Assembly: GCA_017745235.1 (NCBI GenBank)
Contig: JAGHZU010000004.1
Coordinates: 186,001-250,000 of the forward strand
Direction of reading: 5' to 3'
DNA: 64,000 bases
From: Caulobacter sp.
GTDB taxonomy: Bacteria; Pseudomonadota; Alphaproteobacteria; Caulobacterales; Caulobacteraceae
Part shown: positions 1 through 64,000 of the stretch, piece after piece
Layout of the letters: the number at the start of each line of letters is the position of its first letter
Numbering within the stretch: position 1 is the stretch's first letter
Position numbers and translations under genes: made by a program
The notes under the pieces: model-generated
What the model was told of the DNA's origin: nothing
Databases searched by the model: none
What the model saw: the letters and a program-made list of their open reading frames with translations, nothing else

Positions 1-5
1 GACAC

Positions 6-365
6 ATGGCTCGCGTTAAACGTGGCGTCGTCGCCCACGCCAAGCACAAGAAGGTTCTGGAGCAGGCCAAGGGCTTCTACGGCCGCCGCAAGAACACCAT
101 CCGTACGGCCAAGGCCGCGGTCGACAAGGCCGGCCAGTACGCCTACCGCGACCGCAAGGTGCGCAAGCGCGCCTTCCGTTCGCTGTGGATCCAACGCATC
201 AACGCCGGCGCCCGCACCGAGGGCTTCACCTACTCGCAGTTTATCCACGGCCTGGACGTGGCGGGTATCGTGATCGACCGCAAGGTCCTCTCGGACATCG
301 CGGGCAACGACCCGGTCGCGTTCAAGGCCATCGCCGACAAGGTCCGCGCCGCCCTGGCCGCTTAA
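6..365 (+). CDS. rplT: 50S ribosomal protein L20
   Basis: This is bL20, which binds 23S rRNA early in assembly of the large ribosomal subunit. The 119-residue product has the family length and a very basic N-terminus beginning MARVKRGV, followed by the conserved [13 protein letters not shown] stretch and [20 protein letters not shown], the rRNA-binding helices. It is complete, with its ATG six bases into the window. In alphaproteobacteria it normally follows infC-rpmI, which would lie just outside the window. A rho-independent terminator closes it, so pheS, 250 bases downstream, probably has its own promoter. Identification is secure. Confidence 0.98.
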
Positions 366-405
366 GGTCTATTTTCGGGTCCCAGATCCGAAGCTCGATC
401 TGAAG

Positions 406-435
406 AGCCCTCCGGTGCGAGCCGGAGGGCTTTTT
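406..435 (+). terminator. Rho-independent terminator of rplT
   Basis: A perfect 10-bp stem (AGCCCTCCGG at 406-415 with CCGGAGGGCT at 422-431) and a six-base loop are followed at once by a run of five T. It lies 41 bases after the rplT stop codon. Confidence 0.9.
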
Positions 436-436
436 G

Positions 437-600
437 CTGTCTGATCCATACCCTTCTCCCCTTGCGGGAGGCGATGGCCCGAAAGGCCGGATGAGGGGTT
501 GAAAGGCCAAACCGGCAAGTTCTGAGAGCCCCCTCACCCGTCGGGCTTCGCCCGCCACCCTTTCCCGCAAGGGGAGAGGGTTTCAGCGAAACCCAAAACC
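437..600. repeat. GC-rich palindromic intergenic repeat
   Basis: The rplT-pheS spacer holds nested inverted repeats. CTCCCCTTGCGGGAG near 457-471 reappears inverted as TTTCCCGCAAGGGGAGAG near 563-580. GGCCCGAAAGGCC and CGGGCTTCGCCCG form short hairpins between them. No coding sequence is credible here. The layout resembles the mobile palindromic repeats scattered through Caulobacter intergenic DNA. The -10/-35 of pheS must lie in or beside it. Confidence 0.65.
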
Positions 601-619
601 GCTTAGACGGAACCCCGTC

Positions 620-1693
620 ATGACCGATCTCACCACCCTCGAAGCCGACGTCCTGGCGCAAGTCGCCGCCGCCGGCGACCTCACCGCCCTCGACGCCGTG
701 CGCGTCGCCGCCCTGGGCAAGACCGGCTCGATCTCGGGCCTGCTGAAGACGCTCGGGGCGATGAGCCCTGACGAGCGCAAGGAGCGCGGCGCGGCCATCA
801 ACCTCCTGCGCGACCGCGTGCAGACGGCGCTCAACGAGAAGAAGGCCGCGCTGGAGAGCGCCGCCCTCGACGCCCGACTGGCCAGCGAGACCCTGGACCT
901 GACCCTGCCCGCGCCCTACCGCCGCAAGGGCAGCGTCCACCCGACCATGCAGGTCATGGATGAGATGATCGCCATCTTCGCCGAGATGGGTTTCGCCGTG
1001 GCCGAGGGCCCGGACATCGAGGACGACTTCCACAACTTCACGGCGCTGAACTTCCCGCCCAAGCACCCGGCGCGGGAAATGCACGACACCTTCTTCTTCA
1101 ATCAGAAGGAAGACGGCGGGCGCATGCTGCTGCGCACCCACACCAGCCCCGTTCAGGTGCGCACCATGGTGTCGCAGAAGCCGCCGATCCGCATCATCGC
1201 GCCCGGGCGCACCTATCGCTGCGACAGCGACGCCACTCACACGCCGATGTTCCACCAGGTCGAGGGCCTGGTGATCGACAAAGGGATCCACATGGGCCAC
1301 CTGAAGTGGACCCTGGAGACCTTCATCGCCCGGTTCTTCGAGACCGACGCGGTGACGACCCAGTTCCGGCCGCACCACTTCCCGTTCACCGAGCCTTCGG
1401 CCGAGATGGACGTGCAGTGCGACCGCTCGGGCGGCGAGATCAAGATTGGCCAGGGCACGAGCTGGCTCGAGATCCTGGGCTGCGGGATGGTTCACCCGAA
1501 CGTCCTGCGCGCCTGCGGCATCGATCCGGACGAGTACCAGGGCTTCGCCTTCGGCATGGGCGTCGACCGGCTGGGGATGCTGAAGTACGGCATGCCCGAC
1601 CTGCGCGACATGTTCGCCTCCGACGGCCGCTGGCTCTCGCACTACGGCTTCAGCGCGTTCGCCGCGCCGAACCCCGCCAGCGGCCTGAGCTGA
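620..1693 (+). CDS. pheS: Phenylalanine--tRNA ligase, alpha subunit
   Basis: PheS is the catalytic alpha chain of the cytoplasmic alpha2beta2 enzyme that charges tRNA-Phe. The 357-residue product has an N-terminal coiled-coil arm (about residues 1-90, with [12 protein letters not shown]). The class II synthetase core follows: motif 1 around [10 protein letters not shown], motif 2 in [19 protein letters not shown], and motif 3 in [22 protein letters not shown] near the C-terminus. The length is normal. pheT follows after 56 bases in the same direction, the usual pheST operon. No phe leader peptide was seen upstream, where the spacer is filled by palindromic repeats. Confidence 0.97.
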
Positions 1694-1749
1694 TCGAACC
1701 CTGACCTTTCCACCAGCTCCCGCCGGGCGGGAGTTTGGAGACCGAACCG

Positions 1750-4188
1750 ATGAAGTTCACCCTTTCCTGGCTCAAGGACCACCTCGACACCGAGGCGTCC
1801 GCCACCGACGTCGTCGCCGCCATGACCATGGCCGGCCTCGAGGTCGAGCACGTCACCGATCCCGCCTCGAAACTGGCCGCCTTCACGGTCGCCAAGATCG
1901 TCGAGGCCGTGCAGCACCCCAACGCCGACCGCCTGCGGGTCTGCCAGGTCGACACCGTCGACGGCCGCAAGGAGATCGTCTGCGGCGCGCCCAATGCGCG
2001 TCCGGGCCTGACCACCATCTACGCCCCGATCGGCGCCTACGTGCCCGGCCTGGGCGTAACCCTGGTCGAGAAGCCCGTTCGCGGCGTCGTCTCCAACGGC
2101 ATGCTCTGCTCGGGTTCCGAATTGGAAGCCGACGACGGCTCCGAAGGCATCCTGGAGCTGCCGGACGACCTGGCCGTCGGCACGCCCGCCGCCGTGGCCC
2201 TGGGCCTGGAGGCCGTGATCGACTTCGAAGTCACCCCCAACCGTCCCGACTGGCTGGGCGTGGCGGGCATCGCCCGCGACCTGGCCGCCGCCGGCGTGGG
2301 CACGCTGAAGGACCTGTCGATCGCCCCCGTGCCGGGGACCTTCCCCTGCCCGATCGCCGTCAAGGTCGACGGCGACGCCTGCCCGGTGTTCTCCGGCCGC
2401 CTGATCAAGGGCGTCAAGAACGGCCCCAGCCCCAAGTGGCTGCAGGACCGCCTGAAAGCCATCGGGATCAATCCGAAGTCGGCCCTGGTCGACATCACCA
2501 ACTTCATTTCCTACGACCGCGCCCGGCCGCTGCACGTCTATGACGCCGCCCTGCTGGTGGGGACGACGATCCAGGCGCGCCTGGGCCATCACGGCGTGCA
2601 TGGCGACGAGCACCTGATCGCCCTGGACGGCAAGACCTACGAGCTGACGCCCGAGATGTGCGTGATCGCCGACGCCGACGGCGAGCGGCCGGTCGGCATC
2701 GGCGGCGTGATGGGCGGCGAAAGCACCGGCTGCTCGGAAGCCACCGTCGACGTCTTCGTGGAGAGCGCCTGGTTCGACCCGATCCGCACGGCCCAGACCG
2801 GCCGCACGACCGGCATCAACAGCGACGCCCAGTACCGCTTCGCCCGCACGGTCGACACCGGCTCGGTCGTCCCCGGACTGGAGCTGGCCACCAAGCTGAT
2901 CCTGGAGCTGTGCGGCGGCGAGGCCTCGGAGATCGTGGTGGCCGGCCAGGCTCCGGCCGCGCCGGGCCCGATCCTGTTCGACCCGGCCTATGTGCAGGGC
3001 CTGTCGGGTCTGGCCATCGCGCCCGAGCGCACGCTGAAGATCCTGACCGACCTCGGCTTCGCGATCGAGCCGCCCAAGGACGTGCCCGCCAGCGCCTTCG
3101 TCACCGACGAGGCCGCCCTGGTGTGCGTGACCCCGCCCACCTTCCGCCGCGACGTGGAAGGCAAGGCCGACCTGGTCGAGGAAGTGGCCCGCATCGCCGG
3201 CTACGGCGCCCTGCCGTCCACGCCCCTGCCCGAGGTTCCGCGCGCCGTGGGCGGCGTGCTGACCGCCCGCCAGGCCCGCGCCCGCACGGCCCGTCGCGCC
3301 CTGGCGGCCGCCGGCTACGCCGAAGCCATTACCTGGAGCTTCACCAACCAGAAGACCGCCGCCCTGTTCGGCGGCGGCGCGCCCGAACTGGTGCTGGCCA
3401 ATCCGATCGCCTCGGAACTGGACTGCATGCGCCCTTCGATCCTGCCCAACCTGATCGAGGCCGCCGGCCGCAACGCCCGCCAGGGCTTCCCGGACGTGGC
3501 CCTGTTCGAGGTCGGCCCCGTGTTCCACGGCGACCGCCCGCAGGACCAGAAGACCACTATCGCGGCCATCCTGGCTCCCCACGCGCCACGCAGCTGGGAC
3601 AAGGCTCCCGCCGAGAACGTCTTCACCGTGAAGGCCGACCTGGTGGCCCTGCTGGAGGAGATCGGCGCGCCGGTCGCCTCGCTGCAAACCGCCCAGGGCT
3701 CGGCCTCGTCGTGGTGGCACCCCGGCCGTTCGGCCCGCCTGCAGCTGGGGCCCAAGGCCGTGCTGGCCGAGTTCGGCGAGATCCATCCGGCCGTGCTGAA
3801 GGCGCTTGATGTGGCCGGCCCGGTCTACGGCTTCGAGATCACCCTGGAAGCCGTGCCCGAGCCGAAGAAGAAGGCCGTGAAGACCAAGCCGGCCTTCACG
3901 CCCTCGCCCCTGATGCCGCTGACCCGCGACTTCGCCTTCCTGGCCGACAAGGCCAAGGCGGCGGGCGACCTGGTCAAGGCCGCCGCCGGCGCCGACAAGG
4001 CGCTGATCGCCGCCGCCCGGGTGTTCGACGTCTACGAAGGTCCTGGCGTGCCGGACGGACAGAAGTCGATCGCCCTCGAGGTCGTGGTCCAGCCCCGCGA
4101 GAAGACCCTCACCGACGCCGAGATCGAGGCCCTGTCCGCGAAGATCGTCGCCGCGGTCGAGAAGGCCGGCGGCAAGCTGCGCGGCTGA
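1750..4188 (+). CDS. pheT: Phenylalanine--tRNA ligase, beta subunit
   Basis: PheT is the beta subunit, carrying tRNA recognition and editing. The start at 1750 gives [17 protein letters not shown], the standard family N-terminus; an in-frame ATG five codons upstream is less likely. Domain order in the 812-residue protein is an EMAP/OB tRNA-binding domain (about 40-150), the B3/B4 editing domain with [19 protein letters not shown], the B5 domain with [20 protein letters not shown], the catalytic-like domain, and a C-terminal ferredoxin-fold anticodon-binding domain starting near [16 protein letters not shown]. The last domain contains the usual [20 protein letters not shown] segment. It is co-transcribed with pheS. 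Confidence 0.97.
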
Positions 4189-4210
4189 GGCCTTCCTCGG
4201 AACTGAACGA

Positions 4211-4243
4211 AGGGTCGCTCGGCGAAGGCCGCGCGGCCCTTTT
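4211..4243 (+). terminator. Probable terminator after pheT
   Basis: AGGGTCGC (4211-4218) pairs with GCGGCCCT (4233-4240) with one G-U pair, followed by TTTT. It lies 22 bases beyond the pheT stop. The short T-run makes it a moderate candidate. Confidence 0.5.
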
Positions 4244-4254
4244 GATAGGCGGCG

Positions 4255-4385
4255 CACGCCAACTTGCCCCCTCCGGGCCTTCGGCCCTCCTCCCCCGTAG
4301 GGGGAAGAGTGCGCCGCCCGCATTGCGCAATCCGCCCCCAACGGGGGCGGACAGGCGGCGAGGCCGCCAGGTGGGGGCAAGCGCC
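4255..4385. repeat. Palindromic intergenic repeat block
   Basis: Several self-complementary segments occur in tandem: GGGCCTTCGGCCC near 4277, TCCCCCGTAGGGGGA near 4292 and CCGCCCCCAACGGGGGCGG near 4335. An outer CTTGCCCCC / GGGGGCAAG pair near 4263 and 4374 encloses them. No coding sequence is supported. It belongs to the same class of GC-rich palindromic element as the rplT-pheS spacer, though the primary sequence differs. Confidence 0.6.
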
Positions 4386-4439
4386 GACGCACAACCTAGG
4401 GGCTTGTCCCAATCCGCCCGCCGACGGCAAAGTCGGCGC

Positions 4440-5108
4440 ATGTCCGATCTTATGACTCCGACCAAGATCGCCCCGCTGGACGCTGGCCAGGCCGCCGCGC
4501 TGGACCGCGACGGCTACCTCCTGCTGCGCGGTGTCGTGCCGGACGCCTGGCGGGAAGCGTTGCGGGCGGCCTTCGACGCCGGGGTGGGAACGCCCGACCA
4601 GTGGGCCGCGCCGCGAGGGCCGGGCTGGCGGCACGCCCTGGTCGACCTGGATCCGACCGTCCGCGAAACCTGTCGCATCCCGGCCCTCCTGGCCGCTACG
4701 GGGCGGATGCTGGGCGGCCCCTTCTTCCTCTGCCAGGTTGAAGGCCGCGAGCCGCTGCCCGGCGCCGGCCATCAGCCGCTGCATCGCGACGGCGCGGGCC
4801 GCAAGGCGGTGTCCGCCCTGGTGTTCCTGGACTCCTACGGCCCCGACAACGGCGCCACCCGCGTGGTCCCCCGTCACCTCGACGGCGGCCAGCCTGACGA
4901 AGCCCTGGCCGTGACCCTGGCGGGAGACGCCGGCGACATCCTGGTGTTCGACGCCGACCTGCTGCACGGCGCCACGACGAACCGCTCCGGCGCGCGCCGG
5001 CGCTCACTGCTGCTGGGTTTCAAGCCCGAACCCCTACGCGCGGAGGAAGACGCCTGCCGCGCCATCCGCAACGTGCGCATGGACAACAGCGAGGTGTTCG
5101 TCCCCTAG
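4440..5108 (+). CDS. Phytanoyl-CoA dioxygenase (PhyH)-like protein
   Basis: This is a predicted Fe(II)/2-oxoglutarate-dependent oxygenase of the PhyH/EctD superfamily, cytoplasmic. The 222-residue product starts MSDLMTPTK. It carries the family N-terminal phrase LDRDGYLLLRGVVPDAW, a metal-binding HxD (LHRDGAGR), a distal histidine in DADLLHGATTNRS, and a following arginine-rich segment suited to 2-oxoglutarate binding. The segment SALVFLDSYGPDNGATRVVPRHL is typical of the double-stranded beta-helix core. The substrate cannot be deduced. It stands alone between a palindromic repeat and a small unknown ORF. Another ATG at 4452 is possible. Confidence 0.85.
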   Translation: MSDLMTPTKIAPLDAGQAAALDRDGYLLLRGVVPDAWREALRAAFDAGVGTPDQWAAPRGPGWRHALVDLDPTVRETCRIPALLAATGRMLGGPFFLCQVEGREPLPGAGHQPLHRDGAGRKAVSALVFLDSYGPDNGATRVVPRHLDGGQPDEALAVTLAGDAGDILVFDADLLHGATTNRSGARRRSLLLGFKPEPLRAEEDACRAIRNVRMDNSEVFVP

Positions 5109-5229
5109 GCGGGCCGTCGCACATTTCTTGCGCAGCTTGACTGTTTCGTCGCAGCGCCACGGCAAGACCTTGCGTAACCGCCACGCCCACGCTACCTGTT
5201 GTTTCCGCACACGGAGTCACCCCGCCCAA

Positions 5230-5376
5230 ATGCCGTCGCATCTGGACATGACCGTTTTGATCGCCGCCAGCCTCACCGCCGGCGCCGCGATCGTGTGCGC
5301 GCGCGCCATTATGATGCAGGCCAAGATTAAAACCGTTCGTGTGCGAACGGGGCGGCACAGGCGCGCGGTCGACTAA
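5230..5376 (+). CDS. Possible small single-pass membrane protein
   Basis: A 48-residue ORF encodes one hydrophobic segment (MTVLIAASLTAGAAIVCARA) followed by a basic tail with many Arg and Lys, consistent with a small inner-membrane protein. A proper terminator lies 37 bases after its stop, which supports a transcript ending here. The ribosome-binding site is weak (GGAG 13 bases upstream of the ATG), and 5248 is an alternative start. I do not recognise a family. Confidence 0.4.
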   Translation: MPSHLDMTVLIAASLTAGAAIVCARAIMMQAKIKTVRVRTGRHRRAVD

Positions 5377-5412
5377 AGACCACAAACGCCGAAGATCGAA
5401 AGATCCGCAAAG

Positions 5413-5441
5413 CCCCGCTTCCCACCAGGAGCGGGGTTTTT
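5413..5441 (+). terminator. Rho-independent terminator
   Basis: CCCCGCT (5413-5419) pairs with AGCGGGG (5430-5436), followed by TTTTT. It separates the small ORF at 5230 from the gene starting at 5493. Confidence 0.8.
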
Positions 5442-5492
5442 GCTGTTTCGTCTTCGGTCCCTTCCCTTCCCATCCAAAGGACCCGAAACACC

Positions 5493-5789
5493 ATGAGCTA
5501 CCTGCCTTCCCCACCCGCCTTCCACTCCGACCACGAAGGCGTCACCGTCCACCAGCTGCTGCTGGCCGCGCAGGACGCCCCGTCCGCGCTGGAAGCCGTC
5601 CGACAGGGCCTGGCCGACAGCGGCGCTGAGCTGTGCGCGCTGTCGATGAAGCCCGTCGGCCAGATCGTCGAAGGCTCGCTGCGCGTGCGCCACCTCAGCG
5701 ACCAGGCCGCCCGCCTGCTGGCCCGCGACCTGGCCGCCTGGCCCGGCGTCACCTCGGCCAGCGTCGAGCACCAGTGGGTGCGTCCGTGA
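5493..5789 (+). CDS. Small ACT-like hypothetical protein
   Basis: This is a 98-residue soluble protein. Its body (VTVHQLLLAAQDAPSALEAVR, then AELCALSMKPVGQIVEGSLRV, then LARDLAAWPGVTSASVEHQWV) follows a beta-alpha-beta-beta-alpha-beta rhythm like ACT domains or the small regulatory chains of acetohydroxyacid synthase. That resemblance is by pattern only. Its stop overlaps the GTG start of the next gene (GTGA), so the two are translationally coupled, and the neighbour has a similar size and fold pattern. The function is unknown; a ligand-sensing pair is plausible but unproven. Confidence 0.7.
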   Translation: MSYLPSPPAFHSDHEGVTVHQLLLAAQDAPSALEAVRQGLADSGAELCALSMKPVGQIVEGSLRVRHLSDQAARLLARDLAAWPGVTSASVEHQWVRP

Positions 5790-6049
5790 ACCAGGACCTC
5801 GTATCGGAAGGCGAGAAACGCCGCCTCTTCCTCGTGCTCGCCGACGACACGCCCGACGCCCTGATGCGGGTGCTGGGCGTGGCCAACGTCCAGCAGACCC
5901 GGCTGCGCTCGCTGACCGCGCAGCCGGACGGGGCGGGGCTGACCATCCGCCTGGAGGTCGACGACCAGGGCGACGACCGGGCCCAGTTCCTGGCCGCGCG
6001 CCTGGCTGCCGCCCCCTCGGTGCGCAGCGTGGGCTTCGGCTGGCGATAA
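5786..6049 (+). CDS. Small ACT-like hypothetical protein, coupled to upstream gene
   Basis: This is an 87-residue product starting at a GTG that overlaps the previous stop codon. The segment RRLFLVLADDTPDALMRVLGVANVQQ, then LTIRLEVDD, then AAAPSVRSVGFGWR again suggests an ACT-like small beta/alpha domain. ACT domains often bind amino acids and dimerise, so the two adjacent products could form a hetero-oligomer (inference). There is no signal peptide or membrane segment. The downstream exported MsrA starts 70 bases later and may be separately transcribed. Confidence 0.65.
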   Translation: MNQDLVSEGEKRRLFLVLADDTPDALMRVLGVANVQQTRLRSLTAQPDGAGLTIRLEVDDQGDDRAQFLAARLAAAPSVRSVGFGWR

Positions 6050-6118
6050 GGGTGTAACCTTCGGCCCGGTCCGTCCGTATCTAGGGTTACGCCGCCGCAC
6101 GGCGTCATGGAGTGTCCG

Positions 6119-6718
6119 ATGATCCGCCGCCTGTTCATCCTGATCGCCAGTTTCGCGTCGATCCTGCTGCCCGCCGACGTGCTGGCCGCGTCCAAGCCTG
6201 CGACCACCGAAACCGCCGTATTCGCCGGCGGCTGCTTCTGGTGCATGGAAAACGACATGCGCGGGATTCCCGGCGTGCTGAAGGTCGAGAGCGGCTACAC
6301 CGGCGGCCACGTGGACCGTCCCACCTATCGCGACGTCACCAGCGAGACGTCCGGCCACTACGAGTCGGTGCGCGTCACCTACGACCCGGCCAAGATCGAC
6401 TACGGCTTCCTGCTGTACAAATACTGGAAGCTGGTCGACCCCACGGACGACGGCGGCCAGTTCTGCGACCGCGGGCCGTCCTACCGCCCGGCCGTGTTCG
6501 TCACCCCGGCCCAGCGCCCGATCGCCGAAAAGTCCCGCGCCGAGGCCGCCAAGCGCCTGAAGACGGGCACGATGAAGGCCCAGATCCTGGACCTGAAGAC
6601 CTTCTGGCCGGCCGAGGCCTACCACCGCGACTACGCCAAGAACCACGCCATCGAATACCACGCCTACCGCATGGGCTGCGGCCGCGACCTGCGGCTTAAG
6701 CAGGTCTGGGGCGGGTAA
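6119..6718 (+). CDS. msrA: Exported peptide-methionine (S)-S-oxide reductase
   Basis: MsrA reduces methionine-S-sulfoxide in proteins. The start at 6119 gives MIRRLFILIASFASILLPADVLA, a clear Sec signal peptide, so the 199-residue enzyme acts in the periplasm; an ATG four codons upstream also exists. The catalytic motif is GGCFWCMEN (catalytic Cys39, second Cys42), followed by the family signature SGYTGG and the FCDRGPSYRPAVF segment. A further cysteine sits in RMGCGRD near the C-terminus as a resolving candidate. A second, cytoplasmic MsrA lies at 25.3-26.0 kb. No msrB is adjacent. Confidence 0.93.
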   Translation: MIRRLFILIASFASILLPADVLAASKPATTETAVFAGGCFWCMENDMRGIPGVLKVESGYTGGHVDRPTYRDVTSETSGHYESVRVTYDPAKIDYGFLLYKYWKLVDPTDDGGQFCDRGPSYRPAVFVTPAQRPIAEKSRAEAAKRLKTGTMKAQILDLKTFWPAEAYHRDYAKNHAIEYHAYRMGCGRDLRLKQVWGG

Positions 6719-6776
6719 CCCCCCCCCCCGCGTGGCCAGAGGTGGCGCTCGGCGGGGCGAATGCCAGGGTCTGTGC

Positions 6777-6926
6777 ATGGCCGATCTTGAGCAACGCCCC
6801 GCGGATTCCGACGCTCCCTACGCCGCCCTGCTGAACGGCGTGATGGTGATCCTGCTTGGCGTGATCTTCACCGGCTTCCTGGCTTGTCGGATGGTCGCGG
6901 AGCTCACGGGCAGGCTTCCGACCTGA
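6777..6926 (+). CDS. Small membrane protein, possibly frameshifted
   Basis: A 49-residue ORF has a soluble acidic N-terminus (MADLEQRPADSDAPYA) and one strong transmembrane segment (LLNGVMVILLGVIFTGFLA). Just after its stop, a second reading frame carries another hydrophobic helix (ISLIHLLLLATSLQVIVLG) and a basic C-terminus ending near 7096, with GC-rich third positions but no good start codon. Either this is a short single-pass protein, or the two parts are one two-helix protein broken by a frameshift. The family is not recognised. Confidence 0.5.
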   Translation: MADLEQRPADSDAPYAALLNGVMVILLGVIFTGFLACRMVAELTGRLPT

Positions 6927-7075
6927 CGGCCCTGACGGTCGGCCTGACCTCGACGCCCACAGGCAACATCAGCCTGATCCACCTCCTCCTGCTCGCGACC
7001 AGCTTGCAGGTCATCGTGCTGGGCGTTCGGTTCGTCGGCCGGAGCCTGGCCCGACTGCGCGCGGGCCGGAGCCGG

Positions 7076-7756
7076 TCAGAACACCCGCGCCTGTAGCCAC
7101 AGCAGGGCCGGATAGGTCGCCACCCAGGTCCAGAAGAACCGGTTGAGCCCGAACAGGCAGGCGTTGGCCAGGTGAAAGGTCGCGGCGACCGCCAGGGCCG
7201 CGACCAGGCCTGGCCTCCACAGCATGGCCAGCGGAAAGGCCAGCTCGAACCCCATCACCGCCCAGGACATGGCCAGCAGGACGCGCGGCCGATCGGCCCA
7301 GCCGCGCAAGGCCTCGCTCACCGGATAGGCCGAGAACCGGAACACGTCGCCCAGCGCCCGGCCCGAGCGCCAGTCGGGGTTCACGATCTTCACCCCACCC
7401 GAGATGAAGTAGGACAGCACCAGCTGCGCGCCCAGATAGCCGAAGAACAGTTCCTTCAGGTGGATCGACGGCGCCAGGGTCGCCGCTGTCAGGCACCATA
7501 GCGCCAGCAGGCCCATGCGGTCGCTGCCGCCATTGTAGGGGCCCTGAAAGCGCTGGAGGATCAGCAGCGACAGACCGGCCAGCCCGACCAGCGGCCAGGG
7601 CGCGGCCAGACCCGCGACGACCAACCCGCACAGGACCGCCCGCGCGCCGAACAGCGCCCGCTCATCGCGCGGGCCGCACAGATGCTCCAGGCTCTGCTGG
7701 AGCAAGGCCAGGGCCAGCAGCGTCTGGGCCAGGCGGATGGCCAGGTCCAGGCTCAT
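7076..7756 (-). CDS. HTTM-domain membrane protein
   Basis: This is a 226-residue integral membrane protein with about six hydrophobic helices. The segment SIHLKELFFGYLGAQLVLSYFISGG, then VKIVNPDWRSGRALGDVFR, is characteristic of HTTM (horizontally transferred transmembrane) proteins related to the membrane part of vitamin K-dependent gamma-carboxylase. The soluble carboxylase domain is absent and no carboxylation is implied. It overlaps the upstream gene by four bases (ATGA), so the two are translated together. The activity is unknown. Confidence 0.75.
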   Translation of the reverse strand: MSLDLAIRLAQTLLALALLQQSLEHLCGPRDERALFGARAVLCGLVVAGLAAPWPLVGLAGLSLLILQRFQGPYNGGSDRMGLLALWCLTAATLAPSIHLKELFFGYLGAQLVLSYFISGGVKIVNPDWRSGRALGDVFRFSAYPVSEALRGWADRPRVLLAMSWAVMGFELAFPLAMLWRPGLVAALAVAATFHLANACLFGLNRFFWTWVATYPALLWLQARVF

Positions 7757-8175
7757 CGGGGGTCCCCGATCCGTCGGGCGTCCGAGACGTACAGTTCCTC
7801 GGCGACGATCGCCTCGCCCTCCCGGCGCACGAAGATCAGGCGAAAGCGCAGCCAGCGTCCCGACATCTCGGGACCCAGGTCAGCCCCGATCCGGCGGAAG
7901 ATCTCGTCCTGGCTGTGGTCAGTGAACTGGTCGGCCAGGCGTTCCGCGCAGCTGACCACGAACAGGGTCTGGTTCCAGCGCGGGTTCCAGAACAGCCGCC
8001 CCAGCATGGCCAGGGGCGAGACCCGTTCCGGACGCGGCCCGAACGCGCGCCAGTCCGGTTCGCCGGCGGGCGAGTCCGACACCGCGTACTCGACCCGCGG
8101 CGAGGGCGCGATCACGTCGAAGAAGTTCCACGACGGAATCAGGGCCGGCAGGAGTAGTCCGAAGGGGTTGCGCAC
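7753..8175 (-). CDS. Hypothetical protein coupled to HTTM gene
   Basis: This 140-residue protein begins MRNPFGLLLPALIPSWNFFDVIAPSPRVEYAV, with one N-terminal hydrophobic stretch that could be an anchor. The rest is soluble and arginine-rich (RLFWNPRWNQTLFVVSCAERL, then GRWLRFRLIFVRREGEAIVAEELYVS). Its stop codon overlaps the start of the HTTM gene, indicating a two-gene operon and probably a complex or pathway step with that membrane protein. I do not recognise a named family. Confidence 0.7.
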   Translation of the reverse strand: MRNPFGLLLPALIPSWNFFDVIAPSPRVEYAVSDSPAGEPDWRAFGPRPERVSPLAMLGRLFWNPRWNQTLFVVSCAERLADQFTDHSQDEIFRRIGADLGPEMSGRWLRFRLIFVRREGEAIVAEELYVSDARRIGDPR

Positions 8176-8283
8176 GATTTCTCCCTAGCTGCGCCGGGCG
8201 CGGCGCGCACGTGGAAACCGCGCCCACTCGACTTCCGGCTGAACGCATGGAACCTTGAGCGTCAAATCGGGAGACGCTCATCC

Positions 8284-9669
8284 ATGTTCCGTCACGCCTT
8301 GCTGGCCACGGCCGCCGTCCTTTCGCTCAGCGGCGCGGCGCGGGCCTCCGATCCCGCCCCCGGCCTGTCGGTGACGATCTACAACGACAACCTGGCCCTT
8401 GTGCAGGACGTGCGCCGGATCGACGTTGCCGGCGGCCGCCAGTCGCTGGAATTCAAGGACGTCTCGGCCAGCATCCGCCCCGAGACTGTCAGCCTCTCCG
8501 CCCCCGGCGTTTCGGTGGTCGAGCAGAACTTCGACTACGACCTGCTGACCCCCTCCAAGCTGATGGAGAAGGCGGTCGGTCGGCAGGTGAAGATCGTGCG
8601 CACCAACCCGGGCGACGGGAAGGAGACCACCGAGACCGCCACGGTGCTGGCCGCCAACGGCGGGGTGGTGCTGAAGATCGGCGACCGCATCGAGGTGTTG
8701 CGCGATGACGGCGTGCCCACCCGCGTGATCTTCGACAAGGTGCCCGAGACCCTGCGCGCGCGCCCCACCCTGTCGGTCAAGGTCGAGGCCGACAAGCCCG
8801 GCCCGCGCCTGGTCACGCTCAGCTACCTGACCACCAACCTCTCCTGGCAGGCCGATTACGTGGCCCTGTTCGACGAGGCCAAGGGCGCGATGGATCTGCA
8901 GGGCTGGATCACCCTGGGCAACACCACCGGCACGCCGTTCGAGAACGCCCAGACCCAGCTCGTAGCCGGCCAGGTCAACACCCTAAGCGCCGGCGGCGGC
9001 TATCGCCCGCAGCGTCGATCCGCCATGCAGTCTGCAGGGACCGAGAGCGGCGAGGACGACGCCGAGCGGGTGGCCGACTACTACGTCTATCCCCTGCCCG
9101 AACGGACCACGATCTCGTCCAACCAGAACAAGCAGGTCGGCTTCCTCAGCGCCCAGGGCGTGGCCGCCGCCAAGGCCTACGAGGTCCGCGAGTACGGCTT
9201 CGCCAGCCAGGCCAGCCCTCGCTCGGCCAATGTCGCCATCCAGTTCAGCAACGCCAAGCTGGCGGGGCTGGGCCGCCAGTTGCCGGCCGGCACGATGCGC
9301 ATCTACATGCGCGACAGGAACGGCGATCCCAAGTTCGTCGGCGAAAACCGCATAGATCACACCCCCGCCGGTTCGGAACTGTCGATCAAGACCGGCGACG
9401 CCTTCGACGTGACCAGCCAGGCCACCCTGGTCAGCGACGAGAAGATCTCCAAGACGCGTTCGCGGTACGCGATGAAATACCTGCTGCGCAACGCCCGCGC
9501 CCAGCCGGTGACCGTCGAGCTGCGCCAAGGCGGCCTGGGCCGGGACGGCAAGGTCAAGGACGAGAGCCTGGCCAGCCGCCGCATCGACGCCTCCACCCTG
9601 GGCTGGAGCGTGCCCGTGCCGGCCAACGGCGAGACCGAGCTGACCTTCACGGTCGAGACCGGCTGGTGA
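8284..9669 (+). CDS. Exported DUF4139-domain protein
   Basis: This is a 461-residue protein with a signal peptide (MFRHALLATAAVLSLSGAARA). It has the DUF4139 architecture: an N-terminal beta-rich domain (SVTIYNDNLALVQDVRRIDV, DVSASIRPETVSLSAPGVSVVEQNFDYDLL), the mid signature YLTTNLSWQADYVALF, and a C-terminal beta-sandwich ending in ELTFTVETGW. The family is secreted or periplasmic, of unknown biochemical role. The next gene is a paralogue that starts on the same GTGA, so the two arose by tandem duplication and are translationally coupled. Confidence 0.88.
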   Translation: MFRHALLATAAVLSLSGAARASDPAPGLSVTIYNDNLALVQDVRRIDVAGGRQSLEFKDVSASIRPETVSLSAPGVSVVEQNFDYDLLTPSKLMEKAVGRQVKIVRTNPGDGKETTETATVLAANGGVVLKIGDRIEVLRDDGVPTRVIFDKVPETLRARPTLSVKVEADKPGPRLVTLSYLTTNLSWQADYVALFDEAKGAMDLQGWITLGNTTGTPFENAQTQLVAGQVNTLSAGGGYRPQRRSAMQSAGTESGEDDAERVADYYVYPLPERTTISSNQNKQVGFLSAQGVAAAKAYEVREYGFASQASPRSANVAIQFSNAKLAGLGRQLPAGTMRIYMRDRNGDPKFVGENRIDHTPAGSELSIKTGDAFDVTSQATLVSDEKISKTRSRYAMKYLLRNARAQPVTVELRQGGLGRDGKVKDESLASRRIDASTLGWSVPVPANGETELTFTVETGW

Positions 9670-11348
9670 TCCGATCCTTCAGATCCTCCCCCTCCGGGGG
9701 AGGCGTCCGCGAAGCGGACGGAGGGGGCGTCGCCGCCCCCATCCCGGGCTCGCGCCTCCTCAAGGGCCGAAGCCTGGCGCTCGCCCTTTTGGCCGCCGCT
9801 TCCCCCGCCCTGGCCGACACCATCGTCTCGCCCGCCGCCGACAAGGTCGCGGTCACCCTCTACCGGGCCGACGCCGCGCCCTGGCAGTCGCTGTATCCCT
9901 GGCAACGCCAGCAGGCCGCGCGCGACGGCCTGATCCTGGTCACCGAGACCCGCACGGTCGAGCTGCCGGCCGGTCGACACACCCTGCGCTTCGCCGGCGT
10001 CGCCGACGCGGTCATCCCGCAGAGCGCCTCGGTCGAGGGCCTGGGCCGGGCCAGCGTGGTCGAGCGCAACTATGACTACGCCTTGCTCAGCCCCGGAACC
10101 CTTCTGGAGCGGTCGCTGGACCAGTCGGTCGGCGTGGTCCGGACCAATCCCAAGACCGGACGCCGCGTCGCCGAGCGCGCGGTCGTCCGCCAGGGCCCCA
10201 ACGGCGTGGTTCTGCAGACCGCGCAGGGCGTGGAGGCGCTGGGCTGTTCCGGCGGCGTCGAGGGCCTGGTCTTCGACCGCATCCCCGACGGCCTGTCCGA
10301 CAAGCCCGCCCTGTCGACCGTGATCGACGTCCCCGTCGCTGGCCGTGTCCAGCTGACCTTGTCCTACCTGGCCACCGGCGTGACCTGGCAGGCCGACTAC
10401 GTGGCGCGCATCCATCCCGATGGCCGCACCCTGGACCTGGGCGGCTGGCTGACCCTGGTCAACACCAGCGGCACGGGCTTCGCCGACGCCCCCACCCAGG
10501 CCGTGGCCGGCAAGCTGGCCCGTCAGCCGGTCGACGTGCGGCGCGGCGTGACCAAGCCGATCTCGCGCCAGTGCTGGCCCATGGGCACGACGACCGACGG
10601 CCTGGACGACGGCCTGGGCGGCGGCCGCGAGGAGATCATGGTCACCGCCATGCGGTCTATGGCTCCGCCCCCGCCTCCTCCGCCGCCACCGGCGCCGGCT
10701 ATGGAAAGGGCCGACAACGCCGCTCCGCTGGCCGAACAGTCCGAGCTGGGCGACTACAAGCTCTACACCCTGCCCGAACCGGTCACCGTCGCCGCCCGGC
10801 AGACCAAGCAGGTGGCCTTCCTTCGCCAGACCGACGTGGCCTTCCAGCGGCTCTACGTCTTCAACATCGCGCCGACGGCCGACTATGCCGACCCGGCCAT
10901 GATCACCGCCCCTTCGGTCACCCTGCGCCTGGAGAACAAGCCGGCCGCGGGCTTGGGCAAGCCGCTCCCCGCCGGTGCGGTGGCCGTGATGGAAACCGCC
11001 GCCGGCCGCCCCGCCTTCGCGGGCGAGCAGACCCTGCGCGACGTTGCGGTGGGCCAGCCCTTCGATCTGTCGATCGGCTCGGCCATGGACGTCTTGGTTC
11101 GGCCGACGCTGGTCGAGGACCGCAAGAGTCGCAAGGGCCGCGTGCGCCGCACCTACGAGGTCGAGCTGTCCAGCGCCAAGACCGCTCCCGTCACCGTCGA
11201 GGTCCGGGTGAGGTCCTATCCCCCCGGTTTCAAAGTGATTTCCGGCCCCGGCCGCTACGACATCCGCGACGGGTCGCCCGCCTGGCGACTGGATCTGCCG
11301 GCCGGAAGTCGCCGCACGGTGCGTTATGTGGTGGAATACGACTCCTAA
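9666..11348 (+). CDS. Second DUF4139-domain protein with unusual N-terminus
   Basis: This is a 560-residue paralogue of the preceding protein, sharing YLATGVTWQADYVARI and the NYDYALLSPGTLLERSLDQSVGVVRTNP block. It carries an internal linker with nine consecutive prolines (about residues 337-345). The start is odd. The only usable start seen is the GTG overlapping the upstream stop, and the first 30 or so codons run through a GC-rich palindromic repeat before a signal-peptide-like hydrophobic stretch (SLALALLAAASPALA). The repeat therefore seems to be translated in front of the export signal, or the true start is a non-standard codon downstream. Confidence 0.85.
   Translation: MIRSFRSSPSGGGVREADGGGVAAPIPGSRLLKGRSLALALLAAASPALADTIVSPAADKVAVTLYRADAAPWQSLYPWQRQQAARDGLILVTETRTVELPAGRHTLRFAGVADAVIPQSASVEGLGRASVVERNYDYALLSPGTLLERSLDQSVGVVRTNPKTGRRVAERAVVRQGPNGVVLQTAQGVEALGCSGGVEGLVFDRIPDGLSDKPALSTVIDVPVAGRVQLTLSYLATGVTWQADYVARIHPDGRTLDLGGWLTLVNTSGTGFADAPTQAVAGKLARQPVDVRRGVTKPISRQCWPMGTTTDGLDDGLGGGREEIMVTAMRSMAPPPPPPPPPAPAMERADNAAPLAEQSELGDYKLYTLPEPVTVAARQTKQVAFLRQTDVAFQRLYVFNIAPTADYADPAMITAPSVTLRLENKPAAGLGKPLPAGAVAVMETAAGRPAFAGEQTLRDVAVGQPFDLSIGSAMDVLVRPTLVEDRKSRKGRVRRTYEVELSSAKTAPVTVEVRVRSYPPGFKVISGPGRYDIRDGSPAWRLDLPAGSRRTVRYVVEYDS
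9685..9741. repeat. Palindromic repeat inside a coding region
   Basis: Three adjacent hairpins occur: CTCCCCCTCCGGGGGAG near 9686-9702, the perfect CGTCCGCGAAGCGGACG at 9704-9720, and GGGGGCGTCGCCGCCCCC at 9724-9741. The composition matches the palindromic intergenic repeats elsewhere in the window. Here it lies just after the GTG start of the second DUF4139 gene. Confidence 0.75.
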
Positions 11349-11366
11349 GCTGTCCGAGGAGCACCC

Positions 11367-11894
11367 GTGAACAAACCGATCCTGGAAACCTGGCTGGAGC
11401 GCGGCCTGTTCGCCTCGCGCTGGCTGATGGCGCCCTTCTACGTCGGCCTGGTGGTCGCCCTGGCCGCCCTGATCGTGGTGTTCTTCCAGGAGCTGTTCCA
11501 CGAACTGCCCCACCTGCTGGAGATGAAGCCCGAGGACGCGATCCTCATGGCCCTGTCCCTGATCGACCTGTCTCTGGCGGCCAACCTGCTGGTGATCGTC
11601 ATCCTGTCCGGCTACGAGAACTTCGTGTCCAAGATCGACACCGCCAGCCACGAGGACCGCCCCGAATGGATGGGCACGGTCGACTTCTCGGGCCTGAAGA
11701 TGAAGCTGATCGCCTCGATCGTGGCGATCTCGGCCATCGCCCTGCTGAAGGCCTTCCTGAAGCTGACCGAGCCCAATGTCGCCATCGATCAGCCCCGCCT
11801 GATGTGGCTGGTGATCGTGCACCTGTCGTTCGTGATCTCGGGCGTGCTGCTGGCCGCGATGGACTACATCAACGGCAAGGTCTCCAAGCACTAG
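11367..11894 (+). CDS. UPF0114 (YqhA-like) membrane protein
   Basis: This is a 175-residue inner-membrane protein with about four helices. It matches the UPF0114/TIGR00645 pattern: ERGLFASRWLMAPFYVGLV at the N-terminus, the central DLSLAANLLVIVILSGYENFVSKID, and a closing VHLSFVISGVLLAAMDYI. The function of the family is not established. It follows the DUF4139 pair by 18 bases and is probably in the same transcript. Confidence 0.9.
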   Translation: MNKPILETWLERGLFASRWLMAPFYVGLVVALAALIVVFFQELFHELPHLLEMKPEDAILMALSLIDLSLAANLLVIVILSGYENFVSKIDTASHEDRPEWMGTVDFSGLKMKLIASIVAISAIALLKAFLKLTEPNVAIDQPRLMWLVIVHLSFVISGVLLAAMDYINGKVSKH

Positions 11895-11958
11895 CCCCGC
11901 AACCTTGGCCGCGTCGGCGCGTTGGGACACTTCAAGCTTGAGTTCGGGGTGTTCCTGC

Positions 11959-12504
11959 GTGACCAAATCCAGTTTCAAGGGCCTGGCGGCCGTGGCCGTC
12001 GTCCTGGGCCTTCCGGCGGCCGCCTTTGCGCGGGAGGCGGTCGATCCCCAGCAGGTGGACCTGGCCAAGCTGATCGAGTGCCGCACCTATGACGTACCCA
12101 CCTACAACAGCTTCGGCTTCTGGCTGGCGGGAACCGAGGAGGCCCAGGCCCGCGCCAGCCTCGGCCTGACCGAGGTCAAGTCCGCCAACTTCATGCTCAT
12201 GGAATACGACCTGGCCAGGCCGATCACCGTGTTCGGCCGCCAGACCCGCCGCGTCGCCTTCACCAGTTCCGGCCCCATGGCCGTGCTGGACGAGGCCGAC
12301 CCGCACCCGCTGGCCAAGGCCCTGGGCGTGATCCCGGTCGTCGACGCGCCCGGCAAGTTCCTGGGCGAGGTGGTGGTCAGCGAGACCTCCGAGACCAGCG
12401 AGGGCTCGACGCTGAAGACCCGCGTCAGCCTGAACGTCTCGACCGTCACCACCCATCCGGGCAAGACCTTGGCCGGCTGCAGCTACACCCTGGAAATCCA
12501 ATGA
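11959..12504 (+). CDS. Exported hypothetical protein
   Basis: The GTG at 11959 gives VTKSSFKGLAAVAVVLGLPAAAFA, a good signal peptide, in an 181-residue product. The upstream in-frame ATG at 11905 would put a poorly matching extension in front of the signal. The mature part has two cysteines that may pair (IECRTYD near the start, AGCSYTLEI at the end) and looks beta-rich. It overlaps the next exported protein by four bases, so the two probably act together in the periplasm. No family is recognised. Confidence 0.75.
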   Translation: MTKSSFKGLAAVAVVLGLPAAAFAREAVDPQQVDLAKLIECRTYDVPTYNSFGFWLAGTEEAQARASLGLTEVKSANFMLMEYDLARPITVFGRQTRRVAFTSSGPMAVLDEADPHPLAKALGVIPVVDAPGKFLGEVVVSETSETSEGSTLKTRVSLNVSTVTTHPGKTLAGCSYTLEIQ

Positions 12505-13319
12505 TCCGCAGGCGTCTGGGCCCGACCTTGGCGTTCGCATTCCTGACGCCCGCGATCGCCGCCGCCCAGGACATCTACACGGGCACGCTGGCGGTCGAGC
12601 AGGACCGGCTGGTCCTGACGCGCTGCGACCTGGTCGAAAACCGCTACGTCCTGCGCGACGCGCCGGGCGAGACCGCCGTGGCCGACCTCAGGGCGCGCCT
12701 GCCGCGACTGGCCAAGCCGGTCTATGGCGAGGTGATCGGCAGCTATGTCGACGCCCCCGCCGATGGGGACGGCCAGGAGCAGAACCTGCTGGACGTGACC
12801 GCGATCGAAGGCGTCGAGGGCGGCCGATCCTGTCACCTGGGCGACCTGGGCGATCCGGCCGCCGCCAAGGACCTGGACGTGGCCCGCCAGACCCTGTCGG
12901 CCTCCTCGCCGCCGCGGATATCGGAGGACGCGTTCGGCCCCGTCCGCACAGCCGCCGTCGGCGAGGCCCTTGTCCCGCCCGGCGATTACGCCAAGGGTCC
13001 GGAAGAGCCCGATCCCGCCGCCTATCCGGCGGACGAAGCGGGGACGATCTACGACATCGCCTTCGCCGGGATGGACGGCGACCGGATCAGGTTCGAGGTG
13101 CGGGGCTATGCGGGCGGCGACTTCGAGCATGTCGCCGTTTCGCAGGAGCAGACCTCACCGGCCACGGTCTCCACGATCCACGTCCGCGACATCGTGCTGG
13201 AGATCCGGCAGGTCGACGCCGGGACGATCCGCTACAGCGCCCGGTGGGAGAAGGAACAGCGCGACGCTCCGGCCGACGGGGGAGACCCAGGGCCGGCGGT
13301 GGAAGCCGGCCGGCCCTGA
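12501..13319 (+). CDS. Exported hypothetical protein
   Basis: This is a 272-residue product with a signal peptide (MIRRRLGPTLAFAFLTPAIAAAQ) and an acidic mature region without recognisable motifs. It contains a proline/acidic stretch around residue 170 and a low-complexity C-terminus. Two cysteines (LTRCDLVEN and GRSCHLGDL) could form a disulfide. Its ATG overlaps the stop of the upstream exported protein. The convergent EipA gene ends seven bases beyond its stop. Confidence 0.75.
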   Translation: MIRRRLGPTLAFAFLTPAIAAAQDIYTGTLAVEQDRLVLTRCDLVENRYVLRDAPGETAVADLRARLPRLAKPVYGEVIGSYVDAPADGDGQEQNLLDVTAIEGVEGGRSCHLGDLGDPAAAKDLDVARQTLSASSPPRISEDAFGPVRTAAVGEALVPPGDYAKGPEEPDPAAYPADEAGTIYDIAFAGMDGDRIRFEVRGYAGGDFEHVAVSQEQTSPATVSTIHVRDIVLEIRQVDAGTIRYSARWEKEQRDAPADGGDPGPAVEAGRP

Positions 13320-13325
13320 ACAGGC

Positions 13326-13931
13326 CTAGAAGGGCAGGATGTTGCGCTGGCGGCTGTAGGCCAGGTAGCCGACGTTGGCGCCCAGGCGCAGACCCGCGCC
13401 CGCCCGGATCGGGGCCAGGGTGATGGTGTCGGCGCGCTGGTAGTTCACGCCCAGGCCGCCCACCAGATAGGCGCTGCCCTCGACGCCGGGGAAGCGGCGG
13501 AAGATGGCGTCCGGATACTGCAGGTTATAGCACAGGGTGAAGACGCGGCTGGCGTTGCCGCCCCAGTCCCAACCCACCGACGGTCCCTGCCAGAACACTT
13601 CCTGGGTTTCGCGAGCCTTCATGTAAAGCAGGCCGCGGCCGTAGCGCAGGCCGGCCACGAACGCGCCCGAGCCCTCCTCGCCCGCGATGTAGCCCGTGGG
13701 CTGGCCCTGGTCTCGGAAGATGCGCTCGATCGCGCCGCCGATCGTCTCGGCCGTCACGCCCAGGAAGTCCGAGCCCGTGCGGATCATCTCGTCGGCCGAG
13801 TAGGTCGAGGCCGCCCCGGTGTCGTATTGCGACTGGCGAGGCCGGTCGCCCGGGCGGTCCTGGGCGGTGCTGGCGCAGGCGCTCAGGCCGGCGGTGGCCA
13901 TACCGGAGAGGATCAACTTGCGACGGTCCAT
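13326..13931 (-). CDS. DUF1134 / EipA-family envelope protein
   Basis: This is a 201-residue protein of the DUF1134 family, whose Brucella member EipA supports envelope integrity. The N-terminus (MDRRKLILSGMATAGLSACAS) looks like a lipoprotein signal with a candidate lipobox SACAS. The family block follows: SADEMIRTGSDFLGVTAETIGGAIERIF, SVGWDWGGNASRVFTLCYNL and FRRFPGVEGSAYLVGGLGVNYQ. The role in envelope stability is inferred from the family. It is a single gene, divergent from lepA. Confidence 0.88.
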   Translation of the reverse strand: MDRRKLILSGMATAGLSACASTAQDRPGDRPRQSQYDTGAASTYSADEMIRTGSDFLGVTAETIGGAIERIFRDQGQPTGYIAGEEGSGAFVAGLRYGRGLLYMKARETQEVFWQGPSVGWDWGGNASRVFTLCYNLQYPDAIFRRFPGVEGSAYLVGGLGVNYQRADTITLAPIRAGAGLRLGANVGYLAYSRQRNILPF

Positions 13932-14150
13932 GTGTTTCTCTCGTGATTCCCGACAGTCGAGACCGTCGCAAGATTTTGAGTCGGGTTTGGGGCCAGGAGC
14001 TTAAAGCCGCGTTAACCATGGCGAAGAGGCTGTCCAGGGAACGTGGATACCCGGTGGTTTCCCTGGCGGCGGTCGATTGGCCGCCCCGGCCCTCGCGCGC
14101 GATCGTCCCAACCCCTCGCGAAACCCCGCAAATATGCTAGACGCAGCGCC

Positions 14151-15959
<1,809 letters not shown>

Positions 15960-16049
15960 TCCTCGTCCTGACCAGCTGAACAACCTTTACGTCCATAAAC
16001 CTCAAAAACACCTTTTGATCGCACGAGTCCCCCGCTAGGGTGCTCGCGC

Positions 16050-16072
16050 CTCGCCGAACAATGTTTGGCGAG
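16050..16072. promoter_or_regulatory. Inverted repeat upstream of reb operon
   Basis: CTCGCCGAAC (16050-16059) and GTTTGGCGAG (16063-16072) form a nearly perfect palindrome with one mismatch and a three-base centre, ending 28 bases before the first reb start codon. It could be a repressor operator or a hairpin in the 5' leader. The position fits control of the reb genes (inference). Confidence 0.5.
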
Positions 16073-16100
16073 CGCTTGCGCCATAGCAGCGAGGTTCTCG

Positions 16101-16478
16101 ATGGCCTTCCCGACCGCGGTCAACGACCAGATCACCGACTCCGTCACCCAGAGCAACGTCAAGGTGCTGGCCGACGCGCCGGCCGTGGCGATGGGCAACC
16201 TCTACCAGGCCACGGCCCAGGCCCTGGCCAACGCCGCGCACAACGCCACCAACGCCCAGCAGCAGAGCTACGTCACCGCCCAGGCCGCCACCACCATGGG
16301 CGTGGCCACGCTGTACGCGCTCGACACCGCTTCGACGGGCCTGGCGACCACCGACATCCTGGGCGGCGGCGTCCGCGGTCTGCAAGCGGTCGAGGTCCCG
16401 CCGGCTCCAGCGCCGGCCCCCGCGCCTGCGCCCGCGCCTGCGCCCGCGCCCACGTCGACCCCGCAAACCAAGGCCTGA
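16101..16478 (+). CDS. RebB-family R-body protein, Pro-Ala tailed
   Basis: This is a 125-residue member of the RebB ('killing trait') family, structural subunits of R-bodies, coiled protein ribbons that unroll with pH change. The core MAFPTAVNDQITDSVTQSNV, then LADAPAVAMGNLYQATAQALANAAHNA, is typical. It is longer than its neighbours because of a C-terminal (Pro-Ala)n tail of about 18 residues, absent from the other copies. It is the first gene of a five-gene run. R-body assembly is known for the family; expression here is inference. Confidence 0.9.
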   Translation: MAFPTAVNDQITDSVTQSNVKVLADAPAVAMGNLYQATAQALANAAHNATNAQQQSYVTAQAATTMGVATLYALDTASTGLATTDILGGGVRGLQAVEVPPAPAPAPAPAPAPAPAPTSTPQTKA

Positions 16479-16486
16479 GGCGCAGC

Positions 16487-16732
16487 ATGGCTTTCCCCAC
16501 CGCCGTCAACAACCAGATCACCGACGCCGTCACCCAGTCTGGCGTGCAGGTGCTGGCCGATGCGCCCGCCGTCGCCCTGGGCAGCCTCTACCAGGCCAAC
16601 GCCCAGGCCCTGGCCAACGCGGCCTTCAACGCCAGCAACAACCAGCAGCAGAGCTACGTCACCGCCCAGGCGGCGACGACCCAAGGCGTGATGACGCTGC
16701 TGGGACGCACCAACCCTCGACCCCAGGTCTAG
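16487..16732 (+). CDS. RebB-family R-body protein
   Basis: This is an 81-residue product nearly repeating the previous core: MAFPTAVNNQITDAVTQSGV, LYQANAQALANAAFNASNNQ, QAATTQGVMTLLG. It has the canonical RebB length and no added tail. The ATG lies eight bases after the upstream stop. The small size, alanine and glutamine richness and lack of a signal peptide fit a cytoplasmic ribbon subunit. Confidence 0.92.
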   Translation: MAFPTAVNNQITDAVTQSGVQVLADAPAVALGSLYQANAQALANAAFNASNNQQQSYVTAQAATTQGVMTLLGRTNPRPQV

Positions 16733-16750
16733 CCCGAAGGCGCTCTCCAG

Positions 16751-16999
16751 ATGGCATTTCCGACTGCGGTCAACAGCCAGATCACCGACGCCGTCACCCA
16801 GTCGGGGGTCCAGACCCTCGGCTCGGCCCCGGCGGTGGCCCTGGCCAACCTCTTCCAATCGACGGCCCATGCCTTGGCCCTGGCGGCGCTGAACGCCACC
16901 AGCGCCCAGCAGCAGATGCAGATCCTGCATCAGGCCGCCACCACCCAGGGCGTGGCCTTGCTCTACGCCCTGCCGATCGGGGACAAAAAATATGGCTAA
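16751..16999 (+). CDS. RebB-family R-body protein
   Basis: This is the third paralogue, 82 residues, beginning MAFPTAVNSQITDAVTQSGV and containing ALAALNATSAQQQMQILHQAATTQGVALL. It is more diverged in its middle than the first two (LANLFQSTAHALALAA in place of LYQ...ANAA). The last codons overlap the start of the next gene by eight bases, so the two are co-translated. Confidence 0.92.
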   Translation: MAFPTAVNSQITDAVTQSGVQTLGSAPAVALANLFQSTAHALALAALNATSAQQQMQILHQAATTQGVALLYALPIGDKKYG

Positions 17000-17531
17000 G
17001 ACCCCCCGCGGAACCCCGCCCAAGGCTGCGGCCGACCCGGCCGCAACCAAGGCCTCCCCAGCCGCTTCGAATACCGCTTCGACGACCGCTTCCCCGCCCC
17101 CGCGGCAGGGCGCCCCGAACGCTCAAGCCGCACAGGACGCCCAGAGGGCGGCGGGCGTCCAGGCCGCCAACGCCGCCGCCCAGGCGCACGCCGCCGCCAG
17201 CGCCGCCACGGCCGCCGCATCGACGGCGGGCGGGGCGAGCGAGGGCGTCCTCAACAGCCAGATCGTCGCCAGCCCGGTAGCCGCCGACGTGCTGAACCTT
17301 GGCCTGGCCCCGGCCGAAAGCATGGCGATGCTGGACGCGGTGATGGCCCAGACCCTGGGCATGGCCATGCACAACGCCGTCCTGCGCCAACAGGCCGACC
17401 GGATCGTCAGCCAGGCCGTCGTCAGCGCCGCCTGCGCCCGGATCCTCGAGCAGGCCGGCCTCCCCGCCGCGCCTCCGCCACCACCGCCCGTTCAATCCTC
17501 GCCCCAACCTTCGACGAGGAGGTCGTCATGA
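16992..17531 (+). CDS. Reb-like protein with Ala-rich N-terminal extension
   Basis: This is a 179-residue protein in which the C-terminal half resembles the RebB core (GVLNSQIVASPVAADVLNLG, then MAMLDAVMAQTLGMAMHNAVLRQQ). About 80 residues of Ala/Pro/Thr/Gln-rich low-complexity sequence precede the core, and a polyproline C-terminus follows it. Such tails may cap or cross-link the ribbon (inference). It overlaps both neighbours (8 and 4 bases), confirming a tight operon. Confidence 0.8.
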   Translation: MAKTPRGTPPKAAADPAATKASPAASNTASTTASPPPRQGAPNAQAAQDAQRAAGVQAANAAAQAHAAASAATAAASTAGGASEGVLNSQIVASPVAADVLNLGLAPAESMAMLDAVMAQTLGMAMHNAVLRQQADRIVSQAVVSAACARILEQAGLPAAPPPPPPVQSSPQPSTRRSS

Positions 17532-17872
17532 CCGCCACCGTGGATCCGTCGATCATCGACGCCCTGAACCAGGCCCAGACGGCGACCATGACCCCGCAGG
17601 TCGTGCTGGCCAGCGGGGCGGGCAAGGCCTACCAGATGGTGGCCCAGGCCTGCGCCCTGGCCGTACAGGACGCCGTCGACAGCCTGCGCAACACCAACAC
17701 CCTGGCCGACACGGCCGCCGCGGCGGCCCTGTCGCAGCTCTCCGCCACGGGCGATCCCCAATATGTCGCCATCCTCAAGGCCACGGCCGAGATGAAGACG
17801 GCCGCGGTGGAGAGCTTCCGGGCGGCCACGGTCGCAGCCGGCGAAACGCTGAAGAGCTTTCCCGCCGGCTGA
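17528..17872 (+). CDS. Reb-operon associated protein
   Basis: This is a 114-residue protein that opens SIIDALNQAQTATMTPQVVL and continues ASGAGKAYQMVAQACALAVQ, DAVDSLRNTNTLADTAAAAAL and YVAILKATAEM. It is more distant from the RebB core but has a similar length, a helical and alanine-rich character, and an ATGA overlap with the upstream gene. Similar proteins commonly accompany RebB genes as I recall; an alignment would settle it. It is the last gene of the operon, and a GST gene starts 63 bases later. Confidence 0.75.
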   Translation: MTATVDPSIIDALNQAQTATMTPQVVLASGAGKAYQMVAQACALAVQDAVDSLRNTNTLADTAAAAALSQLSATGDPQYVAILKATAEMKTAAVESFRAATVAAGETLKSFPAG

Positions 17873-17935
17873 GGGCCTGGACGACGCGGTCGAACGGGAT
17901 CAAGCAGGGGCGCCCGCCATCCGGAAGGTCGCCCC

Positions 17936-18559
17936 ATGCTGAAGATCCTCGGCCGCACTTCGTCGCTCAACGTGCGCAAGGTGCTTTGGACCTGCGACGA
18001 GCTGGGCCTGGCTTACGAGCGCGAGGACTGGGGGATGGGCTTCGCCTCGACCCGCTCGCCCGAGTTCCTGGCCCTCAATCCCAACGGCCTTGTGCCCGTG
18101 CTGATCGACGAGGACGGCGTGATCAGCGAGTCCAACACCATCTGCCGCTACCTGGCCGCCCGTTACGGCGGCGGCCGGCTGCTGCCCGACGCGCCGCGCG
18201 CCCGGGCCGGGGTCGAGCAATGGATGGACTGGCAGGCCACCGACCTCAACGCCGCCTGGCGCTACGCCTTCCCCGCCCTGGCCCGACGCATGCCCGGCTA
18301 TGACGATCCCGCCCACATCGCCGAAAGCGTGGCCGCCTGGAACGCCATCCTGCACGTGCTGGAGCAGCGCCTGGCTGAGACCGGCGCCCACGCAGCCGGC
18401 CACGACTTCACCCTGGCCGATATCGTGCTGGGCCTGTCCGTCCACCGCTGGCTGCGTACCCCCATGGAACGCGACGACCTGCCCGCCGTGCGCGCCTACT
18501 ACGATCGCCTCAGGCAGCGCCCGGCTTTTGGGCCGTGGTCGCAGGACGACGTTCCCTGA
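17936..18559 (+). CDS. Glutathione S-transferase family protein
   Basis: This is a 207-residue cytosolic GST. The N-terminal thioredoxin-fold domain begins MLKILGRTSSLNVRKVLWTC, with Ser9/Ser10 positioned as the possible activating residue, and contains the conserved cis-Pro segment NPNGLVPVLID and ESNTICRYLAARYG. A helical C-terminal domain follows with the capping motif FTLADIVLGLSVHRWL. The substrate is unknown. It lies after the reb operon but seems unrelated to it. Confidence 0.92.
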   Translation: MLKILGRTSSLNVRKVLWTCDELGLAYEREDWGMGFASTRSPEFLALNPNGLVPVLIDEDGVISESNTICRYLAARYGGGRLLPDAPRARAGVEQWMDWQATDLNAAWRYAFPALARRMPGYDDPAHIAESVAAWNAILHVLEQRLAETGAHAAGHDFTLADIVLGLSVHRWLRTPMERDDLPAVRAYYDRLRQRPAFGPWSQDDVP

Positions 18560-18654
18560 CTCCGTCTCGTGTCCTGCACGCCTCGCCGTCAATTCGGCCC
18601 CTTGACCCTCGCGCCGAAACCAAGGCCTAGGCGGCGCAGCAACAGGAGCTTGAT

Positions 18655-19002
18655 ATGATCGAACGCATCGGCAAGGCGAAGCGGTGGAGCGACGCGGTAG
18701 CCGTCAACGGCCTGATCTTCCTGTCGGGCCACGTCGCCGAGGAGACACGGGGCCAGTCGGTCCTGGAGCAGACCCGTGAAGTCCTGGCCCAGATCGACGA
18801 CACCCTGGCCCAGGCTGGCGTCACCAAGGCCAACCTGGTCAGCGTCAACATCTACCTGGCCGACATGGCCGGCTTCGACGAGATGAACCAGGCCTGGGAC
18901 GCCTGGATGGATCCGGAGAACCCGCCTGCCCGCGCCACCGTCGAGTCTCGCCTGGCCCGGCCGACGCTGGCGGTCGAGATGACGGCGATCGCAGCCCGCT
19001 AG
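18655..19002 (+). CDS. RidA/YjgF-family protein
   Basis: This is a 115-residue protein of the Rid superfamily, trimeric enamine/imine deaminases that limit reactive intermediates of PLP enzymes. Motifs include NGLIFLSGHVAEETRG, QTREVLAQIDDTLAQAG, VSVNIYLADM and PPARATVESRLARPTLAVEM. The key arginine of active RidA is represented by the ARATVESR segment; whether it deaminates 2-aminoacrylate is uncertain. A good Shine-Dalgarno (AGGAG) precedes the ATG. Its stop overlaps the convergent DUF3883 gene. Confidence 0.9.
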   Translation: MIERIGKAKRWSDAVAVNGLIFLSGHVAEETRGQSVLEQTREVLAQIDDTLAQAGVTKANLVSVNIYLADMAGFDEMNQAWDAWMDPENPPARATVESRLARPTLAVEMTAIAAR

Positions 19003-19796
19003 GCCGGCAGGACCTGGCGCGCGGCGCGGACGCGGAACACGCGCGCCTCCCGGGCCAGGTCGTAGAGGCGGTAGACCTGGAAGGCGTCGGGCTGGGCCTG
19101 GCTCAACGCCGTCTCCTCGGGCGTCAGGGCGAAGGGCGTGGACGGCCCGCCGGTGGTGGCCTTGACCGCCACATGGCGTGGCTCGCCGGTGCGGCTGAAG
19201 CTGAGCAGGTCGCAGCCCTCGACCGGCGGCAGGGCCAGGCGCACCAGGTCGGCCAGGTCGGACCGGCCGCGCTTGACCAGCCGCTCCTGCTCGTAGGCCA
19301 GGGCCGCGGCCACCCCGATCCGGGCCAGGATCCGTGCGTCCTGGTCGCGAAGGGCGGGATCGAAACGGGCCACGAGCTCGGCCAACCGGCCCTGGATCGC
19401 GACGGGAGGGGGAGCGACCGGCGCCCCCTCGGCCAGCACCGGAGCGGCGACGCGGCCCAGCAGCAACGGCGGTTGGGTCAGATCTTTCAGCACCGAGGGC
19501 CGTGCGGTGAGGTAACGATCGATCGCCTCGACCAGGCCCTCGCCGATATCCCATCGCGGCGGATGGTCCTTGAGGGTCGGCAGGCCGATCAGGCTCAGCG
19601 CCGCCGACAATTCGCCCTGCAGGAAGGTGATCGCCCCGCCCGAACGGCCGGTGACGAAGCGCAGGGCCCTCTGGTGGGTGGCCGGATCGACCGCCAGGCC
19701 GCGCATGGTCTTGTCGAGCATGACGAAGTAGTCGCCCACCACCAGATCGTGGTCGGCGTCGGTCCAGGTCTTGCCGTTGATCGCCAGGTCGCTCAC
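18999..19796 (-). CDS. DUF3883-domain protein
   Basis: This is a 265-residue protein with start GTG at 19796 (VSDLAINGKTWTDADHDLVV). The N-terminal third resembles the helical segment found in restriction-like proteins. The C-terminal third is a DUF3883 domain, a PD-(D/E)xK nuclease relative: EGCDLLSFSRTGEPRHVAVKAT, PFALTPEETALSQAQPDAFQVYRLYD. The usual E-x-K pair is A-V-K here, so the acidic catalytic residue seems missing. It may bind DNA or protein without cutting. Its stop codon overlaps ridA's. No defence genes adjoin it. Confidence 0.8.
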   Translation of the reverse strand: MSDLAINGKTWTDADHDLVVGDYFVMLDKTMRGLAVDPATHQRALRFVTGRSGGAITFLQGELSAALSLIGLPTLKDHPPRWDIGEGLVEAIDRYLTARPSVLKDLTQPPLLLGRVAAPVLAEGAPVAPPPVAIQGRLAELVARFDPALRDQDARILARIGVAAALAYEQERLVKRGRSDLADLVRLALPPVEGCDLLSFSRTGEPRHVAVKATTGGPSTPFALTPEETALSQAQPDAFQVYRLYDLAREARVFRVRAARQVLPA

Positions 19797-19869
19797 GCGC
19801 CGACGATGACGCACACGGAGAGTCGGCGCCAGTGGGGCCGCGAGGCGATCCTGTGCTAGAAGCCCCATC

Positions 19870-20049
19870 ATGACCGATACGCCCGAAGACGCTCCCGCCA
19901 ACGAAACCCCGATGCAGCGCGCCCTGCGTCTGAAAAAGGCCGCCCAGGCCGCCCGCACCGGCCCGAACCGGGGCAGCAATCTGCGCGACGAACAGCGCGC
20001 CGCCGCCGCGCGGTCCAGCAGCAAGAACAAGCCCTGGATGACGCGCTGA
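19870..20049 (+). CDS. Small basic hypothetical protein
   Basis: This is a 59-residue ORF, MTDTPEDAPANETPMQRALR and onward, rich in Ala, Arg and Lys with a C-terminal SSSKNKPWMTR. It has an acidic head and a basic disordered body, without membrane segments. Codon usage matches its neighbours. It sits between the divergent DUF3883 gene and an exported protein. The family is not recognised; the nucleic-acid-binding look is inference only. Confidence 0.65.
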   Translation: MTDTPEDAPANETPMQRALRLKKAAQAARTGPNRGSNLRDEQRAAAARSSSKNKPWMTR

Positions 20050-20099
20050 CGGCGAGACGAGCCTTGGAAAGGCCGCGCTTTGGCGGCACGTTGGACGCC

Positions 20100-20675
20100 A
20101 TGCGCGCCCTCCTTCCCGTCGCCCTCCTCGGCCTGGCCTTCGGTTCGATCGCCCCGGCCCAGACGCCTTCCCAGGCCTCGCCCCCGGCCGGCAAGCCGGA
20201 AGCCCCCACCCCGGTGTCGCCGGTCACGGTGATGCCGGCCACGGCCAAGCCCAAGGTGATCTCCACCTGGCCCGCCGCCGGGGCCACGATCGCGCCCGGC
20301 GTGCTGGTGCTGAAGGTGGTGTTCGACCAGCAGATGCTGCCGCGCGACTTCGCCTACAGCCCGGGCGGCGCGGGCGAGACGCCCGAGTGCCTGAAGACCC
20401 CGCGCCTGCTGAACGACAACAAGACCTTCGTGCTGCTGTGCCGCGTTCTGCCGGGCAAGAGCTACAGCATCGCCTTCAACAAGGTGGTCTCGCAGACCGA
20501 GGGCGGCGGCTTCGCCAACGTGGCCTCCAACCGGGCCGAGCCAGGCGACCTGGCCTTTTCCACCTCCTCGGCCGACCCCGTCACCAACCTGCGCGACGCC
20601 ATCAGCGCCGCCGGCTTGACCAGCATCGACGCTCCCGTCGAGGAAGCGCCCGCCCCGGGCAAACCGGCGGCCTGA
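20100..20675 (+). CDS. Exported protein with Ig-like domain
   Basis: This is a 191-residue protein starting MRALLPVALLGLAFGSIAPAQ, a signal peptide. After a Pro/Ala-rich linker comes a beta-sandwich resembling bacterial Ig-like (SbsA-type) domains: KVISTWPAAGATIAPGVLVL, KVVFDQQMLPRDFAY, then NDNKTFVLLCRVLPGKSYSIAFN. Two cysteines (PECLKTP, LLCRVL) may be disulfide-bonded in the periplasm. The function is unknown. A start farther upstream (TTG 20064) would mask the signal. Confidence 0.75.
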   Translation: MRALLPVALLGLAFGSIAPAQTPSQASPPAGKPEAPTPVSPVTVMPATAKPKVISTWPAAGATIAPGVLVLKVVFDQQMLPRDFAYSPGGAGETPECLKTPRLLNDNKTFVLLCRVLPGKSYSIAFNKVVSQTEGGGFANVASNRAEPGDLAFSTSSADPVTNLRDAISAAGLTSIDAPVEEAPAPGKPAA

Positions 20676-21070
20676 GGCTCGAGTTCTGCGGATCTGGAGG
20701 TTGGGTGGAGAGCCGGCCGGATACGTGCGTCGGGACACTCCGGCCGGCTCTCTGCCTGCAAGCGAGGCCGCCCCGTCGGATTAGGCGGATCGCTGACCTT
20801 CGAGGGGAATCGGGGGAGGACACCTCGACGGCCGCAAGCCTCTGGAGATTGCGCCGCACGCCCGCGAACCGCTATCGGGTGAAACCCTCATCTCAAGCCC
20901 GAAATGTCCAGGTAGTCTCGGTGTTCTCCCGATCCCGAGAATGGAACCCTGGAGCGAGCCGTCATGAAGCGGCCCGATTCCGGAGAGAAGTCGCCAAGCG
21001 CGACCGCTTGAACGGCCCCGTCCGCGAAGGCTAAGGTCCGCCGCCATTTCCTTCCACACCGGAACCCATC
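20676..21070. other. Intergenic region with a long perfect hairpin
   Basis: No gene is evident in these 395 bases. GAGAGCCGGCCGGA (20708-20721) is exactly complementary to TCCGGCCGGCTCTC (20739-20752), with a 17-base loop and no T-run after it. That makes it a structured RNA or recombination-type palindrome and not a clear terminator. The rest shows no convincing ORF. A 15-codon ORF at about 20965 is too short to credit. Confidence 0.55.
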
Positions 21071-21205
21071 ATGCGCAAGATCGTCATTCTGGCCGCTGCG
21101 GCCGCCGCCCTGCTGGTCTCGGCCTGCAACACCGTCGAAGGCGTGGGCCGCGACGTCTCGGCCGCCGGCCGCGCCGTCAGCAACACCGCTCGCGACGCCA
21201 AATAG
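21071..21205 (+). CDS. Entericidin-like small lipoprotein
   Basis: This is a 44-residue protein, MRKIVILAAAAAALLVSACN followed by TVEGVGRDVSAAGRAVSNTA. The signal peptide ends in a lipobox (VSAC), so the mature product is a lipid-anchored amphipathic peptide of about 26 residues, as in the EcnA/EcnB entericidin family. Family members are stress-linked envelope lipopeptides. It is a single gene, with nothing recognisable in the 299 bases that follow. Confidence 0.88.
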   Translation: MRKIVILAAAAAALLVSACNTVEGVGRDVSAAGRAVSNTARDAK

Positions 21206-21504
21206 TCGCAGGATCACAGGTTGCGGATTCCGGCCCGCCGGAGTTCGCAGCCGTGGTCGTGGTTAAGCTCCGGGAGCAAGAGCCAGGCTCGGATGCTGAA
21301 ATCGTGAGCTTGCACACAGGCTTGCGGACATCTCCACAGCCCGCTCAGGGTTAATGTGGATAGAATCCGGTGATTTTATTGGCTCGCCTTGCGGATGATT
21401 GCTTGGCCGCTATCGTCCTCAACTCATAAAGACGCGTTTCAAAACAGCGCATGCGACGGCTCGCCCTCTTCCGCCGCCGTCGCCAGGGGAGCATATGCAC
21501 GGCC

Positions 21505-21888
21505 ATGAGCGAGCAGTCCTCTTCCAGCGTCCTGACCGGCATGAAGCGCGGCGTCCTGCACCGCTGCCCCAACTGCGGCGAAGGCCGCCTGTACACGCGG
21601 TATCTGAAAGTCGACCTGGACTGCGAAGTCTGCGGCCATGATCTGGCGCGCTATCCGGCGGATGACGGCCCGGCCTACTTCACGATCCTGATCGTCGGCC
21701 ACCTGTTCGTCGCGCCGCTGCTGCTGTTTCCGTTCATCTGGCAGGCCTCGCCCTGGCTGGTGGTGCCGCTCACCGTCCTGCCGCTGGGCGCCCTGACCCT
21801 GATGCTGCTGCCGCGCGTGAAGGGCGCGGTGATCGGCGCCTTGTGGGCGATGGGCCTGCGCAAGGCCGAGGACTGCCCCGGCGGTTGA
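21505..21888 (+). CDS. DUF983 zinc-ribbon membrane protein
   Basis: This is a 127-residue protein. An N-terminal zinc ribbon with two CxxC pairs (HRCPNCGEGRLYTRYLKV and DCEVCGHDL) is followed by DDGPAYFTILIVGHL and two transmembrane helices (LFVAPLLLFPFIW and LVVPLTVLPLGALTLMLLP). This is the DUF983 pattern, inner membrane, function unknown. The start at MSEQSSSSVLTGMKRG is chosen because the upstream extension is arginine-rich and unlike the family. Confidence 0.9.
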   Translation: MSEQSSSSVLTGMKRGVLHRCPNCGEGRLYTRYLKVDLDCEVCGHDLARYPADDGPAYFTILIVGHLFVAPLLLFPFIWQASPWLVVPLTVLPLGALTLMLLPRVKGAVIGALWAMGLRKAEDCPGG

Positions 21889-21964
21889 GGCCGCCGCTCC
21901 ACACCGCCCTTGATCCTCGTCGACGGCTGTACGACAAACTCCGGACTGTTGGAGAACGCATCGC

Positions 21965-22396
21965 ATGGGCAGGATCAAGCTCACCACGCTTTCGCTGGCC
22001 CTCGTCGCCGGCCTGATGGCGAGCCTGCCGGCCGTGGCCCAGGACGTGCCCGCCAGCTATGGCGTCTGGCGCAATCCCAAGAACAGCGTCCACGTCGAGA
22101 TCCGTAACTGCGGAGCCAAGACCTGCGGCTACGTGGTCTGGGCCAACGAGGAAGCCAAGGCCGACGCCAGGAAGGGCGGCACCGACAACCTCGTCGGCCT
22201 GCAGTTGCTGCGCGACTTCACCGAGCAGAAGAACGGCGTCTGGAAGGGCAAGGTGTTCGTGCCCGACCTGAACATGACCTTCTCGGGCACGGCCGAATTC
22301 CCCAACGCCACCACCATGAAGGCCAAGGGCTGCCTGCTGGGCAACATCCTGTGCAAGTCGCAGACCTGGCGCCGGGTCGACGTGGCCGCCGGCTAG
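21965..22396 (+). CDS. Exported DUF2147 protein
   Basis: This is a 143-residue periplasmic protein with a signal peptide (MGRIKLTTLSLALVAGLMASLPAVAQ). The DUF2147 core contains YGVWRNPKNSVHVEIRNCG, KTCGYVVWANEEA, GLQLLRDF and WKGKVFVPDLNMTFSGTAEF. Four cysteines (NCGAKTCG and KGCLLGNILCKS) suggest two disulfides. Family members are small beta-barrel-like proteins of unknown role. Single gene. Confidence 0.9.
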   Translation: MGRIKLTTLSLALVAGLMASLPAVAQDVPASYGVWRNPKNSVHVEIRNCGAKTCGYVVWANEEAKADARKGGTDNLVGLQLLRDFTEQKNGVWKGKVFVPDLNMTFSGTAEFPNATTMKAKGCLLGNILCKSQTWRRVDVAAG

Positions 22397-22528
22397 GTTC
22401 CAGCGCCCAAAATTCCGACGCGACTCGGGAACCTTTTGCCCTCGGCGCATCCCGGAACCTAGGCCGCGCGCACTGCATTCCCCTTCCCTGACCAGGACGC
22501 GAAGGCGTTCGGACACACGGAGAAGGAC

Positions 22529-22684
22529 ATGCTCGGCACGATCCTCATCATCATCCTGATCCTGGCCCTGATCGGCGCCCTGCCGACCTGGGGCCACAGC
22601 CGTTCGTGGGGCTATTACCCCAGCGGCGGCCTGGGCCTCATCCTGATCATCCTGATCATCCTGGTCCTGATGGGACGCATATGA
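22529..22684 (+). CDS. DUF3309 small membrane protein
   Basis: This is a 51-residue protein with two hydrophobic helices, MLGTILIIILILALIGALP and GGLGLILIILIILVLMG, joined by TWGHSRSWGYYPS. The TWGHSRxWGYxPSGGLG signature defines the DUF3309 family, found in many proteobacteria with unknown function. SD AGAAGGA precedes the ATG. Confidence 0.9.
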   Translation: MLGTILIIILILALIGALPTWGHSRSWGYYPSGGLGLILIILIILVLMGRI

Positions 22685-22746
22685 CGCCCTTCCCCGGGAG
22701 AGCAATGTTCGCCTAAGCTGGGCGCAAGAAACTCCCGGGGAGAAGC

Positions 22747-24189
22747 ATGACCGACACCACCGCGACGGCGACGCCGCAGCCCTTGAGCGCGTGGCGTCGC
22801 ACTCGGGCCATCCTGGGTGGGTCGGCCGGCAATCTGGTCGAGTGGTACGACTGGTTCGCCTACGCCTCGTTCTCGATCTACTTCGCCAAGATCTTCTTTC
22901 CCAAGGGCGACCAGACCGCCCAGCTGATGCAGACCGCCGCGATCTTCGCGGTGGGCTTCGGCGCCCGCCCCGTCGGCGCCTGGCTGATGGGCCTCTACGC
23001 CGATCGGGCGGGACGCAAGGCGGCCCTGACCCTGGCGGTGGGACTGATGTGCGTGGGCTCGCTGGTCATCGCCCTCACCCCCGGCCACGCCGCGATCGGC
23101 GGCGCGGCCCCGGTGATCCTGCTCCTGGCCCGCCTCCTTCAAGGCCTGTCGGTCGGCGGCGAGTACGGCGCCAGCGCCACCTATATGAGCGAGATGGCCG
23201 GCCGCCGGCGGCGCGGCTTCTGGTCCAGCTTCCAGTACGTGACCCTCATCATGGGCCAGCTGATCGCCGCCCTGGTGCTGGTGATCCTGCAGAACACCCT
23301 CGACAAGGCTGACCTGGCCGCCTGGGGCTGGCGCATCCCGTTCTTCATCGGCGCAGCCCTGGCCGTGGTGGTGTTCTGGATCCGCCGACGCATCGAGGAA
23401 AGCGCCTCCCTGGCCAACGCCGCCCGACCCGATCCGATCAGCCGTCGTCAGGTCGTGTCGGTCGCGGTGATCCTGGCGCTGGCCATCGCGGCGATGGTGG
23501 CCAGCTTCACCGAAGCGGCGATGGCAGACCTCACCCAGAACGCCGCCATCGTGCTGCTGCTGGCCGCCTATGCCGCTCTCGTCGCTCCCCTGGTCGGCAA
23601 GCATCCCAGGCAGACCTTCGCCATCATCGGCCTGACCGCCGCCGGTTCCCTGGCCTTCTACGCCTACACGACCTACATGCTGAAGTTCCTGACCAATACG
23701 GCGGGCTTCACCAAGGATGTGGCCGGGGCCGTGAACCTGGCCACCCTGGCCGGCTTCATGCTGGTCCAGCCGCTGTTCGGCTGTCTGTCCGACCGCCTGG
23801 GGCGCAAGCAGCTCCTGGTCTTCGCGTTCGGCGTGGGGGCCCTGATCGCCTGGCCGGTGTTCACGCTCACCGCCCGGGCCGGCAGTCCTCTCGTCGCCTT
23901 CGGCCTGATCTTTGGAGCCCTGCTGGTGCAGTCGGGCTACACGTCGATCAGCGCCGTGGTGAAGGCCGAGCTGTTCCCCGCCCATGTGCGCGCCCTGGGC
24001 GTGGCCCTGCCCTACGCCATCGGCAACGCGGCCTTCGGCGGCACGGCCGAGTACGTAGCCTTGTGGTTCAAGCACCAGGGCCGCGAAAGCAGCTTCTACC
24101 TTTACGTCTCGGCCATCATGCTGGTGGGGCTGGCGGTGTCGCTGCTGCTGCGCGACACGGGCAAGCACAGCTTGATCCTCGAAGATTGA
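22747..24189 (+). CDS. MHS-family MFS transporter (alpha-ketoglutarate permease-like)
   Basis: This is a 480-residue, 12-helix proton symporter of the metabolite:H+ symporter family. The opening GSAGNLVEWYDWFAYASFSIYFAKIFFP is the MHS signature, followed by ADRAGRKAALT in the first cytoplasmic loop, LLQGLSVGGEYGASATYMSEM, and the second-half loop SDRLGRKQLLV. Dicarboxylate or alpha-ketoglutarate uptake is the best guess from similarity to KgtP. The start has a strong SD (GGGGAGAAGC). No substrate-linked enzymes are adjacent. Confidence 0.88.
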   Translation: MTDTTATATPQPLSAWRRTRAILGGSAGNLVEWYDWFAYASFSIYFAKIFFPKGDQTAQLMQTAAIFAVGFGARPVGAWLMGLYADRAGRKAALTLAVGLMCVGSLVIALTPGHAAIGGAAPVILLLARLLQGLSVGGEYGASATYMSEMAGRRRRGFWSSFQYVTLIMGQLIAALVLVILQNTLDKADLAAWGWRIPFFIGAALAVVVFWIRRRIEESASLANAARPDPISRRQVVSVAVILALAIAAMVASFTEAAMADLTQNAAIVLLLAAYAALVAPLVGKHPRQTFAIIGLTAAGSLAFYAYTTYMLKFLTNTAGFTKDVAGAVNLATLAGFMLVQPLFGCLSDRLGRKQLLVFAFGVGALIAWPVFTLTARAGSPLVAFGLIFGALLVQSGYTSISAVVKAELFPAHVRALGVALPYAIGNAAFGGTAEYVALWFKHQGRESSFYLYVSAIMLVGLAVSLLLRDTGKHSLILED

Positions 24190-24241
24190 GACCGCTACCT
24201 ACCCCTTCCGCCGACTCCCGTTCTCCGTCTAAGTGTCGCCC

Positions 24242-24991
24242 ATGCATCTTCCGCATCTGCCGATCTCCGACGCCGTCGTCCTGGGCCTGTTCCTGTTCTG
24301 CTGGCTGTTCTACGAGCCCATGCTCAAGCGCCTGGGCCGCGAGAAGAACGTCATCAACACCGACATGACGGTGATCCGACGGCGCTGGATGTCCGAGATG
24401 GCCGTGCGCGAGGTGGCCCTGCTGGACGGCCAGTTGCTGGGCCACGCCATCAACTCCGCCTCGTTCTTCGCCTCGTCGAACCTGATCCTGATCGCGGCGG
24501 CGGCGGGGGTGCTGTTCGGCGGCAAGGGCGCGCTGAAGGGCATCGAAGGCCTGGCCGTGCTGGCGCCGACCACGACCATGGTCTTCCAGGTGAAGCTGGG
24601 CCTGGTGCTCATCACCCTGGCGCGCGGCCTGCTCGATTTCATCTGGTCGATCCGCCAGATGAACTACTGCCTGGCCGCCATCGGGGCCACGCCGATGTGG
24701 GCGCCGCGCAAGGTCCTGCAGGAATACGCCGAGGCTGCGGGCGCCATCCTCAACCCCGCCCTGTCGGCCTTCAACGCAGGGGTTCGCGGCTACTACTTCG
24801 CCCTGGCCGCGGCGGTCTGGCTGCTGGGTCCTGTCGCCTTCGCGGTGGCGACGGGCGGGGCCATGGTGCTGCTGCTGTGGCGCCAGCGCAAAAGCCCGGC
24901 CTCGGCCGCCGTGCGCAAGGTGCGCCAGATCCTCGAGCGCCAGCCGGTGGTCTACGGCCCGCACGTCAATCCTCACGACGAGCAGGCCTAG
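24242..24991 (+). CDS. DUF599 membrane protein
   Basis: This is a 249-residue membrane protein with about four helices. The DUF599 pattern is visible: FCWLFYEPMLKRLGREKNVI, MTVIRRRWMSEMAVREV, then LLGHAINSASFFASSNLILIAAAAG and DFIWSIRQMNYCLAAIGA. Family members lack a known function. A GTG three codons upstream (24233) is an alternative start. Its stop overlaps the end of the convergent MmcQ/YjbR gene by four bases. Confidence 0.88.
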   Translation: MHLPHLPISDAVVLGLFLFCWLFYEPMLKRLGREKNVINTDMTVIRRRWMSEMAVREVALLDGQLLGHAINSASFFASSNLILIAAAAGVLFGGKGALKGIEGLAVLAPTTTMVFQVKLGLVLITLARGLLDFIWSIRQMNYCLAAIGATPMWAPRKVLQEYAEAAGAILNPALSAFNAGVRGYYFALAAAVWLLGPVAFAVATGGAMVLLLWRQRKSPASAAVRKVRQILERQPVVYGPHVNPHDEQA

Positions 24992-25323
24992 AGACCGAGT
25001 TCCGCACGCGCCTTTCGGGTCAGCTTGGCCGCGATCAGTCCATGCGCGGTCCTGAGCCAGTCGGCGACCTCGGCCTCGTCCTGGACGGCGAGATCGGCGA
25101 AACGCAACCACTTGGCTCGGGCCAGATAGGGCGCGGGGATGGCGCGTCCCGTCTCGCTCAGCACCTCGAACGCCACGTCCGAGGCCTTGAACGAAAAGCC
25201 GCCCTCGCCCAGCACGGCGAACATCTTGCCGCCCACCTTGTAGACCTGGTCGGCGCCCCACTGGACGGTCATGGTCGCCCCCGGCAGGGCCAGGGCGATG
25301 CGGTCGAAATCCTGGGGCGTCAC
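24988..25323 (-). CDS. MmcQ/YjbR-family protein
   Basis: This is a 111-residue protein of the MmcQ/YjbR (CyaY-like fold) family. [20 protein letters not shown] at the start, [20 protein letters not shown] and the closing [20 protein letters not shown] match the family. A DNA-binding role has been suggested for the fold but is not shown here. The GTG start overlaps the stop of the upstream msrA (GTGA), so the two are a translationally coupled pair. Confidence 0.9.
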
Positions 25324-25976
25324 TCGGCGTCCACGCCCACGCCGATCGGGCAGGTCACGCCCGTGCCGCCGATGCCGCAATAGCCGGCCGGGTTCTTGGC
25401 CAGGTACTGCTGGTGATAGTCCTCGGCGAAATAGAACGGGCCGGCCGCGCCGATCTCGGTGGTGATGGTCCCCAGTCCCTTCGCGTTCAGCGCCTGCTGG
25501 TAGGCCTCCTTGCTGGCCACCGCCGCGGCGGCCTGGGAATCGGAGGTCACGTAAATCCCTGAACGGTACTGGGTGCCGATGTCGCCGCCCTGGCGCATGC
25601 CCTGGGTCGGGTCGTGATTCTCCCAGAACGTCTTCAGCAGCGCCTCGTAGGTCACGACCTTGGGGTCGAACACCACCTGGACCACCTCGGTATGGCCCGT
25701 GCGGCCGGTGCAGACCTCCTCGTAGGTCGGGTTCGGCGTGATGCCCGCCGCATAGCCCGCGGCGGTCACGTAGACGCCCGGGATCTTCCAGAACACCCGC
25801 TCCACGCCCCAGAAACAGCCCATGGCGAAGATCGCGATCTCCGTGCCGTCGGGATAGGGCCCCTTCAGCGGATGGCCGTTGACGAAGTGGACGGCGGCGG
25901 TCGGGATAGCGGCCTGGCGTCCCGGCAAGGCGGTGTCGACGGTGGGCATGTCGAGCGTTTTGTTGGCAAGCAGCAT
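25320..25976 (-). CDS. msrA: Cytoplasmic peptide-methionine (S)-S-oxide reductase
   Basis: This 218-residue MsrA lacks a signal peptide. The catalytic motif [18 protein letters not shown] places Cys54 as nucleophile, followed by AAGYAAG, the [15 protein letters not shown] block and the [10 protein letters not shown] segment. The two C-terminal cysteines ([15 protein letters not shown]) are the probable resolving residues. It is the longer E. coli-like class, distinct from the exported copy at 6.1 kb. It is co-translated with an MmcQ/YjbR gene. Confidence 0.95.
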
Positions 25977-26130
25977 GAACGGTCCTCGGGGACGGAAACT
26001 CGGCGCGCATTATAAGTGGCCGGCCGTTCAGTTTCATCCCGCATGGCGACTTGCCCCCGCACTCGCCATGAGTATATTGCGCCCCTTCCTGCGTCGGGGG
26101 TCTCAACCGCCACCCGCAACGAGTGCGCAT

Positions 26131-26220
26131 GGTGAGGTGGCCGAGTGGTTGAAGGCGCACGCCTGGAACGCGTGTATAGGGGAAACTCTATCGAGGGTTC
26201 GAATCCCTCTCTCACCGCCA
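26131..26220 (+). tRNA. tRNA-Ser (GGA anticodon)
   Basis: This is a 90-nt tRNA. The acceptor stem is GGTGAGG/TCTCACC, the D-arm region GCCGAGTGG, the anticodon loop CCTGGAAAC-like (CTGGAAC) with GGA, a long class II variable arm (TATAGGGGAAACTCTA), and the T-arm GAGGGTTCGAATCCCTC. CCA is encoded at the 3' end. The large variable arm confirms a serine isoacceptor, reading UCC/UCU. Its 3' end is copied, imperfectly, twice downstream. Confidence 0.95.
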
Positions 26221-26248
26221 CCACCTCTCAACAAAAACAATCACTTAA
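26202..26248 (+). repeat. Attachment-like repeat copy 1 (tRNA 3' end)
   Basis: The tRNA 3' end and flank, beginning AATCCCTCTCTCACCGCCAC, continue into CTCTCAACAAAAACAATCACTTAA. A degenerate copy with the same order of motifs occurs at 26776-26822, and a shorter one at 27711-27730. Repeats of a tRNA 3' end bounding foreign-looking DNA are the usual trace of tyrosine-recombinase integration. Confidence 0.65.
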
Positions 26249-26278
26249 CTGTGCCAAGATTGTCGCTTTGGCACAGTT
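26247..26278. promoter_or_regulatory. Perfect inverted repeat at islet left end
   Basis: AACTGTGCCAA (26247-26257) and TTGGCACAGTT (26268-26278) are perfect 11-base arms around a 10-base spacer. The TGTGCCA/TGGCACA motif recurs near 26681, 26711, 26728, 27613 and 27660. It could be an arm-type recombinase site or a local regulator's operator. Confidence 0.5.
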
Positions 26279-26338
26279 GCGCACCATCTATTTCTCGAAG
26301 GAGTGGATGGCGGATGCGCGCTATGACAAGTCTGAGCG

Positions 26339-26614
26339 ATGAAGATTCCCGCCGGCTTCCGTGAGCTTTGCCAAGGGCTCCATCAGGATGCGCTCTACCT
26401 CGCCCAAGGCAGTATCGAGCGACTCGCTTCCGATTGTGTGGAACATGTTCGGCGGGATCACAGGGCGGACCTCCGCGAGTTCTTGCGCAGTGAACTGCAA
26501 GAGCGAACGGCAGCCGAATTGAAGGGCGAGATCAATCGGCAGAAGCCAGACATTCGTCTCTCTTCAGCCGACGCAAAGACCTTCCTCGAAAACGCCCTTC
26601 ATTTGCTGGACTGA
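26339..26614 (+). CDS. Hypothetical protein of tRNA-Ser islet 1
   Basis: This is a 91-residue soluble protein, MKIPAGFRELCQGLHQDALY, with a helical body containing LREFLRSELQERTAAELKGE and LSSADAKTFLENALHLL. GC content and codon choice are lower than in the chromosomal neighbours, suggesting acquisition. I do not recognise the family. Its length and isolated position would suit an immunity or antitoxin-type protein, but nothing proves that. Confidence 0.6.
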   Translation: MKIPAGFRELCQGLHQDALYLAQGSIERLASDCVEHVRRDHRADLREFLRSELQERTAAELKGEINRQKPDIRLSSADAKTFLENALHLLD

Positions 26615-26661
26615 CAGGCGGTCAGTGCCCCGGCAAACAGTCAGTGACGCAGACTAGGCTT

Positions 26662-26739
26662 CCGCTCTGAGTTGGAAGGTGTGCCAGCCAGGGGATGCCA
26701 ACGCAGACGTTGGCACGGTGCGCCACTGGCACACCCGCC
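26662..26739 (+). repeat. Islet direct repeat, copy A
   Basis: This segment starts CCGCTCTGAGTTGGAAGGTG and ends GCGCCACTGGCACACCCGCC. It is matched by copy B at 27594-27670 (CCGCCTTGAGTTGGATAGTG to GCGCCAGTGGCACACC). Each copy lies just before an attachment-like repeat, so islets 1 and 2 end in the same way. No gene is visible in the 432 bases between the islet genes (26615-27046). Confidence 0.65.
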
Positions 26740-26775
26740 TAAAATCGACACAACATATTGTAACTAAACAGTTTT

Positions 26776-26822
26776 AATTCCCCTCTCACCACCACACACC
26801 CTCAATAAAATCAGCAACTTAA
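26776..26822 (+). repeat. Attachment-like repeat copy 2 (islet junction)
   Basis: AATTCCCCTCTCACCACCAC followed by ACACCCTCAATAAAATCAGC and AACTTAA parallels copy 1 beside the tRNA base by base with small changes. It marks the junction between islet 1 and islet 2. Confidence 0.6.
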
Positions 26823-27046
26823 AGCGATTTAAGGTGACGACAGCTGCGTGAATTTCACGCGTTCAATCGGAAACCTCGATGACTCTGTATGTGTCATCAG
26901 ATGGTCGCCCACCGTTCTCGAGGGCGACCTAACGCCCTTGATGCTGATCCGACCTAATCTCTCATAGGTGCTTGGCCGAACAAACGAGAAGGGTGGTGAA
27001 CGAAGGGCATCAAGCTATTCTGGCCTCCGAATAGTGGGGCGAGGCG

Positions 27047-27547
27047 ATGGCGGCCGAAAATATCGAGCAGGCCTTTAAGGTGGTGCTTGGCCAAATTGCG
27101 GATCATCTCAAGCCGCACGGCTTCAGCAAACGCGGGAACGCCTTCCGACGCCTTTCGTCGGGCAACGCGATAGTCGTTGAAGTTCAGCGTAGTCAGTCGT
27201 CCACCAACGACTTCGTTCGCTTCACCTTCAATGTCGGGGTCGTCTCTGGCCGACTGCTTGAAGAGCGTCAGCCAGATGTCTCCAAGGTCGGCGCTATGGA
27301 TGCCCATCTACGTGAGCGCATTGGACAGTTCTTGGCCAATCCCGCCGACAAGTGGTGGGAACTGGATGCGGGCACGAAACCCATCGACCTCGTAACCGAT
27401 CTCGCTCCGCTCCTCGACGCAGCAGTGCGTTTCTTGCAAGCCCACGCCGACGACGCGCAACTGATTGAGCTCTGGGAAAGCGGCCAGTCGCCGGGCCTCA
27501 CCGACTTTCAGCGCCAGCGGTTTCTTCGCGAACTCAAAGCCGCATAG
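27047..27547 (+). CDS. DUF4304-domain protein of islet 2
   Basis: This is a 166-residue protein fitting DUF4304: KVVLGQIADHLKPHGFSKRG, NAFRRLSSGNAIVVEVQRS, FVRFTFNVGV and DKWWELDAGTKPIDLVTDLAPLL. DUF4304 proteins are small cytoplasmic proteins of unknown role, often next to mobile or toxin-immunity loci. It is the only gene of islet 2. The composition is less GC-biased than its surroundings. Confidence 0.8.
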   Translation: MAAENIEQAFKVVLGQIADHLKPHGFSKRGNAFRRLSSGNAIVVEVQRSQSSTNDFVRFTFNVGVVSGRLLEERQPDVSKVGAMDAHLRERIGQFLANPADKWWELDAGTKPIDLVTDLAPLLDAAVRFLQAHADDAQLIELWESGQSPGLTDFQRQRFLRELKAA

Positions 27548-27593
27548 CGCCCCCGAAGATTGGGCGCGCAGATTGTTGTTGTCTCGTGCGGTC

Positions 27594-27670
27594 TCCGCCT
27601 TGAGTTGGATAGTGTGCCAAAGGGGGGGGCCATCGGCGCATCCGGTCACAGCGCGCCAGTGGCACACCCC
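27594..27670 (+). repeat. Islet direct repeat, copy B
   Basis: This is the counterpart of copy A (26662-26739), sharing TGAGTTGGA, GTGTGCCA and GCGCCA-TGGCACACCC in the same order and spacing. It lies 40 bases before the third attachment-like repeat. Confidence 0.65.
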
Positions 27671-27710
27671 ACCGCTTTCCTTTTAAGTAGTTGAAAAAGC
27701 TGTAACCTTA

Positions 27711-27730
27711 TCGCCCTCTCACTGCCACTG
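27711..27730 (+). repeat. Attachment-like repeat copy 3 (right end)
   Basis: TCGCCCTCTCACTGCCACTG resembles the tRNA-Ser 3' end (CCCTCTCTCACCGCCACC). Ordinary high-GC chromosomal sequence and the MFS gene follow, so this is the probable right boundary of the inserted DNA. Confidence 0.5.
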
Positions 27731-27771
27731 CCCTGCCCCGCATCGAGAACCGGTAGAGCCCGCTCGCGCCC

Positions 27772-29193
27772 TCACCGCGCCTTGGCCGCCTTTCCGGCCG
27801 TGGCCAGGCTGGCCAGGGGCGCCAGGGCGAAGACGCCGAACAGCCAGCGGGCCGCACCCGCCGCGCCGGTCACGCCGCCGGGATCCAGCAGGCCGCCGGC
27901 GTTGGTGACCATCCCGGCCAGGGCCGCGCCGGTCGCCGTGGCGAACAGCTGGATCGTGGTGATCGAGGCGCCGGCCAGCTCCTGTTCGCCTTCGGGAGCG
28001 GCCTTCAGGATACCGGTCAGCAGGTGCGGCCAGGCCATGCCCACGCCCAGGCCGATGGCCACCAGCGCCAGGCAAATCGGGGCCAGGGCCAGCCAGCGGC
28101 CGCCGCTGACATGCGGCATCAGCAGGAACAGCGCCGCCATGCCCGCCAGTTGCAGGACCGGTCCGGCCACGATCGCCCGCCGCGCGCCTTGCAGGCTGGC
28201 GCCCGAACTGGTGACAGAGCCCAGGGTCCAGCCAGCGGCCATCAGCGCCGCCAGATAGCCCGCCGCCAGCGGCGACTGGCCGTGCAGCACTTGCAGGAAC
28301 AAAGGCGCGAAGACCTCGCCGCTGGTCACCGTCACGGCCAGCAGGCACATGGTCGTGAACAGCGCCGCCAGGGTCGAGCCCGGCCGGAACGCGCCTGTCG
28401 GGGCCAGCCGGCGCCGCGCGCGGGCCTCCACCGCCAGCAGTCCAGCCACCAGCACCCCCGCCGCCAGCACGCCGGCGACGTTCCGCGTCAGGTCCGGCGA
28501 GGTGCTGCCGGCCGAGATGGCCAGCACCGCCGCCACCAGCAGGGCCAGCTGGACGAACGCCACCGACGAGCCCCGCGCCTCCGGCTCGGCGTTCCGACGG
28601 GGCAGGACGGTCGCGGCCATGCCGGCGAACAGCAAGGTGATCGGGACCAGCGACCAGAACGCCGCGCGCCAGACGCCCAGCTCGGCGAAGATCCCGCCGA
28701 TGGCGGGTCCCACCAGCGTCGCCACGCCCCACATGCCCGACACCAGCGCCATGGCGCGCGGCCACAGGCTCTGCGGGAACACCAGGCGGATCATCGCGTA
28801 GGCCAGGGCGAACAGGAAGCCGCCGCCCAGGCCCTGGACCAGCCGCCCCACCAGCATCACCGGCATGGACGGCGCCATGGCGCAGGCCGCCGCGCCCAGC
28901 GAAAAGGTCACCGCGGCGATGGCGTAGGCGCCGCCCGGGCCCGCTACGCGCAGCAACCTGGCCGCCAGAGCCGAGCCCAGGATCGAGGCCACGACGAAGA
29001 TCGTTGTGTTCCAGGCGTAGAGGTCCAGCCCGCCGATGTCGTCGACCACCGAGGGCAGGATGGTGGTGACGATGTAGACGTTCACCGCATGCAGGGCCAC
29101 GCCCCCGGCCAGCACCAGCGAACGCACCCCGTTCGCGCCCGAAAACAGCGCGCCCCAGTTGGCCGGGGCCGGCGAGGTGTCTCGAATATCCAT
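27772..29193 (-). CDS. MFS efflux-type transporter, divergent from soxR
   Basis: This is a 473-residue, multi-helix major facilitator, probably of the drug:H+ antiporter class: VYIVTTILPSVVDDIGGLDLYAWNT, LLVGRLVQGLGGGFLFALAYAMI-like motif C region, and RAMALVSGMWGVATLVGPAIGGIF. The start at 29193 (MDIRDTSPAPANWG) follows the SoxR-like operator by about 75 bases. SoxR in non-enteric bacteria commonly controls efflux pumps for redox-active compounds, so export of such compounds is the likely role (inference). The number of helices (12 or 14) needs prediction. Confidence 0.88.
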   Translation of the reverse strand: MDIRDTSPAPANWGALFSGANGVRSLVLAGGVALHAVNVYIVTTILPSVVDDIGGLDLYAWNTTIFVVASILGSALAARLLRVAGPGGAYAIAAVTFSLGAAACAMAPSMPVMLVGRLVQGLGGGFLFALAYAMIRLVFPQSLWPRAMALVSGMWGVATLVGPAIGGIFAELGVWRAAFWSLVPITLLFAGMAATVLPRRNAEPEARGSSVAFVQLALLVAAVLAISAGSTSPDLTRNVAGVLAAGVLVAGLLAVEARARRRLAPTGAFRPGSTLAALFTTMCLLAVTVTSGEVFAPLFLQVLHGQSPLAAGYLAALMAAGWTLGSVTSSGASLQGARRAIVAGPVLQLAGMAALFLLMPHVSGGRWLALAPICLALVAIGLGVGMAWPHLLTGILKAAPEGEQELAGASITTIQLFATATGAALAGMVTNAGGLLDPGGVTGAAGAARWLFGVFALAPLASLATAGKAAKAR

Positions 29194-29266
29194 GTCAACT
29201 CCACGTTCGTGCCTCGTCCATGACCGGGACGAGGGTCTTGCAAAGACAGGCTGACGCCCGGATAGA

Positions 29267-29286
29267 ACCTCATCTATAGGTGAGGT
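29267..29286. promoter_or_regulatory. SoxR-type operator between MFS and soxR
   Basis: ACCTCATCTATAGGTGAGGT is a 20-base near-palindrome matching the SoxR box pattern CCTCA-N-TGAGG. On the minus strand it sits in a 19-base spacer between TTGACC and TATCCG. Long spacers under the regulator are a MerR-family hallmark. It lies 13 bases before the soxR start codon. Confidence 0.75.
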
Positions 29287-29299
29287 CAAGGAGCTTCCG

Positions 29300-29758
29300 A
29301 TGATCGACGTGCGTGCGCCGCTTTCGGTCGGGGACGTGGCCCGGCGGGCCGGCGTGACGATCGCCACGGTCCACTTCTACGAAGCCAAGGGCCTTATCCG
29401 GGGGTGGCGCAGCGAAGGCAACCAGCGGCGCTACGCCCGCGACGTTCTGCGCCGGGTGGCCGTCATCAAGATCGCCCAGCGCGCCGGCGTGCCCCTGGCC
29501 GCCATCAAGGGCGCTCTGGATGCGCTGCCGACCGACCGCCCGTTGACGGTGGCCGACTGGGACCGGCTCTCCACGGCCTGGCGCGACCTGCTGAGCGAAC
29601 GGATCCGCGCCCTAACCCAGCTGCGCGACCAGCTGGACGGCTGCATCGGTTGCGGCTGCCTGTCGATGGCCGACTGTCCGCTGCGCAACGCGGACGACCG
29701 TCTCGCCGCCCAGGGCAAGGGCGCGGTGCTGCTCGACGCCGGGGCGCCCGGAAGCTGA
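29300..29758 (+). CDS. soxR: Redox-sensing MerR-family regulator SoxR
   Basis: This is a 152-residue MerR protein. The winged-helix HTH is LSVGDVARRAGVTIATVHFYEAKGLI, followed by the dimerisation helix. Then comes CIGCGCLSMADC, which gives the four cysteines (115, 118, 120, 126) in the exact SoxR spacing that holds a [2Fe-2S] cluster. Oxidation of the cluster by redox-cycling compounds switches on target promoters. The operator between this gene and the divergent MFS gene identifies that transporter, and perhaps soxR itself, as targets. Confidence 0.93.
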   Translation: MIDVRAPLSVGDVARRAGVTIATVHFYEAKGLIRGWRSEGNQRRYARDVLRRVAVIKIAQRAGVPLAAIKGALDALPTDRPLTVADWDRLSTAWRDLLSERIRALTQLRDQLDGCIGCGCLSMADCPLRNADDRLAAQGKGAVLLDAGAPGS

Positions 29759-29819
29759 CGTCGCGTTACGTTGACAGCCCCAGCACCGTCTCCAGACTGG
29801 CGGCAAACGAGGGGAAACG

Positions 29820-30839
29820 ATGCAACACAGGATGGGTCCCGGCGCGCTGCTGGACGCCGAGGGACGACTGGTCGAGCGCGGCTGGGCGACGCAGGAAGTG
29901 CGCCGCTACGACCGCGCGGCCATCAGGGCCAAGCCGGTCCAGGTCAAGGAATGGGACTATTACTGCGTCCTGGACGATCGCCGGGGCCTGGCCCTGACCG
30001 TGGCCGACAACGGCTATCTGGGCTTCCTCGGCGCCTCGTGGATGGACTTCGACGCCGGCACGGCGGTGAACGACGGGGCGGGCCTGCCCATGCCGATGGG
30101 CAAGATGGCCCTGCCCTCCAGCGCCGACACGGGCGACATCGTCCAGGACCATCCCAAGATGCGCCTGGCCTTTCGCCATCAATCCGGCGGGCGTCGGCTG
30201 ACCGTGGACGCCCCACGCTTCGACAAGGGCCGGGGACTGCGCGGCGAACTGTGGCTGAGCCAGCCGCCTATGGACCGCATGGTCATCGCCACGCCCTTCC
30301 CCAAGGCCCCGCGCGCCTTCTACTACAACCAGAAGATCAACTGCCTGGCGGTGGAGGGCGAGATCGTGGTGGGCGACGAGCGTCACCGCTTCGAGCCGAC
30401 ATCGGCGTTCGCCGTTCTGGACTGGGGCCGCGGGGTCTGGACTTACGACAACACCTGGTACTGGGGCTCGGCCTCGGGCCTGGTCGATGGGCGCCCGTTC
30501 GGCTTCAACATCGGCTACGGCTTCGGCGACACCTCGGCGGCCAGCGAGAACATGCTGTTCCTCGACGGCCGCGCCCACAAGCTGGCCGAGGTGGCCTTCC
30601 ACATGCCCGACGGCGCGCCCGACTCCGGTCCATGGCGCTTTTCCAGCAGCGACGGTCGCTTCGAGATGACGTTCGAACCGATCGTCGATCGCTCGGCAAT
30701 CGTCGACCTGGCGGTGCTGAAGTCCGAGCAGCACCAGGTCTTCGGCCGCTTCTCCGGCCAGGTCGGGCTGGACGACGGCTCGCGCCTGGCGGTCACGAAC
30801 CTGATCGGTTTCGCCGAAAAGGTCCGCAACCGCTGGTGA
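29820..30839 (+). CDS. DUF2804-domain protein
   Basis: This is a 339-residue soluble protein matching DUF2804: a short N-terminal GALLDAEGRLVERGWA, then VKEWDYYCVLDDRRGLALTV, FYYNQKINCLAVEGEI and FAVLDWGRGVWTYDNTWYWG, then GFNIGYGFGDTSAASENML. The fold is a lipocalin-like/AttH-related beta-barrel in related families, with unknown function. No signal peptide. It starts 61 bases after soxR; co-regulation is possible but not shown. Confidence 0.85.
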   Translation: MQHRMGPGALLDAEGRLVERGWATQEVRRYDRAAIRAKPVQVKEWDYYCVLDDRRGLALTVADNGYLGFLGASWMDFDAGTAVNDGAGLPMPMGKMALPSSADTGDIVQDHPKMRLAFRHQSGGRRLTVDAPRFDKGRGLRGELWLSQPPMDRMVIATPFPKAPRAFYYNQKINCLAVEGEIVVGDERHRFEPTSAFAVLDWGRGVWTYDNTWYWGSASGLVDGRPFGFNIGYGFGDTSAASENMLFLDGRAHKLAEVAFHMPDGAPDSGPWRFSSSDGRFEMTFEPIVDRSAIVDLAVLKSEQHQVFGRFSGQVGLDDGSRLAVTNLIGFAEKVRNRW

Positions 30840-30846
30840 GCTGCCG

Positions 30847-31455
30847 TCAGGACCGGACGCAGAGCACGTCGACCAGATAGGCCCGCCCGCCCTCGGTGCG
30901 CATCGCCTGGTGCGCCGCTCGGGTCCAGCCCATCGCGCGGCAGTAGCGCTGGGCCGACTGCGCCGCGCAGTTGGCGGTGGCCGCGCCGCGCTCGCAGGCT
31001 GGCACGCGGCGGCCGCCTTGGGTCGGCGTGGGCCGGAACTCGGCCGACATGCCGCGCAGGCTGGGATCGTTCACCGGAGGCGGCGGCGGCGGACGCGGCG
31101 GCGCGGGCGGTCCGCCCATCGGCCGCATCGAGGCCAGGCGTCCGTCGAAGCCGGTCTTGCGCAGGTCGGGCTCGGTGGCCGCCACCCGCGTGCAGCGCCC
31201 CTGGTACGCGCGCTGGGCGCACAGCTCCCACACGCCGCTGCGCACCCGGATCGAGCGTACGGGCCAGGCCAGGCGCATGTCGGCCTCGGCCCGAGTCACG
31301 TTCACGGCCGGTCCCTGGAAATTGTAGTCGCGGTAGATGGTGGCGTCGCCCTGCCCTATCGGCGCCATGCGGTCCGATTGGGCGAAGGCCGCGCCGAGGG
31401 ACGTGGCGACCAGCAGACCGCCCCCCGCCAGGCCGGCGAACAAGTTCTTGCGCAT
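30847..31455 (-). CDS. Exported beta/gamma-crystallin-fold protein
   Basis: This is a 202-residue protein with a signal peptide (MRKNLFAGLAGGGLLVATSLGAAFAQ). A beta/gamma-crystallin-type domain follows: ATIYRDYNFQGPAVNVTRAE, VRSIRVRSGVWELCAQRAYQ and GRCTRVAATEPDLRKTGFDG. A proline-rich linker (about residues 115-128) comes next, then a cysteine-containing C-terminal tail (VPACERG, ANCAAQ, YCRAMG, VLCVRS). The tail's cysteines suggest disulfide stabilisation outside the cytoplasm. The role is unknown. Confidence 0.82.
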   Translation of the reverse strand: MRKNLFAGLAGGGLLVATSLGAAFAQSDRMAPIGQGDATIYRDYNFQGPAVNVTRAEADMRLAWPVRSIRVRSGVWELCAQRAYQGRCTRVAATEPDLRKTGFDGRLASMRPMGGPPAPPRPPPPPPVNDPSLRGMSAEFRPTPTQGGRRVPACERGAATANCAAQSAQRYCRAMGWTRAAHQAMRTEGGRAYLVDVLCVRS

Positions 31456-31565
31456 GCTGTCCTCCCAAACGGAGGCTTCGGGCTCCGCGCGCGCGTCACC
31501 GGCCTCCCGATCAGGAAACAGCCAAGCTCGCTGGACGGTTCCCCGACCTTGGCGGGAATCGCCTC

Positions 31566-31913
31566 TCAGTCCTCGACGTGAGCCTTCAGACGCGCCAGGG
31601 CGTCGTCCCATTGGGCGGAAACGCCGTCGAGATAGGCGCGGGCCTGATCGACGGTCTCGCGCCGGGCGGCGAAGCGGCTCTCGCGCCCCACCCGCAGGCT
31701 GGCCACAAGGCCCGCCTCCTCCAGCACCCGCAGGTGCTTGGTGATCGCCTGACGGGTCAGAGGGCCGCCGGACGACAGGGCGGCGATCGAGCGCGGTTCG
31801 CCGTCGGCCAGCCGCGACAGAAGGGCCAGCCGTGTGCGGTCGCCCAACGCCGCGAAGATCGGGACCGGATCGACGCCGCCCGCGCCAGGCGTCAAGGCGC
31901 TAGGATCCGACAT
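31566..31913 (-). CDS. ArsR-family repressor linked to SRPBCC gene
   Basis: This is a 115-residue winged-helix protein: PVPIFAALGDRTRLALLSRL, then GGPLTRQAITKHLRVLEEAG, then LVASLRVGRESRFAARRETV. This is the ArsR subgroup that pairs with SRPBCC/AHSA1 genes, and no metal-binding cysteine motif (ELCVCDL) is present. Its start overlaps the end of the SRPBCC gene by 14 bases, so both come from one promoter carrying two matching operators. Autorepression is inferred. Confidence 0.92.
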   Translation of the reverse strand: MSDPSALTPGAGGVDPVPIFAALGDRTRLALLSRLADGEPRSIAALSSGGPLTRQAITKHLRVLEEAGLVASLRVGRESRFAARRETVDQARAYLDGVSAQWDDALARLKAHVED

Positions 31914-32346
31914 GGGCCTTGATGTTCTGGATCTGCTGGGTCCAGCCGCCGTCGTTCATGCGGAAGGCCTCCTCGCGGCGATGGGCGGGCACCTTGTCGA
32001 AGCCGGATTCTACGATCGTCAGCCGCGTGCCGCCGGCGATGGGCTCCAGCTTGAACTCGACCAGGGTCGGCTCCTCCTTGGTGTAGTCGACGTCCGGATC
32101 GACCCCGTACGGATGCCAGGTGAAGGCGAACAGCCGGGGCTCGTCCATCGTCACCACCCGGGCCCGCCAGGTCACGTGCTCGAACCCCGGATAGAGGATC
32201 TGGCCCTGCGCCTCCTGGCCGGGCGCGAAGGGCGCGTCCAGCTTGACCCGGAACCACGCCCCGAACTCGCGATGATCGGCGATGGCGGTCCAGACCCGCT
32301 CGACGGGCGCGCGCAGCTCGATGGTCTTCTCGATGCGATCGGTCAT
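31900..32346 (-). CDS. SRPBCC / AHSA1-like protein
   Basis: This is a 148-residue START-fold protein: MTDRIEKTIELRAPVERVWT, the FGAWFRVKLDAPFAPGQEAQG block and the closing FRMNDGGWTQQIQNIKAHVG, the usual AHSA1 C-terminal helix. The cavity fold binds hydrophobic ligands, but the ligand is unknown. It is the first gene of a two-gene operon with its ArsR regulator. Its start codon lies four bases from an 18-base operator-like palindrome, implying tight repression of initiation. Confidence 0.92.
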   Translation of the reverse strand: MTDRIEKTIELRAPVERVWTAIADHREFGAWFRVKLDAPFAPGQEAQGQILYPGFEHVTWRARVVTMDEPRLFAFTWHPYGVDPDVDYTKEEPTLVEFKLEPIAGGTRLTIVESGFDKVPAHRREEAFRMNDGGWTQQIQNIKAHVGS

Positions 32347-32349
32347 GAC

Positions 32350-32367
32350 GGCAACCTCCTGGTTGCC
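32350..32367. promoter_or_regulatory. Probable ArsR operator 1
   Basis: GGCAACC-TCCT-GGTTGCC is a perfect palindrome with 7-base arms, placed immediately upstream of the SRPBCC start codon and covering its ribosome-binding site region. Confidence 0.7.
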
Positions 32368-32394
32368 TATTGATGACTCCAGGCGGACAAACTA

Positions 32395-32410
32395 GCAACC
32401 CTTTAGTTGC
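32395..32410. promoter_or_regulatory. Probable ArsR operator 2
   Basis: GCAACCCTTTAGTTGC has the same GCAAC/GTTGC half-sites as operator 1, with a 6-base spacer, 28 bases further upstream. Two sites suggest cooperative binding over the promoter. Confidence 0.65.
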
Positions 32411-32415
32411 CAATC

Positions 32416-32452
32416 AAAAACTCCGCCCATCCCGACGAAGGCCGGGATGGGC
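32416..32452 (-). terminator. Rho-independent terminator of the EF-hand gene
   Basis: On the minus strand, GCCCATCCCG pairs with CGGGATGGGC around an eight-base loop, with a T-rich tail (TTTTT at 32420-32416). It ends the DUF4198/EF-hand transcript before the SRPBCC promoter. Confidence 0.75.
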
Positions 32453-32467
32453 GTAGTGAAGAAGCGG

Positions 32468-32929
32468 TCAGTTGGTGTCCTCGGTCACGGGATCGGCCGC
32501 CGAGACCACGCCGTCCTTGTTGGTGTCGTGGGTCACGAACATCCGCCAGCCCGAATACTCGAACTCGGCCGGGGTGATGCCGCCGCTCTTGTCGCTGTCG
32601 AGCACGCCGAAACGCACCTCGGCCTGGCGCATCTGGCGCATGCGCTCCTCTTCCTTCTTCTCGGGCGTGTCGGTCGAGGCCGCCAGCCGGGCCTCCAGCC
32701 GGCCCTTGAATTCGCCCACATACTCATCGTGCGACAGCACGCCGTCGTGGTTGGCGTCGATCCTGGCGAACTGCTTCTCGCGGCCGGCCTTGAACTCCTC
32801 CTTGGTGACGACGCCGTCGCCGTTGAGGTCCTGCTCCTTGATGAACGTGTCGCGCGCGTGCGAGGCGGCGAAGGCGGGCGCGGCGGCGGCCGTCAGGACG
32901 GCGGCCAGGAATGCGATCTTGATCTTCAT
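32468..32929 (-). CDS. Exported EF-hand calcium-binding protein
   Basis: This is a 153-residue protein with a signal peptide (MKIKIAFLAAVLTAAAAPAFA). It has four EF-hand-like loops: DLNGDGVVTKEE, DANHDGVLSHDE, DSDKSGGITPAE and DTNKDGVVSAAD. The first two are well formed calcium-binding loops; the third has Gly-rich changes and the fourth ends with D in place of E. It lies 12 bases downstream of the DUF4198 gene, so the two form an operon. A periplasmic calcium sensor or buffer role is inferred. Confidence 0.88.
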   Translation of the reverse strand: MKIKIAFLAAVLTAAAAPAFAASHARDTFIKEQDLNGDGVVTKEEFKAGREKQFARIDANHDGVLSHDEYVGEFKGRLEARLAASTDTPEKKEEERMRQMRQAEVRFGVLDSDKSGGITPAEFEYSGWRMFVTHDTNKDGVVSAADPVTEDTN

Positions 32930-32941
32930 GAAGCTGGTCTC

Positions 32942-33727
32942 TCAGCGCAGGGATTCGAAAGTCAGGGCATAGGTGTAGGAGCGGCCGATCGGGTCGGCGG
33001 CCGTCGGCGCCACGCGGTAGCGAGCCTGGATCTGGTAGACGCCCGAGCGGTCGACCCTGACCGTGAAGCGCCCCTGGTCGTCGCTGACCAGGTTGACCGG
33101 CGCGGCCTTGGTCTCGGCGTAGCGGTCGTCGGCGGCGTGCAGGGTGACGGCCTGGCCGTTCACCGGCTTGCCGTCGAACAGCACCACGAACCGAGCGTCC
33201 TGCCCGGTGGTGATCTCGCTGGGATGGGTGACGGCCACGAACTCCAGCCCCTTGTTGTTGGGGGCCAAGGCCGCGGCGCTGGGCGCGCCGCGCGTCACAT
33301 AGACGTCGGCCATGGTCAGGCTCTGCATGTCGACCGGGGTCGAGCCGGCGGGAGCCTTGGCGGGGTCTTCCAGGAACTCCCACTCCCCCTTGACCAATAC
33401 GGCCTTGGCGGTGCGGCCGGTGCGTTGGCCGGTGGTGATGCGATAGGTGCCCGCCTGCTCGGTCGGCGCCTCGACCAGGGCCACTTCGCGCAGGTTGGTC
33501 GCCGTCAGCGGCTTGCGCGAACCGTCAGGCCCGACCACCGCCCAGGCGTCCGACTTCATCACCACCTCCGGCGTGAAGAAGCTTTCGGTGAAGGCGCCCT
33601 GCACCGTCACCAGCTTGCGGTCGGAAACGTCGAACGTGCTGGGCAGCAGGTAGGGTGAGTGGGCGTGGGCGGCGCCCCCTATGGCGAGCCCCGCCAGCAG
33701 GGCGGCGGACAAGAGCAGGCGGCGCAT
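32942..33727 (-). CDS. Exported DUF4198 protein
   Basis: This is a 261-residue protein with a signal peptide (MRRLLLSAALLAGLAIGGAAHA) and an N-terminal HSPYLLPSTFDV, the mature-start pattern of the DUF4198 family. The C-terminal FDGKPVNGQAVTLHAADDRY, then DDQGRFTVRVDRSGVYQIQARY, is the Cna-B/transthyretin-like beta domain. DUF4198 proteins often accompany TonB-dependent receptors and metal uptake. Here the receptor gene is divergent, and a shared regulatory region lies between. Confidence 0.85.
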   Translation of the reverse strand: MRRLLLSAALLAGLAIGGAAHAHSPYLLPSTFDVSDRKLVTVQGAFTESFFTPEVVMKSDAWAVVGPDGSRKPLTATNLREVALVEAPTEQAGTYRITTGQRTGRTAKAVLVKGEWEFLEDPAKAPAGSTPVDMQSLTMADVYVTRGAPSAAALAPNNKGLEFVAVTHPSEITTGQDARFVVLFDGKPVNGQAVTLHAADDRYAETKAAPVNLVSDDQGRFTVRVDRSGVYQIQARYRVAPTAADPIGRSYTYALTFESLR

Positions 33728-33838
33728 GGGGAGTCTCCGGCTGAAAAGCGTCGCCTTCGGCTCTATCGCTAGTGATTTTAAGAATCAATCTCATTTAGCT
33801 TGACCGGTCCGGAGGATGGCCGTAACTCGCCGATCAAT

Positions 33839-33859
33839 AAATGCGAACGACTCGCATTT
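33839..33859. promoter_or_regulatory. Fur-type palindrome before TonB receptor
   Basis: AAATGCGA-ACGAC-TCGCATTT is a palindrome with perfect 8-base arms ending 29 bases before the receptor start codon. The TGCGA/TCGCA form fits alphaproteobacterial Fur-controlled operators. A weaker GATT-TTAAG-AATC palindrome near 33774-33786 could serve the divergent DUF4198 gene. Confidence 0.65.
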
Positions 33860-33888
33860 ACATGATAACGAGGGGTCTTCAGGTTTCC

Positions 33889-36138
33889 ATGTCCCGCATC
33901 AAGTTCGCCTGCCTCGCCGCCGCGTCGGCCTCAGCCCTCCTCCTGGCCCACGGCGCCCTGGCCGCCGAATCCGACGCCGCCCTGGACAGCGGCGAGGTCG
34001 ACAAGGTGACGGTCACGGCCACCCGCTCGGAGAAGAAGCTGCAGGACGCGCCGGTGACCGCCAGCGTCATCACCGACGCCGAGATCGAGGACGGGCTGGT
34101 CAAGGACATCAAGGACCTGGTGCGTTTCGAGCCTGGCGTGTCGGTGCGCCGCGCCCCCGCCCGCTTCACCGCCGCCGGCGCCTCGACCGGCCGGGACGGC
34201 AACGCCGGCTTCAATATCCGCGGCCTGGAAGGCAATCGCGTGCTGGTGCTGGTTGACGGCGTGCGGGTGCCCGACGGCTACGCCTTCGGCGCCCAGAACA
34301 TGGGCCGGGGCGACTATGTGGACCTGGACCTGCTGAAGTCGGTCGAGATCGTGCGCGGCCCCGCCAGCGCCCTCTACGGCAGCGACGGCCTGGCCGGCTC
34401 GGTCAATTTCTTCACCAAGGACCCGTCCGACCTGCTGACCGGCGGCAAGGCCTTCAGCCTGCGCGGCCGGGTGGGCTACGCCTCGGCCGACGAGAGCTGG
34501 ACCGAAAGCCTGGTCGCCGCCGGCAAGCAGGGCCGCTGGGAAGGGTTGATCGCCTACACCCGCCGCGACGGCGAGGGCCAGAAGACGGCCGGCACGAACA
34601 ATTCCGCCAACACCGACCGCACCACCGCCAACCCCGAGGACAACCAGTCCAACGCCGTCCTGGCCCGCGTCGTCTACACGCTGAACGACCAGACCCGTTT
34701 CCGTCTGACCTACGACCACCTGGACAGCGACACGGACTGGACGGTGCTCAGCGCCATCGCCAAGCCGCCGCTGGCCTCGACCAGCGTCATCGGCCTGACC
34801 GCCTTCGACAAGGTGCGGCGCGACCGGGTCAGCTTCGACCATCGCTTCACCGGCGGCCAGGGCTTGGTCCGCTCGGCCACCACAACTGTCTACTACCAGG
34901 ACAGCACCACCCGGCAGTACTCGGCCGAGGATCGCAACACCGCCGCCGACCGAACCCGCGACGCCACGTTCGACAACAAGGTCTGGGGCGCGGCCATCGA
35001 GCTCCACAGCGACACGACGATAGGCGGCGTGGCCAACAGGTTCGTCTGGGGGGGCGACGCCTCGATCACCCGCCAGGAAGGCGTACGCAATGGAACCGTC
35101 CCGCCCGCCGGCGAAGTGTTCCCCACCCGCGCCTTCCCCAGCACCGACTACACCCTGGCCGGCGCATATGTGCAGGACGAGTTCTCGCTGGGGCCGGTGA
35201 CCTTCTATCCCGCCATCCGCTTCGACTACTACAAGCTGGAGCCCAAGAAGGACGCTCTGTTCACCGCCAACACGCCGGCCAGCCAGAGCGACCGCCACGT
35301 CTCGCCCAAGCTGGGCGTGGTGTGGAAGGCCACCGACCTGGTCACCGTGTTCGCCAACGCCGCCGTGGGCTTCAAGGCCCCCTCGCCTTCGCAGGTGAAC
35401 AACGGCTTCGCCAACCTCGTCTCCAACTACATGTCCATCTCCAACCCGGACCTGAAGCCCGAGACCAGCGAGACCTACGAGGTCGGCGTGCGCCTGAACC
35501 GCGCCCGCTGGAACGTCAGCGTCACGGGTTTCACCGGCAAGTACGACGACTTCATCGAGCAGATCCAGGTGCGCGGGACGTTCACGCCCACCGATCCGGC
35601 GGTCTACCAGTATGTCAACCAGACCAAGGCCGAGATCACGGGGGCGGAGGCCCGCGCGGCGTTCGACCTCGGCGCGGGCTTCACACTGCAGGGCGCGGCC
35701 TCGTACGCCCGCGGCAATTCGGAGAACAACGGCAAGAAGGCGCCCCTGGTCTCGATCGATCCGGTCAAGATCGTGACGGGCCTGTCGTACCGCGATCCCG
35801 CCGGCCGCTTCGGCGGGGCGCTGAACGCCGTGCGCTCCGACCGCAAGTCGGCCGGCCGCTCGGGCGTCAGCTGCAGCCTGACCCTGGCCGGCCCGCCGCC
35901 GGTCACCCTCAGCGGCTCCGATTACTGCTGGATGCCCTCGGCCTTCACGGTGTTCGACGTCACCGCCTACTGGAACCTCACCGACAACGTCACCCTGCGC
36001 GGCGGCGTGTTCAACGTCACCGACCAGAAGTACGCCTGGTGGAGCGACGTGCGCGGCCTGGCCGACAACTCCACCGTCAAGGACGCCTACACCCAGCCCG
36101 GGCGCAACTACGGCGTCTCGCTGGCGGTCAAGTTCTAG
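33889..36138 (+). CDS. TonB-dependent receptor, heme/hemoglobin type
   Basis: This is a 749-residue outer-membrane receptor with a signal peptide (MSRIKFACLAAASASALLLAHGALAAE). The TonB box region VDKVTVTATRSEKKLQD is followed by a plug domain with NIRGLEGNRVLVLVDGVRVP and VEIVRGPASALYGSDGLAG. The 22-strand barrel ends in VRGLADNSTVKDAYTQPGRN and a final Phe. That ending is characteristic of the heme/hemoglobin receptor subgroup. A Fur-like operator upstream supports iron control. A heme ABC transporter is not present nearby. ATG 33862 is an alternative start. Confidence 0.9.
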   Translation: MSRIKFACLAAASASALLLAHGALAAESDAALDSGEVDKVTVTATRSEKKLQDAPVTASVITDAEIEDGLVKDIKDLVRFEPGVSVRRAPARFTAAGASTGRDGNAGFNIRGLEGNRVLVLVDGVRVPDGYAFGAQNMGRGDYVDLDLLKSVEIVRGPASALYGSDGLAGSVNFFTKDPSDLLTGGKAFSLRGRVGYASADESWTESLVAAGKQGRWEGLIAYTRRDGEGQKTAGTNNSANTDRTTANPEDNQSNAVLARVVYTLNDQTRFRLTYDHLDSDTDWTVLSAIAKPPLASTSVIGLTAFDKVRRDRVSFDHRFTGGQGLVRSATTTVYYQDSTTRQYSAEDRNTAADRTRDATFDNKVWGAAIELHSDTTIGGVANRFVWGGDASITRQEGVRNGTVPPAGEVFPTRAFPSTDYTLAGAYVQDEFSLGPVTFYPAIRFDYYKLEPKKDALFTANTPASQSDRHVSPKLGVVWKATDLVTVFANAAVGFKAPSPSQVNNGFANLVSNYMSISNPDLKPETSETYEVGVRLNRARWNVSVTGFTGKYDDFIEQIQVRGTFTPTDPAVYQYVNQTKAEITGAEARAAFDLGAGFTLQGAASYARGNSENNGKKAPLVSIDPVKIVTGLSYRDPAGRFGGALNAVRSDRKSAGRSGVSCSLTLAGPPPVTLSGSDYCWMPSAFTVFDVTAYWNLTDNVTLRGGVFNVTDQKYAWWSDVRGLADNSTVKDAYTQPGRNYGVSLAVKF

Positions 36139-36170
36139 CCGGGCCTTATCCCCTTCGACCGGCTTGAAGC

Positions 36171-36207
36171 ACGGGTCGCGATCGTGTCGGCGGTCGCGGC
36201 CCGTTTT
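36171..36207 (+). terminator. Terminator after TonB receptor
   Basis: ACGGGTCGCGA (36171-36181) pairs over 11 positions with TCGCGGCCCGT (36194-36204), one of them G-U, and is followed by TTTT. Confidence 0.6.
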
Positions 36208-36283
36208 CGTGCCCGATTTTATGAAAGCGCGCCCAGAACAATGGTTCTTGCCGCCCAGGGCCTAGGTGACTAGGACCGCGACC

Positions 36284-37153
36284 ATGGACACGCAAACCGT
36301 CGCCGACCGCTATATCCTGATCCTGCAATGCCCCGACCGGAAGGGCGTGGTGGCCGCCGTCTCCAGCTTCCTGGCCGACAACGACGCCTCGATCGTCGAA
36401 AGCAGTCACTTCAACGACGGCCTCGCCGACCAGTTCTACATGCGCACGGTGTTCCGCGCCGACGGCGACATGCCCAAGATCGAGGCCCTGCGCCAAGGCT
36501 TCGAACTGATCGCCAAGCGCTTCGGCATGACCTGGTCGCTGCACGACGCAGCCATCAAGCCCAAGGTGCTGATCGCCGTCTCCAAGTTCGGCCACTGCCT
36601 GTTCGACCTGCTGCACCGGTGGCGCGCGGGCCTGCTGCCGGTCGAGATCGTGGGCGTGATGTCCAACCACGAGGACATGCGCTCGTTCGTGGAATGGAGC
36701 GGCCTGCCCTACTTCCACCTGCCGGTGACCAAGACCACCAAGGACCAGCAGGAGGCCGACTTCCTGAAGCTGGTCGACGACCTGGACGTCGATCTGGTGG
36801 TGCTGGCCCGCTACATGCAGATCCTCTCGCCCGCCCTGTGCGCGCGCCTGTCGGGCAAGTGCATCAACATCCACCACTCCTTCCTGCCCAGCTTCAAGGG
36901 CGCCAAGCCCTATCACCAGGCCTACGAGCGCGGCGTGAAGATCATCGGGGCCACGGCCCACTACGTGACCACCGACCTGGACGAGGGTCCGATCATCGAG
37001 CAAGGCGTCCATCGCGTGGACCACAGCCATACGCCCGACGACCTGGTCACACTGGGCCGCGACGTGGAGTGCACCGTGCTGGCCCGCGCCGTCACCTGGC
37101 ACGTCGAGCACCGGGTGCTGATCAACGGCGCCAAGACGGTCGTCTTCGACTGA
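36284..37153 (+). CDS. purU: Formyltetrahydrofolate deformylase
   Basis: PurU hydrolyses 10-formyl-THF to formate and THF, balancing one-carbon pools. The 289-residue protein has an N-terminal ACT domain (RYILILQCPDRKGVVAAVSSFL) and a C-terminal formyl-transferase fold with the catalytic Asn-His-Asp set in INIHHSFLPSFKGAKPYHQA and TTDLDEGPIIEQ. A start at 36284 (MDTQTVADRY) is preferred over the in-frame start six codons upstream. Length and motifs are normal. Monocistronic. Confidence 0.96.
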   Translation: MDTQTVADRYILILQCPDRKGVVAAVSSFLADNDASIVESSHFNDGLADQFYMRTVFRADGDMPKIEALRQGFELIAKRFGMTWSLHDAAIKPKVLIAVSKFGHCLFDLLHRWRAGLLPVEIVGVMSNHEDMRSFVEWSGLPYFHLPVTKTTKDQQEADFLKLVDDLDVDLVVLARYMQILSPALCARLSGKCINIHHSFLPSFKGAKPYHQAYERGVKIIGATAHYVTTDLDEGPIIEQGVHRVDHSHTPDDLVTLGRDVECTVLARAVTWHVEHRVLINGAKTVVFD

Positions 37154-37240
37154 GCATGACGCAAACTTAACGGGCGCAGCATCGCGGCCGCTCCTAACCT
37201 GTCCCTCCGAAGACCTCAGTTCGCGCATCCGGGGGACCAC

Positions 37241-38125
37241 ATGGGCAGGATCAGGATCGCGGCGCGCGTCGCCGTGGCGATTGGCGCGCTGCTGCAGGGC
37301 GCAGGGCCCACGCTGGCGGCCGAGCACTATGCCGGGCCGATCATCGACACCCACGCCCACATCCGCACCAGCGACGACAACGGCCTGACCGACGAGCATC
37401 CGCGCGGCACGGCGGCCCTGCGCGCGCTCGATCAGGCCGCCGGCGTCCAGCGCAGCGCCCTGATCGTGATGGCCCGCAAGGGCGACATGGCCGCCACCCG
37501 CGCCCTCAACGACGCCCTGCTGGCCGCCGTCGCCGCCGATCCCCAGCACTTCTATCCCATCGCCTCGGTCCATCCCGCCGATGGCGACGCAGCCCTGTCC
37601 GAGCTGGAGCGCCTGGCCAGGCTGGGCGTGAGGGAGATCAAGCTGCATCCCAACAGCCAGCAGTTCGACGTGGCCGACCCGGCTGTGGCTCGGGTGACCG
37701 AGAAGGCCGGCCAGCTGGGGATGGCGGTGCTGTTCGACAGCTACAATCCGCTCGACACCAACCAGCTGGGCAAGCTGATGATGCTGTCGTTCCAGCAGCC
37801 CAACACCCGCTTCATCTTCGCCCACATGGGCTTCACCCAGTTCCGCGAGTTGCAGACCCTGGCGACGATGCGCAAGCTGGGCCGGGGCGGCAACGTCTGG
37901 TTCGACATCTCGGCGATCGCCCCGGCCTATGCAGGCTCGCCGGTCCAGCCCGAGTTCGTCTGGACCCTGCGCCGGCACGGCATGGATCACGTGCTGATGG
38001 GCTCGGACTGGCCCGTCGACACGCCCGCCACAGCCGTCGCGGCCGTGCGCGCCCTTGGCCTGACCGCCGACGAAGAGCGCCTCGTGCTGCACGACAACGC
38101 CGCCAAGCTGGTGGGCGTGGACTAG
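37241..38125 (+). CDS. Exported amidohydrolase-2 family protein
   Basis: This is a 294-residue TIM-barrel metal-dependent hydrolase with a signal peptide (MGRIRIAARVAVAIGALLQGAGPTLA). Metal ligands are visible as IIDTHAHIRTS, REIKLHPNSQQFD, FIFAHMGFTQF and VLMGSDWPVDTP. These are the motifs of PF04909 amidohydrolases, which include decarboxylases and lactonases. The substrate is unknown. The signal peptide is uncommon for the family and indicates periplasmic action. Confidence 0.87.
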   Translation: MGRIRIAARVAVAIGALLQGAGPTLAAEHYAGPIIDTHAHIRTSDDNGLTDEHPRGTAALRALDQAAGVQRSALIVMARKGDMAATRALNDALLAAVAADPQHFYPIASVHPADGDAALSELERLARLGVREIKLHPNSQQFDVADPAVARVTEKAGQLGMAVLFDSYNPLDTNQLGKLMMLSFQQPNTRFIFAHMGFTQFRELQTLATMRKLGRGGNVWFDISAIAPAYAGSPVQPEFVWTLRRHGMDHVLMGSDWPVDTPATAVAAVRALGLTADEERLVLHDNAAKLVGVD

Positions 38126-38153
38126 GGGCCGACGCTCTGCAGTCGCCCCAGGT

Positions 38154-38171
38154 CCCGGCTCTACGGCCGGG
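38154..38171. repeat. Short intergenic hairpin
   Basis: CCCGGC (38154-38159) pairs with GCCGGG (38166-38171) inside a GGTCCCGGCTCTACGGCCGG-type element between convergent genes. It may act as a weak bidirectional terminator. There is no strong T-run. Confidence 0.4.
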
Positions 38172-38237
38172 ATGACAATCGAGACTTCTGCGCCCGAATT
38201 GGGGAGAGGCCTGGCCTCCGCCTGCCATCTTGAACGC

Positions 38238-39041
38238 TCAGGCCGGCGCGACCAGCCCCAGCGTCGCCGCCACCGGCAGCCATAGAGCAAGGTCGGCGAT
38301 CACCGCTCCGGTCTCGCGCCCGCTGGCCTGGGCCGCCCGCGCCGCGGCGGCGTGGACGTCCTGGCCCTCGCCGCCCAGCGCCTCCAGCCAGGCGAAGCGC
38401 CACGCCGGCAGGACATGCGTGCTCACCCGGTAGTGGCTGCGCGCCACCGCCACGCCGCAGGGCTGGGCCGGCGGCGGGTCGATCGCTCCGCTTCGTTCCA
38501 CTGCGGCCAGCACCGGTCCGGGATCGAAGTCCAGGCTCAGCAGCCGCACGCTGTCGGGCCGGCGCAGCCGTGCGCCCGGAATCAGCATCAGGTCCGCCGC
38601 GCCGGTGAAGGGCGCCGCCCGCTCCAGCCCCGACGCCCGCTGCACCTCGGCTCGCGCCCGGTCCAGCTGCGCCAGCTGAGCGGGCAAGGCCGACAGGGCG
38701 TCGGGATCGTCCTCGGCCGAGGGCCGGGTGGCCTCCAGGTAGTCGGCGAAACGCTCGCCGAACGCATAGAGACTGGGATCGCCCGACGGGTGCTCGGCGA
38801 TGTAGCCGGCGGCGAAGAGGTCAAACACCTGCTCCCCGGCCAGGGCGCGCAGGCACGGGAACTCGGCCGTCAGGCACTCCAGAAGCCGCGCCTGGTAGCC
38901 GCGCGCATACAGCATCAGGCGCCGGGCGGCCGTCAGGCGGTTGTCGCCCACGACAATGTCCTCCAGCCCGATCGGCGCCGCCTGGCCCAGGATCGCGCCC
39001 TGCATCCAGCGCTGCAATTCGGACAGGTTCGGCTCAGCCAT
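38238..39041 (-). CDS. DUF2063 partner protein of MNIO enzyme
   Basis: This is a 267-residue protein of the DUF2063 family (HvfC/BufC/MbnC-like), recruitment partners that present peptide substrates to DUF692 enzymes. The N-terminal helical domain has [40 protein letters not shown] and [10 protein letters not shown], the family pattern. A smaller C-terminal part carries [20 protein letters not shown]. It overlaps the DUF692 gene by eight bases and is the last gene of the operon. Its partnership with the adjacent enzyme is inferred from family knowledge. Confidence 0.85.
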
Positions 39042-39933
39042 GGACGCGGATCGCCCCTTCCGCCCTGTCCGCCCTGTCCGCCCCCAGGCCGGGCGATCGT
39101 CCCTCCCGTACCAGCCGCGCCTTGGCCAATTCGGCCAGCAGATCGGGCCAGGCCGGGATCTTGGCGTCCCATTCCAGCAGGGTCGAGACCCCGCCCGTGC
39201 GCGCCTGGGCCCGGGCGTACAGCGGCCAGACCGCATCGGGCACCGGGGCGTCATGGGTGTCCAGCAGGTGCGTGCCCAGGTCGCTGGGTCCCGCCAGATG
39301 CACCTGCACGATGCGCTCGGCCGGCAGGGCGTCGATATAGGCCAACGGGTCGAAGCCGTGGTTGAAGGCGCTGACATGGACGTTGTTGACGTCCAGCAGC
39401 AGGCCGCAATCGGCCGCCTCGGCCATGCGCGCCAGGAACTCCCACTCCGGCATCTGCGAAGCGCGGAAACGCAGGTAGGTGCTGGGATTCTCCAGGATCA
39501 GCGGCCGCCCGAGGCGATCCTGCACGGCCTTGATCCGGTCGACCACGTGGTCCAGCGCCGCCTTCGTCAGCGGCATGGGCAGCAGGTCGTGGGTGTTGAT
39601 CCCGGCCACGCCCGTCCAGCACAGATGGTCGGAGATCCAAGCCGGCTTCACCCGCTCGGCCAGGGCCGCCAGCTTGTCCAGATAGACCCTGTCCAGCGGG
39701 TCGGCGCCGCCGATCGACAGCGACACCCCGTGCATCACCACCGGCCGATGCGCGGCCACCACCTCCAGCACGTGGGCGGCGTAGCCGGCGTGGTCGAGGA
39801 AGTTCTCGGTGATGATCTCGAACCAGTCCACGCCCCAGGCGGACGGCGCAGCGGCCATCAGGTGCGCGAAGTGCGGTTCGCGCAGGCCCACGCCGTCGCC
39901 CAGGTCGGGCAGTCCCAGCCGCGCCGCCGCCAT
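39034..39933 (-). CDS. DUF692 multinuclear iron oxidative enzyme (MNIO)
   Basis: This is a 299-residue TIM-barrel protein of the DUF692 family (MbnB, TglH, HvfB, BufB), which use two or three irons and O2 to rework cysteines of partner peptides. Metal-ligand motifs are present: [78 protein letters not shown] and DTHDAPV. The ATG overlaps the stop of the ferritin-like gene (ATGA), and the gene itself overlaps DUF2063. The product made here is not known. Confidence 0.93.
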
Positions 39934-41915
39934 CAGGTGGACGGCGGGAAGACGAGCCGCAGCGGATCGGCCGCCGGCGGCTTCTCGGGCACGGTCTTGT
40001 GGCGGTTCTTCATCACTTCGCGATAGGCGCGATAGGCCACGTCGTGCACCTTCTCGCCCTTCCTGTAGTTCAGCACCCCGATCGGTTCGGAGCTCCAACC
40101 GCCCTTCCCCGGCGCCTGATCGGTGGCCGGCACGAAGTCGTAAAGCTGCATGAAGCCCTTCTCGGGGAAGAGCTGGGCCGCCGAGATCGGTACGGCGCAG
40201 CCGCCGAAGCCGCCGCACTTGTTGTCGCTGGGCGCGGAATACAGCGTCGGGTCCGGACGGCCGCAGCCGCCGCCCACCACAGCGCCGCCGCTGCGCGCCA
40301 CCACCGCCGAGCCGCAGTTGCCCCCGCCCGTGGTGGGCTGGACGAAGCCGCAGCCGCCCTGGGCGTGACACAGGTTCGAGCCTCGGCAAGTGTGGAAGAT
40401 CGTCACCTCGGCGCAGCTGTTGGCCCCCGCCCCGTCCAGGTCCAGGCCCTGGCAGGCGTGATAGAGCTTGTCGGCGATCACCGGGGCCAGGCCGATCGAC
40501 AGGTCCGGCGTGCGGCCCAGCACCGCCCAGGCGATCGACATGCGGTCGCCCGAGCCGGCCATCGAGGGGAACGGGAATAGCACAGGGCCAGAGGCCGGCG
40601 GGTTCCAGTATTCGTCCAGCACCTTGGTCACGCCCGCGATGGCGCCGATGATGGCCTGGCTGAGCAGCTTGTGGCTCTCCTCCCGCTTGTCGGGCAGGTT
40701 CATCGCGTTCAGCGCCGCCGCCGTCTCGTCGGGCGTGGGCAGGCCGTAGGGATTGGCTGGATCATAGTCGGCCGTCATCAGGTCCTTGGCGGTCCACTGG
40801 CCCACGCGGGCCAGCCACTGGGTCCAGGTCTCGACCTGGGGCAGCAGGTCCAGCACCTCCTGGAAGCGCTCGTAGTGGTCCTTGGCGTCGTTCGCGAAGC
40901 GAGCCACCGCGTCGGCCGAGGGGATCTGAACGCCCTTGTCGTTGTAGCTGGGATAGTCGGCGCGCAAGGCCGTGTCTGACGGCTGGTACTTGGGCTTGAC
41001 CGCCTGCAGCATCATCGGCCGCTTCTTGATCTCGCTGCCTTCGCCCTGGTCGGTGATGGCGTCCATCATGTCGACCATCTGCTGGAAGGCGATGGCCTTG
41101 TCCGTGGTGGCGATGGTGGTCTCGAACCCCATGAACTCGCGCATGGGGTGGCCCGGCGAGGAGAAGCTGTTGAACAGATCGTTCTGCTTGGCCGTATCGG
41201 TGAAGGCCTTGTCCCACAGCGTCGTGCCGTCGCTGTAGGGCAGGCTCAGATAGTCGTAGTAGCACTGGTACATCCAGCCGATCGTGCCGAACAGCGGCAG
41301 GGGCTGGCCTTCCTCCCAATCGTCGAACGGGGCCTTGGGGAAGTAGTCCTTCACCTTGCCCGGCTTGATGTTGATGCGCGCCTTGTCCTCGGGCTGCTCG
41401 ATGGCCAGGAACAGGCGCACGATGTCCTTGGACAGCGGGCCCACATTCACCGCAACGTCCTCGTGGGCGATGGTGTCCTTCAGGTCGATGATCCCGGGGA
41501 CGACGCTCTTGTCCGGTCCGTAGCAGGTCCAGCCGTTGATCTCGTCCTGCAGCGGCGCGCCGGTGAACATCGGCGCCTTCACGCCGACGACCGTGGCCAT
41601 GTTGGCCGCCATCTGCAGGTGCAGCATCTCCTGGATGAACACCGAGAAGACGATGTTGAAAGCCTGCTCGTTGGCCGTCTTGGGATTGGCCGAGGTCTTG
41701 GCGCCGGGCCACAGGCGTCCCTTGTAGAAGTCGTTCCCCTTGCCCGTGATCGCGTGCATGCCTTGGATCGAATACAGGCTGGTCATGTAGAGCGGGATCG
41801 TGAACAGCTCGACATTGACCGCCATCTGGGCGATCGCCTGCAAGGCGGCCAAGTCCTTGTCCTTCAACGACGGATCGCGGGCGACCTGGGCGCTGGCGCT
41901 GAGAGTACGGGTCAC
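39933..41915 (-). CDS. Ferritin-like protein with cysteine-rich segment, possible MNIO substrate
   Basis: This is a 660-residue soluble protein. Near the N-terminus is a ferritin-like helical region ([20 protein letters not shown], then [20 protein letters not shown]), with the Glu and His of a di-iron site. The rest is unrecognised except for nine cysteines between residues 488 and 573, in clusters such as [17 protein letters not shown] and [11 protein letters not shown]. The start is taken as GTG 41915 because GGAGGA precedes it; an in-frame ATG at 42017 would add 34 residues. No signal peptide. Translational coupling to DUF692 suggests the cysteine segment is the enzyme's substrate (inference). 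Confidence 0.75.
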
Positions 41916-42025
41916 GACATCCTCCGACAGATCTGGCTGCACGCCGCGCGCTCGTCGGAGCTGGCGGCTGATGGCGACCGGCGACTCACGTCCGATCGCC
42001 ATCAGCTTAGGTTGCATCAACCATC

Positions 42026-42046
42026 AATCAACATTGAAGGTTGATT
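42026..42046. promoter_or_regulatory. Inverted repeat/promoter of the ferritin-like operon
   Basis: AATCAAC (42026-42032) and GTTGATT (42040-42046) are perfect arms around seven bases. On the minus strand, TTGATT and TAAGCT lie 16 bases apart just downstream, a possible -35/-10. The transcript would start near 42000, which fits the GTG 41915 start. Confidence 0.5.
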
Positions 42047-42059
42047 CTTCGCACGTCTT

Positions 42060-45000
42060 CTACAGCAGGATGTCCGAGGCGCTCAGCGTGCCGGTCACCT
42101 TCAGGGCCAGCACGAAGTCGGCCACGCCGTCCCCGTTCACGTCGGCCGAGATGTGGTGATAGCCCGAGGCGTCGGCCGTCTGGATGATCAGCTGACCCGC
42201 CACCTTCGAGAAGCTGTTGACCACGGTGAAGGCGTCATCGGCTGGCGTGGCCGAGTTGGCGTCGATCGGCCTCAGGTCGATGCGGTCGCCCTCTGAGCTG
42301 TTGAAGTCGAAGATCAGGTCCGTGGCGTAGGGCGCGCTGTCGGTCACCGCGGTGAACACGAAGGTGTCAGCGCCCGCGCCGCCGACCATGAAGTCCGCGC
42401 CGCCGCCGCCTGTCAGGGTGTCGTTGCCGTCCAGCCCGTACAGGATGTCGTGGCCGGCCCCGGCGACCAGGACGTCGGCGATGCTCTGGCCCGATCCGTC
42501 GCCCATCACGATGAAGGGCTGGTTGGCCCCGCCGCTGGTGATGAGGTCGGTGGTCTTCAGGTCCAGGCCCTGGACCACGATGGCAGACTGAGGAACCCCG
42601 CTACTGTCGAAGGCCGAATAGATGAAGCTGCTGCCGCCGTAGCGGCCCAGGATGATCTTGCCGCCATCCATCGCCGAGATGTCGATCTTGTCCTTGCCCG
42701 TCTCCAGTCCGACGATCAGGTCGAAGCCGGCATAGGTCGAGTTCGACAGGCCGTCATAGCGGAAGGTGTCGGTCCCGCTGCCGCCGTACAGGATGTCGGC
42801 CCCGTCGCCGCCCACGAGGAGGGAGGTTCCCGTGCCGCCGACCAGAATGTCCCGGCCAGCGCCCCCGGTCAGGTTTTCCGTGCCGGCGTTGGCGTAGATG
42901 GTCACGCCGGCTTCGGTGCCGCTGGTGATCAGGTCCCCGATCTCGACGTCGCCGGTCACCTTCACCAGGCTCTCGTTGGCGCCCGACCCGAAATAGACCC
43001 AGGTCTCGGCGCCCACGTGGGACAGCACGATCCGACCGCCGTCGGCGGCCGAGATGTTCAGCTTGTCCACGCCGGACTGGAAGTCGGTGATGACGTCGGG
43101 AGCCGCGGTCGCGGAATCGCCCACGCCATAGACGAAGGTGTCGGCGCCCGCTCCGCCCGTCAGGCGATCGGCCCCGGAGCCGCCGCGCAGGACGTCCGCG
43201 CCGGCCGATCCGACGATGGTGAAGCCGAAGCCGGCCACGCCCGTCAGGATGTCGGTCACCTGCAGACCCTGGCCCTTGGACAGGATCAGGCTTTCGGCCG
43301 TGCCGTCGCCGTTCTGGTCGATATAGAGGCGCTGGTCGGTCCCGTCGGTGGTCAGCGTCACGATGGTGGAGCCGGTGATCACCGGCGCGATCTGAAGCTT
43401 GTCCACGCCGTGCTGGAAGTCGGTGATCGTGTCGTAGGCCGCCACCGTGCTGTCGTTGACGCTCTCGTAGACGAAGGTGTCGGCCCCGCCGCCGCCGGTC
43501 AGGGTGTCCGCCCCGCCCCTGCCCGTGAGCGTGTCGCCCGCGCCAGCGCTGATGATGGTGTTGGCGCCGGCGTCGCCCGTTCCCGAGCCGGTGACGGTGA
43601 TCGTCAGTTGGGCCGTCGCCGAGGCGGTGGACGGGTCCTTGATCGTGTAGTCGAACTTGTCGGTCACGACCTGGCCGACGACCAGCCCCTCGTGGTTGGC
43701 CAAATAGCTGTAGGTTCCGTCCGGATTGATCGTCAGTTGGCCATAGGCGCCATTGACCACCGCGCCGCCGGCCGAGACCGCCTGGTCCACGTGGGTGGCG
43801 TTGTAGGCGACATTGGTCACCGTCAGCGTGTTCAGCGCGTTGTCGATGTCGCCATCGTTGGCGCGCACCGTGCCCGTGACGGTCAGCCGCTGGGTCACGG
43901 CATTGGCGTCGTTGGCGGCGCTGGGCGCGTCATTGACGTTGGCGATCGCCCCCGTCGCGGTGCTGAGGACGGCTTCGGCCGTGCCGTGCTGGTCGGTGTA
44001 GGTCACCCGCACCCGGATCGCGGCGCCGACATCGGCGTCGCCAAGGGTGTAGGTCGCCTGGTCGGCCGCGCCGATGCTGACGAAGCCCGAACCGGTGTCG
44101 CGCTGCCAGTCGTAGTGCAGCGTCCCCAGGCCGTCGACATCGGCCAGGGTCGAAACCGCCGTCAGGATTTGGTCCTCGACCGCCGCGCCGGTGATGGCCA
44201 CCGCGCCGGTCGGGGCGTCATTGACGTTCGCCACCACCGCGGTGGCGGCGCTGGTCTCGCTTTCAGCCACGCCCTGGCCGTCGGTGTAGCTGACCACCAC
44301 CCGGATCGTCTTGCCGACATCGGCGTCGCCCAGGGTGTAGGTCGCCTGGTCGGCTGCGCCGATGCTGACGAAGCCCGAACCGCTGTCCCGCTGCCAGTCA
44401 TAGTGCAGCGTCCCGAGCCCGCCGGGATCGGCCAGGGTCGAAACGGCCGTCAGGACCTGGTCCTCGGTCACCGTACCGGTGATGGTCACGGTTCCGGTGT
44501 GCGGGCCGTTGGCTGGCAGCACGTTGGCGGTGGCGGCGCTGGTCGCGGACTCGGCCGTACCGTGAGCGTCGGTATAGCTGACCACCACCCGGATCGTGGC
44601 CCCCAGATCACCGCCCACCAGGGTGTAGGTCGCCTGGTCGGCCGCGCCGATGCTGGCGAAGCCCGAGCCGGTGTCGCGCTGCCAGTCGTAGTGCAGCGTC
44701 CCCAGGCCATCGGCGTCGGCCAGGGTCGAGGTGTCGGCCGTCAGCGTCTGGCCGACGTTCGCCGGACCCGTGATCGACGCCCCGCCGGTGTGGGGGTCGT
44801 TGACGTTGGCGATGACCGCCGAAGCGCTGCTGGTCGCAGACTCCGAGAAGCCCTGGCCGTCCGTATAGCTGACCACCACCCGGATCGTGGCGCCGACGTC
44901 GGCGTCGCCCAGGGTGTAGGTCGCCTGGTCGGCCGCCCCGGTGCTGACGAAGCCCGAACCGGTGTTGCGCTGCCAGTCATAATGCAGCGTCCCCAGCCCG

Positions 45001-48000
45001 TCGACGTCGGCCAGGGTGGAGACGGCCGTCAGGACCTGGTCCTCGGTCGCCGTGCCGGTGATCGACACCCCGCCCGTATGCGGGTCGTTGACGCCGGCGA
45101 TCGAGGCGGTGGCCGAGCTGGTGACGCTGTTGGCGAAGCCCTGGCCGTCGGTGTAGCTGACCACCACCCGGACCGTGGCGCCGACATCGGCGTCGCCCAG
45201 GGTGTAGGTCGCCTGGTCGGCCGCCCCGGTGCTGACAAAGCCCGAACCGGTGTTGCGCTGCCAGTCGTAGTGCAGCGTTCCAAGGCCGTCGGAGTCGGCC
45301 AGGGTCGAGGTGTTGGCCGTCAGGACCTGGTCCTCGGTCGTCGTGCCGGCGATCGACACCCCGCCCGTCGGCGCGTCGTTGCTGGCCACCACGGACGCCG
45401 TGGCCGAGCTGGTCGCCGACTCCGCCGTGCCGCCGGCGTCGGTGTAGCTGATGATAACACGGACCACGCCGCCGATGTCGGCGTCGCCCAAGGTGTAGGT
45501 CGAGGCGTCGGTCCCGACGTTGATGAAACCGGAGCCTGTGTTGCGCTGCCACTGATAGTGCAGGGCCCCGATGCCGTCGGGATCGACCAGGGTCGAAACC
45601 GCCGTCAGGACGCTGTCCTCAGCCGCCGTGCCGGTAATGCTCGCGCCGCCGGTATGCACGTCGTTGACGCTGGCGATGTTGACGTTGACCGAGCCGCCGC
45701 CCGACAGCGCCCCGCCGGTGCCCTGGCCGCCGCCGTCGTTGAAGCTGTAGTTCAGCGAAACCGAGGCGGGCGGCGCGTCGCTGCCGTTGGTGTAGGTGAT
45801 GTGGTCGATGATCTCGTTGACCAGCGCCGTGGTCGCGGTCGCGCCCAGGCTGGTGAAGCTGATCGTCAGCACTCCGCCGGTCGAGGTGAAGGTGGCGACG
45901 GCCAGGCCCCCGACCAGAATATCGCCTCCGACGACGGTGAAGGACGCCCCGCTCGTGTCGAAGGCGAAGCTGTCATTGGCGTTGGCGACGGCGCGCTGGA
46001 CCGTGAAGGTGGCGCCGGCATAGTCGCCGGCCCCGCCGTTGCGGGCGTCCAGGTCCACGTCGGAGACGGTGACCGAGCCCAACAGGATCGCCGCAGTCTG
46101 TTCAGTGGCGTTGACCGCGGTCGCCGTGGCCGGAACCACGGGCGCGTCGTTGACGGGGTTGATCGTGGTGTTCAGGTCCACCCCGGCGCTGCTGTAGTGA
46201 GTCTGGCCGCCATTGGTGGTGATGTCGACGACCGTCCCGGAGGCGATCGCCCCGCCCGAATTGTCGATCAGGTGGGCCGTCAGGGCCGGCGCCGGGCCAT
46301 TGAAGTCCGCGGCGGGCACGAACCGCAGACGGGCCGTGCCCGCCAGCAGGACCGCGGAGCTCAGGCTGGGCGAAACGATCGTGGTCCAGCTGGCGCCGCT
46401 ATTGAGGGAATATTGCCAGACACCCTCGGTGGAGGAGGCGTCGCCGGTGATGGCCACACCGCCCAGGCCGTCGCCATCGGGATCGCTGAAATTGCCGCTG
46501 AACAGCGAATTGACGGTCACCCCGACGTAGTTGGTCAGGTCCTCGTCGATCGCGTTCAGGGTGGCCGAGCCGCTGGCGATCGGCGCGTCGTTGGTCGGGG
46601 TGACCACGACGTTCAGCGTCATCGCCGTGCTGTACGGCGTGGAGCCGCCCACATTGGTCAGGTCGGCCGTCTGGCCCGTCGTGACCGCGCCGGCCGAGTC
46701 TTCGATCATCGAGACGGTCAGCGACGGCGCCGTGCCGCTGTAGTCCGCCGCCGGCACGAACCGCACCAGGGTGCTGGCGCTGATGTAGAAGGCGTTGGAG
46801 GTCGAGACCGCCGGCAGGTCCTGCCAGGTCGAGCCGTCGAAATACTGGTAGACCCCCTGGGCCGCCGTGGCGGCGTTGGCGGTCACCGCCACGCCGGCGA
46901 ACAGGTTGGCCGACGAGCCGCCCGCCACCGTGTCCTTGGCGTCGCTGAAGTGGCTGCTGAACAGCGACGTGATCGTCTGTCCGGCGCCGGGGGCGGAATC
47001 CTCGGCGACCGAGGTCAGGCTGACGGCCGCGCCGTTGATGACGACCGGGGCGTCGTTCACGTCCGTGACGGTGTGGCTCAGCACCACCGTGCCGGAGCTG
47101 AACACGGTCGTACCGCCGTTGGTGGTGGTGTTGACGATCGCGCCGTTGGTGATCCCGCCGGCCGAGCTGTCGACCAGCCGCACCGTCAAGGTCGGCGCTG
47201 CGCCGTTGAAGTCGGCGGCCGGTGCGAAACGGATTGCGGTCAACGCCGACAACTCGACCGCAGCCGAGGTTGAGGCCGCGCCGATGTTCACCCAGGTCGA
47301 ACCGTTCCAGTACTGCCACTGGCCCGTGCCGGCGGTGGAGCCGTTGGCGACCACCGCAACGCCCGCGATGCTGTCGCCGTCCGCGTCGCTAAATTGGCTG
47401 GCGAACAGGGAAGAGATCGTGTTGGCGAACCCGCTCGGGCTGACGTCCTCGTTGGTCGCCGCCAGGCTTTCCGTGCCGTCGCCCGAGACGACCGGAGCGT
47501 CGTTGATGCCGATGATGGTGATCGTGTAGCCGTCGGTGTCGGTCAGGGCGCCGCCCGTGCCCGTCGAACCCCCGTCGCTGGTGACCACTGTCAGGGTGTC
47601 GGTCCCGCTGACATTCGTATTGCCGTGGAACAGCAGGCCGTTGGCGGCCGCCAGGGTGGTGTTGATGGCGTTGGCCGTGCCGGTGATGGTCACCGAACCG
47701 GTGCCGTTGCCGGTGATGTTGCCCGCGGTCAGGCCGCTGGCGACGTTGGTCCGCAGGGTCAGTATGCCCTTGGTCACGCTCAGGGTGACCGTCATGGTGG
47801 CGGAAGCCGGGTTGGCGTCGACGTCGCTGATCTGCAGGCCCGTGACGGCGATGTCGGCGTTTTCGCTGCCCGTGGCCGAGATCGACGCGCTGTTGACCGG
47901 GGCGTCGTTGACCGCCGCGATGCTGATCGTGCTGGTGGTGGAGTTCACCGAGCCGGCCAGCACGCCGATCGTGCCGTCGCTGATCGTCCAGGTGATCGTG

Positions 48001-49418
48001 CGGGTGGTGTTGGCGCCGTAGTTCGTCGGGTTGTTACCGGTGGCCCAATAGACCAGTCCGGCAAGAGCGCTCTGGTAGTGAGCGATGGTGTCCAGACCGC
48101 TCAGGGTCAGGGTCTCGGTCGCCGCGTTCCAGCTGAGCGTGATGCTGGTGCCGGCGATCGTGCCGCTGATCTGCTGGCTGGCGCCATAGCCAAGGTGGTC
48201 GTCGGCGGTGCTGTTCTCGTTCGAGCTGAACGTGCCGCCGGTGATCTGCACCGTTGCGCCGGTCAGGTAGCCGCCGTCGTTGTCGGTGATGGTCGGAGCG
48301 CCGCTCAGCAGGGTGACCTGGGTCCCCTGTTCGGTCGCGGTCGCGCCGGACCCGGTGACAGTGATCGCCGCCAGGTCGGCGAAGGTCATGCCCTCGATCT
48401 GCGCGCCGTTCTGGGTGAGGCCGGCCGAGACCGTGCGGATCAGGCTGGCCGATGTGCCGCCGGCGTCCAGCTGGAAGACGTAGATGACGTCGTCTGTCGA
48501 GTTGCTGTCGGTCTCGCCGCTCTCGACATAGATCTGGCGCGTCGACTGATCGAACGTCATGTCGCCGCCGTAGAAGACGTTGGCGGGCATTCCGGTCAGA
48601 GTCAGCTTCGTGGGCGTGCCGCCCGATGCGTTCTCGCTGATGTACCAGATGGCGTTGTCGTTGGCGTCGTAGCCGGCCGTCCCCGACGGATGCAACGAAC
48701 GGGTCGTGAAATAGAGCAGGTCGGTGGTCTCATCGACCTCGACGTCGATGATCTGGCCGTTGCTGCCGTCGCCCGGGAACAGGCCGCCGGCCAGCATGTT
48801 GGTAGCGGCGTTCGGATTGCTCAGGTCGAGGCGATACAGACCCACGGTCAAGCCGTCGACCCGCTCACTGTAGAACAGGCGGCCGCCGGCCACGATTGTG
48901 CGGTCGAGCGCGAAGTCCTGCGGGTCCAGGACCTTAAAGCCGCTAACGTCTGCCCGGTTGTCGGTGTCGGCCGTGGTGATGTAGCCGTTGTCGGTCAGGG
49001 CGCCTGCGGCGTCGTAGGAATAGACCTTGATGCCGGTGATGGCGCCGTTCGGCGTCCCGGAGCCGTCCTGCACGCCGACATAGATCTTGCGGTTGATCGC
49101 ATCGACCTCGATCGTCTGGACGATGAGATTGTCGGCGAAATCGATCACGGTGGTCGGGGCCGCCGAGCTGTTGATCGACCCGCGCACGAGATAGGCGTGG
49201 TCGTTGATCTCGTTGCTCAACAGCGCGAAATAGAAGCCCGTGGCGGTGTCGACGCCCAGGTCCCCGACGAACGAGCTGATGAACTTGTCGTCGCCCGTGC
49301 CGGCCGCGCCGTTGCTGACGACGGTCGTCTGGCCGGTGCCGTCGTCATTGATCCGGACCAGGCGCGTGTCGGCGTCGCCGCCCTCGGTCAGATACCACAT
49401 TTGGCCGGAAAACGGCAT
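42060..49418 (-). CDS. Giant repeat protein with RTX C-terminus
   Basis: This is a 2452-residue acidic protein without a classical signal peptide. Residues 1 to about 360 look like a beta-propeller (YYGGDMTFDQSTRQIYVESGE-type blades). Cadherin/VCBS-like beta modules ending in NDAPV follow. Six tandem Ig-like repeats of about 96 residues occupy residues 1252-1828, then comes a VCBS module. Several RTX-type calcium-binding stretches (GGADTLTGGGGADTFVY) lead to a C-terminus ending TGTLSASDILL. This is the layout of large type I-secreted adhesins. No secretion ABC/MFP/TolC genes adjoin. The start has SD GAAGGAC. Confidence 0.88.
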   Translation of the reverse strand: MPFSGQMWYLTEGGDADTRLVRINDDGTGQTTVVSNGAAGTGDDKFISSFVGDLGVDTATGFYFALLSNEINDHAYLVRGSINSSAAPTTVIDFADNLIVQTIEVDAINRKIYVGVQDGSGTPNGAITGIKVYSYDAAGALTDNGYITTADTDNRADVSGFKVLDPQDFALDRTIVAGGRLFYSERVDGLTVGLYRLDLSNPNAATNMLAGGLFPGDGSNGQIIDVEVDETTDLLYFTTRSLHPSGTAGYDANDNAIWYISENASGGTPTKLTLTGMPANVFYGGDMTFDQSTRQIYVESGETDSNSTDDVIYVFQLDAGGTSASLIRTVSAGLTQNGAQIEGMTFADLAAITVTGSGATATEQGTQVTLLSGAPTITDNDGGYLTGATVQITGGTFSSNENSTADDHLGYGASQQISGTIAGTSITLSWNAATETLTLSGLDTIAHYQSALAGLVYWATGNNPTNYGANTTRTITWTISDGTIGVLAGSVNSTTSTISIAAVNDAPVNSASISATGSENADIAVTGLQISDVDANPASATMTVTLSVTKGILTLRTNVASGLTAGNITGNGTGSVTITGTANAINTTLAAANGLLFHGNTNVSGTDTLTVVTSDGGSTGTGGALTDTDGYTITIIGINDAPVVSGDGTESLAATNEDVSPSGFANTISSLFASQFSDADGDSIAGVAVVANGSTAGTGQWQYWNGSTWVNIGAASTSAAVELSALTAIRFAPAADFNGAAPTLTVRLVDSSAGGITNGAIVNTTTNGGTTVFSSGTVVLSHTVTDVNDAPVVINGAAVSLTSVAEDSAPGAGQTITSLFSSHFSDAKDTVAGGSSANLFAGVAVTANAATAAQGVYQYFDGSTWQDLPAVSTSNAFYISASTLVRFVPAADYSGTAPSLTVSMIEDSAGAVTTGQTADLTNVGGSTPYSTAMTLNVVVTPTNDAPIASGSATLNAIDEDLTNYVGVTVNSLFSGNFSDPDGDGLGGVAITGDASSTEGVWQYSLNSGASWTTIVSPSLSSAVLLAGTARLRFVPAADFNGPAPALTAHLIDNSGGAIASGTVVDITTNGGQTHYSSAGVDLNTTINPVNDAPVVPATATAVNATEQTAAILLGSVTVSDVDLDARNGGAGDYAGATFTVQRAVANANDSFAFDTSGASFTVVGGDILVGGLAVATFTSTGGVLTISFTSLGATATTALVNEIIDHITYTNGSDAPPASVSLNYSFNDGGGQGTGGALSGGGSVNVNIASVNDVHTGGASITGTAAEDSVLTAVSTLVDPDGIGALHYQWQRNTGSGFINVGTDASTYTLGDADIGGVVRVIISYTDAGGTAESATSSATASVVASNDAPTGGVSIAGTTTEDQVLTANTSTLADSDGLGTLHYDWQRNTGSGFVSTGAADQATYTLGDADVGATVRVVVSYTDGQGFANSVTSSATASIAGVNDPHTGGVSITGTATEDQVLTAVSTLADVDGLGTLHYDWQRNTGSGFVSTGAADQATYTLGDADVGATIRVVVSYTDGQGFSESATSSASAVIANVNDPHTGGASITGPANVGQTLTADTSTLADADGLGTLHYDWQRDTGSGFASIGAADQATYTLVGGDLGATIRVVVSYTDAHGTAESATSAATANVLPANGPHTGTVTITGTVTEDQVLTAVSTLADPGGLGTLHYDWQRDSGSGFVSIGAADQATYTLGDADVGKTIRVVVSYTDGQGVAESETSAATAVVANVNDAPTGAVAITGAAVEDQILTAVSTLADVDGLGTLHYDWQRDTGSGFVSIGAADQATYTLGDADVGAAIRVRVTYTDQHGTAEAVLSTATGAIANVNDAPSAANDANAVTQRLTVTGTVRANDGDIDNALNTLTVTNVAYNATHVDQAVSAGGAVVNGAYGQLTINPDGTYSYLANHEGLVVGQVVTDKFDYTIKDPSTASATAQLTITVTGSGTGDAGANTIISAGAGDTLTGRGGADTLTGGGGADTFVYESVNDSTVAAYDTITDFQHGVDKLQIAPVITGSTIVTLTTDGTDQRLYIDQNGDGTAESLILSKGQGLQVTDILTGVAGFGFTIVGSAGADVLRGGSGADRLTGGAGADTFVYGVGDSATAAPDVITDFQSGVDKLNISAADGGRIVLSHVGAETWVYFGSGANESLVKVTGDVEIGDLITSGTEAGVTIYANAGTENLTGGAGRDILVGGTGTSLLVGGDGADILYGGSGTDTFRYDGLSNSTYAGFDLIVGLETGKDKIDISAMDGGKIILGRYGGSSFIYSAFDSSGVPQSAIVVQGLDLKTTDLITSGGANQPFIVMGDGSGQSIADVLVAGAGHDILYGLDGNDTLTGGGGADFMVGGAGADTFVFTAVTDSAPYATDLIFDFNSSEGDRIDLRPIDANSATPADDAFTVVNSFSKVAGQLIIQTADASGYHHISADVNGDGVADFVLALKVTGTLSASDILL
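43935..45665 (-). repeat. Six tandem coding repeats of about 290 bases
   Basis: The region encodes six head-to-tail modules with the consensus TLADxDGLGTLHYDWQRNTG and AADQATYTLGDADVGATIRV. The inner copies are so similar that DNA stretches of tens of bases recur unchanged, so recombination could change repeat number. The first copy (nearest the N-terminus) is the most diverged. Confidence 0.9.
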
Positions 49419-49854
49419 GGGTCAGTCCTTCGCCTTTAGGCAAAACCACGCACCGCCACGCAAGCGCGGCGGCTTCGGAGCGCACGCTCCGCGGGAAATG
49501 GGTTGGAGGGGCGACCAGAGGCGTCGAGCGATCGCGCACAACGCGAAGGCGCGGAAACGCAGGCGAATGCGCATTGGCTACGCAACTGACTCCCCCCTCG
49601 CTCTAGTCAAGACGTAAACGCAACTTTAACGAGGAGCCATCACCCGCACAAGCAGACATTCTGCTGATCGTCGAACACAGTTCGCGCATCTATTGTGCAG
49701 CCCAGGATAGTGGGATACGAGCAGATCAATCGCGGGGGTGAGGGGCGGCTGTTCTTATCTTGGTAAAGATGCAAAAGCAACTTAGGGTTTAACCCTGGCC
49801 GCTCGCGCGCCTCACGCTGGGGCAGTGAAGACTTTCAGGAAACGAGGGAACACC
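49419..49854. other. Divergent intergenic region
   Basis: These 436 bases separate the giant repeat gene and the first collar-like gene and must hold both promoters. The segment 49590-49790 is noticeably richer in A+T than the flanks. A GGAGCGCACGCTCC palindrome lies near 49476. No ORF or RNA gene is convincing. Confidence 0.5.
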
Positions 49855-50394
49855 ATGGCCGAGCCATATCTTGGTGAAATCCGCATGTTCGGGGGCAACT
49901 TCGCTCCAGTGGGCTGGGCCATGTGCGATGGCCAGATCATATCGATCTCGGAAAACGACACGCTGTACGCCCTGCTGGGCACCATTTACGGCGGCGACGG
50001 GATCAACACCTTCGGCCTTCCCGACCTGCGCGGCCGGGCGCCCGTCCATTCCGGTTCGAAGAACGGCCAGACCTATGTCCAGGGCCAGAAGACCGGTGTC
50101 GAAAGCGTCACCCTGACCCCCAACCAGCTGCCGACTCATACCCACCCGTTCTTTGCGATCGGAGCGGACGCGTCGGTGGGGACCCCCACCACCCAGACCA
50201 TGATCTCCAACCAGGCGCCCACCGGAACCGTCCTGAACGCCTATGCGCCCTACAACAATCAGAACGCGCAGGTCCCCCTGACTCCCAACTCGACGACGAC
50301 CGCCGGCGGCAGCCAGCCCCACGAGAACATGCAGCCCTACCTGGGCATCAATTTCATCATCGCGACCTCCGGAATCTTCCCGTCGCAGAACTGA
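49855..50394 (+). CDS. Phage-collar/MdpB-like protein 1
   Basis: This is a 179-residue protein of the phage tail collar (microcystin-dependent, MdpB-type) family. MAEPYLGEIRMFGGNFAPVG, then WAMCDGQIISISENDTLYAL, then LGTIYGGDGINTFGLPDLRG form the collar domain. The last part, GGSQPHENMQPYLGINFIIATSGIFPSQN, is the standard C-terminus. Related domains trimerise at phage fibre bases, but these proteins often sit outside prophages. No signal peptide, and no phage genes nearby. First of three paralogues. Confidence 0.9.
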   Translation: MAEPYLGEIRMFGGNFAPVGWAMCDGQIISISENDTLYALLGTIYGGDGINTFGLPDLRGRAPVHSGSKNGQTYVQGQKTGVESVTLTPNQLPTHTHPFFAIGADASVGTPTTQTMISNQAPTGTVLNAYAPYNNQNAQVPLTPNSTTTAGGSQPHENMQPYLGINFIIATSGIFPSQN

Positions 50395-50430
50395 TCCGTC
50401 CGCCGGAAGATCTTTTGGAGACTCAAAGAG

Positions 50431-50985
50431 ATGAGTGATCAATATCTTGCGGAAATCCGCATTTTCAGCTTTCCGTTCGCGCCCGCCGGCTGGGCCCAGT
50501 GCGCCGGCCAGCTGATCCCGATCCAGCAGAACACCGCATTGTTCTCGCTGCTGGGCACCACCTACGGCGGCAACGGCACCAGCAACTTCGCCCTGCCCAA
50601 CCTGATGGGCAACATCCCGATCCACATCGGCCGCAACCAACCGGGACCGGGCCTGTCGGTCTACGACCTGGGCCAGACGGGCGGGTCGCCGAACGTGACG
50701 CTGCTGCAGAACGAGATACCGATCCACAGCCACGCTCCCGTCTCGACCACGGCGACGGGTACAACGGCGACCGCGTCCGGCAACCAACCGGCCAAGGCCT
50801 ACCAGGGCAACTTCGGCCAAAACACTCAGGGTCTGCTCTATAGCAACGTCAGCACCCCAGCCACGCAATTGCCGGCCCAGTCGATCGGCCCGGCGGGCGG
50901 CACCCTGCCCCACAACAACATGATGCCGACGCTGTTCCTGAACTACTGCATCGCCCTCCGGGGCATCTTCCCCGCTCGCAACTGA
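50431..50985 (+). CDS. Phage-collar/MdpB-like protein 2
   Basis: This is a 184-residue paralogue: MSDQYLAEIRIFSFPFAPAG, WAQCAGQLIPIQQNTALFSL, LGTTYGGNGTSNFALPNLMG, and a C-terminus of MMPTLFLNYCIALRGIFPARN. The middle third differs from copy 1, while the collar core and C-terminus are conserved. It lies 36 bases after copy 1 with its own SD (GGAGAC), so the three are likely one transcript. Confidence 0.9.
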   Translation: MSDQYLAEIRIFSFPFAPAGWAQCAGQLIPIQQNTALFSLLGTTYGGNGTSNFALPNLMGNIPIHIGRNQPGPGLSVYDLGQTGGSPNVTLLQNEIPIHSHAPVSTTATGTTATASGNQPAKAYQGNFGQNTQGLLYSNVSTPATQLPAQSIGPAGGTLPHNNMMPTLFLNYCIALRGIFPARN

Positions 50986-51007
50986 TCCAGGACGAGGAGC
51001 AAGTCTC

Positions 51008-51556
51008 ATGAGCCAGCAGTATATGGGCGAAATCCGGATCATGGCGTTCGACTTCCCGCCCAAGGGGTGGGCGCAATGCAATGGTCAGCTCCTGTCCATC
51101 CAGCAGAATCAGGCGCTGTTCTCACTCCTGGGCACCACCTACGGCGGCAACGGCGTAACCAACTTTCAGTTGCCCGACCTGCGGACCATTGCCCCCGGGG
51201 GCGTCAGCTCGACCTACCCCCTGGGCGTGAACACGGGCGAGTACTCCCACACCCTGATCCAGAACGAGATGCCGCAGCACGTGCACTTCCTGAAGGTCGA
51301 CGCCACCGCGGCCGGAAACACCAACACCAGCGCGCCCGCGGCGGGGACCAGCAGCTTCGGCCAGTGCGGCAGCTCGGCCAGCTCGGGCACCGCGCCCGCG
51401 TTCAACCTATACACCACTGCGCAGACGCCTCTGGTCACGCTGGCGCCCCAGGCCCTGGGAACCGCGGGGGGCAGCCAGCCGCACGAGAACCGTCAGCCGT
51501 TCCTGGTGCTGAACATCTGCATCGCCCTGCAGGGGATCTATCCCTCGCGGAACTAG
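51008..51556 (+). CDS. Phage-collar/MdpB-like protein 3
   Basis: This is a 182-residue third paralogue: MSQQYMGEIRIMAFDFPPKG, WAQCNGQLLSIQQNQALFSL, TYGGNGVTNFQLPDLRTIAP, ending VLNICIALQGIYPSRN. It is closest to copy 2 in the collar core. The variable middle (TNTSAPAAGTSSFGQCGSSA) is Ser/Thr/Gly-rich. The three proteins could form mixed trimers (inference). Confidence 0.9.
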   Translation: MSQQYMGEIRIMAFDFPPKGWAQCNGQLLSIQQNQALFSLLGTTYGGNGVTNFQLPDLRTIAPGGVSSTYPLGVNTGEYSHTLIQNEMPQHVHFLKVDATAAGNTNTSAPAAGTSSFGQCGSSASSGTAPAFNLYTTAQTPLVTLAPQALGTAGGSQPHENRQPFLVLNICIALQGIYPSRN

Positions 51557-51581
51557 GCTTCGTGGATCTTGTGGCGTGGCG

Positions 51582-51887
51582 TCAGTTGAAAAGCGCCTGA
51601 TAGTTCTGCCGCCCCGGCTCCGGGGTGTGGATCGGGATCAGGTACAGATCGTAGACGGCTCCGTTCTCGTGCTTCAGCGTCTGCATCCCCTCGGCGAGCA
51701 CATCGCCGGGGGGACCGCTGAAGATCAGGACGAACGGCTCGAAATCCGCCCGTTCGTGCCCCGGCTCGGCGCGGAATCGTTCGATTTCGCTGAGCGACAA
51801 GACATGACGGCCGCCTTCGACCTGGAACGACGCGCCCACGTGCGGGACGAAGGTGTCGGCGGTCAGCGGGACGAAATCGGCGGCCAT
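51582..51887 (-). CDS. DUF6916-like small protein
   Basis: This is a 101-residue protein, FVPLTADTFVPHVGASFQVE, LSLSEIERFRAEPGHERADF, EPFVLIFSGPPGDVLAEGMQ, then TLKHENGAVYDLYLIPIHTP. This pattern is the small DUF6916 domain that I recall beside collar-type proteins in other genomes. It faces the collar trio convergently. No catalytic motif is visible; a structural or chaperone role is a guess. Confidence 0.7.
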   Translation of the reverse strand: MAADFVPLTADTFVPHVGASFQVEGGRHVLSLSEIERFRAEPGHERADFEPFVLIFSGPPGDVLAEGMQTLKHENGAVYDLYLIPIHTPEPGRQNYQALFN

Positions 51888-51922
51888 GGAAATCCTCGGA
51901 TCAGAATCGAAGCGCGAGCATT

Positions 51923-52435
51923 ATGACGACCTCGCCACCTGAACGGGAAGGCCCCGTCGCGCAGCCTGCTTTCGCCCTACGCCCCGAGACCGAGGCCGAC
52001 GCGCCCTTCCGCCTGGCCCTGTTCCGCGCCTCGCGCGGACCGGGCTGGGACCAGACGCTCATTCCGCCGGACCTTCTGACCAAGATCATGGAGCAGCAGT
52101 TCCACGCCCAGACCCAGGGCTACCGCGCCGCCTTTCCCGACGCCCGGCTCGAGATCGTCATGGTCGAGGGCGTCCCGGCCGGCCGGTTGGCCACCCACCG
52201 CGCGCCCGGGGTCCTGCACCTGATCGACATCGCCGTGACGCCAGAGCGGCGGGGCCAGGGCGTGGGCGGGGCGATCCTGCGCGACCTGATGGACGAGGCG
52301 CGCGCGGCCGGCGCGCCGCTGACCCTGGAAGTCGCCCGCGACAACCTCGACGCCCAACGGCTCTACCACCGCCTTGGCTTCGCCCTGGCTGGCGCGAGCG
52401 ACACTCACCTGGCCCTGCGCTGGGACCCGGCATGA
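51923..52435 (+). CDS. GNAT-family N-acetyltransferase
   Basis: This is a 170-residue acetyltransferase. The acetyl-CoA-binding region (motif A) is IDIAVTPERRGQGVGGAILRDLMDEARAAG, followed by motif B LEVARDNLDAQRLYHRLGF. The substrate is unknown. Its stop overlaps the start of the Gfo/Idh/MocA oxidoreductase, so it may modify an amino sugar made by that pathway. It also lies beside the collar genes, as is common for GNAT genes near such proteins. Confidence 0.87.
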   Translation: MTTSPPEREGPVAQPAFALRPETEADAPFRLALFRASRGPGWDQTLIPPDLLTKIMEQQFHAQTQGYRAAFPDARLEIVMVEGVPAGRLATHRAPGVLHLIDIAVTPERRGQGVGGAILRDLMDEARAAGAPLTLEVARDNLDAQRLYHRLGFALAGASDTHLALRWDPA

Positions 52436-53397
52436 GCCGCCTGGCCGTCATCGGCTGCGGCGCCTGGGGCCGCAACCTGATCCGCACCTGCGCCGAACTG
52501 GGCGTCCTGGGCGCGGTCGCGGACGCCGACCCGGCGGCGGCCTCGGAGCAGGCGGCGGCCTGGAACGTGCCCGCCCTCCCCCTTGCCGACATCCTGGCCG
52601 ATCCCACCTTCCCCGCGGTGATCCTGGCCACCCCGGCCCCGACGCACATCCCCCTGGCCCACCTGGCGCTGGACCACGGCAAGGACGTGTTCGTCGAAAA
52701 GCCCCTGGCCCTCACCCTGGACGAGGCCGAGGCCCTGGCCGCCCGCCTGCGCGGCTCGGACCGGATCTTCATGGTCGGCCACCTGCTGCGGCATCATCCG
52801 GCGTTCGAGACCCTGCTGGCCATGGTCCGCCGCGGCGACATCGGCCGGCTCCACCACGTCACCGCCTCGCGCCTGAACCTGGGGCGCGTGCGCACCCACG
52901 AAGACGCCTTTCTCAGCCTTTCGCCGCACGATCTGTCGATGGTGCTGGCCCTGGCGGGCGAGCAGCCTGAGCGCATCCACGCCGTGGGCCGCACCGCGCC
53001 AGGCCGTAGCGTGGCCGACGAGACCCGCGTGGACCTGCTGTTCCCGTCCGGCCTGCACGCCCACGTCGCCGCCAGCTGGCTCAACCCCTTCAAGGAGCAG
53101 CGGCTCGTTGTGGTGGGCGAGACCGGCGCCCTGGTCTTCGACGACACGCGGCCCTGGCCCGAGAAGCTGAGCCACCGCGTCCAGCGCGTCGCAGACGCGC
53201 CGGACGGTCCGCGCGCCGTCGGGGAGGATCCTCGCCTCGTTCCCCTGGAGCCCGAGGCGCCCCTGACCCGGGAAATCCGCGCCTTCGTCGCGTGCTGCGC
53301 CGCCCGGAAACGTCCGGTCACCGACATCGAGGAAGGCCTGGGCGTGCAAAGGGTCCTGGAGGCCGTCCAGAAGATCCTGGCCTCTCCGGGCGGATAG
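52432..53397 (+). CDS. Gfo/Idh/MocA-family oxidoreductase (WbpB-like)
   Basis: This is a 321-residue NAD(P)-dependent sugar dehydrogenase. The Rossmann motif LAVIGCGAWGRNLIRTCAEL, the family EKP (FVEKPLALT), and the catalytic-type SLSPHDLSMVLAL support it. WbpB/WlbA, which oxidise the 3-OH of UDP-GlcNAcA, are the closest functional analogues given the neighbours. Coupled to the GNAT gene. Confidence 0.85.
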   Translation: MSRLAVIGCGAWGRNLIRTCAELGVLGAVADADPAAASEQAAAWNVPALPLADILADPTFPAVILATPAPTHIPLAHLALDHGKDVFVEKPLALTLDEAEALAARLRGSDRIFMVGHLLRHHPAFETLLAMVRRGDIGRLHHVTASRLNLGRVRTHEDAFLSLSPHDLSMVLALAGEQPERIHAVGRTAPGRSVADETRVDLLFPSGLHAHVAASWLNPFKEQRLVVVGETGALVFDDTRPWPEKLSHRVQRVADAPDGPRAVGEDPRLVPLEPEAPLTREIRAFVACCAARKRPVTDIEEGLGVQRVLEAVQKILASPGG

Positions 53398-53553
53398 CGG
53401 CCGGGCCAAGGCCTCCCCGGGATTACCCCCATGGCGCTCACTCTACGACCAGACAATCATAACTTGCTCAAGCCCTTGTTCGAGGTAGGTTTCCCTGATG
53501 CTAGACGGCCACGCGACCCATAACGCGAGGCGGGGAACCGAGGGGGACAACCG

Positions 53554-54924
53554 ATGAACGCCCACGTTTCCGCTCTCGCATCCGACGCCCTGGCCGAGCC
53601 CGAAGCCGGCGCCGCCGACTTCCAGGTCCTTCTTCGCAAGATCCTCGCGCGCCAGGCCACCGTGGCCGTGGTGGGCATGGGCTATGTCGGGCTTCCGCTC
53701 TCCGAGGCCTTCGCCGCCGCCGGCTTCCCGGTGCTGGGCTTCGACCTGGACCTCCAGAAGCTGGCGAGTCTGGAGCGGGGCCGATCGTACATGCGCCACT
53801 TCTCGGACGCCCGCGTGGCGGCCATGCGCGACCAGGGTTTCGTCGTCACCGCCCAGGCCGACCAGCTGTCGACCGCCGACGTGGTGCTGATCTGCGTGCC
53901 GACGCCTGTCACCTCGCATCGCACGCCCGACCTCAGCCATGTGGTCGAGGCCGCCGAGACCCTGGCCCACACCCTGAGGCCCGACCAGTTGGTGGTGCTG
54001 GAATCCACCACCTTTCCCGGCGCCACCACAGACGTGCTCAAGCCGATCCTGGAACGCGGCGGCCTGCGCGCGGGCCGGGACTTCGCCCTGGCCTACTCGC
54101 CCGAGCGCGAGGACCCGGGCAACCACGCCTTCGGCGCGGGATCCATTCCCAAGATCGTCGGCGCCGAGAGCCCGGCCGAGCAGCGCGTGGCCTGTGCGCT
54201 GTACGACGCCATCACCACCACCGTGCCGGTGCGCGACACCCGCACGGCCGAAGCGGTGAAGCTGACCGAGAACGTCTTCCGCTTCGTCAACATCGCCCTG
54301 GTCAACGAGCTGAAGGGCGCCTTCGAGGCGCTCGACATCGACGTATGGGACGTGATCGCCGCGGCCCGCACCAAGCCCTTCGGCTTCATGCCCTTCTTTC
54401 CCGGTCCAGGCGTGGGCGGACACTGCATACCGGTGGATCCCTTCTACCTGACCTGGAGCGCCAAGGCGCAAGGCGCGAGCCTGCGCATGGTCGAACTGGC
54501 CGGCGAGATCTCGGAGGCCATGCCCGAGCAGGTGGTCCGCAAGGCCGGCGCCGCCCTGGCCGCGGCGGGCCGCCCGTCTCTGATCGGCGCGCACGTGCTG
54601 GTCGTCGGCGTGGCCTACAAGCGCAACATCGACGACGTGCGCGAGACGCCCGCCCGCGACATTATCGAAATCCTGCGCAGCCGAGGCGCCCTGGTCGCCT
54701 ACCACGACCCGCTGGTGCCCGAATTCACCGTGGGCGAGGTCACGCTGTTTTCGGTCGACGCCCGCCGCGAGGTGCTGGCCGGCTTCGACTGCGCGATCGT
54801 CGTCACCGACCACGATGACATAGACTACGAGGCCCTGGCGCGCGGCGTGCCCCTGGTGGTCGACACCCGCAACGCCACGGCCGGTCTCGCCGCCGACCTG
54901 GCCGCCAAGATCGTCAAGGCCTGA
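53554..54924 (+). CDS. UDP-N-acetylglucosamine 6-dehydrogenase (WbpA-like)
   Basis: This is a 456-residue UDP-sugar dehydrogenase. The N-terminal Rossmann fold is VAVVGMGYVGLPLSEAFAAAG. The catalytic cysteine lies in GVGGHCIPVDPFYLTW, and the C-terminal domain contains LVVGVAYKRNIDDVRETPARD. The type with the long N-terminus and GxGPGVGGHCIP motif oxidises UDP-HexNAc to the uronic acid. The gene starts after a separate promoter region (157 bases) and heads a tight run of biosynthetic genes. Confidence 0.92.
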   Translation: MNAHVSALASDALAEPEAGAADFQVLLRKILARQATVAVVGMGYVGLPLSEAFAAAGFPVLGFDLDLQKLASLERGRSYMRHFSDARVAAMRDQGFVVTAQADQLSTADVVLICVPTPVTSHRTPDLSHVVEAAETLAHTLRPDQLVVLESTTFPGATTDVLKPILERGGLRAGRDFALAYSPEREDPGNHAFGAGSIPKIVGAESPAEQRVACALYDAITTTVPVRDTRTAEAVKLTENVFRFVNIALVNELKGAFEALDIDVWDVIAAARTKPFGFMPFFPGPGVGGHCIPVDPFYLTWSAKAQGASLRMVELAGEISEAMPEQVVRKAGAALAAAGRPSLIGAHVLVVGVAYKRNIDDVRETPARDIIEILRSRGALVAYHDPLVPEFTVGEVTLFSVDARREVLAGFDCAIVVTDHDDIDYEALARGVPLVVDTRNATAGLAADLAAKIVKA

Positions 54925-54930
54925 CCGCAG

Positions 54931-55566
54931 ATGAGCGACCGCCAACCGCCCGCCGCGTGGGTCCACCCCCTGGCCGACGTCGAGGCCGGCGCCCGCCTGG
55001 GTCCGCGCACGCGCGTCTGGCGCTTCAGCCACGTGGCTGCGGGGGCCAGCATCGGCGCCGACTGCGTGCTGGGCCAGAACGTCGCCGTGGGGCCGGACGT
55101 CACCGTGGGCGACCGCTGCAAGATCCAGAACAATGTCAGCCTCTACAAGGGCGTGACCCTGGAGGACGGGGTGTTCTGCGGCCCAAGCTGCGTCTTCACC
55201 AACGTCACCACGCCGCGCGCCGAAATCGAGCGCAAGAGCGAGTTCAAGCCCACCCTGGTGCGGCGCGGGGCCAGCATCGGCGCCAACGCCACCATCCTGT
55301 GCGGAACCACCCTGGGGGCCTATTGCCTGGTCGGCGCGGGAGCCGTCGTCACCCACGACGTGCCGCCGCTGGCCCTGGTGACCGGCGTTCCCGCCCGGCG
55401 CACCGGCTGGGTCAGCCACGCCGGCGAGGTGCTGGGTCCGGACCTCGTCTGCCCCCGCACCGGCGACCGCTACGCCGAGCAGCGCCAGGGCCTGGTCCGC
55501 ATCGTCAACCTCTCGGGCTTCGGCGACGACGAAGCCCCCGTCCAGCAGTCAGTGAGTCACGGATGA
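54931..55566 (+). CDS. Hexapeptide-repeat N-acetyltransferase (WbpD-like)
   Basis: This is a 211-residue left-handed beta-helix acetyltransferase: AAWVHPLADVEAGARLGPRT, VWRFSHVAAGASIGADCVLG, QNVAVGPDVTVGDRCKIQNN, VSLYKGVTLEDGVFCGPSCV, FTNVTTPRAEIERKSEFKPT and GASIGANATILCGTTLGAYC. The KIQNNVSLYKGV and FTNVTTPRA segments are typical of WbpD/WlbB, which acetylate the 3-amino group of UDP-GlcNAc(3N)A. It is in an operon with the dehydrogenase (6-base gap). Confidence 0.92.
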   Translation: MSDRQPPAAWVHPLADVEAGARLGPRTRVWRFSHVAAGASIGADCVLGQNVAVGPDVTVGDRCKIQNNVSLYKGVTLEDGVFCGPSCVFTNVTTPRAEIERKSEFKPTLVRRGASIGANATILCGTTLGAYCLVGAGAVVTHDVPPLALVTGVPARRTGWVSHAGEVLGPDLVCPRTGDRYAEQRQGLVRIVNLSGFGDDEAPVQQSVSHG

Positions 55567-56480
55567 AGCGCGCCCTGGTCATCGGGTCGGAAGGCAATAT
55601 CGGCAAGCCGCTGGCCGCCCACCTGCGCGCCCAGGGCTGGGAGGTGCTGTGCGCCGACATCAAGCCGGGCTGGCGCAAGGACTACCTGCAGGTCGACATC
55701 AACCAGCCCGCCGACCTGATGCCCACCCTGCGTTGGAAGCCCGACGTGATCTTCGCCCTGGCCGCGGTGGTCAGCCGGGTGACGTGCGAGCAGGCCTCCA
55801 GCCTGGCCGTCAGCACCAATCTGGGCGGGTTGAACAACGTGGTGCTGCTGGCCCAGGCGGCCGACGCCAAGCTGGTCTACTTCTCGACCTCCGAGGTCTA
55901 CGGCCCCACTGACGGCCCCATGGACGAGGTCGAAACCGTTCCCCGTCCCAACAACCGCTACGGCCTGACCAAGCTGCTGGGCGAGCAACTGGTCGAGTAC
56001 GAGGTGGCCCAGCACGGCCTGCGCGCCGTCACCCTGCGGCCCTTCATGATCTACGACGAGAACGAAGACTTTGGCGACCATCGCTCCGCCATGATCCGCT
56101 TCGCCCATGATCTGGCGCGGGGCCGCCCGATCGAGGTGCACCGGGGAAGCGCCCGGGGCTGGCTGCACATCTCCGACGCCGTCCGCGCGATCGAGGCCGC
56201 CGCCGGGCTCGAGGACTACGCCGTCGTCAACATCGGCCACCCCGATGTCACCCCGATCGACGCCCTGGCCGAGGGGCTGCGCGCGCGGTTGTCGGCGCCG
56301 GCTTCCCTCGTCACCACCCGCGACCTGCCCGTGCGCATGACCGCGGCCAAGCAGCCCAGCCTCTCGCGCATGCGCGACCTGCTGGGCGTGACCCCGGCGG
56401 TCTCCCTGGATGAGGGCCTCGACCGAGTGGTGGCCCGCGTGCGCGCCAGGCTGGCCTTGCAGGCCCAGGCGGGAGCGTGA
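55563..56480 (+). CDS. NAD-dependent epimerase/dehydratase (SDR)
   Basis: This is a 305-residue extended SDR: a variant glycine-rich motif VIGSEGNIGKPLAAHLRAQG, the catalytic YxxxK in NNRYGLTKLLGEQLVEYEVA, and Ser/Thr in VYFSTSEVYGP. It overlaps both neighbours by four bases. A nucleotide-sugar 4-epimerase or dehydratase activity is likely but undetermined. Confidence 0.85.
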   Translation: MKRALVIGSEGNIGKPLAAHLRAQGWEVLCADIKPGWRKDYLQVDINQPADLMPTLRWKPDVIFALAAVVSRVTCEQASSLAVSTNLGGLNNVVLLAQAADAKLVYFSTSEVYGPTDGPMDEVETVPRPNNRYGLTKLLGEQLVEYEVAQHGLRAVTLRPFMIYDENEDFGDHRSAMIRFAHDLARGRPIEVHRGSARGWLHISDAVRAIEAAAGLEDYAVVNIGHPDVTPIDALAEGLRARLSAPASLVTTRDLPVRMTAAKQPSLSRMRDLLGVTPAVSLDEGLDRVVARVRARLALQAQAGA

Positions 56481-57562
56481 CCCCTCGCGTCCTCACCGTC
56501 GTCGGCGCCCGGCCCCAGTTCGTCAAGGCCATGCCCGTCAGCCGCGCCCTGCGCGGGGCGGGTCTGGCCGAAGTCCTGGTCCACACCGGCCAGCACCACG
56601 ACGCCCTGCTGTCGGACGCCTTCTTCCAGGCCCTGAACCTGCCCGAACCCGCCGAGAACCTGGGGATCCACGGCGGTTCGCACGGCGAGATGACCGGCCG
56701 GATGCTGGCGGCCCTGGACAGGGTGATCGCCCGCCACGCGCCCGACCTGGTGCTGGTCTACGGCGACACCAACTCCACCCTGGCCGGCGCCCTGGCCGCG
56801 GCCAAGAACGGCGTGCCCGTGGCCCATGTCGAGGCGGGCCTGCGGGTGTTCGACCGCTCGATGCCCGAGGAAACCAACCGCGTCGTCGTCGACCACCTGA
56901 GCCGCCTGCTGTTCGCCCCGACGCGTGCGGCCGTGGGCCATCTCGCGCGCGAGGGCCTGACCGACGGCGTGCTGCACGTGGGCGACGTGATGTACGACGC
57001 CGCACGGATGATGGCCGCCCTGCCCGCCAGCGAGCCGACGGCGGCTCAGCGCCTGGGCCTTTCGCCCGGCGGCTACGCCCTGGCCACCCTGCACCGCGCG
57101 GCCACCACCGGCGACGCCGCCAGCCTGGGCGCAGCGATCGCCTTCCTGCGCGAACGGGCGAGCGAGCAGCCCGTCGTCCTGCCCCTGCATCCCCGCACCC
57201 GCGACGCCACCGCCCGCCTGGGCGTCGGCCTGGACGGCCTGCTGGTGATAGAACCGGTGGGACCGCTGGAGATGCAGCGCCTGCTGGCCGGCTGCGCGGC
57301 GGTGTTCACCGATTCCGGCGGCCTGCAGAAGGAAGCCTATTTTCACCGAAAGCCCTGTGTGACATTGCGCGACGGCACCGAATGGACCGAGACCGTGGAC
57401 GCGGGATGGAACAGGCTCTGGACCGTCGCCGACTACCGTCCGCGCCGGGACATTCCGGACTATGGCCAGGGCGACGCCGCGCGGCGCATCGCCGAGGCGA
57501 TCAATCATTTCCTGGCGCCCGGGGCCGCGACGCCCCGCGCCCCTGCTGATGTCGAGGGCTGA
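56477..57562 (+). CDS. UDP-GlcNAc-type 2-epimerase (WecB/WbpI-like)
   Basis: This is a 361-residue non-hydrolysing UDP-N-acetylhexosamine 2-epimerase: VLTVVGARPQFVKAMPVSRA, EVLVHTGQHHDALLSDAFF, LVYGDTNSTLAGALAAAKNG, VAHVEAGLRVFDRSMPEETN and VFTDSGGLQKEAYF. In context, the WbpI reaction, converting the diacetamido-glucuronate to the manno form, is the likeliest. The GTG start overlaps the upstream stop. Confidence 0.92.
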   Translation: MTPRVLTVVGARPQFVKAMPVSRALRGAGLAEVLVHTGQHHDALLSDAFFQALNLPEPAENLGIHGGSHGEMTGRMLAALDRVIARHAPDLVLVYGDTNSTLAGALAAAKNGVPVAHVEAGLRVFDRSMPEETNRVVVDHLSRLLFAPTRAAVGHLAREGLTDGVLHVGDVMYDAARMMAALPASEPTAAQRLGLSPGGYALATLHRAATTGDAASLGAAIAFLRERASEQPVVLPLHPRTRDATARLGVGLDGLLVIEPVGPLEMQRLLAGCAAVFTDSGGLQKEAYFHRKPCVTLRDGTEWTETVDAGWNRLWTVADYRPRRDIPDYGQGDAARRIAEAINHFLAPGAATPRAPADVEG

Positions 57563-57571
57563 GGTCGAGGC

Positions 57572-58957
57572 ATGAAGGACCCCCGGAGGCTTCGCCGCTC
57601 CATTCAGGAGGCGGCCAAGACCCGCCTGCGGACCCACGCACGGCTGCGCGCCAAGGAAGGCGAGCGGCCGCTGCGCATCCTGCTGGCCTGCAACTATGAT
57701 CCGGCCAACGCCGCGACGGTGTGCGACCACATCAACGCGTTCGTGCGCCACTCTCGCGGTACGGTCCACGTGCTGTCGGGCACGGGCGAGATCTTCCAGG
57801 ACATCCACCTGCCCGACTTCGACGTGGTGGTCGTCCACTACTCGCTGGCCCTGGCCCTGGACTCCTATGTCAGCCCCCGCTCGCGCCGCGCCCTGGCCGA
57901 GTTCAAGGGGGTCAAGGCGATGTTCATCCAGGACGAATACCGCTTCGTGAACGCCACCCTCGCGGCGATGGAGGCGTGCGGGATCGACGTGGTCTTCACC
58001 TGCCTGGCCCCCGCCGAGGCCGCGCGGGTCTACGGGGGGATCCGGAACGGCGCGGTGCGCACCGAGCAGGTCCTGACCGGCTATGTCCCCGACGTGCTGG
58101 CGGCCATCCCGCCCCTGCCCCTGACCTCGCGTCCCATCATGGTCGGCTATCGGGGCCGCACCTATCCCGCCTGGCACGGCGAGCAGGGCCGCGAAAAGAT
58201 CCGCATCGGCAAGCGGTTCAAGCGCGACGCCTTCCGTTTCGGCCTGTCCACCGACATCGCCTGGTCCGAGCGCAGCCGGCTCTATGGCCGCGACTGGCTG
58301 GCCTTCATCCGCCGCTGCCGGGCCGTCCTGGCGGTGGAGAGCGGCGCCAGCGTGTTCGACTTCGACGGCGGCGTGGCCGCACGCAGCGAGACCTTCGCCA
58401 CCCTGCGGGAGCGGCGCAGCCGGATTCCGGGCCTGACCCGCGAAACCCCGTACGAGATCCTGCGCGAACGGTATTTCGCCGGCCGCGAGGATCTGATCGA
58501 CATCGCCCAGATCTCACCCCGCGTCTTCGAGGCCATCGCCCTGCGGACGCTGGTGATCGCCTATCCGGGCCGCTACTCCGACGTCATCCAGCCCTGGCGG
58601 CATTACATCCCGCTGGAAAAGGACCACGGCAACATGGCGCAGGTGGTCCAGGCGCTGCGCGACGACGACAAGGTCGCCGAGATCATCACCAACGCCTATG
58701 CCGAGGTGGCGCTCAATCCCGCCTACAGCTACGCGACCATGGTCGACCACTTCGACCGGGTGATCGAGGAACTGGCTCCCCAGCGCGCCCGCGCCGAGGA
58801 GTCCGACCTGACCGAGGACGATTTCCGCGACGCCTTCCCCAAGGTGCTGGTCGAAAACCCCCACGCCATGGGCCGGCCCAGCCTGGCCCGCCGGCTGGCT
58901 CGCCAGGTCATCCGCCGCGCCCGGCTCGACTGGGTGGTGCGCCGTCTTCGAGGCTGA
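57572..58957 (+). CDS. Glycosyltransferase-like protein (paralogue A)
   Basis: This is a 461-residue protein with a Lys/Arg-rich N-terminus (RRLRRSIQEAAKTRLRTHAR), then LRILLACNYDPANAATVCDH and DVVVVHYSLALAL, looking like a GT-B glycosyltransferase. The C-terminal half has SPRVFEAIALRTLVIAYPGR and DVIQPWRHYIPLEKDHGN, the donor-site type segment of family 1 enzymes. It lies 9 bases after the epimerase and is probably the assembly enzyme for the operon's sugar. The protein encoded at 59122-60213 on the opposite strand is a diverged relative. Confidence 0.75.
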   Translation: MKDPRRLRRSIQEAAKTRLRTHARLRAKEGERPLRILLACNYDPANAATVCDHINAFVRHSRGTVHVLSGTGEIFQDIHLPDFDVVVVHYSLALALDSYVSPRSRRALAEFKGVKAMFIQDEYRFVNATLAAMEACGIDVVFTCLAPAEAARVYGGIRNGAVRTEQVLTGYVPDVLAAIPPLPLTSRPIMVGYRGRTYPAWHGEQGREKIRIGKRFKRDAFRFGLSTDIAWSERSRLYGRDWLAFIRRCRAVLAVESGASVFDFDGGVAARSETFATLRERRSRIPGLTRETPYEILRERYFAGREDLIDIAQISPRVFEAIALRTLVIAYPGRYSDVIQPWRHYIPLEKDHGNMAQVVQALRDDDKVAEIITNAYAEVALNPAYSYATMVDHFDRVIEELAPQRARAEESDLTEDDFRDAFPKVLVENPHAMGRPSLARRLARQVIRRARLDWVVRRLRG

Positions 58958-58960
58958 CGG

Positions 58961-59125
58961 CTACTCGCCCCGCAACCAGCGACGGATTGGGCTCATGCGG
59001 GCCACCCCGCGCAGAACCACTCGGACCGGCGCGGGGGCCCGCATCCAGTTGGCCTCGACCATGACCAGCGCCCAGCCGCCCCATTCGCGCAGGCGCAGGA
59101 ACAGGCGCAGTGGGAACCCGTTCAC
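58961..59125 (-). CDS. Small basic protein coupled to paralogue B
   Basis: This is a 54-residue ORF, VNGFPLRLFLRLREWGGWAL, then VMVEANWMRAPAPVRVVLRG. Its GTG overlaps the stop of the upstream glycosyltransferase-like gene (GTGA), and its stop lies four bases from the end of the convergent gene, so it fills the gap exactly. It is amphipathic and arginine-rich, perhaps peripheral to the membrane. No family known. Confidence 0.5.
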   Translation of the reverse strand: MNGFPLRLFLRLREWGGWALVMVEANWMRAPAPVRVVLRGVARMSPIRRWLRGE

Positions 59126-60213
59126 GCCAGCACCTGCCGGACGACGTCGCCAACCACCGCGCGCCAGGTGAAACGGCCCGAAGACACCACATGCTCGTAG
59201 GCCCTGTCGACCATGGCCTGGGCGTAGGCGGGATCACGGCTGAGATCCAGCGCCTGATCCATGTCCGACAAGTCCCGACGCACGGGCTGGTAATGAACCC
59301 CCGCCTCCAGGACGCCGCTGTAGTCGCCCTCGACCAGGACCTGGAAGGTCCGCGTGGCGGCCGCTTCCAGGTGGCGGGGCGAGAGGGCCCTCACCTCCAG
59401 CGATCCGTCGAGGCGCACCGTCGAGGGGGGCGGCTTCCAGTCCTGGGTCAGGGGCGAGGTCTCGTCCAGCGCCAGCACGCCGGCCGGATCCAGCAAGGAC
59501 GAGCCGCCCTCGACGCCCGCCACCGCCCGGCTGGCGCCAAGCAGGCGGATCCAGTCGTCGCCCACCAGGCGACGCTCGCCGTCCACGGCCACGTCGGCGA
59601 CATGGCCGCGCCGCCTGGCCCAATCGGCCGCGCGCAGCCCCACCTCGCGCTTGAGCAGTCCCATCTCGCCCAGCCAGGCCGGGGCCGACCAAGCCCGGTA
59701 GCTGACGGCGATGGGGCGGGCGGCCAGGTCGGGCGACACGCGCCGCGCCGTCCGGACCAGATCGTCATCCACATAGGCCGTCAGGAAGCGGCGAATGGCG
59801 TAGCCGCGTCCCGCCGCCGGATAGAAGGCCTCCCACAGCGCTGGCTCCAGCGCCGTCAGCAGAAGGTCGATCCGCGCTTCGCCCAGGAACGCGCGCAAAC
59901 GCCCAAGGCTCAGGAACTCGTCCAGCGGCGCGGCGACTCGCCGAGCGTGCGCCGGCAGGGCCGCCGCGACCTCGCCCAAAGCGTCCCATCCCGTGGGCGT
60001 ATAGCGGGCCGCCAGGGCCGTGGCGTCGAAGACCACCATGTCCGGATCCAGCGCCGTGAGCCACCGGGCCTTGAACGGAAAGGCGATGTTGAAGAAGACC
60101 ACGCGCCCTGGAAAATGCGCCTTCCAGGCGAAAATGCGCCGGTGCTCCCAGCGCCGCATGGGCCACTGGCCGCGCCAGGCGTAGATCACCAGAAGCGTGG
60201 GGCGTCGCGGCAA
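59122..60213 (-). CDS. Glycosyltransferase-like protein (paralogue B)
   Basis: This is a 363-residue protein that aligns by eye with paralogue A. The matches are SYRAWSAPAWLGEMGLLKRE with GYRGRTYPAWHGEQGREKIR, LVGDDWIRLLGASRAVAGVE with LYGRDWLAFIRRCRAVLAVE, and LSPRHLEAAATRTFQVLVEG with ISPRVFEAIALRTLVIAYPG. Its N-terminus is different (TLLVIYAWRGQWPMRRWEHR). Glycosyltransferase activity is inferred. It may extend the same polysaccharide. Confidence 0.7.
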   Translation of the reverse strand: MPRRPTLLVIYAWRGQWPMRRWEHRRIFAWKAHFPGRVVFFNIAFPFKARWLTALDPDMVVFDATALAARYTPTGWDALGEVAAALPAHARRVAAPLDEFLSLGRLRAFLGEARIDLLLTALEPALWEAFYPAAGRGYAIRRFLTAYVDDDLVRTARRVSPDLAARPIAVSYRAWSAPAWLGEMGLLKREVGLRAADWARRRGHVADVAVDGERRLVGDDWIRLLGASRAVAGVEGGSSLLDPAGVLALDETSPLTQDWKPPPSTVRLDGSLEVRALSPRHLEAAATRTFQVLVEGDYSGVLEAGVHYQPVRRDLSDMDQALDLSRDPAYAQAMVDRAYEHVVSSGRFTWRAVVGDVVRQVLA

Positions 60214-60344
60214 GACTAGACGCCTGCGTCGCCCAGGCAGGACGATCCGAAGTTCATCGACGCCCCCGCTCGACGCTCACATCACGAGCGCGCAACCTCG
60301 CGGGCGTCGGGCGTCCGTGTCAACGTCTAAGGGCAGGACACCAC

Positions 60345-61475
60345 CTAAGGTCGGGCCTCGGCCGTCCGCCCCGCGACACGGCGCAGCGTCTCCGAGGGGG
60401 GCTCGCCGAACATCGTCCGGTACGAGCCGGCGAACCGGCCCAGCTCCCAGAAGCCATGATCCAGCGCCACCTGGGTCACCGTGGTGGGCCGCTCGGCCGC
60501 GCCCAGCAGGGCCTCGCGCGCCGCCGACATCGCCTTCAGCCGCAGATAGGCCTTGGGACTGACGTCCAGCACGTCGTGGAAAGCGCGGTAGAGGGTGCGG
60601 CGCGAGACGTTCAGCGCCTGGCACAGCTCGTCGATCTGCACCACCTGACGCCCGCCTGCCCCCTCCAGATAGTCCTCGCTCTGGCGCACGATCCGGGCGG
60701 CGTTGAGGGCCAGCCGCCGCTGGGGACCGTCGTCGCGCACCCGGGCCATGGCCGCCAGCACGGCGTCCAGCATCTCCTGGCGCAGGAAAAGCGCGGCGCT
60801 GGCCGGCAGGCGCTCGCCCATCGCCCGCAGCATGCCAATTCCCCCCAGGATGGCTCGCTGGCACGCCGCCCGCACGGGGGCCGGCGGCGAACAGACCAGC
60901 GCCTCGGTCCAGAAGCGCGGCTCGGCCAGCCACTCGAACGCTTCGGCCCGCTGCGTGAACAGGCCCCAGCTGGCGGTGGCGACCGCATACGAGCTGACGC
61001 CGTCGAAGCGGCCTTCCAGCTCGCCGTTCGGCGGCAGGGTCAGAAGATCCCCAGCCTCGGTCTCGCGGCCCCAGTGGTTCACCGCGCCGGTCTGGTCCAG
61101 CATGCACAGGATGGTCAGGCCCTTGGCCGCCATGACGCCGCGCACCCGCAGGTCGCCCGCGAACCGCCCCGCCTCGAAGTCGACGTCGCCCAGGTGGGCG
61201 TTCAAGCTCTCGCTGGGACAGGGCCCTGGCTTGAGCTGAGTGATCGACAGCGATCGCCCTTCCCGGCGAGCGAACACCTCATGCACGCCGCTCGCCTCGC
61301 GAAAGCTCACCCGCAGGGGCGAAGGCGCACGCGCCGGCGCGCCGAACGACCGCGCCTCGCCCAGTTCATCGAAACCGGAATCCCCTGGACGAACACCGCC
61401 GTCAAAGGTGCGAAGTCCCCCTCGCCCCCCTTCCCGCCGCTCCGGGATTCCCCCCGTCAAGCAGTCCATGCTCAT
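60345..61475 (-). CDS. AraC-family transcriptional regulator
   Basis: This is a 376-residue regulator with a C-terminal AraC/XylS DNA-binding domain: IDELCQALNVSRRTLYRAFHDVL (first HTH) and VTQVALDHGFWELGRFAGSYRTMFGEPPSETLRR (second HTH). The N-terminal effector domain is of the type found in AraC-binding-domain-like proteins and lacks recognisable ligand motifs. The start is uncertain because the first 40 residues are low-complexity. Divergent to the AT-rich spacer; targets unknown. Confidence 0.88.
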   Translation of the reverse strand: MSMDCLTGGIPERREGGRGGLRTFDGGVRPGDSGFDELGEARSFGAPARAPSPLRVSFREASGVHEVFARREGRSLSITQLKPGPCPSESLNAHLGDVDFEAGRFAGDLRVRGVMAAKGLTILCMLDQTGAVNHWGRETEAGDLLTLPPNGELEGRFDGVSSYAVATASWGLFTQRAEAFEWLAEPRFWTEALVCSPPAPVRAACQRAILGGIGMLRAMGERLPASAALFLRQEMLDAVLAAMARVRDDGPQRRLALNAARIVRQSEDYLEGAGGRQVVQIDELCQALNVSRRTLYRAFHDVLDVSPKAYLRLKAMSAAREALLGAAERPTTVTQVALDHGFWELGRFAGSYRTMFGEPPSETLRRVAGRTAEARP

Positions 61476-61559
61476 AACGTCCTTGCTTGGCGCGGGAGCC
61501 TGAAAGCCCATGTCAATTCACCCCGCCCGGATGAATTCACGCCCTCCGCCGCGCCTGAT

Positions 61560-61800
61560 TCTCCAATCAGCGTGCCACAAGCGTCGGGCCGTGTGAGTCA
61601 GGTGAAACCACTAGAAAAACGCCAATCAACATTAAAAAACTTAGTTACCGAGCACAGCTTAGCTGCAACTTAAGATATAAATACAGTTAATCGTCAATTA
61701 TCCATATTACTTAAAATATCCACATTAATACCAGCGCCTTGGCACACACCGCATAGCCAAAGAACACCGTTCAAAGAGAACGTGAAATCGGAACGGGGCC
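61560..61800. other. AT-rich spacer
   Basis: A 200-base stretch, especially 61610-61740, is far richer in A+T than the rest of the window (for example TTAAGATATAAATACAGTTA near 61671). It has no gene. It holds the promoter of the following ORF and possibly that of the AraC gene. Such low-GC islands in this genome may mark DNA-bending or silencer binding sites, or foreign DNA. Confidence 0.6.
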
Positions 61801-61812
61801 GTGGAGGATTCT

Positions 61813-62319
61813 ATGGTTCGAGACAATTCGAAAAGTCTTGAGATCTTTGGAAAGCGCGTGAACCCCGAACCAAGATCGATAGCTCAAGACCAGGATCGCT
61901 GGGCGGAGACACTCAAGGCGATGCAGGACGCCTGTGACGGCGAGCGGCGGCAAAGGCGCCAGATCGCCGAGAGCGGCGAACGCCAGCTGACCCGCGCCCA
62001 GCGCGTGCTGCACGAGGCCCAGGAACGCCAGCGCGCCGCCGAGGCGGCCCTGCGCCGCGCCCGCCGCCTGGCCGCCGTGGGCTGGATGGCCGCCGAAGCC
62101 TGCCGTGACATGACCGCCCTGCACGCGGTGGCCATGCGGGCCCTGACGGCCTCGCGGGCGCGGCTGCACGGCGACCACCGCACGATCAGCGAGATCGACT
62201 GGGCCCTGGATGGCCTCACCCAGGCCGAGCAGATGCTCGACCGGGTGACGGCCTATCTGGACGAGCGGCGCGAAGCCGCCCGCAACGGCGGCGGCGACGC
62301 CCTGGCGAGCGGCGCCTGA
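61813..62319 (+). CDS. Coiled-coil protein resembling a HisKA domain without histidine
   Basis: This is a 168-residue protein with a good SD (GGAGG five bases before ATG). A long coiled coil (EAQERQRAAEAALRRARRLA) leads into AAVGWMAAEACRDMTALHAV. That segment parallels the histidine-kinase phosphotransfer helix (AVGQLAAGIAHDFNNLL), with Arg98 where the phospho-His would be. A second helix (EIDWALDGLTQAEQMLDRVT) completes the dimerisation hairpin. No ATPase domain follows. It may be a decoy or scaffold derived from a kinase (inference). Confidence 0.6.
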   Translation: MVRDNSKSLEIFGKRVNPEPRSIAQDQDRWAETLKAMQDACDGERRQRRQIAESGERQLTRAQRVLHEAQERQRAAEAALRRARRLAAVGWMAAEACRDMTALHAVAMRALTASRARLHGDHRTISEIDWALDGLTQAEQMLDRVTAYLDERREAARNGGGDALASGA

Positions 62320-62325
62320 AGCGTC

Positions 62326-63999
62326 TCAGGCCTCGATGTCGACGCCGCGGGTTTCCTTCAGGAACAGCATGCCGACCACGAAGGTCACTCCCGCCACCAC
62401 GATCGGGTACCACAGGCCGTAGTAGATATTACCCGTCGCCGCGACCATGGCGAAGGCCGTCGTAGGAAGGAAGCCGCCGAACCAGCCATTGCCGATATGG
62501 TAGGGCAGGCTCATGGACGTGTAGCGGATGTTGGTGGGGAACAGTTCGACCAGCATCGCCGCGATCGGGCCGTAGACCATGGTCACGTACAGCACCAGGA
62601 TCGTCAGCACGGCCACCACCAGCGGCTTGTTCATCACCGCTTCGTCGGCCTTGGCCGGATAGCCCGCCGCCTTCAGCGCCGCGCCGAGATCCTTCTCCCA
62701 GGAGACCTTGCGCGCCTTGAAGGCCGCCTTGTCCAGCGCCTCGCCGCGGAACGAGTCGAAGGTCGCCCCGCCGATGCGGACCTGGGCCACCGCGCCGGCC
62801 GGCGCGGCCTGGTTGGCGTAGGTCACTCCCGCCTTGGCCAGGTACGACTTGGCCAGGTCGCAAGAGGTGTCGAACACCGTCTTGCCCACCGGATCAAACT
62901 GGAACGAGCAGTCGGCGGGATCGGCCACCACCGTCACCGGCGCGCTGGCCACGGCCGCGGCCAGGCGCGGATTGGCCGCCTCGGTCAGGGTCTTGAACAA
63001 CGGGAAATAGGTCAGGGCCGCCAACAGGCAGCCCAGCATGATGATCGGCTTGCGCCCGATCCTGTCCGACAGCCAGCCGAAGATCACGAAGAACGGCGTG
63101 CCGATCAGCAGGGCGATCGCCACCAGGGCGTTGGTCACCCCGCCGTCCACCTTCAGCATCTTCTCCAGGAAGAACAGGGCGTAGAACTGGCCGGTGTACC
63201 AGACCACCGCCTGGCCGGCCGTCAGCCCCACCAGGGCCAGCAGCACGATCTTCAGGTTGCCCCACTTGGCGAAGCTGTCGGCCAGCGGCCTCTTGCTGCC
63301 CTTGCCTTCGGCCACCATCCGCTGGAACGAAGGGCTTTCGGCCAGTTGCAGCCGGATCCACAGCGACACGCCCAGCAGCAGCACCGAGATCAGGAACGGT
63401 ATGCGCCAGCCGAACGCCTGGAAGCCGTCCTCGCCCACCGCGTTGCGGGTCAGCAGGATCACCACCAGGCTCAGGAACAGGCCGAACGTCGCCGTCACCT
63501 GGATGAAGCTGGTGTAAAGACCTCGACGCCCGGGCGGCGCGTGTTCGGCCACGTAGGTCGCCGCCCCGCCATATTCCCCGCCCAGGGCCAGCCCCTGGAC
63601 CAGGCGCATGACGACCAGGGCGATCGGCGCGGCGATCCCGATGGTGGCGTAGCCCGGCAGCAGGCCCACGACGAAGGTCGACAGGCCCATCAGCAGCATG
63701 GTGACCAGGAAGGTGTTCTTGCGCCCCCACAGGTCGCCCAGCCGGCCGAACACCAGCGCCCCGAACGGCCGGACCGCAAAGCCGGCGGCGAAGGCGAGCA
63801 GGGCGAAGATGTAGCCCGTTGTCTCGTTCACCCCCGAGAAGAAGTGCTTGGTGATGTAGGTGGCCAGCGAGCCGTAGAGGTAGAAGTCGTACCACTCGAA
63901 GACGGTGCCGACCGAGGCGGCCCCGATCACCAGGGCGTCCTTGCGTCCGACCGTGCGCCCGTCCTTGGCGCGACCGGCCGGCTTGGCGGCGTCGTTCAT
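62326..63999 (-). CDS. MHS-family MFS transporter with large insertion
   Basis: This is a 557-residue metabolite:H+ symporter. VGTVFEWYDFYLYGSLATYI at the first helix, GRLGDLWGRKNTF in loop 2-3, LVQGLALGGEYGGAATYVAE and SDRIGRKPIIML in loop 8-9 are the family marks. It is about 100 residues longer than usual because of an extracytoplasmic insertion (residues about 345-460) with two cysteines (PADCSFQF, DTSCDLAK). Complete within the window; the start codon is at 63999. Substrate unknown; organic acids likely. Confidence 0.88.
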   Translation of the reverse strand: MNDAAKPAGRAKDGRTVGRKDALVIGAASVGTVFEWYDFYLYGSLATYITKHFFSGVNETTGYIFALLAFAAGFAVRPFGALVFGRLGDLWGRKNTFLVTMLLMGLSTFVVGLLPGYATIGIAAPIALVVMRLVQGLALGGEYGGAATYVAEHAPPGRRGLYTSFIQVTATFGLFLSLVVILLTRNAVGEDGFQAFGWRIPFLISVLLLGVSLWIRLQLAESPSFQRMVAEGKGSKRPLADSFAKWGNLKIVLLALVGLTAGQAVVWYTGQFYALFFLEKMLKVDGGVTNALVAIALLIGTPFFVIFGWLSDRIGRKPIIMLGCLLAALTYFPLFKTLTEAANPRLAAAVASAPVTVVADPADCSFQFDPVGKTVFDTSCDLAKSYLAKAGVTYANQAAPAGAVAQVRIGGATFDSFRGEALDKAAFKARKVSWEKDLGAALKAAGYPAKADEAVMNKPLVVAVLTILVLYVTMVYGPIAAMLVELFPTNIRYTSMSLPYHIGNGWFGGFLPTTAFAMVAATGNIYYGLWYPIVVAGVTFVVGMLFLKETRGVDIEA

Positions 64000-64000
64000 T

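Follow-up and report, generated by a model that had tools for sequence, protein, structure and literature searches.

A ferritin-like protein with an internal cysteine-rich segment as a candidate substrate of a co-encoded MNIO and DUF2063 pair in Caulobacter sp.

The analyzed window, a 64,000-nucleotide stretch of Caulobacter sp. DNA, contained three overlapping genes on the reverse strand, encoding in order a ferritin-like protein, an MNIO (DUF692) enzyme, and a DUF2063 protein. We propose that the operon encodes a di-metal protein of the ferritin-like type (PF12902), in which a flexible cysteine-rich segment would serve as substrate for the co-encoded pair. The whole reading, in which the segment is matured by the MNIO and the DUF2063 protein and its metal site serves the ferritin-like domain, is in our judgment probable, and modification of the segment by the MNIO, taken by itself, is very probable. 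A large-protein segment as MNIO substrate had been suggested by a sequence-only reading of this DNA, and the idea survived the checks for cysteine conservation, MNIO adjacency, and a separate small precursor. To our knowledge, MNIOs are a large and fast-growing family whose characterized products are peptides. Enzymes of this kind are known to turn cysteines into rings that bind metal, oxidizing them with a multinuclear iron cofactor.

Operon organization

The ferritin-like gene (39933..41915, reverse strand, stop at 39933 included) starts with GTG at 41915 and encodes 660 amino acids with an internal cysteine segment, making up the candidate MNIO substrate. It is followed by the BufB-type MNIO gene (39034..39933, reverse strand, 299 amino acids), proposed to encode the cysteine-modifying enzyme, and by the DUF2063 gene (38238..39041, reverse strand, 267 amino acids, PME-type 1), proposed to encode the substrate-binding partner. 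This is the precursor-MNIO-DUF2063 gene order of bufferin operons. The overlaps had been described as ATGA or eight bases; the eight bases were found at the second junction, whereas the first is a one-base overlap (TGATG). Longer alternative starts of the first gene lie at 42002, 42017, and 42020, and the GTG start is backed by close Caulobacter homologues, whose N termini are alike (VTRTLSASA / MSRTLSASA) and which share the GGAGGA ahead of the start. The intergenic space beside the operon amounts to about 110 bases at one end and 60-145 bases at the other.

The family labels of the earlier reading were upheld by Pfam, with PF12902 (E 3.4e-19; 70 bits, cut-off 22.3), PF05114 (E 2.9e-104; 348.4 bits, cut-off 25), and PF09836 (E 2.3e-18; 66.7 bits, cut-off 27.2) assigned to the ferritin-like, MNIO, and DUF2063 proteins, respectively. 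The MNIO also scored 349.4 bits with NCBIfam MNIO_BufB (cut-off 310), placing it among the bufferin-maturase-type enzymes, and the DUF2063 protein scored 29.4 bits with the NCBIfam HvfC equivalog, under the cut-off of 142. PF09836 was detected in all 41 partner ORFs that were resolved and scanned, window included.

An inverted repeat with 13-nt arms, 12 of them matching (42016-42028 / 42033-42045), precedes the operon and is likely, from its sequence, the operator. The repeat was confirmed as first described, whereas the accompanying promoter-like TTGATT-16-TAAGCT (42031-42004, reverse strand; joint span 42004..42045) is an unscored by-eye reading, in which the hexamers overlap the repeat. Compared by eye, seven of nine other Caulobacter loci had the dyad at the equivalent place (weaker in L013 and L015), and L007 and L017 lacked it. 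Additionally, a leader hairpin with 15-nt arms, 14 matching, stands before the start codon (41967..42006, reverse strand) and was aligned among Caulobacter loci; an Rfam search of the leader gave no match.

Ferritin-like domain

The PF12902 domain covers residues 30-296 (41028..41828, reverse strand), including E36, E96, H99, E173, and E292. Each of these five residues was kept in 81/81 aligned rows and was identical in 12/12 aligned proteins, ferritin-like partners from split loci included, and they are predicted from sequence to bind metal; H347 was not alignable in the split partners. The AlphaFold2 model of the 660-amino-acid protein (pLDDT 83.8, pTM 0.89) matched 3hl1 in Foldseek (E 3.6e-8, probability 1.00, target TM 0.69), identifying a ferritin-like fold, and a PDB sequence search returned 3hl1 and one chance-like match. 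No NCBIfam model, VioB included, matched the window protein at E<=1.

No Sec signal peptide was evident in the window protein by a rough test, and in the model the N-terminal start region runs into the first domain helix. The best 12-residue hydropathy within the first 35 residues was 1.68, compared with a median of 1.38 and a maximum of 1.63 in 80 homologues and with 1.86-2.48 in four Buf controls. The model N terminus and the hydropathy test together argue against an ordinary secreted bufferin.

Cysteine segment

Translation bore out the nine cysteines packed in residues 488-573 of the 660-residue protein (40197..40454, reverse strand, beginning CQGL), at positions 488, 501, 510, 516, 522, 534, 551, 567, and 573, and we regard this stretch as the putative modified core. 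Homologues, the best 80 of 159 relatives, were retrieved with search patterns from the ferritin part, outside the segment, and the 81-row alignment comprised the window, L008, and 79 of the 80 loci, leaving out L034 (N terminus cut) and including L027 without its last residues. The expected conservation of nine cysteines was complete for six (C488, C510, C516, C522, C567, and C573, in 81/81 rows) and partial for C501 (79/81), C534 (77/81), and C551 (63/81). The six invariant cysteines rule out a quirk of one genome, and H486 and H508 were likewise invariant.

In the AlphaFold2 model, the 10-residue blocks over residues 481-580 had pLDDT values of 35-67, indicating a stretch that is disordered inside a folded protein and strongly conserved despite this disorder, and residues 581-660 behind it were mostly folded with confidence. 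The fused segment had no Pfam or NCBIfam match, and no BufA2 or DUF2282 profile exceeded its cut-off in the window protein; relatives scored 19.7, 16.1, and 15.6 bits with BufA2, below the threshold of 60. In profile comparisons, the fused segment alone resembled Buf2 weakly (probability 57.5, 14 columns), the stand-alone form of the cysteine domain resembled Buf2 with a probability of 93.5, and the fused and stand-alone domains matched each other with a probability of 97.4 (E 3.9e-11).

Association with MNIO genes across genomes

An MNIO gene lay downstream on the same strand in 79/81 loci from five phyla, with a gap of 3-297 bases (median 24), and the two loci without a visible MNIO stop at a contig edge, so the adjacency anticipated from the single locus held. 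The DUF2063 gene was found in 78/81 loci, with the misses at contig ends; it was also sought in L268 and L269, where an MNIO is present, and none was found. L268 is a type-B fusion with 32.9 bits for NCBIfam VioB, far under the cut-off of 1250.

Among PF12902 genes sampled from three lineages, all 34 with the cysteine segment or a neighboring cysteine gene stood beside an MNIO, compared with 0/55 of those without, as a profile search confirmed, and the pairing is more than chance. Leaving out G599, G614, and G608, the center genomes picked as positives, the counts are 30/30 and 0/53. The rows are related by descent and the Fisher values (2e-25, 3e-23) therefore overstate independence, and because the 34 positives share some genomes with the 80 loci, the two tests cannot be treated as independent. 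The flank covered was about 1.5 kb on each side, or less at contig ends, in 43 of the 55 negatives. "Negative" means lacking this particular cysteine segment or gene, and three of the 55 have another cysteine-rich end. A six-frame search of the negatives for CxGxNxC gave five matches, two in one neighboring gene, three in other short frames, and none in a PF12902 ORF. The long PF12902 genes of the sample, presumably VioB by their size, had no MNIO in the flank covered. These counts rule out MNIO adjacency as a general habit of PF12902 genes.

The same comparison bears on whether the cysteines are simply an unmodified metal site or disulfides, with the MNIO pair serving another substrate and the pairing having some other reason. 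The segment is rich in Cys and His, including the invariant H486 and H508, and could coordinate Zn or an Fe-S center; Fe-S domains are present on some other PF12902 proteins, and the cysteine modification is a prediction. Nevertheless, the PF12902 + Fer4_19 + CDGSH fusions in L189, L191, and L192, which are among the 55 negatives, had no MNIO in the flank covered, so cysteine-rich ends on PF12902 proteins occur without one too, whereas pairing with this segment was 34/34 against 0/55. The motif kinship with Buf2 and the position of the cysteine gene in split loci (below) also argue against unmodified cysteines, an explanation we consider improbable.

Fused and split architectures

In nine loci the cysteine domain is a separate gene clustered with the ferritin-like gene, and its product is, by profile match, the stand-alone form of the same domain. 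The order is cysteine gene-MNIO-DUF2063-ferritin in the five actinomycete loci examined (5/5) and ferritin-cysteine gene-MNIO-DUF2063 in four others (L263, L265-L267). In 9/9 split loci, the cysteine gene directly precedes the MNIO gene, which is the position of a bufferin precursor.

The split operons resemble a set of precursor, MNIO, partner, and extra enzyme, and they suggest another role for the ferritin-like domain, namely that of a second tailoring enzyme acting on the cysteine core, in cis if fused and in trans if split, to give a doubly modified core that is perhaps excised later. Borosins offer a parallel, with enzyme and core on one chain. The retained metal-site residues fit such an enzyme, as do the VioB-like enzymes among PF12902 proteins, with L268 reaching 32.9 of the 1250 bits set for VioB. 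However, in the full-type fused form the segment is internal and followed by the mostly folded end (581-660), the Fe-S domains on other PF12902 proteins look like functional modules rather than cores, and the genes next to the operon show no recurrent protease or exporter family. The flank tally, made on crude ORF calls of up to two per side in 27 loci, found 108 Pfam families in 101 flanking ORFs and none in more than three of them. We regard this explanation as rather unlikely.

Dedicated MNIO clade and the search for another substrate

Ferritin-linked MNIOs formed their own clade among bufferin enzymes in a quick tree (SH-aLRT 99), in which the non-ferritin groups were labeled by eye from upstream ORFs. 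Of 138 MNIOs extracted, 80 were kept after thinning and the window was added; L028, L033, L038, and L044 were omitted for frame reasons, and L027, L101, and L293 yielded no MNIO. One member of the clade, from L284, had no ferritin-like gene directly upstream, on a small contig where it is N-terminally cut.

Two further MNIO operons occur in the Caulobacter genome, both with a Buf1-like precursor, and could point to some other small precursor as the true substrate, one missed either at this locus or at another genomic site. These operons have MNIOs of their own, however, which cluster with other Buf1-linked enzymes in the tree. Such a precursor gene, named beforehand as a possible true partner, was looked for beside the operon, where only short gaps were seen; with no recurrent neighbor family, this rules out a small precursor hidden next to the operon and leaves a precursor of any location highly improbable.

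Proposed maturation and significance

In the maturation that we favor, the DUF2063 protein would bind the unmodified ferritin-like protein and the MNIO would oxidize the conserved cysteines, either all of them or a subset. The foremost candidate products are 5-thiooxazoles (-4 H each), by analogy with bufferin-type MNIOs (PMC12452194, PMC13097082, PMC13419390, PMC12538549), an assignment with about an even chance of being correct. The finished segment would be kept in the protein as a metal-binding site, for which copper is the foremost but still tentative choice. In the cytoplasm, it would act jointly with the metal site of the ferritin-like domain, a cooperation for and against which we see roughly equal odds. 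More speculatively, the MNIO may be a cofactor maturase that builds a thiooxazole metal site in a ferritin-like oxidoreductase or, in split loci, in a dedicated partner. A cysteine-derived copper or mixed-metal center would then work with the di-metal site of the same protein, in the place that Fe-S domains take in other PF12902 proteins. This version is possible, though we would not bet on it. If true, the range of MNIO products would reach beyond metal-binding peptides to enzyme cofactors derived from proteins, and would do so in at least five phyla.

An MNIO pair may thus mature a big metal protein, beyond small peptides, and the finding suggests what a subset of PF12902 proteins may do. 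Protein modification by MNIOs becomes testable in a 660-amino-acid protein without an evident signal peptide, in a three-gene operon with a clear cysteine core, aided by the natural fused and split versions. A 2025 survey has suggested that MNIOs may modify proteins too (PMC12452194). In the same source, DUF2063-type partners are reported to accompany signal-peptide precursors, and our finding runs counter to that link.

Comparison with known systems

The earlier statement that no such case had been described agrees with our literature searches, which covered main texts and were in part crowded with hits to "buffering" and "oxazoline"; "ferritin" was absent from the main texts of MNIO and RRE papers, including PMC13097082, and the main text of PMC12452194 mentions neither a ferritin-like domain nor the fused and split pattern. 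Searches for work on PF12902 or VioB yielded no mechanism that would apply to a ferritin-like family with a cysteine segment.

Buf2 (BufA2) operons are alike in their BufB-type MNIO, DUF2063 partner, and precursor ahead of the MNIO, as well as in the CxGxNxC motifs and six conserved cysteines of the precursors. In contrast, Buf2 precursors have Sec signal peptides and 51-367 residues (PMC12452194), whereas the protein described here has 660 residues, includes a ferritin-like domain, and lacks an evident signal peptide, and the Buf2 MNIOs belong to another clade. Captophorins, 5-thiooxazole copper peptides such as fontiphorin and oxazolin, share the MNIO, the PME1 (DUF2063) protein, and cysteine-rich substrates, but they are peptides, a large group of which has EGKCG repeats (PMC13097082), unlike the large ferritin-like protein.

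Large MNIO substrates have already been proposed, namely TIGR04222 proteins and the Buf/MerC and Buf1/cytochrome c/FGE-sulfatase fusions, which likewise hold a cysteine core within a larger protein; TIGR04222 proteins differ in being membrane proteins from clusters without DUF2063 genes (PMC12452194). The ferritin-like domain itself is shared with CC_0557 (PDB 3hl1; 317 amino acids compared with 660 here), VioB, and the PF12902 + Fer4_19 + CDGSH fusions. The Fe-S domains of these fusions provide a parallel for a metal module placed behind the PF12902 domain.

Operon structure

The operon lies on the minus strand and encodes a 660-residue ferritin-like protein (41915-39933, PF12902 by Pfam), a DUF692 enzyme (MNIO; 39933-39034, PF05114), and a DUF2063 protein (39041-38238, PF09836). 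The operon described in the sequence-only reading is real, as are the nine cysteines between residues 488 and 573 of the ferritin-like protein (the Cys segment); of the two gene junctions, the 8-base overlap at the second stands, but the first reads TGATG, a 1-base overlap, and not ATGA. The MNIO was identified as a bufferin maturase by NCBIfam (349.4 bits, cut-off 310), and the ferritin-like protein matched no NCBIfam family. A gene for a 2452-residue RTX/cadherin-like protein (42060-49418, minus strand) lies immediately upstream, and in six of nine other Caulobacter loci the operon likewise follows the end of a gene resembling it (upstream sequences, by eye). Nothing indicates operon membership for the plus-strand neighbours, namely TonB-receptor-like (33841-36138) and formyltetrahydrofolate-deformylase-like (36266-37153) genes, both recognized by eye, and an amidohydrolase gene (37241-38125, PF04909).

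By eye, a dyad overlapped by promoter-like hexamers precedes the operon in the window and in seven of the nine other Caulobacter loci compared, being absent from L007 and L017. The leader, which had no match in Rfam, contains a hairpin (41967-42006, minus strand) with GAGTCG in seven of eight aligned Caulobacter leaders and GTTGTC in L005. The stem sequence of locus L013 differs by eye from that of the window, which may represent covariation.

Distribution and conservation

The ferritin-like protein was matched in 14 of 75 genomes of the genus (own genome included), comprising 13 full-type proteins, of which that of G178 is truncated at a contig end, and a single protein of type B, a kind described below (G152). 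Across 398 genomes of the phylum, strong matches were found in the genus only, together with one weak match of type B (G307); the system is patchy. Two Pseudoalteromonas replicons also matched (36.5% identity), and the one that was opened (L008) harbored the same three genes. In the genome collection, patterns drawn from the ferritin part of the protein ([ND][15 protein letters not shown]) yielded 159 relatives, of which the best 80 were fetched and belonged to Pseudomonadota, Actinomycetota, Bacteroidota, Acidobacteriota, and Ignavibacteriota.

In these 80 loci and L008, the adjacency of MNIO to a long ferritin-like frame recurred: MNIO was downstream in 79 of 81 and the DUF2063 gene was present in 78, and in the loci without one or the other (L027, L101, and L099) the contig ends first. 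The distance from the ferritin stop to the MNIO start was 3-297 bases (median 24), invariably on the same strand. Full-type operons also occur in Actinomycetota (L036, L047, and L049); the MNIOs of L036 and L049 were placed among alphaproteobacterial enzymes in the tree, suggesting horizontal transfer.

In 81 aligned rows, six of the nine cysteines (C488, C510, C516, C522, C567, and C573) were invariant, as were H486, H508, E36, E96, H99, E173, E292, and H347; C501 (79/81), C534 (77/81), and C551 (63/81) were less constant. Mean identity to the window protein, 0.52 overall, was 0.71 at residues 31-110, 0.63 at 487-533, 0.31 at 534-557, 0.80 at 558-582, and 0.40 at 583-660. In an AlphaFold2 model built from 54 sequences (pLDDT 83.8, pTM 0.89), the flanking parts were mostly confident, and residues 481-580 had a mean pLDDT of 35-67 per 10-residue block. 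Such predicted disorder combined with strong conservation would be expected of a modified core. The sole PDB entry found by Foldseek at E <= 0.001 was 3hl1 (CC_0557, E 3.6e-8).

Fused and split forms

The Cys segment also exists as a separate protein. Five actinomycete genomes examined (G599, G605, G915, G856, and G876) had the order stand-alone Cys protein, MNIO, DUF2063, and short PF12902 protein, whereas Caulobacter G152 and three loci of the Mucilaginibacter order (L265-L267) had the order PF12902 protein, Cys protein, MNIO, and DUF2063. In L264, L268, and L269, a second fused kind was found whose Cys domain is of the type seen in the latter split forms, and no DUF2063 was found at the L268 and L269 loci; L238 and L239 represent a shorter fused kind. 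PF12902 was present in all five ferritin parts tested, and E36, E96, H99, E173, and E292 were common to 12 of 12 aligned proteins; H347 was not alignable in the split partners.

In profile comparisons, the fused segment matched the stand-alone Cys proteins (prob 97.4, E 3.9e-11), which in turn matched Buf2 (prob 93.5 over 32 columns); the fused segment itself matched Buf2 with prob 57.5 over 14 columns. NCBIfam BufA2 matches to L267, L169, and L268 were below the cut-off, and full-type L030 had none. The actinomycete stand-alone Cys proteins of L163, L164, L165, L167, and L168 have about 200 residues and no evident signal peptide, and are possibly related to the adjamnio-I group of PMC12452194.

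Association of the Cys segment with MNIO

PF12902 genes were sampled from the Saccharothrix order (9 matches in 180 genomes), the Janthinobacterium family (57 in 195), and the Mucilaginibacter order (23 in 201), and were classified from fetched DNA. MNIO lay beside all 34 genes with a Cys segment in the protein or an adjoining Cys gene, and beside none of the 55 genes without either in the flank examined (tblastn and profile); without the three centre genomes, the counts were 30/30 and 0/53. In 31 genomes chosen for the gene, MNIO was downstream in 30 of 31 full-type genes, the last being at a contig end, and near 2 of 11 other PF12902 genes, both in split operons. One actinomycete contig (G993:C65) carries a pair of PF12902 genes separated by about 3 kb (L173 and L176); a CxGxNxC match lies in a gene that both loci show between or beside the pair.

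Three of the 55 genes have another Cys-rich end, made up of Fer4_19 and CDGSH Fe-S domains behind PF12902 (Pfam; L189 1381-3438, L191 1429-3411, and L192 1267-3462), with no MNIO nearby; L104 and L106, from other genomes, resemble them. These fusions and the counts above indicate that PF12902 joins Fe-S modules without MNIO and the CxGxNxC segment with MNIO; Fer4_19 and CDGSH thus provide this ferritin-like domain with a metal module parallel to the segment. The ferritin domain may be the functional core, towards which the Fe-S fusions lean, or it may act as a further tailoring enzyme on the segment.

MNIO phylogeny

Among 81 MNIOs placed in a tree, one branch (SH-aLRT 99) separated every ferritin-linked enzyme (40 full-type, 2 short, 6 type B, and 5 actinomycete) from the Buf1-, Buf2-, EGKCG-, and TIGR04222-like groups. 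The exception inside the clade, L284 (G624:C411), is a truncated MNIO whose contig is small, and the 460-residue open frame preceding it does not appear ferritin-like; a ferritin-like gene sits at the end of another contig of that genome. Among the 30 MNIOs most similar to that of the window in the 398 Pseudomonadota genomes, two were full-type (one the window's own), one was type B, and 27 were others, 24 of which follow a Buf2-like precursor by eye, leaving L296, L298, and L299. The L296 MNIO (G554; 61% identical to the window's) is followed by a DUF2063-like frame by eye, and no Cys-rich precursor was recognized upstream.

DUF2063 was identified in all 41 resolvable partner frames, window included. 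The window's own genome has two further MNIO operons (G000:C101:283537-284334 and G000:C156:20358-21149), each with the MNIO behind a Buf1-like precursor by eye; in one of these, L001, a DoxX-like frame also follows the partner gene (by eye).

Comparison with known systems

No MNIO operon with a ferritin-like protein was described among the literature matches listed, and the word ferritin is absent from the main texts of PMC12452194, PMC13097082, PMC12538549, PMC12257519, PMC13419390, and PMC12710340. A 2015 study (PMC4417212) noted ferritin-like PF12902 genes in the neighbourhood of fungal lodA. Within the reach of sequence data, the results support the earlier proposal that the internal Cys segment is the substrate of the MNIO/DUF2063 pair, and they extend the case beyond what was proposed. 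By analogy with bufferin-type and oxazolin MNIOs, the DUF2063 protein would likely hold the substrate and the MNIO would oxidize cysteines within the Cys segment, which in its mature form would bind metal.

Copper-binding 5-thiooxazoles are the products of those MNIOs according to PMC12452194, PMC13097082, PMC13419390, and PMC12538549. Unlike bufferins, the window protein is large, lacks an evident signal peptide, and carries its Cys segment internally, which argues against a simple bufferin copy. According to PMC12452194, DUF2063 partners accompany Sec-type precursors, a pairing from which the ferritin-like family departs.
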